A DNA stretch of 36,858 nucleotides, taken from the IMG/VR virus record IMGVR_UViG_3300032116_000629, positions 1 through 36,858 of that record; one strand, written 5' to 3'. A program made the translations under genes and the position numbers. Of the stretch, positions 1 to 36,858 are shown in pieces. Source of the stretch: a virus. Every line of letters starts with the position of its first letter. The stretch's first letter is position 1. Under the pieces are notes generated by a model. That model saw only the letters and a list, made by a program, of their open reading frames with translations, was not told the DNA's origin and did not search any database.

Positions 1-126
1 GAGAACCACTGGGACTGCACCAAGTGCGGGCGCTTCCGCTATATGCGGCGGCACCACATGCGTGGCGATGCCTCGAAGGGCTTCGTCAAGAAGAGCTACA
101 ACGTCACAACGGAGGATGCAAAGTGA
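1..126 (+). CDS. C-terminal fragment of a small Cys-containing protein (cut by window edge)
   Basis: Frame 1 is open from the first base to a TGA at 124-126, giving the last 41 residues of a protein whose start lies outside the window. Near the beginning of the fragment is HWDCTKCGRF, a CxxC knuckle, followed by HH and a basic tail. This looks like half of a zinc-ribbon or zinc-finger site, but the partner cysteines are not visible. The stop overlaps the GTG start of the next gene (GTGA), the same coupling used elsewhere in this operon, which supports a real coding end. Function unknown; it could be a DNA-binding or nuclease-associated zinc protein. Confidence 0.6.
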   Translation, partial: ENHWDCTKCGRFRYMRRHHMRGDASKGFVKKSYNVTTEDAK

Positions 127-428
127 CACTTGAAGGCAAGAAGTTCGATGACGGCAAGCTACCATACGATTTACTACCGGGTGATGCCATCGAAGAGATC
201 GTGAAGGTCTTGCAGTTCGGCGCGGTCAAGTACGGTGAGCGCAACTGGGAGAAGGGTATGAAGTGGAACCGCCCCTTCGCTGCGCTGATGCGCCATATGT
301 GGGCATGGTGGAGGGGTGAGGGGAAGGACCCCGAGACAGGTTTGTCGCACCTTGCCCACGCTGGCTGCTGCATATTGTTTCTTCTGAGTTACACACTGCG
401 TGGCCTAGGTGAGGATAACAGACCATGA
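123..428 (+). CDS. dATP/dGTP diphosphohydrolase-like protein (MazZ / DUF5664 family)
   Basis: A 101-aa protein starting at GTG 123, which overlaps the preceding stop; a longer upstream ATG in this frame (position 24) would run through the previous gene and is disfavoured. Seen in sequence: KFDDGKLPYDLLP at residues 7-19, GAVKYGERNW at 33-42, RH at 57-58, GEGKDPETG at 65-73 and HLAHA at 76-80. This order matches the all-alpha MazG-like phage family named dATP/dGTP diphosphohydrolase N-terminal domain. Members hydrolyse purine dNTPs to dNMP and pyrophosphate; E24/E25, H58, E66, D69, E71 and H76/H79 are plausible metal or substrate ligands. In 2-aminoadenine phages MazZ makes dGMP for the PurZ pathway, but the family also occurs in phages without that pathway. 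The next gene overlaps by ATGA. Family assignment is fairly sure; the exact substrate is inferred. Confidence 0.8.
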   Translation: MTLEGKKFDDGKLPYDLLPGDAIEEIVKVLQFGAVKYGERNWEKGMKWNRPFAALMRHMWAWWRGEGKDPETGLSHLAHAGCCILFLLSYTLRGLGEDNRP

Positions 429-601
429 CTGACCCGAAGATGACCCGCGCTGAGATGGCGTTCAACGCCATGATGAATGCACACAGCGATCTCAAGGACG
501 CCTTGAATACAGACGACTTCTCTAAGCGGTATAAGAAGATAACGAATGCCATGCTGGCACTTGTGGTCGGGATGGATGTATTGAAGAAAGATATACCATG
601 A
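425..601 (+). CDS. Small hypothetical protein, 58 aa
   Basis: ATG at 425 overlaps the upstream stop (ATGA) and the TGA at 599-601 overlaps the next ATG, so the gene sits exactly between two translationally coupled neighbours. The product is Met-rich and probably all helical (MTDPKMTRAEMAF at the N terminus, then a charged segment with RYKK, then a hydrophobic helix AMLALVVGMDVL near residues 42-53). No recognised domain or catalytic motif. The evidence for reality is the perfect fit of both junctions and coding-like composition; no function can be assigned. Confidence 0.6.
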   Translation: MTDPKMTRAEMAFNAMMNAHSDLKDALNTDDFSKRYKKITNAMLALVVGMDVLKKDIP

Positions 602-864
602 AAGCCTACCAGCGTGCGAAGGAACCCGCCAAGGGTAGGGCCGTCCACCGCTTCGTGCGGTGGATATGGCAGCAGACCAATATGCAACGCGCCAGTCAGG
701 AGGACATCGCGCAACGCTCTGGCGTTTCTTCCAGCGCCATGCGAAAGTGGAGGAGCGGGGAGAATAATCCCAAGCTCTCCGACATCGAAGCAGTGATCAA
801 CGCATTGGGCGGTAAGCTCGTAATCAGGATGAACGACGATGACATTGACAGTCCGACAGCTTAA
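598..864 (+). CDS. XRE-type helix-turn-helix regulator, 88 aa
   Basis: ATG 598 overlaps the previous stop (ATGA). The centre of the protein reads SQEDIAQRSGVSSSAMRKW (residues about 33-51) followed by RSGENNPKLSDIEAVINALG, the classic Cro/C1-type HTH pattern: a helix, a GVS turn, a recognition helix with W/R, then the 'p.l.~le.i..aLg' helix. A basic N terminus (KAYQRAKEPAKGRAVHR) precedes it. Such proteins bind operator DNA as dimers and regulate phage promoters. Its position inside the early operon suggests autoregulation or control of early genes, but no operator was identified. Family call is strong; role is inferred. Confidence 0.8.
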   Translation: MKAYQRAKEPAKGRAVHRFVRWIWQQTNMQRASQEDIAQRSGVSSSAMRKWRSGENNPKLSDIEAVINALGGKLVIRMNDDDIDSPTA

Positions 865-1042
865 GAAGGTGATCGAAGGCGGTGGGTATAAGATGCTCAA
901 CGTAGAGACAGGCAAGCACTTCAAGGTGACAGTCGCCAACGGCGAAGGACGAACCGCACGGATCACTGTATCCGTGTCACCGCGCAGCCAGTCGCACTGG
1001 CCGCACTTCGTGCTGGCCGACATCAAGAAGAGGATGCGCTGA
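839..1042 (+). CDS. Small protein, 67 aa, HicA-like in layout
   Basis: The gene overlaps the end of the XRE regulator by 26 nt. It has an AGGA ribosome-binding site at 826-829, 9 nt before ATG 839, and its TGA overlaps the next ATG (TGATG). The predicted order is helix (VRQLKKVIEGGGY), strand with TGKHFKVTV, strand ARITVSVSP, then helix HFVLADIKKRM. This alpha-beta-beta-alpha layout with a His in the first strand resembles the small double-stranded-RNA-binding fold of HicA mRNA interferases, whose core is G-x-H-x-x-(F/Y). The sequence match is weak and residue spacing is not canonical, so it may equally be an unrelated phage protein. Confidence 0.55.
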   Translation: MTLTVRQLKKVIEGGGYKMLNVETGKHFKVTVANGEGRTARITVSVSPRSQSHWPHFVLADIKKRMR

Positions 1043-1353
1043 TGGTATCCAACTTGAAAGTGTACGGTAGCGAGAGCATCACGTTCAACGACTACCGCTC
1101 GAACAACTACCCCGTGGTGCTCCCCAACAAACTGCAAGAGTGGGCAAATCATATACAGCAAGCCAACAACCTGCTCGTCGATGGGAGTGACTTGGCGAAG
1201 TTGCAGATCAGTGAACTCAGCACCCGTGTCAAGGACCTCGAAGAACTGATCCCCGCCATGGCTGATCTTCTTGAGTTCCTCAAGGGGGCGCACCCCGAGA
1301 TACTGAAGGCGTACTACGATACCCGCGCCGCAACCAAGAAGATGGTGACGTGA
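1042..1353 (+). CDS. Hypothetical protein with coiled-coil tendency, 103 aa
   Basis: ATG at 1042 shares its A with the preceding TGA, and the stop at 1351-1353 overlaps the next small gene's ATG. Residues about 30-80 (LQEWANHIQQANNLL, then LAKLQISELSTRVKDLEELI) are heptad-like and probably form a coiled coil or long helix pair. The N terminus (LKVYGSESITFNDYRSNNYPVVLP) is polar and contains NDYRSNNYP. No catalytic motif or known domain recognised. Its tight packing between coupled genes supports expression with the early operon. Confidence 0.65.
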   Translation: MVSNLKVYGSESITFNDYRSNNYPVVLPNKLQEWANHIQQANNLLVDGSDLAKLQISELSTRVKDLEELIPAMADLLEFLKGAHPEILKAYYDTRAATKKMVT

Positions 1354-1514
1354 TGGCGCAGACGATCTTGTTGCTCTCTTCAACTGTGTACTTTGTGGTA
1401 ATGCTTATCCACATACGCACCAAGCTCGACCGGATGGAACACAAGTACGCTGAACTGCGTGTTAGGTATAGGCTCCTCACAGGACTGGACCCCGATGGAC
1501 ATCGTAACGATTGA
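1353..1514 (+). CDS. Small membrane protein, 53 aa
   Basis: ATG 1353 overlaps the upstream TGA (TGATG) and the gene ends at 1514, 20 nt inside the polymerase gene. The N terminus has one hydrophobic stretch, ILLLSSTVYFVVMLIHI (residues 5-21), followed by a basic, polar tail (RTKLDRMEHKYAELRVRYR), the layout of a single-span protein with a cytoplasmic helix. Too short for domain recognition. It might be a phage inner-membrane protein acting on the host, but nothing in the sequence shows a specific job. Confidence 0.5.
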   Translation: MAQTILLLSSTVYFVVMLIHIRTKLDRMEHKYAELRVRYRLLTGLDPDGHRND

Positions 1515-3381
1515 CTTTGAAACCTACTATGACCGGGAGTACTCCCTGTCGAAGATGACCACTGAAGCCTATGTGCGCGACATCCGTTTCGAGGTGATCG
1601 GCGTGGGCATCAAGGTCAACAACCATCCGACTGACTGGTACAGCGGCAGCGATCCCGGTCGCTTTCTGCGGTCGCTCAACTACACGAACAAGGCGATCCT
1701 CTGCCATAACACCGCCTTCGACGGTGCCATCCTGTCGTGGCATTTCCACATCCAGCCCAAGCTCTGGCTGGACACGCTCTCCATGGCGCGGCCCCTGCAC
1801 AACGTCACGGTCGGCGGCAGTCTCAAGAACCTCGTCTCGCACTACCAGTTGGGCGCGAAGGGCGACGAAGTGATCAACGCGATGGGCAAGCGCCGCAATG
1901 ACTTCTCGCCAGAAGAACTTAAGCGTTACGCATCCTACTGCGTCAACGATGTGGACCTGACATACAAGCTGTTCCACAAGATGAAGGGGCGGTTCACCCC
2001 TGAAGAACTCCGGGTGATCGACATCACCATGCGCATGTACACTGAGCCAACCATTGAACTGGACCGGGCGCTGCTCGACCAGCACCTTCACGATGTGGTG
2101 AACCGCAAGACCGATCTCGTCAGTCAGCTTGGACTGGACTGCACCGAGGAAGAAGCCAAGTCCATGCTGATGAGCAACGACAAGTTCGCCAACTTCCTCT
2201 CTACCCTTGGTGTTCTCCCACCATTGAAGGTCAGCCCCAAGACGGGCAAGGCTGCATATGCTTTCAGCAAGACGGACAAGGCGTTCACCGCCCTGCTGGA
2301 ACACGAGGACCCATGGGTGCAGAACGCCGTGGCCGCACGGCTTGGCGTCAAGTCCACCATTGAACAATCCCGTACTCAGTCTCTTATCGGCGTATCCAAT
2401 CGTGGCTCGTTGCCCATCATGCTGAACTACTACGGAGCGCACACCGGACGCTTCAGCGGTGGCGACAAGATGAACCTCCAGAACCTCCCTCGCGGTGGTG
2501 CCCTGCGCAAATCCCTCTGCGCCCCCAAGGGGAAAGTTCTTATCGCCAGCGACAGTTCGCAGATCGAAGCCCGTATGGTGGCATGGGTGTCGGAACAGAA
2601 CGATCTGCTGCAAGCCTTCCGCGAGGGGCGTGACGTGTACTCCGAGTTCGCCAGTGAGGTCTATGGCAAGAAGGTCACCAAGGCCGACAAGGTGGAACGC
2701 TTCGTCGGCAAGACCTGCATCCTTGGACTGGGCTACGGTATGGGTGCCCTCAAGTTCCGCGACACGCTGGCCCTTGGGCAGGGCGGCATCAAGGTGGAGA
2801 TCGAAGCCGGGGATGCGCAGCGCATCGTCCACCTATACCGCAACAAGAACCACCGCATCGCCGGGTTCTGGAACCGTTGCGGGCGCGTGCTGGATGATCT
2901 CGTGGGTCAGCGCAGCGGGCAGGTCCTGCCCATGCGCTCCATGCTCGACTACAAAGACAACGCCATCATCCTCCCCAGTGGACTGCCTATTACTTATCCG
3001 CTGTTGCGTGCCAGCGAGAGCGGCGACGGGTACTTCTACATTGCTGACGGCAGGAGCTACCGCAAGGCGGTGGTCAACAGACTGACAGGCGACAGCAGCG
3101 ATGGTCTGCCGTGGGTGCGCATCTACGGCGGCAAGGTTACGGAAAACATAGTTCAAGCATTGGCGAGGATCGTGGTGACAGGCCAGATGGTCGCCATTGC
3201 GAAGCGGTATAAAATCGTGCTTCAAGTCCATGACGAGATCGTGTGCTGTGTCGATGAGGACGAGGCCGAGGAAGCCAAGGCGTTCATCATGCAGTGCATG
3301 TCCACCCCTCCGTCGTGGGCACCGGACCTCCCTGTCGCTTGCGAAGCAGATATTGGCTACAACTATGGAGATGCCAAGTGA
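1495..3381 (+). CDS. Family A DNA polymerase with DEDDy 3'-5' exonuclease domain
   Basis: Replicative polymerase, 628 aa. ATG 1495 is chosen because the exonuclease fold starts at once (DIVTIDFET); an in-frame GTG at 1459 is less likely. Exonuclease motifs: D7/E9 in IDFET, D76 in HNTAFD, and YCVND with Y148 and D152 (DEDDy type). Polymerase motifs: A, SDSSQIEAR with D353; B (O helix), R402-x3-K406-x7-Y414-G; C, QVHDE with H579-D580-E581. All catalytic residues are present, so it should be active with proofreading; no 5' nuclease domain is present. In motif B the residue equivalent to E. coli Phe762 is Leu410. It is followed by a GTGA-overlapping small gene and lies in one operon with primase-helicase, nucleases and SSB-like protein. 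Very confident. Confidence 0.96.
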   Translation: MDIVTIDFETYYDREYSLSKMTTEAYVRDIRFEVIGVGIKVNNHPTDWYSGSDPGRFLRSLNYTNKAILCHNTAFDGAILSWHFHIQPKLWLDTLSMARPLHNVTVGGSLKNLVSHYQLGAKGDEVINAMGKRRNDFSPEELKRYASYCVNDVDLTYKLFHKMKGRFTPEELRVIDITMRMYTEPTIELDRALLDQHLHDVVNRKTDLVSQLGLDCTEEEAKSMLMSNDKFANFLSTLGVLPPLKVSPKTGKAAYAFSKTDKAFTALLEHEDPWVQNAVAARLGVKSTIEQSRTQSLIGVSNRGSLPIMLNYYGAHTGRFSGGDKMNLQNLPRGGALRKSLCAPKGKVLIASDSSQIEARMVAWVSEQNDLLQAFREGRDVYSEFASEVYGKKVTKADKVERFVGKTCILGLGYGMGALKFRDTLALGQGGIKVEIEAGDAQRIVHLYRNKNHRIAGFWNRCGRVLDDLVGQRSGQVLPMRSMLDYKDNAIILPSGLPITYPLLRASESGDGYFYIADGRSYRKAVVNRLTGDSSDGLPWVRIYGGKVTENIVQALARIVVTGQMVAIAKRYKIVLQVHDEIVCCVDEDEAEEAKAFIMQCMSTPPSWAPDLPVACEADIGYNYGDAK

Positions 3382-3557
3382 GTGAAGCTGATCTCGAAGT
3401 CGTCAACCGCGCGTTGGGCGAAGCTCTGCGCAAGGCAGAGGCAGACGTACTCATGCTGCGCAATGGCCTAGCGTTGGTCATCGGTGTGCTGAAAGTCGCG
3501 GGCTACTACAGTTTGGCTGACAAGATGTGGGAAGTCCTGAAGGAGACAGAGCGGTGA
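3378..3557 (+). CDS. Small hypothetical protein, 59 aa
   Basis: GTG at 3378 overlaps the polymerase stop (GTGA); longer in-frame readings from 3294 would be buried in the polymerase gene. The product begins VSEADLEVVNRALGEALRKAEAD and appears wholly helical, with a hydrophobic central helix LALVIGVLKVAGYYSLA (about residues 30-46), perhaps amphipathic rather than membrane-spanning. No known domain. It overlaps the next gene by GTGA, so translation of this small pair is probably coupled to the polymerase. Confidence 0.6.
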   Translation: MSEADLEVVNRALGEALRKAEADVLMLRNGLALVIGVLKVAGYYSLADKMWEVLKETER

Positions 3558-3790
3558 GGGGGCACAACAGTTTCGGCAAGTTCATGTCGCAGTACCACGA
3601 TCTGAAGCGGGCGCACGCCGCGTTGGAGAAGCGGGAGAAAGCAGAGTTGGTCTTGCTTTACGAGGTGCATGACGAACTGCGGCAGATCGCATCTGTCCTG
3701 CGCCTTCACGGACTTACCGAACCCGCGAACCGCACCAACAAGCTGTGGGACAAAGTCGCTACAGTACTCATGGAGGTGCTCCCCCTATGA
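3554..3790 (+). CDS. Small hypothetical protein, 78 aa
   Basis: GTG 3554 overlaps the preceding TGA and the stop overlaps ATG 3787, so the reading is fixed by its neighbours. The protein is charged and helical (SQYHDLKRAHAALEKREKAELVLLYEVHDEL around residues 12-42 forms a likely coiled coil). It shares general character with the preceding 59-aa protein, including a Leu/Tyr-rich hydrophobic helix, but no convincing homology is visible. Function unknown. Confidence 0.6.
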   Translation: MRGHNSFGKFMSQYHDLKRAHAALEKREKAELVLLYEVHDELRQIASVLRLHGLTEPANRTNKLWDKVATVLMEVLPL

Positions 3791-4062
3791 AGCGCCAGTC
3801 CCTCCGCGATGAGATCATCAGGCTCTACACAGTAGAGAAGAAGACGGTCACCGAGATCGCCAAGATCATGGGGTGCAGCAAGCCCAACGTGTCGATGGCA
3901 ATCAAGCGGGCGCTGAGATGGAACCAAGTCATCTCGCCGCTGCTCCCTGAGTTCATCGTCTCGTGGATCATGGACGAAGCTGTTAGGCAGGATAAACCAC
4001 CTGCAACAGTCGCACGGGACATAATCATTAAAGCCTATCACACAGCAAAGGAAAGCGAATGA
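3787..4062 (+). CDS. Helix-turn-helix protein, 91 aa
   Basis: ATG 3787 overlaps the upstream stop (ATGA); an upstream ATG at 3745 would lie inside the previous gene. Residues about 5-41 contain LRDEIIRLYTVEKKTVTEIAK followed by IMGCSKPNVSMAIKRAL, a homeodomain-like/sigma-region-4-like HTH in which TVTEIA and the SKPNVS turn precede a recognition helix. The C-terminal half (LPEFIVSWIMDEAVRQDKPPATVARDIII) resembles a second small helical unit of the kind found in DNA-binding phage proteins. Probably DNA-binding; target unknown. It is coupled by ATGA to the dCMP deaminase gene. Confidence 0.65.
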   Translation: MKRQSLRDEIIRLYTVEKKTVTEIAKIMGCSKPNVSMAIKRALRWNQVISPLLPEFIVSWIMDEAVRQDKPPATVARDIIIKAYHTAKESE

Positions 4063-4481
4063 CCCCGTCTTGGAAAGACTACTTCATGTCGATGGCTGAG
4101 CTTGTCGCCAGCAAGTCGAAGGACCCCAGCACCAAGGTCGGCTGCGTGGTTGTGACCGAGGACAAGGTCGTGGCAGCGACCGGATACAACGGCCTACCTC
4201 GTGGCGTCCAAGACAGGAGCGAGCGCATGGAGCGTCCTGCAAAATATCTTTGGACTAGCCATGCCGAGGAGAACGCGGTTGCACAAGCTGCACGGGTGGG
4301 GGCCAAGCTCAAGGGCGGCACCGCCTTCGTCACACACCACCCTTGTTCGCGCTGTGCGCGTTCGCTTATACAGGCGGGGGTCACCACGGTGGTGATCGGC
4401 AACGGCACGACTTCCATGCCCGACGAGGAGTTCGACGTTGCCCGTGTGATGTTCCTCGAAGCGGGAGTTGAAGTGCGATGA
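4059..4481 (+). CDS. Deoxycytidylate (dCMP) deaminase
   Basis: A 140-aa zinc-dependent deaminase converting dCMP to dUMP, feeding dTMP synthesis for phage DNA. The zinc and catalytic residues are visible: H68-A-E70 (SHAEENAV) with E70 as proton shuttle, and PCSRC with C96 and C99. The N terminus (MTPSWKDYFMSMAELVASKSKDPSTKVG) and the GYNGLPRGVQD segment at about 42-52 are typical of dCMP deaminases rather than cytidine or tRNA deaminases. Overlaps with both neighbours are ATGA. No thymidylate synthase lies in this window, so the host enzyme or a phage gene elsewhere would use the dUMP. Confidence 0.92.
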   Translation: MTPSWKDYFMSMAELVASKSKDPSTKVGCVVVTEDKVVAATGYNGLPRGVQDRSERMERPAKYLWTSHAEENAVAQAARVGAKLKGGTAFVTHHPCSRCARSLIQAGVTTVVIGNGTTSMPDEEFDVARVMFLEAGVEVR

Positions 4482-5137
4482 CCAAGCTGACCCACTCCTA
4501 CTCGTCCATCAAGATGTACATGAACTGCCCGCTGAGATACTACCACCAGCGGATCAGGAAGGCGGTCAGCGACCCCGGCAGCGAAGCCACGCACCATGGT
4601 GAGCGCATCCACAAGTTCTTGGAGGACCGCCTCAAGACGAACACCGAGCTTCCGCAGGAGGCGGCGCACTACGAGCCATTGACCACGGCGATCATCGACA
4701 GCCTTGGCGCGGGCGAACTGCTGGTCGAACAGGAACTCACGCTGAACGTCGAACTCAAGCCCACCGGATGGTCTGACGATGACGCATGGCTGCGCACGAA
4801 GATCGACGTACTGGTAATAAATCAGAAGGATGCAAAGGTCCTCGACTGGAAGACCGGCAAGCGCAAACCCGACTTCGATCAGCTTGAACTCTATGCCCTG
4901 CAAATCTTCACGCACTACCCAGAGGTCGAGCGTGTCGCCGTGGGCTTCGTCTGGTTGAAGGACAAGGCCATGGACCGCGAAGTCTACATGCGACAGGATG
5001 CCGCAACACTGTGGACGAAACTCCTTACACAGATTAAGCGCATAGAAAAGTCAGTAGAAACAGATAATTGGCCCGCCCGCCCCAGCGGATTGTGCCGTTT
5101 CTGCCCTGCACGACACCTGTGTCCTTCTGCCCAGTAA
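4478..5137 (+). CDS. PD-(D/E)XK nuclease, Cas4/RecB-like, probable Fe-S cluster
   Basis: A 219-aa protein. The N terminus has SYSSIKMYMNCPLRYYH, the hallmark S-x-S-x-C-P start of RecB/Cas4 nucleases, then GERIHKFLE (motif I His), D110 in KIDVLV, D123-W-K125 in LDWKTGK, and QLELYALQ as the Q-x-x-x-Y helix. Cysteines C17, C206, C209 and C215 (CRFCPARHLC at the end) are arranged as in Cas4/AddB iron-sulfur nucleases. Such enzymes cut single-strand or end-bearing DNA and work in recombination or end processing. It sits beside a VRR-NUC nuclease and an SNF2 helicase, the module often found with phage family A polymerases. The phage is unlikely to use it for CRISPR adaptation, as no cas genes are seen. 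Confidence 0.9.
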   Translation: MTKLTHSYSSIKMYMNCPLRYYHQRIRKAVSDPGSEATHHGERIHKFLEDRLKTNTELPQEAAHYEPLTTAIIDSLGAGELLVEQELTLNVELKPTGWSDDDAWLRTKIDVLVINQKDAKVLDWKTGKRKPDFDQLELYALQIFTHYPEVERVAVGFVWLKDKAMDREVYMRQDAATLWTKLLTQIKRIEKSVETDNWPARPSGLCRFCPARHLCPSAQ

Positions 5138-5169
5138 CTTGACAACGATGTAAACCGGAATTACCTTCG

Positions 5170-5496
5170 ATGACACCAGAGGGAAAGATCAAGGCTAGGG
5201 TCGATAAGCTTCTCCACCAGTACAAGGTATGGTTCTACAGCCCACAAGCTGGACCTTACGGACGTGCTGGTATTCCTGATCGTGTGGCGATTGTGCGAGG
5301 CCAGTTCGTAGGCATCGAAGTCAAAGCCGACAGGACCAAGAAGCCCACCCAGTTGCAGCGCAACTGTATGGCTAAGATCGAAGCCGCTGGTGGCAAGTGT
5401 TTTGTCGTTTGCGATGTTGAAACATTGAAACTGTTAGAGGACTACCTGAATGCTGGTGCTTCCCAAAGCAAGGGCGCTTCTGCTGAAACTGAGTAA
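5170..5496 (+). CDS. VRR-NUC domain nuclease
   Basis: A 108-aa single-domain protein. The restriction-endonuclease-like core is clear: GRAGIPDRVAI (D37), GIEVKA (E50, K52) and PTQLQRN (Q61/Q63), the D...ExK...Q pattern of VRR-NUC proteins, which as stand-alone phage/bacterial forms cleave branched DNA such as Holliday junctions. ATG 5170 follows a 32-nt gap with only a weak purine run (CGGAA, 5156-5160) as ribosome-binding site. The 3' end overlaps the helicase gene by 47 nt. Role inferred: resolution of replication or recombination intermediates together with the adjacent helicase. Confidence 0.9.
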   Translation: MTPEGKIKARVDKLLHQYKVWFYSPQAGPYGRAGIPDRVAIVRGQFVGIEVKADRTKKPTQLQRNCMAKIEAAGGKCFVVCDVETLKLLEDYLNAGASQSKGASAETE

Positions 5497-7000
5497 CCCG
5501 CACCGGGTACTCGAAGCGGTTCCTTCCGCCAAACAAGTCAACATCAAGGGTAACGAAGCGGTCGTGGTTCCGCTGCGGCTCGAAGAGGCATCGGCCCTGC
5601 AAGCTCTGGGCTTCGATGTTCCGTCTCCCATCCTCCACTTCTACGACTGGCAGGGACGGTTCCAACCCTATGACCATCAGAAGCAGACGGCGTCCTTCCT
5701 GACCCTCAATCAGAAAGCCATCGTGCTGAACGACATTGGCACGGGCAAGACGCAGAGCGCACTGTGGGCGGCTGACTATCTCATATCGATTGGCGCGGTG
5801 AAGAAGGTGCTGATCCTGTCGCCCCTGTCAACGCTGAAGCGCGTCTGGGATGACGCTGTCTTCACCAACTTTGTCTCACGCAAGAGCGTGGTGCTTCATG
5901 GTAGCGCAGAGCGCCGCAAGAAGCTGCTCAAGACCGAGGCCGACTTCTACATCATCAACCATGATGGGTTCGGGATCATTGCCGACGAGTGCCATGATAT
6001 GTTTGACTTGCTCATCGTGGACGAAGCTGCTGTACTGCGGAACCCCAGCACAAGACGTTTCAAGGAAGTCCGTAACTGGATGGCCCGCAACCCCGACACC
6101 CGCCTGTGGCTGATGACCGGAACCCCGACACCGAATGAACCATCGGATGCGTGGGCGCTGGCGCGGCTGGTCGATAGCCCGTTCATCCCCAAGACCTACA
6201 CCGCCTTCCGCGAACAGGTGATGATGAAGATCAGGCAGTACACTTGGGTGCCCCGCCCCGAGAGCGTGGAGATCGTGCGCCATGTGCTGCACCCGGCGAT
6301 CCGCTATACCCGCGACGAGTGTTTCGATCTGCCCGACACCGTATTCCAAACTCGTCAGGTAGAACTCACGCCGGATCAGCGCAAGCATTACGACCGTATG
6401 ATCCGCCACCTGATCACCGAGGCCGAGGAGGGCGCGATCACCGCCGTCAACGAAGCCGTCAAGATGCAGAAGCTGATCCAGATTTCCTGCGGTGTTGCTT
6501 ATGGAGAAGATGGTCAGAATATCGAACTCGATTGTTCGCCGCGCATCAATGCCGTCAAGGAAGTGATCGAAGAGGCGGGCGGCAAGATCATCGTGTTCGT
6601 GCCGCTGACGGGTACACTGCGTATGTTGGAGCGCGAGATCGGCAAGGACTACACCGTAGGCGTGGTCAACGGAGAAGTCAGCAGCAACAAGCGCAACGAA
6701 ATCTTCCAGAACTTCCAGCACTCGCCGCATCCGCAGGTGCTGATCGCACACCCGGCTACCATGGCGCACGGCCTGACACTGACATCGGCGTCAACCATCG
6801 TGTGGTACGGGCCGATCACCAGCAATGAACAATATGTCCAAGCTAACGGACGTGTCGAACGCATCGGTAAGAAGCACGCATCCAATGTGGTTCATATCGA
6901 AGCTACGGACTTGGAGTACAAAATGTACAGCCGTCTCCAGAGCAAGCAGAAGCTCCAAGGTCTGCTGCTCGAAATGATCCAACAGGATACAACGAGGTAA
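5450..7000 (+). CDS. SNF2/DEAD-type superfamily 2 helicase
   Basis: A 516-aa ATP-dependent DNA translocase. Motif Q/I region: YDHQKQTASF then NDIGTGKT with K100 (Walker A); Walker B LIVDEAA with D191-E192; motif III LMTGTPTPNEP; motif V around LTSASTIVWYG; motif VI QANGRVERIGK with R468 and R471. This is the SNF2-like phage helicase layout, near full size for the short phage type. An AGAGG site at 5436-5440 lies 9 nt before ATG 5450, so the 47-nt overlap with VRR-NUC is probably real and translationally coupled. It likely remodels replication forks or recombination intermediates with the nucleases upstream. Confidence 0.94.
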   Translation: MLVLPKARALLLKLSNPHRVLEAVPSAKQVNIKGNEAVVVPLRLEEASALQALGFDVPSPILHFYDWQGRFQPYDHQKQTASFLTLNQKAIVLNDIGTGKTQSALWAADYLISIGAVKKVLILSPLSTLKRVWDDAVFTNFVSRKSVVLHGSAERRKKLLKTEADFYIINHDGFGIIADECHDMFDLLIVDEAAVLRNPSTRRFKEVRNWMARNPDTRLWLMTGTPTPNEPSDAWALARLVDSPFIPKTYTAFREQVMMKIRQYTWVPRPESVEIVRHVLHPAIRYTRDECFDLPDTVFQTRQVELTPDQRKHYDRMIRHLITEAEEGAITAVNEAVKMQKLIQISCGVAYGEDGQNIELDCSPRINAVKEVIEEAGGKIIVFVPLTGTLRMLEREIGKDYTVGVVNGEVSSNKRNEIFQNFQHSPHPQVLIAHPATMAHGLTLTSASTIVWYGPITSNEQYVQANGRVERIGKKHASNVVHIEATDLEYKMYSRLQSKQKLQGLLLEMIQQDTTR

Positions 7001-7006
7001 AGGACC

Positions 7007-7408
7007 ATGACTGTGGACGATGTGGTCGCACTGTATGTGCGGCTCCGCAATGAGAAGAGCGCCATCCGCGCTAAACTTGAGGAAGAGGTCGGCGTCATTG
7101 ACGCCAAGCTCGACAAGCTCGAAGCTTGGATCAAGAACAAGGCCGACGAGCAGGGCGTCACGTCCTTCAAAACCAACCACGGCACGGCCTTCCTGACGAC
7201 TGTCGATTTCGCCAGCGTCGAGGATTGGGATGCAGTCGTGAAGTTCGTCAAGGACAATGATGCGTATGATATGTTTGAGAAGCGCATCAGCAAGACGGCT
7301 GTGCGCGGCTACATCGATGCGCACAAGTCCGTGCCGAGTGGCGTGATGTACGGCACCCGGCTGGAAGTCAACGTCCGTAAGCCGACGAAGCGCGTGGAGG
7401 CAGCATGA
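7007..7408 (+). CDS. Conserved-looking phage protein of unknown function, 133 aa
   Basis: ATG 7007 has an AAAGGA-type site 3 nt before it. The N-terminal third is a charged coiled coil (VALYVRLRNEKSAIRAK ... IDAKLDKLEAWIKNKADE). It is followed by GVTSFKTNHGTAFLTTV, then a helical part (WDAVVKFVKDNDAYDMFEKRISK) and a strand-rich end with VPSGVMYGTRLEVNVRKP. This layout, coiled coil plus 'gv.S..T..GTA' plus 'P.GV', occurs in many phage replication modules, but I know no established activity. An ATGA junction couples it to the next gene. Confidence 0.75.
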   Translation: MTVDDVVALYVRLRNEKSAIRAKLEEEVGVIDAKLDKLEAWIKNKADEQGVTSFKTNHGTAFLTTVDFASVEDWDAVVKFVKDNDAYDMFEKRISKTAVRGYIDAHKSVPSGVMYGTRLEVNVRKPTKRVEAA

Positions 7409-7734
7409 TCAGGGCACTGAAGAACTGGATCGGCAGAGTTGCCCGTGATGAGAACAGCGTCCCTCATGTGGTGAGCAATGGTGGCCCGCCCATGATGTCG
7501 ATCTACAAGATCGAAAACGGGTATCTCGTCCACAAGTTTGGTGCGAACGGATACCGTGAGGACGCCCGCATCACCTTCTGCCCGACACCGCTCGACGTGG
7601 CGAAGCAGATCGTCAACACCGAGGCGCTGGCGAAGATGGGGTTCAATGATGTCAACCCTGTCACCGTTGGCGGCGGTGGCGGCGTCAATGCCCTGAATAC
7701 CAGCGGCTACGCTTCCGGCTCACTTAAAATCTAA
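7405..7734 (+). CDS. Hypothetical protein, 109 aa
   Basis: ATG 7405 overlaps the upstream stop and has a good GGAGG site at 7395-7399. Residues about 30-55 (MMSIYKIENGYLVHKFGANGYRED) look like a beta hairpin, followed by FCPTPLDVAKQIVNTEALAKMG (helix). The C terminus is low-complexity and flexible: VGGGGGVNALNTSGYASGS. No domain recognised. Position between a conserved phage protein and the SSB-like gene suggests a replication-associated accessory role, but this is only context. Confidence 0.6.
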   Translation: MIRALKNWIGRVARDENSVPHVVSNGGPPMMSIYKIENGYLVHKFGANGYREDARITFCPTPLDVAKQIVNTEALAKMGFNDVNPVTVGGGGGVNALNTSGYASGSLKI

Positions 7735-7757
7735 CCGCTCATTACAGGAGAAATCAT

Positions 7758-8732
7758 ATGAGCAACATCGTGTCTCTCGACGCCAAGGTTCCGGCGCATC
7801 TTGCGAACCGCATCGGCAAGCCCTCTGCGCTGGCAGAGAAGCTTGTGGGTGGTATCTCCAACGGAGAAACGTGGCCGCGTATCTCCATCAAGGGTGGCCG
7901 CTTCCGCATCAAGGAAGGCGATGCCGAGACTGTCCTCCAGACCACCACCATCGATGTGGTGATCGTCGGCTCCAACCCGCGCCTGTCCAAGACTTTCTAT
8001 GCCAAGGCGTGGGACCCCAATGCGGAACCGACCGCGCCCGACTGCTCGTCCATGGACGGCGTGCGCCCTGATGCCAACGTGGCCGAGCCGCAGAACGATC
8101 TCTGCGCGACCTGCCCGCACAACGCATGGGGTTCCAAGAAGGGGCCGCAGGGTCAGGACCTCAAGGCGTGCAGCGACAGCAAGCGCATCGCTGTGGTATC
8201 TGCTGACGATCCGTCTGGCCCGGTCTACCTCATGCTGGTGACCCCGGCTGCGCTCAAGGACCTGAACCAGTACCAGAAGGACCTGAGCCACCGTGGCATC
8301 GCCCCGGAACTGGTGCGCACCCGCATCGGGTTCGACACCAACGCCTCGTTCCCGAAGATCAAGTTCGGGTTCGGCGGCTGGCTGACCGAGGACGAGATCA
8401 CTGCGGTGGACGAGGTCCTCGCCAACCCTGTTATTCCTGAGATGACAGGTGAAAAGGCGCGGCCCGCCCCGGCACAGATCGAAGCGCCCGCGAAGCCCAA
8501 GCCCCAGTTGGTGAAGGCTGCGCCCGCCGAGGATGAGGAAGCCCCTGCCCCGGCTGCTGCGCCCAAGCGTGGGTTCGGTGCCAAGGCTGAAGCCGCTGCC
8601 CCGGCCAAGCCCGCTGCCGCGCCGAAGGCCGCGAAGCCGAAGGCTGCGCCTGTGCCCGAGGCGAACGCCAGTCTCGAAGACGAGATCGCGGCCATGCTGA
8701 GCGAAGCGCCCAGCGATGACGCAGACGCCTAA
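7758..8732 (+). CDS. Probable single-stranded DNA-binding protein with Cys cluster and acidic tail
   Basis: A 324-aa protein with a strong AGGAG site (7746-7750) before ATG 7758. The N-terminal ~225 residues are a folded, strand-rich domain containing four cysteines (C96 in DCSSMDG, C116 and C119 in LCATCPHNAWGS, C138 in KACSD) that could bind one zinc. Residues about 228-300 are an Ala/Pro/Lys linker (APAKPKPQ, AAAPKAAKPKAAP), and the last 25 residues are strongly acidic (EDEIAAMLSEAPSDDADA). Folded domain, flexible linker and acidic tip is the architecture of SSB proteins, which recruit partners through the tail. With polymerase, helicase and primase in the same operon, an SSB role is the best inference; direct homology is not proven. 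Confidence 0.65.
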   Translation: MSNIVSLDAKVPAHLANRIGKPSALAEKLVGGISNGETWPRISIKGGRFRIKEGDAETVLQTTTIDVVIVGSNPRLSKTFYAKAWDPNAEPTAPDCSSMDGVRPDANVAEPQNDLCATCPHNAWGSKKGPQGQDLKACSDSKRIAVVSADDPSGPVYLMLVTPAALKDLNQYQKDLSHRGIAPELVRTRIGFDTNASFPKIKFGFGGWLTEDEITAVDEVLANPVIPEMTGEKARPAPAQIEAPAKPKPQLVKAAPAEDEEAPAPAAAPKRGFGAKAEAAAPAKPAAAPKAAKPKAAPVPEANASLEDEIAAMLSEAPSDDADA

Positions 8733-8991
8733 GCTGGACTTCTCCAAGGTAGAGCTTCTGCGCAACCGCCTTGGACTTAGCTCTTCAGACGTGGCCGCAG
8801 CGATTGGCGTATCGCGCATGACCTACTACTTGTGGGTGCGTGGTGGGAACATGCGACAAACGCAAGCGTCCCGTGTGAAGAAGGTCGTCAAGGTCATGCT
8901 GGACCTGATGAAGGACAAGCAATGGGAGGAAGAGGTCATGCCTCTTCCCCCTCCCCAGCGCCGCGAACGGTTGCTTGCGCTGGTCAGCTAA
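8716..8991 (+). CDS. XRE-like helix-turn-helix protein, 91 aa
   Basis: ATG 8716 lies 17 nt inside the end of the SSB-like gene. Residues about 12-45 read KVELLRNRLGLSSSDVAAAIGVS followed by RMTYYLWVRGG, the XRE-type HTH: first helix, 'lss.dvA..iGVSr.T...W..G' with the recognition helix. The C-terminal half is basic then hydrophobic (RVKKVVKVMLDLMK), ending with a proline-rich PLPPPQRRERL. It is the second HTH regulator of this type in the operon. The gene is followed by a stable hairpin before the primase-helicase gene, so it may control expression around this boundary; that is inference. Confidence 0.75.
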   Translation: MTQTPKLDFSKVELLRNRLGLSSSDVAAAIGVSRMTYYLWVRGGNMRQTQASRVKKVVKVMLDLMKDKQWEEEVMPLPPPQRRERLLALVS

Positions 8992-9007
8992 GATAGCATC
9001 ACACGTT

Positions 9008-9029
9008 CATGGGGGCTGCGGCCCCCATG
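9008..9029 (+). terminator. Perfect 9-bp inverted repeat (terminator or attenuator hairpin)
   Basis: CATGGGGGC and GCCCCCATG flank a TGCG tetraloop in the 63-nt gap between the HTH gene and the primase-helicase. Six or more G:C pairs make it very stable. Downstream is CCTCTCTC rather than a T tract, so a classical intrinsic terminator is not certain; it could be an attenuator, an RNA-processing or stabilising hairpin. It ends 25 nt before ATG 9055, and the ribosome-binding site AGGAG (9045-9049) lies outside the stem. Confidence 0.55.
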
Positions 9030-9054
9030 CCTCTCTCACAGGGCAGGAGTTAAC

Positions 9055-11922
9055 ATGAACACGCTGGACTTCTTGCGGTACGTACTGCCGTCCCAAGGCT
9101 GGTATGTCGTCACCGTGATCGACAAGGGACAGCAACCGAAGCAGCGGAGCTTCGACACCATCGATCAGCTTGCGACCTTTGCCAACGCGCTGAGCGACAA
9201 GGGCCACAACGTCTACTATGCAGTCGCTTCGTTCAACGAGAACGGCACTCGCAAGGCTCACGCTGTGTCGGCTCTTAAGGCATTCTTCCTCGACATCGAC
9301 TGCGGAGAAGATACTCCAAAGAAGTACGCCACCAAGAAGGACGGGCTGCTGGCGCTGAGCCAGTTCGTCAAGGACACCGGGTTGCCGAAGCCCATGGTGG
9401 TATCGTCGGGCAACGGCTGGCACGTCTACTGGGTGCTGGAGGAGGAACTCGAACCCGGCGAGTGGAAGCCCATCGCGGAGAAGCTGAAGGCGGCGTGCCG
9501 CCAGCATGGCTTCAAGGTAGACCCGGCAGTGCCCGCCGATGCTGCGCGAGTGCTGCGCCCCACAGGGACGATCAATCCCAAGGGTGGTGGCGAGGTCAAG
9601 GTGGTGATCAATGCCCCGGCCACCACGGTGGAAGCGATGCGACAGTGCTTGGGCAAATATGTGGTCGCTAATGTCGTTCCTTTTACTTCGCGTACAAATG
9701 CTAACAACAAGACTACTCTGCTGGATAAGTTATCCGTAAGACAAGAGTACCCGCCTGCCAAGCCGGATGTCATCGTATCCAAGTGCGCCCAAGTGAACTG
9801 GGCCGTGTCGAACCAGAAGGATGTCCCCGAGCCTATGTGGTACGGGCTGATGGGTATCGCAGCCTTCTGCGAAAACCCGGAAGACACCGCCATTGCGTGG
9901 TCGAAGGACCACCCCACCTTCAGCGAAGACGAGACGATCCGCAAGGTAGGCCACTGGAAGAACGCCGCCACGGGTCCGACTACCTGTGCGAAGTTTGACA
10001 GTGAGCGCCCGGATATCTGCAAGTCGTGCCGCTTCAAGGATCGCATCGGGTCGCCAGCGCGGCTGGGCTTGCAGCGTGAAGAGGTCACCGTCGAGCAGAG
10101 CGCACCGGATCAAGTGGCGTTCCAAGTCCCGATCCCCAAGCCCTACAAGCGCACGGCGGATGGCATCAAGCAAGTAACGGATGGCACCGACATCGACGTG
10201 TGCAAGTTCGACATCTACCCGGTAGGCTATGGGTACGACGAGACACTGGGCTACGAGGTGGTGCGCTACCACTGGAACCGCCCGCACTCTGGGTGGAAGG
10301 AACTCCGCTTCCGTCAGGCATATCTGGCCCAAGAGAACCGCGAGTTCGCAACAGCCATCGCTGACCAAGGTATCGTCCTTGCCAGCAAGAACCAGACAGC
10401 GAGTTTTCAAAACATGCTCCGCGCATACATGGATGAACTCCGCAAGATCAAGGCGGTCACCAACCTCTACTCCACCATGGGGTGGAAGGAGAACAACACC
10501 CAGTTCCTCATCGGTGACCGGTTGATCCGGCGCGACGACAGTGGCTCCGCAGTGGTTGAGCCAATCAACCTAGCAGCGACATCGCAACGGCTTGGCGAGA
10601 AGTTGTTTGACGTAAAGGGTGACGTGCAGAAGTGGGCGACGTTCACGTCCATCATTGAGAAGGCCAACCTGCCGATCCACGGCTTCGCCCTTGGCGTGGC
10701 GTTCTCCGCACCGCTCTACCAGTTCAGCGGTCTGCGTGGCGTGGTGATCAGCCTCTGCGGCCCCACGGGGTCGGGCAAGTCCATCGCGCAGCTTTGGATG
10801 CAGTCGATCTACGGTATCCCAGACAAGCTGCACTTCACGGCGAAGTACACACAGAACGCCGTGTTCTCTCGCTTCGGGTTCTACAACAACCTGCCCATTA
10901 CCATCGATGAAGCGACGATGATGCCCGACAAGGAAGTCGGAGACTTCTGCTACTGGGTTACTCAGGGCAAGGACAAGGCCCGCCTCAATAAGAACTCGGA
11001 GGAAAGAGAGGGCAAGACGTGGGGTCTGCCGTGCGTGACCTCATCCAACAGATCGCTCGGCTCCAAGATGATGACCTCGGGCATGGACACCGATGCGCAG
11101 CTTGCCCGACTGCTGGAGATCAACATGCACGCAGTGCCGATGTTCAGCGACAGTTCGACTGCTGGCAAGAAGATATACGATTTCCTCGCTGAGAACCATG
11201 GCACCGCAGGTGAGGTGCTGATCAAGCATCTGGTCGAGCTTGGCGAGGATGGTTGTAGGGCGATGGTCGAAGATCACCGTGTCCGCTTCTTCAAGAAGTA
11301 CAATGCGAAGTTCACCGGGCAGGAACGCTTCTGGGAGAACGGCATCATTAAGGCCGATCTCGGCAACGAGCTTGCCAGCAAGCTGAACCTCAGTCAGTAC
11401 GACTACGAGAAATGTACGAGGGCTATCCTCAACCAGATCGGCGCGATGCGCGACACGATCAAGTCCAACCAGATGGATGCCTTCGACATGCTGGCGGCGT
11501 ATCTCAACGATGCGGCCAGCGAGACAGTCACGGTGATGCACACGGTGGGTCAGGCCAAGCCAATGGTGGACTACAGCCGTATGCCGCGCAACGGCATTCG
11601 CGTGCGCATCGATGCGCACCGCAAGTCACCCAGTGAGCCGTTCACCAGTGGCACGATGATGATCGATAGGAAACATTTCAAGCAGTGGGTGAACACCAAC
11701 CACGGTGACTACAACGCCATCGTCAAGACCTTCAACATTTGTGGCATTAACGCCACACCCAAATCTGAGAAATTTTCAATTGGTAAGGACTGTCCTGTGA
11801 AGCCGGGTCAGATATACGTTCTGGGCGTCAACCTCGCACACGACAGGTTGCGTAGCATCCTTGATGATGCTGATGGTGCTATCGACAACATGACCCTGAA
11901 CCAGCTTCAGGTCATATCGTAG
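9055..11922 (+). CDS. Primase-helicase: AEP-type primase fused to DUF927-like ATPase
   Basis: A 955-aa protein with GGCAGGAG ribosome-binding site before ATG 9055. Primase half: D80-I-D82 in FFLDIDCGED (motif I), H123 in SSGNGWHVYW (motif II), and the D162...R168 region VLRPTGTINPKGGG (motif III), as in archaeo-eukaryotic-type prim-pol proteins. A Cys-rich stretch follows (TTCAKFDSERPDICKSC, about residues 310-326). The C-terminal half has Walker A GPTGSGKS at 569-576 with K575, and Walker B ITIDEA with D618-E619, matching the DUF927-type superfamily 3/AAA+-like helicase region. It probably lays primers and unwinds at the fork for the family A polymerase. No separate DnaB-like helicase is present in the window. 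Confidence 0.9.
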   Translation: MNTLDFLRYVLPSQGWYVVTVIDKGQQPKQRSFDTIDQLATFANALSDKGHNVYYAVASFNENGTRKAHAVSALKAFFLDIDCGEDTPKKYATKKDGLLALSQFVKDTGLPKPMVVSSGNGWHVYWVLEEELEPGEWKPIAEKLKAACRQHGFKVDPAVPADAARVLRPTGTINPKGGGEVKVVINAPATTVEAMRQCLGKYVVANVVPFTSRTNANNKTTLLDKLSVRQEYPPAKPDVIVSKCAQVNWAVSNQKDVPEPMWYGLMGIAAFCENPEDTAIAWSKDHPTFSEDETIRKVGHWKNAATGPTTCAKFDSERPDICKSCRFKDRIGSPARLGLQREEVTVEQSAPDQVAFQVPIPKPYKRTADGIKQVTDGTDIDVCKFDIYPVGYGYDETLGYEVVRYHWNRPHSGWKELRFRQAYLAQENREFATAIADQGIVLASKNQTASFQNMLRAYMDELRKIKAVTNLYSTMGWKENNTQFLIGDRLIRRDDSGSAVVEPINLAATSQRLGEKLFDVKGDVQKWATFTSIIEKANLPIHGFALGVAFSAPLYQFSGLRGVVISLCGPTGSGKSIAQLWMQSIYGIPDKLHFTAKYTQNAVFSRFGFYNNLPITIDEATMMPDKEVGDFCYWVTQGKDKARLNKNSEEREGKTWGLPCVTSSNRSLGSKMMTSGMDTDAQLARLLEINMHAVPMFSDSSTAGKKIYDFLAENHGTAGEVLIKHLVELGEDGCRAMVEDHRVRFFKKYNAKFTGQERFWENGIIKADLGNELASKLNLSQYDYEKCTRAILNQIGAMRDTIKSNQMDAFDMLAAYLNDAASETVTVMHTVGQAKPMVDYSRMPRNGIRVRIDAHRKSPSEPFTSGTMMIDRKHFKQWVNTNHGDYNAIVKTFNICGINATPKSEKFSIGKDCPVKPGQIYVLGVNLAHDRLRSILDDADGAIDNMTLNQLQVIS

Positions 11923-11932
11923 GAGATCGTGC

Positions 11933-12355
11933 ATGAAGAAGATCATTGCTGCCACGGCTGTGGCTCTTGCCTTTGCGGTTGCTGCACCCGAAGTGCGTGC
12001 CGATGCGAAGCCACTGGTGATCAGTGCGGCCAAGCGCCATGGTGTTCCCGTTCACTTCGCCCTTCGCGTAGCCCACGTCGAGAGCGGCGTGAAGTGCGGA
12101 CGCACTGGCGCTGCCGGGGAGAAAGGCCCACTGCAAATCCTGCCATCGACGGCGCGAGGGCTTGGGTATAAGAACATACGTGCAGCATCCTGTGCGACAC
12201 AGACTGACGCGGGAATGAAACATCTGGCGATGTGCTGGAGGAAGACCCGCAATCTGTGGCGTGCCGCAGCTTGCCACAATCAGGGGATCAGCGTAGCCTA
12301 TGGCCGGAAGGTCAACAAGCGTGCAGCACGCTACGCCAATAAGGTGGTCCGGTAG
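11933..12355 (+). CDS. Secreted lytic transglycosylase (SLT-like), 140 aa
   Basis: ATG 11933 follows a TAGGAGATC site that overlaps the primase stop. Residues 1-23 form a signal peptide: KK, then IIAATAVALAFAVAAP, with a probable AxA-type cleavage near VRA/DA. The mature part has E50 in AHVESG as the catalytic acid and GEKGPLQILPSTARGLG, the 'ES...G..Qi.p.tA..lG' pattern of lysozyme-like transglycosylases. Several cysteines (KCG, SCATQ, MCWR, ACHN) could form periplasmic disulfides. It cleaves peptidoglycan glycan strands in the periplasm. Unusually, it lies at the end of the replication operon, far from the lysis cassette on the other strand. Confidence 0.88.
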   Translation: MKKIIAATAVALAFAVAAPEVRADAKPLVISAAKRHGVPVHFALRVAHVESGVKCGRTGAAGEKGPLQILPSTARGLGYKNIRAASCATQTDAGMKHLAMCWRKTRNLWRAAACHNQGISVAYGRKVNKRAARYANKVVR

Positions 12356-12473
12356 GCTTCATCCGGGCCACTCGCCGCAGGTGCAGGTCGGTAGATATAA
12401 CAGCACCCGCTAAGGCTCTCGTTTCATCCTTTGGAGAGCGCGATGCCGTAAGGCTCCACGATACGGGCCACCA
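12356..12473. other. Convergent intergenic region between the two transcription blocks
   Basis: 118 nt separate the stop of the + strand operon from the stop of the giant - strand gene. A bidirectional terminator would be expected here. The best hairpin is GCTCTC (12415-12420) with GAGAGC (12434-12439) around a 13-nt loop, only 6 bp and without a clear T tract. A short repeated sequence TAAGGCTC occurs at 12411 and 12449. No ORF, promoter or tRNA is evident. Terminator function is possible but weakly supported. Confidence 0.35.
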
Positions 12474-15400
12474 TCACTCAGGCGGTGCGACGTTGTCCAA
12501 GAAGCGTTCGAGGCTGGCGCGGGACGCGACAGGCGCAGACTTGAGGAGCCTCTCACCAGCAGGGCGGCGGGCTTCCTGAAGCGCCTTCTGGGCGTTGCGC
12601 AGGAAGTTGCGGATGACCCCCGGCCCACCCTTGTTGGCCTCGTTCCAGTCGTTGACCTCGCGCACGATGCGTGCAGCCTGTGCCCTGTCGCCTGTCATCA
12701 TGGCCTTGACCCACGCCAGCTTGTAGGCAGTGCCCACCTCCTTGTAGTCATAGTTCATGCGGTTAGCATACTTGATGAAGTCGTACTGCCGTGCTGCATC
12801 TGCGGGGTAGAAGCCAAGGATGCGAGACGCCACTGTCATTGCACTGACTTCCGGCGAGACGATGTATCCACGGCGGTCCACGATAGCACCATTCTGCATG
12901 TAAGCTACGCTGTCACCAATGGCACGCACCAGTGAGAAGGGCGCTTCGCGGGATACATCAAGCAAGTTTGTGGTAGACGAGAGCGGGGCGCGACCAGCCG
13001 CGTAGACAAATTCACCGATGCTCAGACCCATACCGATCACAGGTCCAGCGATACTCTTGAGTTCCTGCGTGGTGTTGGCACCCTTGAGGAAGATGCCTGT
13101 GCCGGGAATGAAGTCTTCCAGACCGAACTTCGCGCCAACGTCCATACCTGTGTAGTGGTTCATCGGGCCGCGCAGGATGAAGTCGGACCAGCCGGGGAAG
13201 ACTTCTTCAAGCTGACGAACAATAGCCATGCGCACAGCGGGACCCTGTCCAAGATCAAGGCCGAGGCGCTGCGAGAGCGTATCGATGAAGTCTTCAATGT
13301 CATCCACCAGTGGGAAGCCCGCAGCACCAGCCAACACGTAGAGTGCGGTCAACATGCCGAGCTTGCCGCCGCGCGACAGGTTCTTGAACAGTGACAAAGA
13401 TGTCAGGGGGTAAGTCTTGTAGACGAACAGCAGAGACATCCAGCCATCGCGCCACATGGGAGGACGGTTGGTGTTGGAGTACTCGCCCAGCGTCTTATCC
13501 ACCGTATCGACGGCGAACAGGCGTGCCATCTCACTGGCCTTGTCCTCTGCGAACCCGGCTTCCTTCAGGCGGTTGAACTCCAGACGGAATGCGGTGAGGA
13601 ACGTGGCGCGGCGGGTGGCCTGTTCCGAGACGTTGAAGGGAGCCATGTACCAGTCAGAGAACTTGAGGAAGCCCTTGGCCCACGCACCAGTAAACATACC
13701 ACGGGCAGTCTCCAGCAAGGCGTTGGCCTGCGCCGGGATGAGCTTACCTTCGCGGATTTCGCGGGCGATGTTCAGAGCTTCGTAGTAGGTAAGGCCGTAC
13801 TGCTGGATAAGCTCAGCTTCCTTGGCAGTGTTGCCAGCGTCACGCGCGGCCTTGATCTCATTTGCGGCCTTCTCGAATGCCTTGGCATCTTCGATGGGAT
13901 CAGAGAATGGATTAAGTCCACGCCAACCAACCACGTCCTTGAAGGACTTCAGGTACATAGGCATGACCGCCATGCCGAAGCCGCCACCGAAGCCCGTCTG
14001 GCTATCCTTAGACGCGAGGAACGGCAGCACGTTGGTATAGAAAGACATGATGTTCTGCGCGAACTGCGTCATCACACCGCCGAGGAAGCCCACACTGGTG
14101 ATCATCTTTGCCAGTGCAGCGTACCGCTTACCCTCGAACGTGGACTCGTTGATGTTGGGTGCATCGTTGATGGCGTCGAAGTCTTTGACGGTGTCGCTAT
14201 AGAAGCGCATACCAAGACTGGCCTTGGTCGGCTGATTGTTGAACGTCGAGCGGCTACCGTCCCAACCCTTGGCTCCGGGGTTGGTAATGACGTACATATA
14301 GAGTTCCTTGGTGAGCCTGTCCTGCCAGTAATCCTTCTGCTTCTGGTCAGTCGCGGCGTCGAGGCGCTCCTTGGCAGTGATGACTGCTTCCTTATCACCG
14401 AACCACTTCTTGCCTGTCTCAGAGGACTGATCCATGAGATCACGGAGTAGCGGCTGAAAGCGCGTCTTCACGATGAGCGACGAGCGCGTGGTGACGTGGC
14501 GGGCAACAGCGTCGATTGTCCTGCTGGGGTCGTAGCCGGGGGAGTCATCGAACTTCAGCGACTTGCGAAGCGCACTGCCCGGAGCCGTAAGCATGGTGAT
14601 CGCCTTGGCGTGCTTGTCAGGAGCCAGCGGGATACCAAGGACGCGCGACACATAGAGGAAGTTGTCAATATCCAGCGACGGATCGGATGAGACAGTATCC
14701 ACGGCCTGAGATGCACGGGCGAACAGCTTGAAGGTCTGCGTCTTGTACTCGCCGGTCGCGTCGTCCCTGACAAGGCCGCTGTACTCGATATCTTTCATAG
14801 CGTCGTTGTAGAACGCCGCCTGATTTTCAGCATCCGACAGTTTAGGAGCCAAGCTGTAGATCATCTTGCTCTGCACGTCGGGATGAAGCTGAACCGTCCT
14901 GCCGTTGATCTGCGCTTCGACACGGACTTGGAACTTGCCCTCGCGCCACAGCGGGACGTGCGACGAGGCGATGGACCTGCGCACAAACATCTGCGCCCGC
15001 TCGAATGCGGCGTCAGCAAGGACGATCTCCTTGACCTTGTCCTGCACAGTATAAATTACGCTCTGCTCTTCGAGGCCGGTGAACTCCTTGCGGCGGCTAC
15101 GGAACTCCTCAATCTTCTTGATGGCGGCTTCGGACTTCTCGTTACCTTTCGCCAAGGCTTCGGCCCTAGCCTGTTCCTCTTCCTTCGTCAGCTTCTTCGT
15201 CGGCTTCGGGAAATAGAACTCCCGCACGTCCTTCTTCAGGTCGTCGGTGAACTCCTTCTTCACGATAGCCGTGTTGACCGCCTTGAAGAACTGCTCCATG
15301 CGCATTGCCGTCTTGGTCGTGACATCCGGCAGGCCGCGCTCGTCATATTCCATGTCATCCACGAAGAGCTTCTTGGCGTGGTTCACGATGTCCTTGACGA

Positions 15401-18400
15401 ACTTGGCGTCGTCGCCTGTCACTTCCTTGTTGGCGAGTATCCTGTTGATACCCTTGGTGGATACCTTCTCAGACAGGAAGTAATTGTCGAACTGCGCCTT
15501 CAGGCGCTCCACATGGAGGTCGGCAAGGTTCCGCATCGTCTCGACGTAGCGGTCATACTCGTCGTCGGTCAGTTCACGCTTGAGTTCTTCCTTCAGACCC
15601 TTGATCTTTTCAGTGGTTTTCTTGGTCTTGTTACCTTCGACGGCTTCCTCGTAGGTGATCTCCGCGCCGTCTTCGAGTTCCTTCTTGGAGAGTGTGCCGA
15701 TGGCGAGGAGCCTCTTGAGTACATCCTCGTCAACCTTCGTGTCACGCCCGGAACCGTCCAGACGTTCATCACCGAGGATGAGCAGAGGAGCGTTGCGGAG
15801 TTCCTTATCCAGCTTGAACCGGGGGCTGGCAATGCGGCGGCTAATCACCAAGGCATAAGATACCACGAGGCGAGAGTTTCCCGTCAGTGCCAGCAGCTTG
15901 GCGAGACGTTCATTATACGTGTTGTACAATTTCGCCGCGTTCGTGCGCATGGCGTCCTTGAGATGCTCAGCGATGTTTGCCCCATGGTTGCGCAGAGCGT
16001 TGTAAGTACCCAGACGCAGGAACTTGCGCACGAACCTCTCGAACCTGTCGAGGTTATCGATCTTGAGGTCCCTGAGAGTGTTGGTCGCTTCCTCCATGCT
16101 GGCGGGCGGCGTAGGGAGAAGGTCAAGCTGATTGCGCAGTGAATGCTGCGCAGAGTAGACCGAGTCTTGACTGAACCTACCCGTGCCGTTGTTGGTCATC
16201 ACGGTCTGGAGGTTGAGCGCGAAGGTGCTGGGCGTGAACATGGACGAACCATTGCGCACGGTGCTGCGGGCCTGAGACACGAGATAGCGGACGATGTCGT
16301 CCTCGAACTTCACACCCAGCTTGTTCAGTACATCCTTGATGGCATACCAGACACGGGCGAGGATGCTGCTGTCCAGCTTCTCAGCGAACTTCGCCATGTA
16401 CTCTTCGACCGCCTCGCGGCGGGCACCGAGCATGTCAACATCTTCGCTAGTAGTCGGACGAGCTTCTCTCTTTGTATCACCTCCAACTTTCTTCTTAACC
16501 ATGTCCAATGTAGAGCGGAGATGGTCTTCAATCTCGATGTTCCTCTTTTGGTAGGCTTCCTCTACCAGCGAACTGAACTCTTTCAGTAGTGAAGATGCGT
16601 TACCTTCATTGTCTTCAAACCAATTCTGGATAATTAAATCCGCATCGTCTTGGTATTCAAGATCGGTAAGAAGTTTACTGAGTGCTCTGCTGCTACCTTC
16701 AACATCACCGTCTAGTGATCTGGCGTTGTCGAGGATGCTGTCCATCTTGGCGATGGCTTGTTTGTAGTCAGAACCCTTGATCGGAGAGAGTATCTCAAGA
16801 AAGAGGTCACCCACCTTTCCGACACTGTCGGGGTTGTTGATATTACGCAGCTTCTCTTGAACTTCAGAGAATGCGCTAACAAACGTACCCACATCTAGCT
16901 TTGCTGGGATGCGCGGCATCTTGGGAACAGCAACAGCCCCGATAACAGAGCCTGCACCTTTCAGAAAACCGCGCCGAGACATAGGCGCAACCCCGGCAGG
17001 ACGTAAGCCAAGAGCACCATCGACCGACTGACGCACACTGGGGTTATTATCATAGACGTAGTCCATGAGTGCATCGAACTGCTTCGCGGGCAGCAGAGCA
17101 CGCATACCATAGTGACCGATGGCCTCGTGAGCCAGCAGGAACCGCATGTGCTTCTCGGTCGGGATGCGGTCGGTGAAGACCAGCACCGTGTTGTCGAAGG
17201 CGTAGCCCGAAGCCGGGGCAGTGTCGAAATCTCCCTGCGGACGCGCTGCCACTGCACGTTGGTACAGTTCGGGATTGCGGCGCTGGAGGTCAGCTTGGTT
17301 CTTGTAGACGTAGAAGCGCGGAGCCTTGGCAAGACCACTGCGGAACTTGTCCACGATAGCCTTGGCCCGGATCGGGTTCACACCCTTGGCGGGGCGACCG
17401 TTCTCATCCACGGGGTTAGTGACGGCGTCGAACTGGGAGAGGCGATACCGCCCTTCATCGATGTCCTTGAGCGCCTGCTCAACACCGGCCCACCCTTGGG
17501 ATGTCTTGTCCTTGTAAGTTTCAAGATACGCACGCGCAGTCCACTGCGCCTGATCAGAGATACCCTGCCCCTTGGCCCAGAAGATGAGGTTAGTAAAAGC
17601 GTTCCTGTACTCTTCCCTACGTTCGGGCGTATCCTTACCGGCCTTGGCTAGGCCCTTGATCTTATCTGTCTGCTTCCTGACTTGAGCAACGGCGGAATAA
17701 ACCTCCTCCAACTCACTGGCGGGAACCTTATTCTCATCGATGTTTTTCGACCCCTCCATGGCGTCTGCGGCAAGGTCAGCCTTGGCGTCATCCGATAGGT
17801 CCGCGTACTTGGCATCTGCCAGACGGGCAGCTACCATTATCTGTTCCAGCGGGCTGAGTTCGGTGACAATGTACTCTTGCGCCTTGGCGCGTGCAGCGGG
17901 CGAGAGTTTCTCGTCGTTACCCATCCGCACAAGCTGAGCAAATGCAGTCGTGCGCTCATCCGCGTTGGCATTATTGGCTGCTATGATAGCGTCATCGACC
18001 TTCTTCAGGTCCTTCGCAGCTTTCTCAGCGGCCTTCTTCTCAGCCTTCAGTTCAGCGGGGGTTTTTGAGGGGGCGACCGCGACCGCCCCTTGGGCTTTTG
18101 GGGGTCGCGGTTTCCTGCCCGTTGGCTTCTTTTCCTCTAGCTTAGCGGCCCCACCAGCTTCTTCCCGTAGGGTTTCACTCCGGGCGGCAGGCCCTTGTTC
18201 TGCTTGCGCGGGTTCTTGGGCGGCGGTCTGCTGTCTTGCGCGGCCACGATTGCGCGGGCCTGCCGTTCCGCCTGCTCCGGGCTGCTCGGCCTGCTGTTCC
18301 CCAGTCTCCCTGTCTGCTGGTACGTCTGCAAGAGTCCTTGTATCCGCGCCTCCCGGTCCTGATCTGAAGTCATCAATGACCTCCTGCCTGATGGTGAACT

Positions 18401-21179
18401 CTTCACCGCCTGTACCGAATGTGCGTGCGCGATCAGCAACCTTGAGCGTGTTGACCATGGTATCAGCAAACCGCTGTACCTTCTCTTTCTGCTCAAGCGT
18501 AAGCCTCTCGACCTTCAACAGCTTGGTCACCTTCCCCAGCTTCTTGAAGATATGCTTGGCGATGTCGCTCTCATTGAACTGCGTCTTGCCAGCAAGCAAA
18601 AGCTGGTTGAGGAAAGTACGGATACGCTGCGATGCCTTACCGACGTTGGGTGTAAGTTTAGGCGTAACACCAGTCGAAAGCGTTTCGACTTGCGCAGCAG
18701 TACCTGTGGGTATCACATCTTCAGTGCCACGCTGGACAACTGTAACCTTACCAGTCGGCTCGCCCTTCTTACCCTTTGCTTTGCCGCGCTGAAGGCGCTG
18801 CAATGTGGCAGTAGGGGTTTCCGTTCCAGACCTAACGGGTGCGTAGCCAGTCACACCACCAAGCTGTTCCGGGGTGTACGTTGCCTGCATACCAGCACCC
18901 ATAGGGGTCTGGGCAATCGGCTGGCGCTGCGGCCCTGCAACGAACTGCTGCGCCCGCCCACGGGCAAGCTCAGCCTGACGGTTGGCAACAATACGATCCG
19001 TAGCGACGCGGCGGCGGGCTTCGGTCGTGGTGGGAACACCACGCACCACATCAGCAATCGGAAGGGCAGGTGCCGTACCGGGTGCCACACCAGTGGGGAT
19101 AGGCTGCGCAGGCGCAGCCTGACTGCCGAAAAATTGCTGCGCACCCTGCCGCTGTGCGGCCTGCTGCTGTACGCCCTGCTGCGCCTGCGCTGCCTGCTGC
19201 GCCTGTGCCAATGCAGCGGCTTGGAACTGTTCAAACGTACCGAAACCACCCGTCTGAGCGGGGGTCATGGTGGTGCCCATACTCATGGGACCACCCGTCA
19301 CGGGGGGAACCGCAGGCGTGGGAGGAGCCACAGGAGACATCTGCAACGGCGGCGCACCGACAGTCATCGCACCCGGAGTTACAGTCGGAACAGGACCAGC
19401 CTGCCCCATAGCGCCGGGTACGGCACCTTCAGTACCGAAGTATGGGCCGGGGATCGTGCTGGGGATAGCGGGTGTAGGACCAACTTGGAACGTCTGGTCA
19501 GCAGCACCCGTCAGCGGGGCCTGCGTACCAGCAAAAGGCTGAAGACCAACGACAGGGTTGGTCATCTGCTGCACAGCGGCCTGCTCAGCCGCCTGCTCTT
19601 CCATGATACGGGTGTAGGGCTGCGGCGGGGCGAAGACCTTCTTATACTCAGTGTCACCGATCTGCTTCTTCAGATCGATAAGATACTGGGCATAGCCGGG
19701 ATCGTCCTGAGATACCGGCAGCAGGAGATTGGCTTCGGTCTTATTGTCAGCCAGCGAACCAGCGAACGCACCACCGGCACCGCCCATCACGCCACCCATT
19801 AGGGCACCGGCAGCGAAGGCGTTGATGATACGATTGGTCGCTTCAGCGGAGTTCAGGTCGAGGACAGGGTTAGCTGCGATCTGGAGGACTTCCTGCGTGC
19901 CTTCAGTTGCGCCTTCGATACCCATGCCAAGTGCGCCGTATCCGGCGATGCGGCCTGTGCGCCCCTTGGCGACACCCTTGAGGATGTCCATGGACTTGCG
20001 CTGGGTTTTGGCAACGCCGACAACGTCACCCGCGAGTTCACTGAAGAGACGGCCAGCCAGCAGCAGTTCGGGGGCAGTGTCAAGAAGACCGCCAAGCGTA
20101 CCGACCAGCAGAGACACAGGGCGGTTGCCCTCGCCCCCGTCAGCCATGGTTTCGCCGTAGGCAGCACCCGTTTGCTGGAAGATATTTGAAGCAGTAGACG
20201 CTGCGATACCACCACCGATCTGCCGCATACGGCGCTCAATGGCAGGGGCCTGCTTCATCACAGCCTGCGCACCAGCCGTCAGACCCTCGTTCAGCATCTC
20301 GTCAAAGGCACCGGGAGCAAGGCGCGTCTTGGCGGCATTCGCCGCCGCGTTGGTCATGCCAGCCGCAGAGAGCATGAGCTTCTTTTCGGCGGCGTCCAGT
20401 GCTTCGCCCTTCAACTGCTTCTTGGCAGCTTCGAGCAGCGCCTTCTTGACCGCCGCCTTACCGAAGAATCCACCGATGGCACCAAGCACGGCACCAGCGG
20501 GGGCGGCAGGACCCGTAGCAGCACCACCAGCGACAGCACCAACACCGGCAGTGATGGCAGACTCGACCACGTTGGGGCCAAGGCGACCGATGGTCGCGGC
20601 CATCCAGTCAAGGACGCCGTTCTCAGGCGTAGAGCCAATATCGGTGAAGTTGCGACTGTAAACCTGATTGGGCTGGAGGTCTGCTTCCTGATCTGCCAAG
20701 TACTGCCCGGTCTGCTCTGCACCCAGCCACTGAAGCCCGAGACCAGCCATCTGCTGCATCTCGTCCGTACCCATGCTGAAGTTCTTGCCCATCAAGGTCA
20801 GAAGACCGGGGTCACGGATGCTCTGCACATACTGGCTGAAGCTGGTATCGTCCACCACTTGCCAGTTACCTTCAGGCAGCGGGGCTTCCTGCCCAGCGTA
20901 CTTCGACATGACCGCAACGTCTGTGTCGTTGTTGGCGTCAACGACATGACCACCAATGAAGTACTTGTTCTCTTCGGGGCTGTAGGCGACACGGGCAGTA
21001 CGCTGCGTGGGTTCTTCTTCCGGCTGCATAAACTGCTGGTTTTGCGTCCTCAGACCCGCGCGGATACCAGCAGCGTACTGGTCGATATCGCGCGAGGCCC
21101 TGTCGGCAATCGCCTGCGGAGTGTTCTGCCCCAAACCCTGAAGCATGGGGGAAGTTGTTCCGAGGAACCTGTCAGCCAT
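12474..21179 (-). CDS. Giant virion/ejected protein, 2901 aa, polyvalent-type (PLxRFG-like C terminus)
   Basis: Last and largest gene of the virion block. Regions: N-terminal ~490 residues with Gly/Ala hydrophobic stretches (about 205-240 and 460-480) and GATEGTQEVLQ; a Pro/Gln/Ala low-complexity zone (~540-790, e.g. AQAQQAAQAQQG); Lys/Ala/Glu-rich helices (~1060-1230); a metallopeptidase-like motif HEAIGH at 1351-1356; a Tat-signal-like segment starting MSRRGFLKGAGS at 1400; long helical regions to about 2350; and a C-terminal part with YKTYPLTSLSLFKNLSRGG and PLVDDIEDFIDT at 2623, like PLxRFG-type giant phage proteins. In short-tailed phages the last, largest structural gene is usually an internal protein ejected into the cell. 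No N4-type RNA polymerase motifs were found. An AAGGG site precedes ATG 21179. CDS certain; role inferred. Confidence 0.9.
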   Translation of the reverse strand: MADRFLGTTSPMLQGLGQNTPQAIADRASRDIDQYAAGIRAGLRTQNQQFMQPEEEPTQRTARVAYSPEENKYFIGGHVVDANNDTDVAVMSKYAGQEAPLPEGNWQVVDDTSFSQYVQSIRDPGLLTLMGKNFSMGTDEMQQMAGLGLQWLGAEQTGQYLADQEADLQPNQVYSRNFTDIGSTPENGVLDWMAATIGRLGPNVVESAITAGVGAVAGGAATGPAAPAGAVLGAIGGFFGKAAVKKALLEAAKKQLKGEALDAAEKKLMLSAAGMTNAAANAAKTRLAPGAFDEMLNEGLTAGAQAVMKQAPAIERRMRQIGGGIAASTASNIFQQTGAAYGETMADGGEGNRPVSLLVGTLGGLLDTAPELLLAGRLFSELAGDVVGVAKTQRKSMDILKGVAKGRTGRIAGYGALGMGIEGATEGTQEVLQIAANPVLDLNSAEATNRIINAFAAGALMGGVMGGAGGAFAGSLADNKTEANLLLPVSQDDPGYAQYLIDLKKQIGDTEYKKVFAPPQPYTRIMEEQAAEQAAVQQMTNPVVGLQPFAGTQAPLTGAADQTFQVGPTPAIPSTIPGPYFGTEGAVPGAMGQAGPVPTVTPGAMTVGAPPLQMSPVAPPTPAVPPVTGGPMSMGTTMTPAQTGGFGTFEQFQAAALAQAQQAAQAQQGVQQQAAQRQGAQQFFGSQAAPAQPIPTGVAPGTAPALPIADVVRGVPTTTEARRRVATDRIVANRQAELARGRAQQFVAGPQRQPIAQTPMGAGMQATYTPEQLGGVTGYAPVRSGTETPTATLQRLQRGKAKGKKGEPTGKVTVVQRGTEDVIPTGTAAQVETLSTGVTPKLTPNVGKASQRIRTFLNQLLLAGKTQFNESDIAKHIFKKLGKVTKLLKVERLTLEQKEKVQRFADTMVNTLKVADRARTFGTGGEEFTIRQEVIDDFRSGPGGADTRTLADVPADRETGEQQAEQPGAGGTAGPRNRGRARQQTAAQEPAQAEQGPAARSETLREEAGGAAKLEEKKPTGRKPRPPKAQGAVAVAPSKTPAELKAEKKAAEKAAKDLKKVDDAIIAANNANADERTTAFAQLVRMGNDEKLSPAARAKAQEYIVTELSPLEQIMVAARLADAKYADLSDDAKADLAADAMEGSKNIDENKVPASELEEVYSAVAQVRKQTDKIKGLAKAGKDTPERREEYRNAFTNLIFWAKGQGISDQAQWTARAYLETYKDKTSQGWAGVEQALKDIDEGRYRLSQFDAVTNPVDENGRPAKGVNPIRAKAIVDKFRSGLAKAPRFYVYKNQADLQRRNPELYQRAVAARPQGDFDTAPASGYAFDNTVLVFTDRIPTEKHMRFLLAHEAIGHYGMRALLPAKQFDALMDYVYDNNPSVRQSVDGALGLRPAGVAPMSRRGFLKGAGSVIGAVAVPKMPRIPAKLDVGTFVSAFSEVQEKLRNINNPDSVGKVGDLFLEILSPIKGSDYKQAIAKMDSILDNARSLDGDVEGSSRALSKLLTDLEYQDDADLIIQNWFEDNEGNASSLLKEFSSLVEEAYQKRNIEIEDHLRSTLDMVKKKVGGDTKREARPTTSEDVDMLGARREAVEEYMAKFAEKLDSSILARVWYAIKDVLNKLGVKFEDDIVRYLVSQARSTVRNGSSMFTPSTFALNLQTVMTNNGTGRFSQDSVYSAQHSLRNQLDLLPTPPASMEEATNTLRDLKIDNLDRFERFVRKFLRLGTYNALRNHGANIAEHLKDAMRTNAAKLYNTYNERLAKLLALTGNSRLVVSYALVISRRIASPRFKLDKELRNAPLLILGDERLDGSGRDTKVDEDVLKRLLAIGTLSKKELEDGAEITYEEAVEGNKTKKTTEKIKGLKEELKRELTDDEYDRYVETMRNLADLHVERLKAQFDNYFLSEKVSTKGINRILANKEVTGDDAKFVKDIVNHAKKLFVDDMEYDERGLPDVTTKTAMRMEQFFKAVNTAIVKKEFTDDLKKDVREFYFPKPTKKLTKEEEQARAEALAKGNEKSEAAIKKIEEFRSRRKEFTGLEEQSVIYTVQDKVKEIVLADAAFERAQMFVRRSIASSHVPLWREGKFQVRVEAQINGRTVQLHPDVQSKMIYSLAPKLSDAENQAAFYNDAMKDIEYSGLVRDDATGEYKTQTFKLFARASQAVDTVSSDPSLDIDNFLYVSRVLGIPLAPDKHAKAITMLTAPGSALRKSLKFDDSPGYDPSRTIDAVARHVTTRSSLIVKTRFQPLLRDLMDQSSETGKKWFGDKEAVITAKERLDAATDQKQKDYWQDRLTKELYMYVITNPGAKGWDGSRSTFNNQPTKASLGMRFYSDTVKDFDAINDAPNINESTFEGKRYAALAKMITSVGFLGGVMTQFAQNIMSFYTNVLPFLASKDSQTGFGGGFGMAVMPMYLKSFKDVVGWRGLNPFSDPIEDAKAFEKAANEIKAARDAGNTAKEAELIQQYGLTYYEALNIAREIREGKLIPAQANALLETARGMFTGAWAKGFLKFSDWYMAPFNVSEQATRRATFLTAFRLEFNRLKEAGFAEDKASEMARLFAVDTVDKTLGEYSNTNRPPMWRDGWMSLLFVYKTYPLTSLSLFKNLSRGGKLGMLTALYVLAGAAGFPLVDDIEDFIDTLSQRLGLDLGQGPAVRMAIVRQLEEVFPGWSDFILRGPMNHYTGMDVGAKFGLEDFIPGTGIFLKGANTTQELKSIAGPVIGMGLSIGEFVYAAGRAPLSSTTNLLDVSREAPFSLVRAIGDSVAYMQNGAIVDRRGYIVSPEVSAMTVASRILGFYPADAARQYDFIKYANRMNYDYKEVGTAYKLAWVKAMMTGDRAQAARIVREVNDWNEANKGGPGVIRNFLRNAQKALQEARRPAGERLLKSAPVASRASLERFLDNVAPPE

Positions 21180-21189
21180 AACGATACCC

Positions 21190-24009
21190 TTATTGCGGCG
21201 TAACGCCGGTAGCCCGTGTCACCCTAACCTGCGGCTGGGGTCTTGTCACTACCCCTTGTGGCGTTGTCGTCTCCGCACCCATGGTGTACTCGATGATGTT
21301 ACCACGCTCATCGGTAAAGACAATCTTACCAAGCTTACCTGAGACAGGGTCCATCTCTTCGCTGGACTTCGTCAGCTTGTTGGTAGCGATCAGCTTCTGG
21401 AACTCTGCGTTCTGCTTCAGTTCTTCGAGCGTCGTGACTTCAGCAATCTTACCCTGTATTTTCACTTTTTCGAGAAGGACTTCGCGCTCAAACTCAGCGT
21501 TCTTCTCGGCGGTTGCTGCCTGTTCGGCTGCTGCCGACGCCTTAATCTTCGGCAAGAACAGGTCCCGCGCTTCCGTTGCGGTGATACCGCCACCGGAGAT
21601 GAGTTCGTTGTTAACATACACCTGAACAAGCGTAGAGTTCTCGACCGGTACAATCTCAACAAGCTGTCCAGTGCCGCGAGACACCATGTCCGCAAACGGC
21701 TTCGGGTTGTTATTAACCATCAACTCGTTGACAGCAATGTTGATGTACTCATCGACACGAGCCAGATTGAGTTCTTCGATCTTGAGTTCAGCGGCACGCT
21801 CAGCCTGTCGCACCGTGTCCTCGACATCCGTCAGGTTTGTTGCAACACCTTCGATCTCAGCGAGGATCGTCTGGGCTTCGTCGTACCTGCCAAACTGCTT
21901 CGCCACTTCGAGGCGGCGCTGAAGGTCCTGATACTTCTTGGTTGCGGTGGCACGCGCCGTTTCCGCCGTCTGGTAGCTGTAGTTCAGATCGGACTCGACA
22001 CGCACCTGCTCCCGGTCGTACTTCTCCAGATTGAAGGTAGAGAGTTCGGTCGGCCTCGCCGTATCAGTGGTCATCGGCGTGTTGGCAACCACACGCGCTT
22101 CGTTGTAGAGCGTAGCGAAGTACGCATTGTAATCGCTGTTGGTAAGACCAGCGATACCTTCCTTGCCCGCATCGTGCGTAGCCGTGGGCGCACCCATCTT
22201 GAGTACATCCCAAGCGTTACCCTGATACGCAGCACCCCAGAGGTTAGGGGGGATACCGAGAATTTCGATCATCTTGAGTTGGAGCAGCGCCGCATCGACG
22301 CTTTCTACTTTCTCCATCCCACCGGCAAAAATTTCATTGGCAAGCTCAGTGAACTTGGGCGGAACGCCGTATTCCGCAATGAATGCTTCGTCGGTGTAGA
22401 ACTTCTTCAGTAGATCAAGCTGACCCTTCTGGACATGGAAGTCACCAAACGTACCGGAAACGGGGTTCTTGCGCTTGTCCTTACCAAAGGCACTCTCAAT
22501 ACCCCAGACAGCAACGAGCGCCGCACGAGGTACTTCAAACTCATCTGCGCGAGCCAGATACTCCTGACCCTTTTTCGACTGTACGGCGGGACCAAGAAGC
22601 GGAAGACGTTCAGGGACGCGCTCAGCGACTGCACTCGCGGAAAAATCGGTAATGGCCTTCACACGCGCCGGATCACCCGTGAGCGGCGTAGCCGCTGGGA
22701 TATCCAAAGCAGGATAAGCCCCAGCCACAGCTTCAGGCGTCTGCGGAGGAGTTACACCGGGCGCAGCCTGAAGGTCCGTCTTACCACCAGTAGCAGTCTG
22801 AGCAGCAGCGGCATCAGCGACAGGGGTTGGACCTTTAGCAGTTTTACCAAACCTACCCTTGTACTTCTGATAATACCCAAACGGGTCTTTCTGAGCCTCT
22901 TCAATTGCTGCCGGGTTGGCAAGCATGAAATCCTTTACCGCAGGTGTCTCGAACCACTGAAGAGCTTCAGTGTTGCGTGCCTTCATCGTCTGGCGAGTAT
23001 CGTAATCAGCCTGCGAACCAAAAAGATAGCTACCTGCATCCCCGAAAACATTCGTCATAAGGGAGCCGCGCAGACGATTATACTGGATAATAGCCCGCTG
23101 ATTTGCCTTGTACGCTTCTGTCGCATTGGCCGCTGGCGGTAGATACGACTTCGGCTCATATCCGCCGCCACCGGGGGGCAGGGCGCTGGATGGTGTATCA
23201 ACAACATACGGCGGCAGACCAGCCAGACCTGCGCGAGAAGCGGGGGCAGTGCCGGGAGCGCCGGGGGCGGGAGCGACAGCACCGGTAAACCCGATGGAGT
23301 CGGGAGCCGGGATGGCATTTGCCCTGCCGCTCTCACCGACACCACGGGGCTGCGTTTCACGTTCCGGCATGGTCCCACGGGGCTGTGCAGCCGGAAGTTC
23401 GCTTACAGACTGAGCGGCAAGGTTTGCACGCTTGTAGTCACCGGTACGGATCGCCTCATCGATAGTCGTGAAGATATCATTAAAGAAGGTCACACGCTCA
23501 CGAGTACCGCCGACCTTGGTAGCAATATCTCCATCAAGTTTTGTAAGCGCAGCGCGAATGCGCGGCTGCATGTTGGGCGGGGCCACTCGCAACTGCTGCT
23601 CAAGGATATACTTCTCACGCCCAAGGCTGTCGATCTCAGCCTTCTGGGCAGCAAGTTCAGAATTGTACTGTCCCTCAAGGAGCTTGCGCCTTTGCACGGC
23701 GCGGTCGCGCTCATAAGACACACCAGCAGCACCGCCAGCATCGGCAGCACCGCCACTTCCCGGCTTCGGAGAAGTCATACCGGGCGGCATGGGCGGGGCC
23801 GCAGGAGCAGCCCAATCGGGGAGCGCAACTTCAGACCGGGGCGTCAGACCAGCGGTGAATTGATCCAGCCCCGCCTGCTGCTGACGCATCAGACCTGCGC
23901 GTTCGCGTGCCGCACGCTGTTCATTCAGTTCCTGCGCTTTGGCGTAACGCTCACGTTCAAGAGCAGCAACCGAGCTTGCGGTAGTGTAAAGACCCGGAGT
24001 GTATGCCAT
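21190..24009 (-). CDS. Internal virion protein with lytic transglycosylase domain, 939 aa
   Basis: N-terminal ~60 residues are helical and charged (LERERYAKAQELNEQRAARERAG), followed by a Pro/Ala/Gly linker to about 300. Around residue 505 is VPRAALVAVWGIESAFGKD, with E505 as the probable catalytic acid of a soluble-lytic-transglycosylase-like domain, followed by GTFGDFHVQKGQLDLLKKF and AAYQGNAWD. The C-terminal third is a long coiled-coil-rich region (YQDLQRRLEVAKQFGRYDEAQTI). This matches ejected podovirus proteins that open the peptidoglycan during DNA entry, comparable in role to T7 gp16. It lies between the hydrophobic 408-aa protein and the giant protein, as expected for an internal-core set. 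Confidence 0.82.
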   Translation of the reverse strand: MAYTPGLYTTASSVAALERERYAKAQELNEQRAARERAGLMRQQQAGLDQFTAGLTPRSEVALPDWAAPAAPPMPPGMTSPKPGSGGAADAGGAAGVSYERDRAVQRRKLLEGQYNSELAAQKAEIDSLGREKYILEQQLRVAPPNMQPRIRAALTKLDGDIATKVGGTRERVTFFNDIFTTIDEAIRTGDYKRANLAAQSVSELPAAQPRGTMPERETQPRGVGESGRANAIPAPDSIGFTGAVAPAPGAPGTAPASRAGLAGLPPYVVDTPSSALPPGGGGYEPKSYLPPAANATEAYKANQRAIIQYNRLRGSLMTNVFGDAGSYLFGSQADYDTRQTMKARNTEALQWFETPAVKDFMLANPAAIEEAQKDPFGYYQKYKGRFGKTAKGPTPVADAAAAQTATGGKTDLQAAPGVTPPQTPEAVAGAYPALDIPAATPLTGDPARVKAITDFSASAVAERVPERLPLLGPAVQSKKGQEYLARADEFEVPRAALVAVWGIESAFGKDKRKNPVSGTFGDFHVQKGQLDLLKKFYTDEAFIAEYGVPPKFTELANEIFAGGMEKVESVDAALLQLKMIEILGIPPNLWGAAYQGNAWDVLKMGAPTATHDAGKEGIAGLTNSDYNAYFATLYNEARVVANTPMTTDTARPTELSTFNLEKYDREQVRVESDLNYSYQTAETARATATKKYQDLQRRLEVAKQFGRYDEAQTILAEIEGVATNLTDVEDTVRQAERAAELKIEELNLARVDEYINIAVNELMVNNNPKPFADMVSRGTGQLVEIVPVENSTLVQVYVNNELISGGGITATEARDLFLPKIKASAAAEQAATAEKNAEFEREVLLEKVKIQGKIAEVTTLEELKQNAEFQKLIATNKLTKSSEEMDPVSGKLGKIVFTDERGNIIEYTMGAETTTPQGVVTRPQPQVRVTRATGVTPQ

Positions 24010-24027
24010 CAGATGGTCTTTCCGTTA

Positions 24028-25254
24028 TCATTCAAACGATGCGAAATTACGATCACCCAGTCGCCTGCGTACCCGTAGCTCTTCCTCGTCCGCGCTCGTC
24101 AGTGTCGTGTTACGCGGTCTGAACTCTTCCGCGAAGGGTGTGAGGATGCCAGCAATGTCAGAAGCAAGACCGGCCTGACCCCGCTCTGCGCGGGAAAGGT
24201 TACCTTCAAGGTAGCCGGAAGTCGAACTCTGGTAGCGCGGCGGCTGCAAGCCAGCCAGACCTTGCAGCTTTGCACCGAAGGACCGCCAGTACTCATTGCC
24301 GTAGGCAGTGGACCCCATACCTGCGCCTTCGATTTGCAGCCTGCGCTCTTCAGCTTCCTTGTACTGCTTGCCAGATGCACCACCTGACATCTCAATATTA
24401 CGGAGGTTCTCACTGGACTGCTGCGCCACCCGGCGCTGAACGTCAGCTTCAGCAGACTGCGCGAGGGCCGTGGGGTCAATCTGACCGTATGTGGCGACCA
24501 GCGTGTCGTAGAGTTCGCGGGCCTTCTGGTACGCAGCCATGTCGGACTGCTGAAGACGGGCCATCTCAGCCTGAAGTTCTGCCTGCGCCTGCGCGGCGTC
24601 GGCGTCCGACAGACCGGCAACGACGGTGCCGATGGCACCCGGAGCCGCCTGAATGGCTGCGTTGAGCAGCTTGGAGCCGATGCCGGGGGTAGCCGTGGCA
24701 GAGACGGGAGTAGCAGTCACAGTGCCCGCAGAACCGGGCACCGTCTGGACGACATTCCAAGTCTCACCTGCTGCGCCAGTTACAGTACCGGCAGGGGAAA
24801 TACCACCAACCGATGGCAGGGCACCAAGGCCAGAAGCGGGTGCCTGCGACGGAGAAAGAGCGCCGAACAGCCCTCCTGTCTGGCTATAACCCGCAAAGCC
24901 GCCGCCGATAGCACCGCCAAGAAGGCCAAGGCCAGCACCCATGAGGACGTTCTGTCCTGTGCCGTAGGCCGTCAGGGCACCTGCGGCGGCACCGAGTCCA
25001 GCGCCTGCGATGGCAGCGCCGATGGCACCTGTGGCAAGGGCTGTTCCACCAAAGATAACACCAGCAACAGCCGGGGCGATGAAGGGCACCGCGATGGACG
25101 CAGCAATACCGACGATGGCGGCGAGGGGCTTGGCGTATTTCTTGAACGCCTTCTTGATGCTACCCCACAGGCCGAACTCGGTGAGTGCCACGGCGGGGGT
25201 CGTCATGGCCGAAGAGTGGTTCAGCGCCGACTTGATGTAAGTGATCTGGGTCAT
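24028..25254 (-). CDS. Hydrophobic Gly/Ala-rich internal virion protein, 408 aa
   Basis: ATG at 25254 overlaps the upstream stop (ATGA). After a basic amphipathic segment (WGSIKKAFKKYAKP) come long hydrophobic glycine/alanine stretches from about residue 44 to 130: AAIVGIAASIAVPFIAPAVAG, GAAIAGAGLGAAAGAL and GAGLGLLGGAIGGGFAGYS (each shown in part). The second half is helical, with a coiled coil around AQAQAELQAEMARLQQSDMA, and ends with polar, charged sequence. Membrane-inserting, glycine-rich proteins like this are typical of podovirus ejection proteins (similar in character to T7 gp14 or P22 gp20), forming the channel across the host membrane. Role inferred from composition and position. 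Confidence 0.78.
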   Translation of the reverse strand: MTQITYIKSALNHSSAMTTPAVALTEFGLWGSIKKAFKKYAKPLAAIVGIAASIAVPFIAPAVAGVIFGGTALATGAIGAAIAGAGLGAAAGALTAYGTGQNVLMGAGLGLLGGAIGGGFAGYSQTGGLFGALSPSQAPASGLGALPSVGGISPAGTVTGAAGETWNVVQTVPGSAGTVTATPVSATATPGIGSKLLNAAIQAAPGAIGTVVAGLSDADAAQAQAELQAEMARLQQSDMAAYQKARELYDTLVATYGQIDPTALAQSAEADVQRRVAQQSSENLRNIEMSGGASGKQYKEAEERRLQIEGAGMGSTAYGNEYWRSFGAKLQGLAGLQPPRYQSSTSGYLEGNLSRAERGQAGLASDIAGILTPFAEEFRPRNTTLTSADEEELRVRRRLGDRNFASFE

Positions 25255-26240
25255 GCCTGCACCTTATCCTTACCGATGAGCTTGTCGAAGAACTCCGTGC
25301 CCTTGCGCTCCACGACGTGCTTCGGGATGACGTACTCACCACCGGAGACGCGGATCGGGATGTCGTCGGCGCGGCCTGTGTTGTCGCCCGTGGGGCTGCG
25401 GGTCATGGGGATGTGCCCGCCTTCCTTCATCATGGCAGTCGCGCCCTGCGGGGCGGGAGTAGCAGGAGCCTGCTGCATTGCACCACCGGCCTGCTGCATC
25501 GCAGTACCAGCCACGATGAGCGAGAAGACGATGCCCTGATCGTATTGCATGGGCAGGTCTTCTTCGTCAGCCAAGTCCTGCTGGATCGCCATCTGGCGAA
25601 GGCGGGGGTAGAGTTCAGGGTTCTGGGCGGCGGCGACCGCCATCTGAACCAGCATCGTGATCTGCTGCGGGGTCACGTCACCCGACTGGACGCCCTCCAT
25701 CAGAGACTCACGGATGAGTTGTATTGCCTGCGGGTTCGCCTGCGCGAACTTCTGGGCTTCCTGCTGAAGCTGCTGGAGCGACATGCGCTGGGGTGCAGCC
25801 CCGCCTGATGGAGCAAGACCGGGCTGTTGGGGTGCCATACCGGCCTGCGGCGGGGCTGCACTGGGGGCAGGAGGCACCATTCCCCCGTCTGCGTACTTAC
25901 CCTGCTGAGCTACCATCATCGCCGCCTGATCTGGCTGGTAGCCCTTGTTAACCAGATTAACAATCTGGTTCAGAGTGTTCATGTCGTCAGGCAATCCAGC
26001 TTTTGTCGCGGCACGAACAAAAACACCCCCGTCCAGTTTCGCCGCAGGCATGACCTTGCCCCCGTCTGCGTAAGCGGGCGGCATACCCGGTGCGCGAATG
26101 TTGAGTGTCGACCCCGACATGGGGGTCGAAGACCCAACTGGCGCAGCAGTCGCCATTGGATTGACATTGACATAGGGGTTCTGGGGCAGGAGTCTGCGGA
26201 TGTCGAACCCGCCCTCTGGATTAAGCCCACCTCTCTTCAT
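25251..26240 (-). CDS. Virion-associated protein, 329 aa, with GGEYVIP motif
   Basis: ATG 26240 is preceded by AGGAGA. The N-terminal half is Pro/Gly/Met-rich and probably flexible, with repeated ADGG elements (AYADGGKVMP, KYADGGMVPP). The middle is Gln/Ala-rich and helical (MSLQQLQQEAQKFAQANPQA). The C terminus has DDIPIRVSGGEYVIPKHVVE, then GTEFFDKLIGKDK. The 'v..GEyViP...v...G..~fd.l' ending is a recurrent feature of podovirus proteins encoded just before the internal virion genes. It is coupled by ATGA to the 408-aa protein. Biochemical role unknown; probably a component of the ejected or tail-internal set. Confidence 0.7.
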   Translation of the reverse strand: MKRGGLNPEGGFDIRRLLPQNPYVNVNPMATAAPVGSSTPMSGSTLNIRAPGMPPAYADGGKVMPAAKLDGGVFVRAATKAGLPDDMNTLNQIVNLVNKGYQPDQAAMMVAQQGKYADGGMVPPAPSAAPPQAGMAPQQPGLAPSGGAAPQRMSLQQLQQEAQKFAQANPQAIQLIRESLMEGVQSGDVTPQQITMLVQMAVAAAQNPELYPRLRQMAIQQDLADEEDLPMQYDQGIVFSLIVAGTAMQQAGGAMQQAPATPAPQGATAMMKEGGHIPMTRSPTGDNTGRADDIPIRVSGGEYVIPKHVVERKGTEFFDKLIGKDKVQA

Positions 26241-26254
26241 GCCATGTCTCCTGA

Positions 26255-26560
26255 TCAGCTACGAAGCTGTGCGACGAGTATGTTTACCGTATCGCGCAAT
26301 GCTTGTACATCGTTAATGAGGACCTGCAAAGTGGCTGCTATCTGAGCGATGTCAGTGGCAGCAGCCCCGGAAACTGCAACCGGAGTTGCACTCCCAGCCG
26401 GGGCACCCGCAACCGTGACTTGCCCGGATACGATAGCCTTGCTGACACGGGTACTCTGCCCGGTGAGCAGGTTGATATTCTCGTGGATCGCAGCCAGCAG
26501 GCGATACTCGGCCTCGGTGAGGCCAGACTGCGGAACCGGAGGAAGAGCAGCAAAACTCAT
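26255..26560 (-). CDS. Small helical protein, 101 aa, probably structural
   Basis: ATG 26560 overlaps the stop of the 872-aa nozzle-like gene (ATGA). The N-terminal part (LTEAEYRLLAAIHENINLLTGQ) is an amphipathic helix, the middle is Ala/Gly/Val-rich and weakly structured (VTVAGAPAGSATPVAVSG), and the C-terminal part (AQIAATLQVLINDVQALRDTVNILVAQL) is a heptad-like coiled coil suggesting oligomerisation. No known family. Its place in the virion operon suggests a small tail or connector component. Confidence 0.6.
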   Translation of the reverse strand: MSFAALPPVPQSGLTEAEYRLLAAIHENINLLTGQSTRVSKAIVSGQVTVAGAPAGSATPVAVSGAAATDIAQIAATLQVLINDVQALRDTVNILVAQLRS

Positions 26561-29175
26561 ACGTTCACCAATCCTGCTGGGGTCTCACCGAAGTGGATCG
26601 ACCGGATGCGGGCAGAACCTGACACCGACACCTCGAACGTATCGGACTTGTACCCTGTGGGGAGACGGAAGATGTCAGAGTCCGAGATCACCACATCTGC
26701 GATCTGTATCTTGTTGGCCCAGAGCTTGAAGTTCACGAAGTAGGAACCGACCGGTTCGAGGCGGTACTGCATGAACTGGTCGCCATTGAACATCACCGTG
26801 TTGAGCGTGCCGAGCGGATCGACCGTGGTCAGCGTATCCGGGTCAGTGTAGCTGAGCGGGCCGTTGAGAACGCCAAGTTGCGGGACATAGGTCCACAGGG
26901 TCGTGTTGAACGCGACGACTTCGAGGTTGAACGCCGTAATCGCATCGGCTTCTTCCGAAGACGAACTGTAGTCCGCAACGACGCGGGCAGCGCCGATGTT
27001 CATATAGCCCTTGTCAACGAAGACCTTGGACTTCCATTCCAGTGACAGAAGCGGCTGATCGGAAGCATCCCACTCATAGATGATATCAACATCATCGGTG
27101 GTGAAGTAGAACTTGTCGTAGCGCCCGTCGTAATAGGACGCGCTGAACCTGATGGGCGTCGTGACGAACACACCGCCGACCTGATCGTCTCGCTCAAAGA
27201 TGAACGAACCATCGCTGTGCGAACAGAAATACTTGCCGTTATAGAACTCAGCAATCATCGTCGTGGGGTCGTATGCTTCCTTCCACGAGTCGAAGTCGTA
27301 GAGTGCCTTGGTGACGAGAACTGCGCCCGTATCCGGGCCATACATGGCGATGCCGCCCCACGTCGGATACATGACGGAGGTGCCCATATTGGTCACGCCG
27401 CGCTTCGAGGTGCAAGGCAGCGGGATGTCGATGCGGCGCGAACCCATGTTCTCAGGAACAGTACCGTCAACGATATACGGGTATTCCGTGGTCATCACGA
27501 GGATCGAACCCGCGACCGGCGCGACGGCGACGATGGGGTACTCGAACACAAGGCGATAGGCAATCGGCCAAGACCACGGACGCCCCGGCTCCGAGAAGCA
27601 GAGTTCGTTCTCCACGAAGCCGATCAGGATGTTGTTGTGGGCCATGGCGAGGCCCTTCATGTTCGCATCCGGCGCATCGGCATTGACAGTGTCCAGACCG
27701 ATGCTCAGACCGCTGACATCGTAGTCATCCACAAATGTGGTGGACTCATAGTACCGCGAGGTGGAACTGTCGGGTTCCGCGATATCCCAGAACAGCGTGC
27801 CTGCCGATGTGGCGGTCGTCGCCTTGTTCGTACCGGTGCTGGCGTAAGTGAAGGTGTACTTGTCTACGACGGACGCGACGAGGGCGTCGGTCGCATTGAA
27901 GCTCGTGTCGGGTGATCCACCGAAGGCTACGCTCGTGATCTTGATCTTGTCGCCTACGACAAGCATGTGCGGATGTGTGGTCTTGACCGTCGCCACGTTC
28001 GTCGTGCGCGAAGCGGACACCAGTGTGTTGGAGAAGTACACGGTCTTGAGGCGAAGATACGCCGTGCCCGTCGCACCGGTCACCGTGCGATAAAGGCGGA
28101 ACCCACGGACGTTGTTGTTTCCCGAAGGCTTCGCGGTCGGGAGAGTGCCGACAGTGACAACCTGCCCTTCGCGGATGTAGATCGCATCAGACGGTTCGCT
28201 GGGGATCGACTCTTCACCCCACGGGGTCAGCCAAGTGTACACATACTTGCGGCTCTGCGGATTACCCGCGAGATTGATCTTGCCGGTCGAGACAGAGATT
28301 GTCGGCGTCTTGGGACCAATGGACGGGTAGGTGAACGTCGTGCTGTCCACCACCGTGACTTCAGCTTCGTTGGTGTTGAAGTCGTATAGGCCGACGTAGA
28401 CATCGGGCGTGCCGGTAGTTGCACCGTTGTTCGCCGGGTCCTCGAAGGTGAAGGTGTTGGTGCCGGTGTTCGTGATGACATAGGTCCCGGTCTGGACAAG
28501 ACCGTTCTGGTTCGTCACCGCTGCCGTCGTCCACGGCTCAAAGGTCATGTAAAGCTGCGTGCCGGTGTCATAACCATGGCCGTTGAGGGTGACGGTGACC
28601 GTGCTGCCGGTACGTGAATACGTACCGGTGCGATAGGTCAACTTGGCAACGCTGATGTTCGTGCCAGTGATGAGGCCATGCGCTGCCGTCGTGACGATCT
28701 TTGCAGTGTTGTTGCCGTCGCGCTCAATCGTGCTGGTCGTCTTCTCGGAAAACGCCGTGAACGAAGTGGTCGGCTTCACCGAAGGGAGGGGGAGTCCAAG
28801 GTCATACGAAGACGCCGGATACGGCCCGCCACCGCTGATCGCCATCGCGTAGTCGGTAACCTTCGGAGCGCCGTCACCCGTGTAGTAGATGCGCTGCTCG
28901 TTCTCTTCCAGCGTCGTCGGTACGGCGATATCAACGTCAGTCAGCCACGACAGCCACTTGTTGATCGTCGGATCGTTGGGATCGCGCATCGGGTAGATGG
29001 TCTGCGCCGTGCCAGCACGAAACGTGTCACCCACATCTTTCGGATTGCGGTAAGGGATAAGATCGCCAGAGTAGAGCTTGGCATTCACGGCAACCTGCGC
29101 AAACTGCGCACCAAGAAGCTCCGGGGAAATCTTCGGCGCGATACCCAGAAAGTTTGAAATCTTGATGCCAGCCAT
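26557..29175 (-). CDS. Tail nozzle-like / tail tubular protein, 872 aa
   Basis: A large beta-rich protein beginning MAGIKISNFLGIAPKISPEL, then AQVAVNAKLYSGDLIPYRNPK, an N-terminal pattern widely seen in short-tailed phages in proteins that complete the tail tube or stabilise packaged DNA. Features include RIYYTGDGAPKVTDYAMA (about residues 94-111), repeated Ig-like strand segments with T/V/G-rich loops (about 150-460), and a C-terminal half with LPCTSKRGVTN and SRRIDIPLP that could form a propeller. ATG 29175 shares its T/A with the preceding TAA (TAATG). By position after adaptor-like genes and before ejection proteins, it is a nozzle candidate like T7 gp12 or P22 gp10. Family inference moderate. 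Confidence 0.72.
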   Translation of the reverse strand: MAGIKISNFLGIAPKISPELLGAQFAQVAVNAKLYSGDLIPYRNPKDVGDTFRAGTAQTIYPMRDPNDPTINKWLSWLTDVDIAVPTTLEENEQRIYYTGDGAPKVTDYAMAISGGGPYPASSYDLGLPLPSVKPTTSFTAFSEKTTSTIERDGNNTAKIVTTAAHGLITGTNISVAKLTYRTGTYSRTGSTVTVTLNGHGYDTGTQLYMTFEPWTTAAVTNQNGLVQTGTYVITNTGTNTFTFEDPANNGATTGTPDVYVGLYDFNTNEAEVTVVDSTTFTYPSIGPKTPTISVSTGKINLAGNPQSRKYVYTWLTPWGEESIPSEPSDAIYIREGQVVTVGTLPTAKPSGNNNVRGFRLYRTVTGATGTAYLRLKTVYFSNTLVSASRTTNVATVKTTHPHMLVVGDKIKITSVAFGGSPDTSFNATDALVASVVDKYTFTYASTGTNKATTATSAGTLFWDIAEPDSSTSRYYESTTFVDDYDVSGLSIGLDTVNADAPDANMKGLAMAHNNILIGFVENELCFSEPGRPWSWPIAYRLVFEYPIVAVAPVAGSILVMTTEYPYIVDGTVPENMGSRRIDIPLPCTSKRGVTNMGTSVMYPTWGGIAMYGPDTGAVLVTKALYDFDSWKEAYDPTTMIAEFYNGKYFCSHSDGSFIFERDDQVGGVFVTTPIRFSASYYDGRYDKFYFTTDDVDIIYEWDASDQPLLSLEWKSKVFVDKGYMNIGAARVVADYSSSSEEADAITAFNLEVVAFNTTLWTYVPQLGVLNGPLSYTDPDTLTTVDPLGTLNTVMFNGDQFMQYRLEPVGSYFVNFKLWANKIQIADVVISDSDIFRLPTGYKSDTFEVSVSGSARIRSIHFGETPAGLVNV

Positions 29176-29420
29176 TACCGCCGATCCCTACACCGCTTCT
29201 TGAAGTTATCCCACTCCCCGCCGCGTCGAATACACTCGTGCATCCGTGCTTCGACCTCCGGGGTGTTGCGCCGCAGGTACTCGAAAATCTTCGGCTTCAG
29301 CGCCGTGAACGCGCGGACACCGAACTCAATCCAGAAGGAAGGGCGACGGCCATAGATGAACGCACCGGCCAGAAGGCCGATGCACACCAACAGGACCGCC
29401 ACTCCCTCCTGCCAAGCCAT
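29175..29420 (-). CDS. Small membrane protein next to holin, 81 aa
   Basis: ATG 29420 is chosen because it lies 1 nt after the holin stop and has AAGGCG upstream; an earlier in-frame start would overlap the holin gene. Residues about 6-22 form one transmembrane helix (VAVLLVCIGLLAGAFIYG). The rest is basic and cytoplasmic or periplasmic, with two cysteines in the tail (HECIRRGGEWDNFKKRC). It may be a second lysis-related membrane protein or a tail-associated small protein; no family recognised. Confidence 0.6.
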   Translation of the reverse strand: MAWQEGVAVLLVCIGLLAGAFIYGRRPSFWIEFGVRAFTALKPKIFEYLRRNTPEVEARMHECIRRGGEWDNFKKRCRDRR

Positions 29421-29421
29421 G

Positions 29422-29592
29422 TCACGCCTTCTTGTTGGGGATCGCCCAGACAAGAACCGGGGTCAGCAGACCGATGATGGTCGTCACCGTTTCGGCGCTG
29501 ATCCAAGAAAGGTTGAAACCAGTGTAGGTCTGCACGATGAACAACAGACCCATGATGAGTGCAACGAGCGCCTTGTCAATCGAAGTGAACAT
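29422..29592 (-). CDS. Probable holin, 56 aa
   Basis: ATG 29592 has AGGAGA upstream with correct spacing; a longer reading from 29679 would lie inside the endolysin gene. The protein has two hydrophobic helices, ALVALIMGLLFIVQTYTG (about 8-25) and TTIIGLLTPVLVWAIP (about 37-52), separated by a short polar loop (FNLSWISAE) and ending NKKA. Small size, two spans and a basic C terminus adjoining an endolysin gene fit a class II-type holin that permeabilises the inner membrane to time lysis. Function inferred from topology and context. Confidence 0.78.
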   Translation of the reverse strand: MFTSIDKALVALIMGLLFIVQTYTGFNLSWISAETVTTIIGLLTPVLVWAIPNKKA

Positions 29593-29606
29593 ACACGTCT
29601 CCTGTG

Positions 29607-30014
29607 TTAGCCGGGGTACTTCTTCCACGGCAGTTGAAAATGTGGTTTGTCGCTGAAGGTTTTCCAGTCGCCGCCCCACTCAACCGGGACACCGACATCC
29701 TTCGCGGCCTTCTTCACGATGGGGCCGAGTTGCTTGAACAGTGGCTCATCCCAACGGACCTTGCCGTTGAGCTTGATGGCAAAATCGACTGCGTGGGAGA
29801 GTTTATTGGTCTTGCCCGGTAAGTGCCGGGAGCGCATCGTCTTGGATGCGCCTGCGGCGACGAGAACCTTCTGCTCCGCAAGAGTGCGCAGCGAACAGGT
29901 GATGAAAAAAATGCGGTCCTTGTGCGGCCAGATGGCGGCAGCACGGCGCACCACCCGCGCAAGATCGGGGTGGAGCTTCTTGAGATGGGCTTCGTCCTTG
30001 GGCGTCAGCTTCAC
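29607..30014 (-). CDS. Endolysin: M15-family peptidase (D-Ala/L-Ala-D-Glu type)
   Basis: A 135-aa zinc peptidase. GTG start at 30014 overlaps the upstream TGA (GTGA). Motifs: TCSLRTLAEQK (about 39-49), SRHLPG with H64, SHAVDFAI with D77, WDEPLF, and near the end VEWGGDWKTFSDKPHFQL with the final HFQ histidine. H64, D77 and the C-terminal His are the expected zinc ligands, with an acidic residue or D in the EWGGDW segment as catalytic base. Such enzymes cut the peptide stem of peptidoglycan. The H64-to-D77 interval is longer than in SRHLtGhAvD endolysins by about six residues (KTNKLS). Neighbouring holin supports the lysis role. No signal peptide is seen, so holin-dependent release is expected. 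Confidence 0.93.
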   Translation of the reverse strand: MKLTPKDEAHLKKLHPDLARVVRRAAAIWPHKDRIFFITCSLRTLAEQKVLVAAGASKTMRSRHLPGKTNKLSHAVDFAIKLNGKVRWDEPLFKQLGPIVKKAAKDVGVPVEWGGDWKTFSDKPHFQLPWKKYPG

Positions 30015-30262
30015 TTGCGCAGGGCCTCCTCTATCGAACTCAGCTTGTCCATGATGGCACGACTGGTCTCTCGGATTTCCTTGATCTCACGGTCATGCGA
30101 CAGTTTCGCAGACGCAGTCTCAGCTTTCAGGACCGCGATATCCGTGTGGTGTGTCTGCTGTTTCTGGTAAAGCACCCAGACGAACGCAGCCACTGGGGCT
30201 ACGATCCACTGCATGATCACGTTCAGTACTCTCAGAGCTTCGCTGTCCATGAGGGGGATCAC
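30011..30262 (-). CDS. Membrane-anchored coiled-coil protein of the lysis cassette, 83 aa
   Basis: GTG at 30262 overlaps the tail-fibre stop (GTGA) and is preferred; an ATG four codons later is the alternative. Residues about 10-28 form a membrane span (VLNVIMQWIVAPVAAFVWVLY), followed by a charged coiled coil to the end (AVLKAETASAKLSHDREIKEI and IMDKLSSIEEALRK). An N-terminal anchor plus coiled coil directly before an endolysin recalls an i-spanin or antiholin-like protein, but there is no overlapping lipoprotein gene to form a spanin pair. Function uncertain. Confidence 0.65.
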   Translation of the reverse strand: MIPLMDSEALRVLNVIMQWIVAPVAAFVWVLYQKQQTHHTDIAVLKAETASAKLSHDREIKEIRETSRAIMDKLSSIEEALRK

Positions 30263-31338
30263 TCCAACACCTTAGAAATTCTGACGATGGTGTAGACTTC
30301 GGTGCTAAACCCGCAGGCACGACCAAACCCAACTGTTGCTGTTGATGCCGAACCACGATGTCTGATCTCGAACGCCTTACTCGCCGCGATGGTAACAACC
30401 GCACACCCAGAACTCTCATTACCCGCGTAATCACCGCCGTTGTTAGAGAATGCACTTTGCCCTCTGGCAACTACTACGGCGTCCGTGACGTTATAGAGTA
30501 GTGATTGATGCGAGTCCACTTTATAGGCCGGTGCCGACCACTCGATGAAGTAGGTCCCAGCAGGGAGCGTGAAGCGGTTCGAGGAAAGAGAAGCGAGTGA
30601 GTTGAGGTTGCGGACCAGTGTATTCAGTGTCCGCGTCCGGTCTTCGGTGTTGTTGAACGTGCCGCCGTCAGTACCCGAGGTCTTCTGGTCTTGGATGATC
30701 ACATCCGGTGCATAGGACGGCTTGCCCCATGCGACGTTAGCAGCAGCGCCACCTGACACCAAAGCCTGAACGGCAGTGCCCGGAGCCAGAACTACCCAGC
30801 CGCTGGCCCCACGGTATGCGACGTTGCCTTGCGTGGTGCCCAGAAAGTCGAGAAGCTGCGAAGCAGTGATCTCTTCGACATCACCTGAGAGTGCCGACGA
30901 GCGCCCCAGCGCACGGGCTGTGGCGATGTTCTGGATTTTGGCGAAGGTAACGGCGTCGGCGGCAATCTTGGCTGTCTCAACCGCATTACTCGCAAGTTTT
31001 GCCGCCGTGACAGTGCCATCACCGGGCGTGATGCCGTCGCGGATATCTTGGATCAGCGCAGCGGTGATGCGGAGTTCGATGCGAGAGCCAGAGGAGTAAG
31101 CCCGCGCCGTCGTCCCGTCCTGCGCACGCACCACGGTAAGCGTGTCGGTCGAACGGGCAGTGACCTTGACCACTTCCAGATTGTTGGAGGTATCGATCAG
31201 TGTTGCGTAGAAGTAATCACCGCCAGAGATCACGGGGAACCGCGAACCAGTTCCGGCAGCAAGTGAGATCGACGTGGCGACATCCGTGATCGTGGACGCC
31301 AGTGTGCTGTAGGCGTTGTTCTTCACCAAAACGGCCAT
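30259..31338 (-). CDS. Tail fibre-like protein, 359 aa
   Basis: ATG 31338 follows GGAGATCGAC; a TTG four codons earlier is disfavoured. The N terminus (AVLVKNNAYSTLASTITDVATS then GSRFPVISGGDYFYATLID, then VVKVTARSTDTLTVVRAQDGT) is a virion-binding domain common in tail fibres of short-tailed phages. The middle has TVTAAKLASNAVETAKIAAD, a trimeric-stalk repeat typical of fibres. The C terminus (LPAGTYFIEWSAPAYKVDSHQSLLYNV) is a beta-sandwich that probably contacts the host surface or acts as trimer tip. A promoter candidate lies just upstream, so it may be transcribed separately with the lysis genes. Confidence 0.8.
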   Translation of the reverse strand: MAVLVKNNAYSTLASTITDVATSISLAAGTGSRFPVISGGDYFYATLIDTSNNLEVVKVTARSTDTLTVVRAQDGTTARAYSSGSRIELRITAALIQDIRDGITPGDGTVTAAKLASNAVETAKIAADAVTFAKIQNIATARALGRSSALSGDVEEITASQLLDFLGTTQGNVAYRGASGWVVLAPGTAVQALVSGGAAANVAWGKPSYAPDVIIQDQKTSGTDGGTFNNTEDRTRTLNTLVRNLNSLASLSSNRFTLPAGTYFIEWSAPAYKVDSHQSLLYNVTDAVVVARGQSAFSNNGGDYAGNESSGCAVVTIAASKAFEIRHRGSASTATVGFGRACGFSTEVYTIVRISKVLE

Positions 31339-31362
31339 GTCGATCTCCAAAAGCTTGCGTAT

Positions 31363-31390
31363 GTTATACTAATACGTGCGGACATATCAA
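31363..31390 (-). promoter_or_regulatory. Sigma-70-like promoter candidate before tail fibre and lysis genes
   Basis: On the minus strand, TTGATA (31385-31390) and TATAAC (31363-31368) are separated by 16 nt; each matches five of six consensus positions. The predicted start would lie about 7 nt downstream, giving a leader of about 20 nt with GGAGAT before ATG 31338. It overlaps the last codon of the repeat gene. No such strong pair was seen in the other short gaps that I inspected. No transcription data. Confidence 0.5.
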
Positions 31391-32790
31391 GCGGCTTCCC
31401 TCTCGGCTACCACATCCCAGCAGGTGTCGAACGTAACTCGCGGGTAGGAGACAGAAGCGACGAGCCGGGGGCTTGCAACAGACGCAGCCAGTCGGAGGTT
31501 ACTTACAACCGCTGGTGTGTTATGTACCTCATACGATGCCTTAAGATACGTGTAAGTTGCAGTAGCCCGCAGCTTTACAACTGGCTCAATTGTCACGTCT
31601 GCGACAATTGCCGCAACCGACGCCGTGGCCCTGATAACGCAAGGTGCCTCAAAGAGGCTCTTTACAATCGTAGCCTGTACGGTGTCACCAGCTTGGGTCT
31701 GATCCAGCGTGGCAAACGTCGTGGCTTCGACAGAACTAACCGATACGTTGTTGGCTTGCGTCTGAGATAGTACAGCCTTGACCGCGACGGCGGCTGTCGC
31801 GCTGACGCTGTCGCCAGCTTGGGTCCGCGAAAGCGTACCGGCAACCCTGACCGCCGCCGTGGCGACGACGGTGTTACTTGCCTGCGTCTGGGACAGCGTA
31901 GCAAACGTCGTGGCTTCGATAGAAGCACTGACACTGTCGCCAGCTTGGGTTTGCGAAAGGGTAGCCTTGACCGCGACAGCCGCTGTCGCGCTGCCGCTGT
32001 CACCGGCTTGGGTCTGCGAGAGTGCAGCCTTGACCGCGACAGCCGCCGTCGCGCTGACACTGTCGCCAGCTTGGGTCTGTGAGAGTGTAGCCTTGACCGC
32101 GACAGCCGCTGTCGCGCTGACGCTGTCACCGACTTGGGTCTGTGAGAGATCAGCCTTGACCGCGACAGCCGCCGTCGCGCTGACGCTGTCATTAGCTTGG
32201 GTCTGCGAGAGATCGGCCTTGACCGCGACAGCCGCCGTCGCGCTGACGCTGTCGCCAGCTTGGGTTTGCGAGAGATCGGCCTTGACTGCGACAGCCGCCG
32301 TCGCGCTAACACTGTCACCAGCTTGGGTCTGCGAGAGATCGGCCTTAACAGCAACAGCCGCCGTCGCGCTGACAGTGTTGTCATCTTGGGTCTTATCAAG
32401 GTTGGCGACCGTACCAGTGGATAGCGTGTACTCGGCGCTAACGGTATCACCAGCTTGGGTCTGTGAAAGGGTAGCCTTGACCGCGACAGCCGCTGTCGCG
32501 CTGACACTGTCACCGGCTTGGGTCTGTGAAAGATCGGCCTTGACCGCGACGGCGGCTGTCGCGCTGACACTGTCGCCAGCTTGGGTCTGTGAAAGTGTAG
32601 CCTTGACCGCGACGGCGGCTGTCGCGCTGACACTGTCACCAGCTTGGGTCTGCGAGAGTACAGCCTTGACCGTGACAGCCGCCGTCGCGCTGACACTGTC
32701 ACCAGCCTGCGTGGCAGACACGCTCGCATTAACACCGGCTGAAGGAGCCGCTGCTAAGGGTAGTTTTGCGAGGGCGTCAAAACCAAGCAT
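31387..32790 (-). CDS. Repeat protein, 467 aa, with 17 tandem 21-residue units
   Basis: After a short N terminus (MLGFDALAKLPLAAAPSAG), residues about 20-375 are 17 copies of a unit such as VKADLSQTQAGDSVSATAAV. The core TQAGDSVSA is nearly invariant; units 1, 5, 6, 13, 14, 16 and 17 are diverged, and unit 5 has two extra residues. Alternating polar/hydrophobic residues with regular G-D turns suggest a beta-solenoid or string of beta hairpins, as in fibres or surface-binding proteins. The C-terminal ~95 residues are a different beta-rich domain (VIRATASVAAIVADVTIEPV). Between a fibre-associated gene and the tail fibre, it is probably a virion adhesin or spacer. Function not established. Confidence 0.8.
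   Translation of the reverse strand: MLGFDALAKLPLAAAPSAGVNASVSATQAGDSVSATAAVTVKAVLSQTQAGDSVSATAAVAVKATLSQTQAGDSVSATAAVAVKADLSQTQAGDSVSATAAVAVKATLSQTQAGDTVSAEYTLSTGTVANLDKTQDDNTVSATAAVAVKADLSQTQAGDSVSATAAVAVKADLSQTQAGDSVSATAAVAVKADLSQTQANDSVSATAAVAVKADLSQTQVGDSVSATAAVAVKATLSQTQAGDSVSATAAVAVKAALSQTQAGDSGSATAAVAVKATLSQTQAGDSVSASIEATTFATLSQTQASNTVVATAAVRVAGTLSRTQAGDSVSATAAVAVKAVLSQTQANNVSVSSVEATTFATLDQTQAGDTVQATIVKSLFEAPCVIRATASVAAIVADVTIEPVVKLRATATYTYLKASYEVHNTPAVVSNLRLAASVASPRLVASVSYPRVTFDTCWDVVAEREAA
31666..32733 (-). repeat. 63-bp tandem repeat array inside the repeat-protein gene
   Basis: About 17 units of 63 bp (one of 69 bp) in the same frame, encoding a 21-residue unit. Neighbouring units in the middle of the array are almost identical at the DNA level (recurrent GCGACAGCCGCCGTCGCGCTGAC blocks, shown here only by their core GCGACAGCCGCC), while the end units are diverged. 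Unit length divisible by three keeps frame after recombination, so copy number could vary between isolates. Identical units could also collapse in short-read assembly. Confidence 0.92.
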
Positions 32791-32798
32791 CGTCTAAC

Positions 32799-33281
32799 CT
32801 ACAACAGTGAAGCCGCGACGAAGAACTGATCCTTCTCCTGCTCAGAAAGACCCATCAGGTCCAGCAGTAAGTTGTTGCGATAGTAGTTGATGGCGGCGAA
32901 GTCAATCTCAGCAAAGATACGCTGCTCTGGCGTCCAGTTCCCCTCCCCAACCTGAGCGTCAAAGATCGCCGCGATGGCAGCAGGAACCGTCGCCGTCTTG
33001 GTCATGTCGAGAGCTTCTTGCGCGGAGATGTAGCCCAAGGCGTAAAGTTGAAGTGCAGCCTGCCGACGCGAAATGTAATCCGGTACATCCGGTGGGAGCG
33101 TGGCCGGATCAACCGTGCGGACCACCCAGTCACTACCCTCAAGGCCCTCGAACGGAGTGCCGTACTCGCGCACGACAGGGTGCCACACCACTTTCTTGTG
33201 GGGAATATCTTCGGGTTTCGTATCGTAGCGGCGAATTTCCTTGAACTCACCATCAATCAGAAGTGCAAACTCAGTAATCAT
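32799..33281 (-). CDS. Tail fibre-associated/assembly-type protein, 160 aa
   Basis: ATG 33281 directly follows the TAA of the upstream gene. The N-terminal half (FALLIDGEFKEIRRYDTKPEDI, then VVWHPVVREYGTPFEG) is strand-rich and resembles the small beta domains of tail-fibre-associated proteins. The second half begins YISRRQAALQLYALGYISAQEALDM and ends with LMGLSEQEKDQFFVAASLL. This 'sRRQ...L...G.i...eA' helical module is common in small proteins encoded by phage fibre operons. Possibly a fibre chaperone or minor tail protein; no direct evidence. Confidence 0.65.
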   Translation of the reverse strand: MITEFALLIDGEFKEIRRYDTKPEDIPHKKVVWHPVVREYGTPFEGLEGSDWVVRTVDPATLPPDVPDYISRRQAALQLYALGYISAQEALDMTKTATVPAAIAAIFDAQVGEGNWTPEQRIFAEIDFAAINYYRNNLLLDLMGLSEQEKDQFFVAASLL

Positions 33282-33932
33282 TTATGGCCCCCACGATGCG
33301 GCGGTACAGACGTTGGCATTTGACGAAGAAATAGATCGGGCAGTTTCAGCAGCGACGAGCGCAATGCTCGCACCCGAAGACTGCTGGTTTGTAATCGCCA
33401 CGTCAAAATTCTCAGTCGCCCCCGTCCACGTTGTTGTGCCGGTAAGTTTCTTCACCGATGACCCCACCACCAAACCATTCTCGGGGATGTTGATACTTAC
33501 AGTGGACGGAACAGCACCTGCATCTGTAGCACTAGCAAACGGTATTGGGTTGACCCCGAACAAATTCCAGATAGCGATGTTCACGTCAGCAACGGTATTG
33601 GAAAACGTAATCGACACGGTGGCGGTCGCCGCCGTAACCCCCGTCACGCGATAGAGGTAAGCCCCTTGGAAGTCGCCGCCGCCGTCGAACTTTGACCCGT
33701 TGACGAGGGTTGCCGCTATACCGTCTACTGTGACGGCTGTGATATTCCAGTTGTTGTTACCAATGCGCGTCGTGATACCCAAGACGATGAGTTCGCCATT
33801 GGAGGCCCCGAGGTTGACGTTCGCGAAGTTTCTGGTTCCCGACGCCTGACCCGTAAACGTCTGGTTTCCGACATAGGTGATGCCGGTGAGTCCGTGACGC
33901 CCACACCCTACCAGTTGCGTTGCACGCAGCAT
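33282..33932 (-). CDS. Beta-rich tail protein, 216 aa
   Basis: ATG 33932 follows the upstream TAA by 3 nt. The sequence is almost all beta-strand in character: ITYVGNQTFTGQASGT, GELIVLGITTRI, ITAVTVDGIAATLV, then TATVSITFSNTVADVNIAIWNL and SVKKLTGTTTWTGATENFDV. The pattern of one jelly-roll or Ig-like sandwich with hydrophobic W/L strands is typical of small virion decoration or fibre-tip proteins in such clusters. No catalytic residues. Role inferred only from composition and neighbours. Confidence 0.62.
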   Translation of the reverse strand: MLRATQLVGCGRHGLTGITYVGNQTFTGQASGTRNFANVNLGASNGELIVLGITTRIGNNNWNITAVTVDGIAATLVNGSKFDGGGDFQGAYLYRVTGVTAATATVSITFSNTVADVNIAIWNLFGVNPIPFASATDAGAVPSTVSINIPENGLVVGSSVKKLTGTTTWTGATENFDVAITNQQSSGASIALVAAETARSISSSNANVCTAASWGP

Positions 33933-33935
33933 GGC

Positions 33936-34796
33936 TTAGTCATCCCGCGCTGCATTGGTGGTGTAGTGGATTTTGACGCCGTGCAGACGAGCGTCGATTG
34001 CCATCGTATCGGAGGCGTTGGCAGGGACACGCGCCACTTGGAAGACAACCCACTCCTCCGGTGCCGGGGTTCCAGCGACGGTGATGGCGGCTGTCTCGGG
34101 AGAAATATAGATATCATTCGTCGTGCCACCGGTATCGGTCGCCGTCTGTGCGGTTCCGAACGCGGCGTCTGCGGCATCATCATCGGTAAAACCTATTGCC
34201 TGCAACTGCCACACCACGCCGAAGTTGGTCGTGGTCGCCGCGTGCGACCAGACGAACTGTGCCACGATGGTGCCCTCGTCCCACGACTTCGGCATCTGGA
34301 TGGCAAACTGCGCGAACTCCTGCGTGGTCGTATCGAAGTTCAGCGTGCGAAGCATCACGCGGTTCGTGGTCGTCTCCACTGACCCCAATGCTGGGGGGTT
34401 AGTGGTGCGTGGGACCATTGCGATGGCCGGAACCCAGATCGTCTGCTGACCGTCGATCTCCAGATTACTGCGGGCAACCGATGGGTTGACCGCGTCGAGG
34501 TTCCTGATCGCGGAGGTCGGGGCGGTAATGAATACCGACGCAGAGCCACTGAGGTTGAGCAATGACCCCGTAGAACTTTCCACCAGTGTGCGAGACAGCG
34601 TCGTACCCGACGCCGTGTAGGTGCCAGTGCCGATCTCCCATGCCGTACCGTCTTCGATGGTGTAGTGAACCACCGTGCCATCCGTGACACCCGCAGCCGC
34701 GAACGACTGATAGCCGGTGACCGCAGAACCGAGCGTAATCGTGCCCGTGCCTGCGGTCGCCGTCGTCATTCTGGCGCGGTTGAACACGTCAGTCAT
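33936..34796 (-). CDS. Tail fibre/tail protein with conserved N-terminal phage domain, 286 aa
   Basis: The N terminus, [42 protein letters not shown] and [20 protein letters not shown] (residues about 5-75), is a recurrent fibre N-terminal domain in phages of proteobacteria that joins receptor-binding parts to the virion. The C-terminal ~170 residues are a separate beta-sandwich ([47 protein letters not shown]) with a carbohydrate-binding look, but no family is certain. Ends with [14 protein letters not shown]. Probably a structural tail protein. Confidence 0.7.
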
Positions 34797-34807
34797 GGGA
34801 GAACCCC

Positions 34808-35215
34808 TTAAGCGTTACCGGCAGAGATGGTGAAGCCCGTGACCGTGACCGTCTGACCAGAAGCGATGGAGGTGTTATCCACCGTCATGTCGCCGCCACC
34901 GCCCGTCGCCGTGATGGTGCCCTGCATGTGGACGGTGGTGCCGTCCGAGGCATAGACGCGGAAGTGACCCGCCGTGCCCGTAGCATCAGCAGCCGTATCT
35001 TCCCACGTACCAGACTTGGCCTTGGAGCCAGCCGACGCCGCCGCCATCCAGTCGGAGGGCAGGTTGAGTGTCGCCAGCACCGTACCGCTGTCAGCAGCGG
35101 CGCAGTTAGCCGGAACCGTACCGCTCCTGATCTTCAGGACCGCTGAAGCGCCGATTGCCGTCTCGAACGCATCAAGCTGAGCGTTGCGAACCGTCACAGA
35201 ATACTGAAGTGCCAT
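34808..35215 (-). CDS. Small structural phage protein, 135 aa
   Basis: ATG 35215 is preceded by a good AGGAG site. Starts with [20 protein letters not shown], then [18 protein letters not shown] and [12 protein letters not shown], and ends with [14 protein letters not shown]. The 'R...ld.~~~~ig..a.L.~ytG..p' beginning is a familiar minor virion protein found in tail clusters of many alphaproteobacterial and other phages. Strand-rich, no catalytic motif. Likely a tail or fibre-network component; biochemical role unknown. Confidence 0.68.
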
Positions 35216-35229
35216 AGTCTATCTCCTCG

Positions 35230-35559
35230 TTAGAAGTCCGCACGGACCCGGAATTTGAGAACATCATATACCGTATGCGTAGCGCCATCGATATTCACTT
35301 CGATCTCGCCCTCATACATGCCGGGGTCCACATCAAGGATGCCACCGGAAAAGTCGAACTCCACCACACCATTCACCGCGTCAACCTTGGCGCAGGAGAT
35401 AATCTGCGGAGTAGCGGTCGTGCCGGTGGCGCGAAACTTGATGCTGACGGTAGTCGATGGGTTGGAGAGGTCGAACGGATCGCCGGTCGCCTCATCCGTC
35501 AGTGTCAACGTGATGAGCGGCTTCGTGTCACCTTGAACAACCTTGATCACTTCAGACAT
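35230..35559 (-). CDS. Ig-like small tail protein, 109 aa
   Basis: Begins MSEVIKVVQGDTKPLITLTLTDEATG, then DPFDLSNPSTTVSIKFRATG, DAVNGVVEFDFSGGILDVDPG and MYEGEIEVNIDGATHTVYDV. This GDt.P.i..tltD...G.p.dLs pattern with a later 'G.y..ei' is the immunoglobulin-like N-terminal fold seen in baseplate/tail proteins such as the BppU N-terminal family. Probably anchors fibre proteins on the tail. Short size suggests a stand-alone adaptor. Family resemblance is inferred from pattern only. Confidence 0.65.
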   Translation of the reverse strand: MSEVIKVVQGDTKPLITLTLTDEATGDPFDLSNPSTTVSIKFRATGTTATPQIISCAKVDAVNGVVEFDFSGGILDVDPGMYEGEIEVNIDGATHTVYDVLKFRVRADF

Positions 35560-35567
35560 GCTGTCAC

Positions 35568-36236
35568 CTATGCAAGAGGAACCATGCGCACGGTCAGGGG
35601 CGCACGGGTGGCACCAAGATTGGCCTTGGCGCGGCGAAGAGCCGTCTTATACGTGTACTGCTTGGCGTGATAGGACGCCAGATTGTAGTCCGTCCACGAC
35701 TTGTCAGGCAGTGTATGAAGATGCTGAAGCACGCCGTGCGTGATCAACTGCTCACACTCATCGAAGGCGATCTTGTCCATCCCCGTGGCATCAGGCGTCG
35801 GCCTCAATGCCAGAAACATCTTAACGGTATACACCCGCGTACTGTCAGGGACGGGAGCCACCACAAAATGATCGGGGTCGAACTGCCCGACGAAGCGCGG
35901 CGACGACCGCTTATTGGCGTCGGCAGACGGCCAGTCGGGGTACATGCGATGCAGGTCTTCCTGAACTGCCGGGTCCAGCGTGTTGAGGAACTCGACGCCA
36001 GAGTTGAGCGCCGCGTGGATCACAGCGACCACCTCGCTGCCGGTGGGGATGTCGTAGTCGTATTCGTAGACACCGGAGGTGAGCGTGATCGGGTCCTGCT
36101 CGTACCGCCACACCAGTGTCTTCTCGCAGACTTCGATGGCGATATCGCGCACGAACTGTTCGATGGTCGGGCGCGGGCACCCCGGCACGTTGGCAGCAAT
36201 CTTGTTTTCGAGCGAGACGAAGGTGCGGGTCGCCAT
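35568..36236 (-). CDS. Head-tail adaptor-like protein, 222 aa
   Basis: ATG 36236 shares one base with the preceding TGA (TGATG). N-terminal helices (IEQFVRDIAIEVCEKTLVWRYE), a beta part with LTSGVYEYDYDIPTGSEVVAVIHAAL (residues about 51-76), FVVAPVPDSTRVYTVKMFLAL, and a C-terminal helical pair (FDECEQLITHGVLQHLHTLPDK, then NLASYHAKQYTYKTALRRAKAN). This helix-beta-helix layout matches phage adaptor/head-completion proteins that sit between portal and tail nozzle, comparable in role to T7 gp11. Order relative to the nozzle-like gene fits. Identity not certain. Confidence 0.68.
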   Translation of the reverse strand: MATRTFVSLENKIAANVPGCPRPTIEQFVRDIAIEVCEKTLVWRYEQDPITLTSGVYEYDYDIPTGSEVVAVIHAALNSGVEFLNTLDPAVQEDLHRMYPDWPSADANKRSSPRFVGQFDPDHFVVAPVPDSTRVYTVKMFLALRPTPDATGMDKIAFDECEQLITHGVLQHLHTLPDKSWTDYNLASYHAKQYTYKTALRRAKANLGATRAPLTVRMVPLA

Positions 36237-36858
36237 CAGGGAAGCTCCCTCTTGTCCATACCGGCGCTGTCGAGATCGGTGAACAGGCGGGTCTTGTAGT
36301 TGGCTTCGAGGCTGGCAGCGAAGTTGTCGAAGAACATCTTCGCGCGGCCCGAGGTGATGTGTTCGTTATCGACGCTCTCGGCCAAGAACACCGTGCCGTC
36401 GATCACGGTGGTGAAGTAGGCATCTGGCAGCAGGGCAACCGTGTCACCAGAGGCGTAATCAGGCGGGGCCTTGGCGTACTCGCCAATCAGCACATGCGCG
36501 GCAGGAGCCTTGGGGTAGATGAAGAACTTGTTGGGGTTGCGCGGGTGGCGCATCCAGTTGACCGTGGCACCAGCGGTGGCATCCACCCAGCCGGGGTAGG
36601 TCTGATCGATGGTCTGTCGGTTCGTCTCACGCACTGCGGAGCCGTTCTTGACCCGGAAGATTTCCATGAGGCGGATGGAGTCGGACGGGGCAGACTGCAC
36701 CACCTCGCCCGCCGTGCATGAAATTTCTCCGACGTAAGCAAAGAGGTCGGGACGGACAAGCGCAATGCGCTTCAGGGTCTGGTTCGCAAACCCCAAGAGC
36801 GTAGCGTCCGAGAAACGCTGAAGGGACACGTCAGCATTCGTGTCCTGCAACAGCTTCC
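36236..36858 (-). CDS. Adaptor-like protein (DUF6682-type), 5' end cut by window
   Basis: The reading frame stays open to the right edge; its in-window residues begin KLLQDTNADVSLQRFSD, and an internal TTG at 36850 is unlikely to be the start because the LLQD segment belongs to the usual N-terminal helix. Seen: LLGFANQTLKRIALVRPDLF (the 'll..iN.aq..i...RPd' helix), APSDSIRLMEIFRVKNG, VNWMRHPRNPNKFFIYPKAP, a parallel to adaptor-fold beta parts, LLPDAYFTTVIDGTVFLAES and a C-terminal helix with AASLEANYKTRLF. It is probably a head-to-tail connector protein. Portal, capsid and terminase genes would be expected to the right of the window. Confidence 0.75.
   Translation of the reverse strand, partial: KLLQDTNADVSLQRFSDATLLGFANQTLKRIALVRPDLFAYVGEISCTAGEVVQSAPSDSIRLMEIFRVKNGSAVRETNRQTIDQTYPGWVDATAGATVNWMRHPRNPNKFFIYPKAPAAHVLIGEYAKAPPDYASGDTVALLPDAYFTTVIDGTVFLAESVDNEHITSGRAKMFFDNFAASLEANYKTRLFTDLDSAGMDKRELP

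Follow-up and report, generated by a model that had tools for sequence, protein, structure and literature searches.

A tandem-repeat protein of apparently modular build beside the tail-fibre gene of a putative Bcep22-like podovirus, with array length fixed in near-identical phages and differing between lineages

The stretch of DNA analysed here (the window) is a metagenomic viral record of 36,858 bases. An open reading frame on its minus strand (31387–32790, ATG start) encodes a 467-aa protein that begins with MLGFDALAKLPLAA, continues through 17 tandem units and closes with a C-terminal domain; it starts 8 nt past the stop of the upstream gene. The array, detected by TRF with a period of 63 and a score of 898, occupies positions 31636–32712 of the minus strand in our unit table and has the consensus TQAGDSVSATAAVAVKADLSQ. 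The initial annotation had described a 17-copy array in a single open frame, which is what is present; its coordinates (31666–32733) were nearly right, and its 63-bp unit holds for 16 of the 17 units (21 aa each) but not for unit 5 (32392–32460, minus strand), which has 23 aa (69 bp). Eleven stretches at least 75% like unit 2 were found in the window, compared to none in three mononucleotide shuffles (16.9-kb part). A 339-aa open frame runs antisense to the array (31778–32797, plus strand); it shows no sign of being a gene, and is probably a by-product of unit lengths being multiples of three.

Directly downstream lies the main tail fibre gene (30259–31338, minus strand) with PHROG tail-fibre hits and an N-terminus (MAVLVKNNAYSTLAS...) that by eye is like those of BcepMigl gp25/gp24/gp23, and the repeat gene thus sits in a tail-fibre cluster, as originally proposed. 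The remaining neighbours are also on the minus strand. Directly upstream is a 160-aa gene (32799–33281) with a weak match to a PHROG of unknown function. A 286-aa protein (33936–34796) without a PHROG hit has a fibre-type N-terminus, common to genes adjoining tag proteins (see below) in other phages and in Bradyrhizobium prophages, both judged by eye. Two adjacent structural genes (35568–36850) match phrog_437 and phrog_399 and, by an inferred mapping, are probably the dual tubeA pair of Bcep22-like phages, for which paired tubeA genes have been described (PMC10386132). On the other side, at 26557–29175, is a homologue of the Lessievirus 'internal virion'/'head closure' protein (phrog_511, 2.6e-111), with matches in 161 phage records. 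A 2901-aa ORF (12474–21179), which has no Pfam hit at E 0.001, occupies the position at which Lessievirus has its very large virion protein (DarB-like).

The structural order of Bcep22-like phages therefore recurs in the window (paired tubeA-type genes, a 135-aa head protein type, fibre cluster, phrog_511-type protein and very large virion protein), and synteny places its phage as a Bcep22-like podovirus with a Lessievirus-type module; identities are below 35% among the matches listed, and we do not claim membership of the genus. BcepMigl and JC1 (Lessievirus) share the structural gene order, the fibre N-terminus and the phrog_511-type protein, but the genes in their slot differ, and a tblastn search of the phages collection with the 467-aa protein (low-complexity filter on, E 1e-5) yielded no TQ-repeat protein. 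Mass spectrometry of JC1 virions detected the fibre gp56 together with gp55, a 92-aa protein encoded immediately upstream of the fibre; the non-homologous gp54, which occupies a nearby slot, is not among the detected virion proteins in Table 6 of that report (PMC9144972).

The units were initially described as diverged at both ends and homogenised in the middle. Divergence is confined to the C-terminal side (units 13, 14, 16 and 17, with mean identities to the other units of 61, 59, 41 and 46%) and unit 5; the N-terminal units are canonical, unit 1 (76%) being on par with the middle units, and unit 15 is canonical again between the divergent units 14 and 16. Homogeneity is found at the protein level but not in the DNA: among the 12 canonical units (66 pairs) the mean difference is 39% at synonymous sites (pS 0.39) versus 6% at nonsynonymous sites (pN 0.06), and residue 18 (V/T/D/A) is the only freely varying one among the 21 positions tabulated. 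These values, together with a longest exact repeat of just 39 nt inside the ORF, indicate that the array is old and has been preserved as protein, the units being maintained by selection at the protein level rather than by recent homogenisation. Since no two units are identical and no longer exact repeat exists, there is no trace of recent duplication, and an array of this age and repeat length can be resolved by short reads.

A scan of viral contigs gave 15 confirmed loci. The ORF of 1404 bp is identical in L003–L008, which are separate IMG/VR records and comprise all six of the other records with a complete near-identical array, although their main aligned blocks (5.8–11.5 kb) differ from the window at 2–11 bases. 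Rapid tuning of copy number is therefore not seen, and these near-identical genomes hold no copy-number variants. This bears directly on the idea, raised at first, of a length-tunable adhesin whose copy number flickers within a population through unequal recombination, altering reach or host binding. In-frame units and differing lengths between related phages (below) would suit such a protein, but the six identical arrays and the missing trace of recent duplication do not, and we regard it as unlikely.

The record L009 is relevant to both sides of this question. It differs from the window at 2 positions in 4068 bp upstream and then, within the gene, at 123 positions in a gap-free 869 bp; 48 of the codon changes are synonymous and 37 nonsynonymous (dN/dS ~0.31 over 867 nt). 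Most of its 12 full units are closer to other L009 units (90–97%) than to their positional counterparts in the window (68–94%), the exceptions being units 1 and 5 (100% and 96% to the counterpart), unit 3, whose best match is unit 2 of the window, and unit 8, which is tied. This looks like exchange within the array and speaks for a tunable adhesin, but the alignment with the window stays gap-free through all 12 units despite the divergence. The contig is possibly chimeric: we did not accept it as proof of allele replacement, as it ends inside the array and may have been assembled across 170 identical first nucleotides. A 33-base piece of its array was found in no other viral contig. Copy number appears to be stable over short times and to change between lineages rather than to flicker within one, since near-identical phages all carry 17 units.

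More distant relatives were sought with a neighbouring structural gene, giving 21 loci, of which ten lie in records that had been counted before, four (L054–L057) end before the slot and one (L066) matches only remotely and lacks the slot. The gene occurs in forms of 467 aa (17 unit anchors), 361 aa (12 anchors; L010 and L011), 162 aa (4 anchors; L040–L042) and 111 aa (2 anchors; L053, without the N-terminal tag but with homology confirmed at 1.6e-12 and 5.6e-10). The slot is empty in L062 and L063, where the fibre gene comes within 10 nt after the phrog_437-type gene; no repeat homologue was found elsewhere in these records, which are fragments. Copy number is thus fixed at short range but not at long range, and the expectation that whole-unit changes would alter protein length among related phages without disturbing the frame is borne out. 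Because relatives carry 17, 12, 4 or 2 units or no gene at all, arm length may matter little to viability. Another record, L048 (2965–4133, compared with window 33282–34796), encodes an identical phrog_437-type protein but different downstream fibre-cluster genes, and ends before the slot; a fibre cassette appears to have been exchanged between otherwise near-identical phages.

Comparison of these forms shows a modular protein, in which a 13-residue N-terminal tag and a conserved C-terminal domain enclose a body that can be swapped. The tag (MLGFDALAKLPLA, codons 1–13, 32752–32790, minus strand) is conserved as a peptide with differing codons in other lineages. The C-terminal domain (EAPCVIR...TCWDVVAEREAA, 31387–31647, minus strand) holds the only two cysteines, C384 and C457, and this pair is kept in all TQ forms compared (467, 361, 162 and 111 aa). 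L040 and L015 show 79% similarity across 827 nt up to nucleotide 40 of the tag gene, past which their bodies differ (TQ units in one and VTGVSAT units in the other). For L040 and L011 the similarity is 89%, beginning within the C-terminal part and continuing from there. Exchange thus takes place at two points, one at the tag and one within the C-terminal part, and what changes is the intervening body. The 111-aa form in L053 lacks the tag, which therefore cannot be the sole anchor. Among the structural genes of L015 there is also an ORF (274–909) that by eye is like a GIY-YIG homing endonuclease.

These features bear on two further explanations. Absence of the gene from the slot in some relatives could be taken to mean that the array is a functionless expansion, but this is highly improbable given the strong protein-level constraint on the units, the dN/dS of ~0.3 in L009 and the retention of the tag and cysteine pair. 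An improbable alternative of somewhat greater weight is a fibre-assembly helper absent from the finished virion, for which the fixed position adjoining the fibre gene can be cited, as can the fact that we know of no virion detection of any relative. However, L062 and L063 have a fibre without the repeat protein, and repeat bodies so variable in length are unusual for a chaperone.

The AlphaFold2 model of the 467-aa protein is a low-confidence beta-solenoid (mean pLDDT 53, repeats mostly ~55–75) with two strands per unit, for which VIA returned Z scores of up to 17.2 against beta-helix proteins and 16 against the Sf6 and P22 tailspikes; Foldseek returned nothing for it at E ≤ 0.001. The 4-unit homologue of 162 aa was modelled with a different fold and one long strand per unit (pLDDT 45). 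The beta-solenoid that the initial annotation had proposed to look for was thus predicted for the long form at low confidence but not for the short one. Because AF2 tends to give solenoids for repeat sequences, over-predicting them according to one report (PMC11795689), we do not use this result as evidence of fold and limit ourselves to the view that the unit is probably beta-rich.

Database searches identified no fibre PHROG for the repeat protein. Its sole PHROG match, phrog_38872 (unknown function), is weak and concerns the repeat body (E 4.7e-8, best stretch only residues 17–187). A PDB sequence search gave nothing up to E 1, and Pfam, including BACON and Ig-like arrays, nothing above curated cut-off. 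Matches to NCBIfam and Pfam models (Csx16, CusF, Big_6 and others) did not reach the curated cut-offs and were dismissed as compositional, among them Big_6 against the L040 form at E 0.0088. A genome scan with one alignment matched 57 stretches, none of which was confirmed. Distant repeat proteins of Curvibacter phage P26059A (gp7) and Salinibacter phage B2_17_32 share the 21-residue period and match the 361-aa form (E 2e-19 for the first, 4e-7 for the second), but have no MLGF tag, have different ends, belong to other phage types and are annotated only as hypothetical. BACON arrays, as described in the published account, are likewise tandem-repeat proteins of the phage tail region that undergo internal duplication and horizontal exchange with order conserved within a lineage; BACON, however, is a curated domain, whereas the window unit has 21 residues, lacks a Pfam model above cut-off and occurs in another type of podovirus. 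Neither the strings MLGFDAL, TQAGDSVSA, TQADDTLSA and phrog_38872 nor a description of such a tag/repeat protein was found in the literature searched.

The tag itself is more widespread than the TQ array. An exact scan found it in 17 viral stretches with three body types, and in other phages it also heads bodies of different sequence with a ~20–22-residue period. A related tag, MLGFDALGRLALGQ, heads two Bradyrhizobium proteins (prophages), and MLGFDAL stands at the head of 17 of the 21 viral proteins found with one Bradyrhizobium tag protein (counted by eye). In an autocorrelation analysis of 25 chosen representative proteins (20 with the tag), which are not independent of one another, the top lag exceeded all 200 shuffles in 22, at 20–24 residues or about twice that; in L053, L092 and L094 it did not. 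Nine such proteins compared with Pfam and PHROG gave no hit, either above the Pfam cut-off or, for PHROG, at E 0.001, and no named family covers the tag proteins. Ten stretches were found by a tag scan of genome contigs, two of which are true tag-plus-repeat proteins, both from Bradyrhizobium; the others were discarded, six resembling CheA-type histidine kinases and two being unrelated (by eye). In 397 genomes of one order the tag pattern matched once, the match being the seed itself, and when two soil-type tag proteins were searched against phages by tblastn, one gave no match and the other a single weak one.

By eye, tag proteins of other phages adjoin scaffold-like, tail-adaptor-like or stabilisation-like genes as well as fibres, so a 'tail' location may be too narrow, and the distant match in P26059A sits among head genes. 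The repeat protein could then be a head, neck or assembly protein (decoration, portal-region or scaffold-associated) placed in the fibre cluster by chance. We consider this rather unlikely, as the gene immediately precedes the fibre gene in the four TQ forms for which the downstream gene was examined (window, L011, L040 and L053), and in the L040/L011 comparison its C-terminal end goes together with the fibre side.

Weighing these observations, the reading we favour, with middling confidence, is that the Bcep22-like podovirus carries this protein in its virion as an accessory component, most likely on the tail beside the fibres, with a beta-rich arm or spacer that has been re-lengthened over lineages. 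The short tag and C-terminal domain would be the functional, possibly docking, ends; the 21-residue units would form the arm, possibly with weak multivalent binding as an adhesin, and recombination inside the gene would lengthen, shorten or swap the body over lineages. Repeat proteins encoded among phage fibre genes are of an ordinary kind, but the modular build of this one is unusual and unnamed. More tentatively, MLGFDAL(A/G)(K/R)L may be a docking peptide common to many phages, at least some of them infecting Alphaproteobacteria, which carries interchangeable beta-repeat arms of ~20–22-residue pitch and different C-terminal modules, the arm being exchanged or re-lengthened by recombination at the tag while the rest of the virion is untouched. 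Should the ends prove to dock and the body to be an exchangeable arm, these phages would provide a simple natural system on the importance of surface protein length, with a ready-made series of 0, 2, 4, 12 and 17 units, and the short tag would unite many 'hypothetical' phage and prophage repeat proteins in one functional class. A further set of repeats occurs in another phage type: L045, L046 (5449–7020) and L047 (2186–3757) encode 524-aa frames in which TQDDNT-type units with a 24-residue period sit behind a separate N-terminal part.
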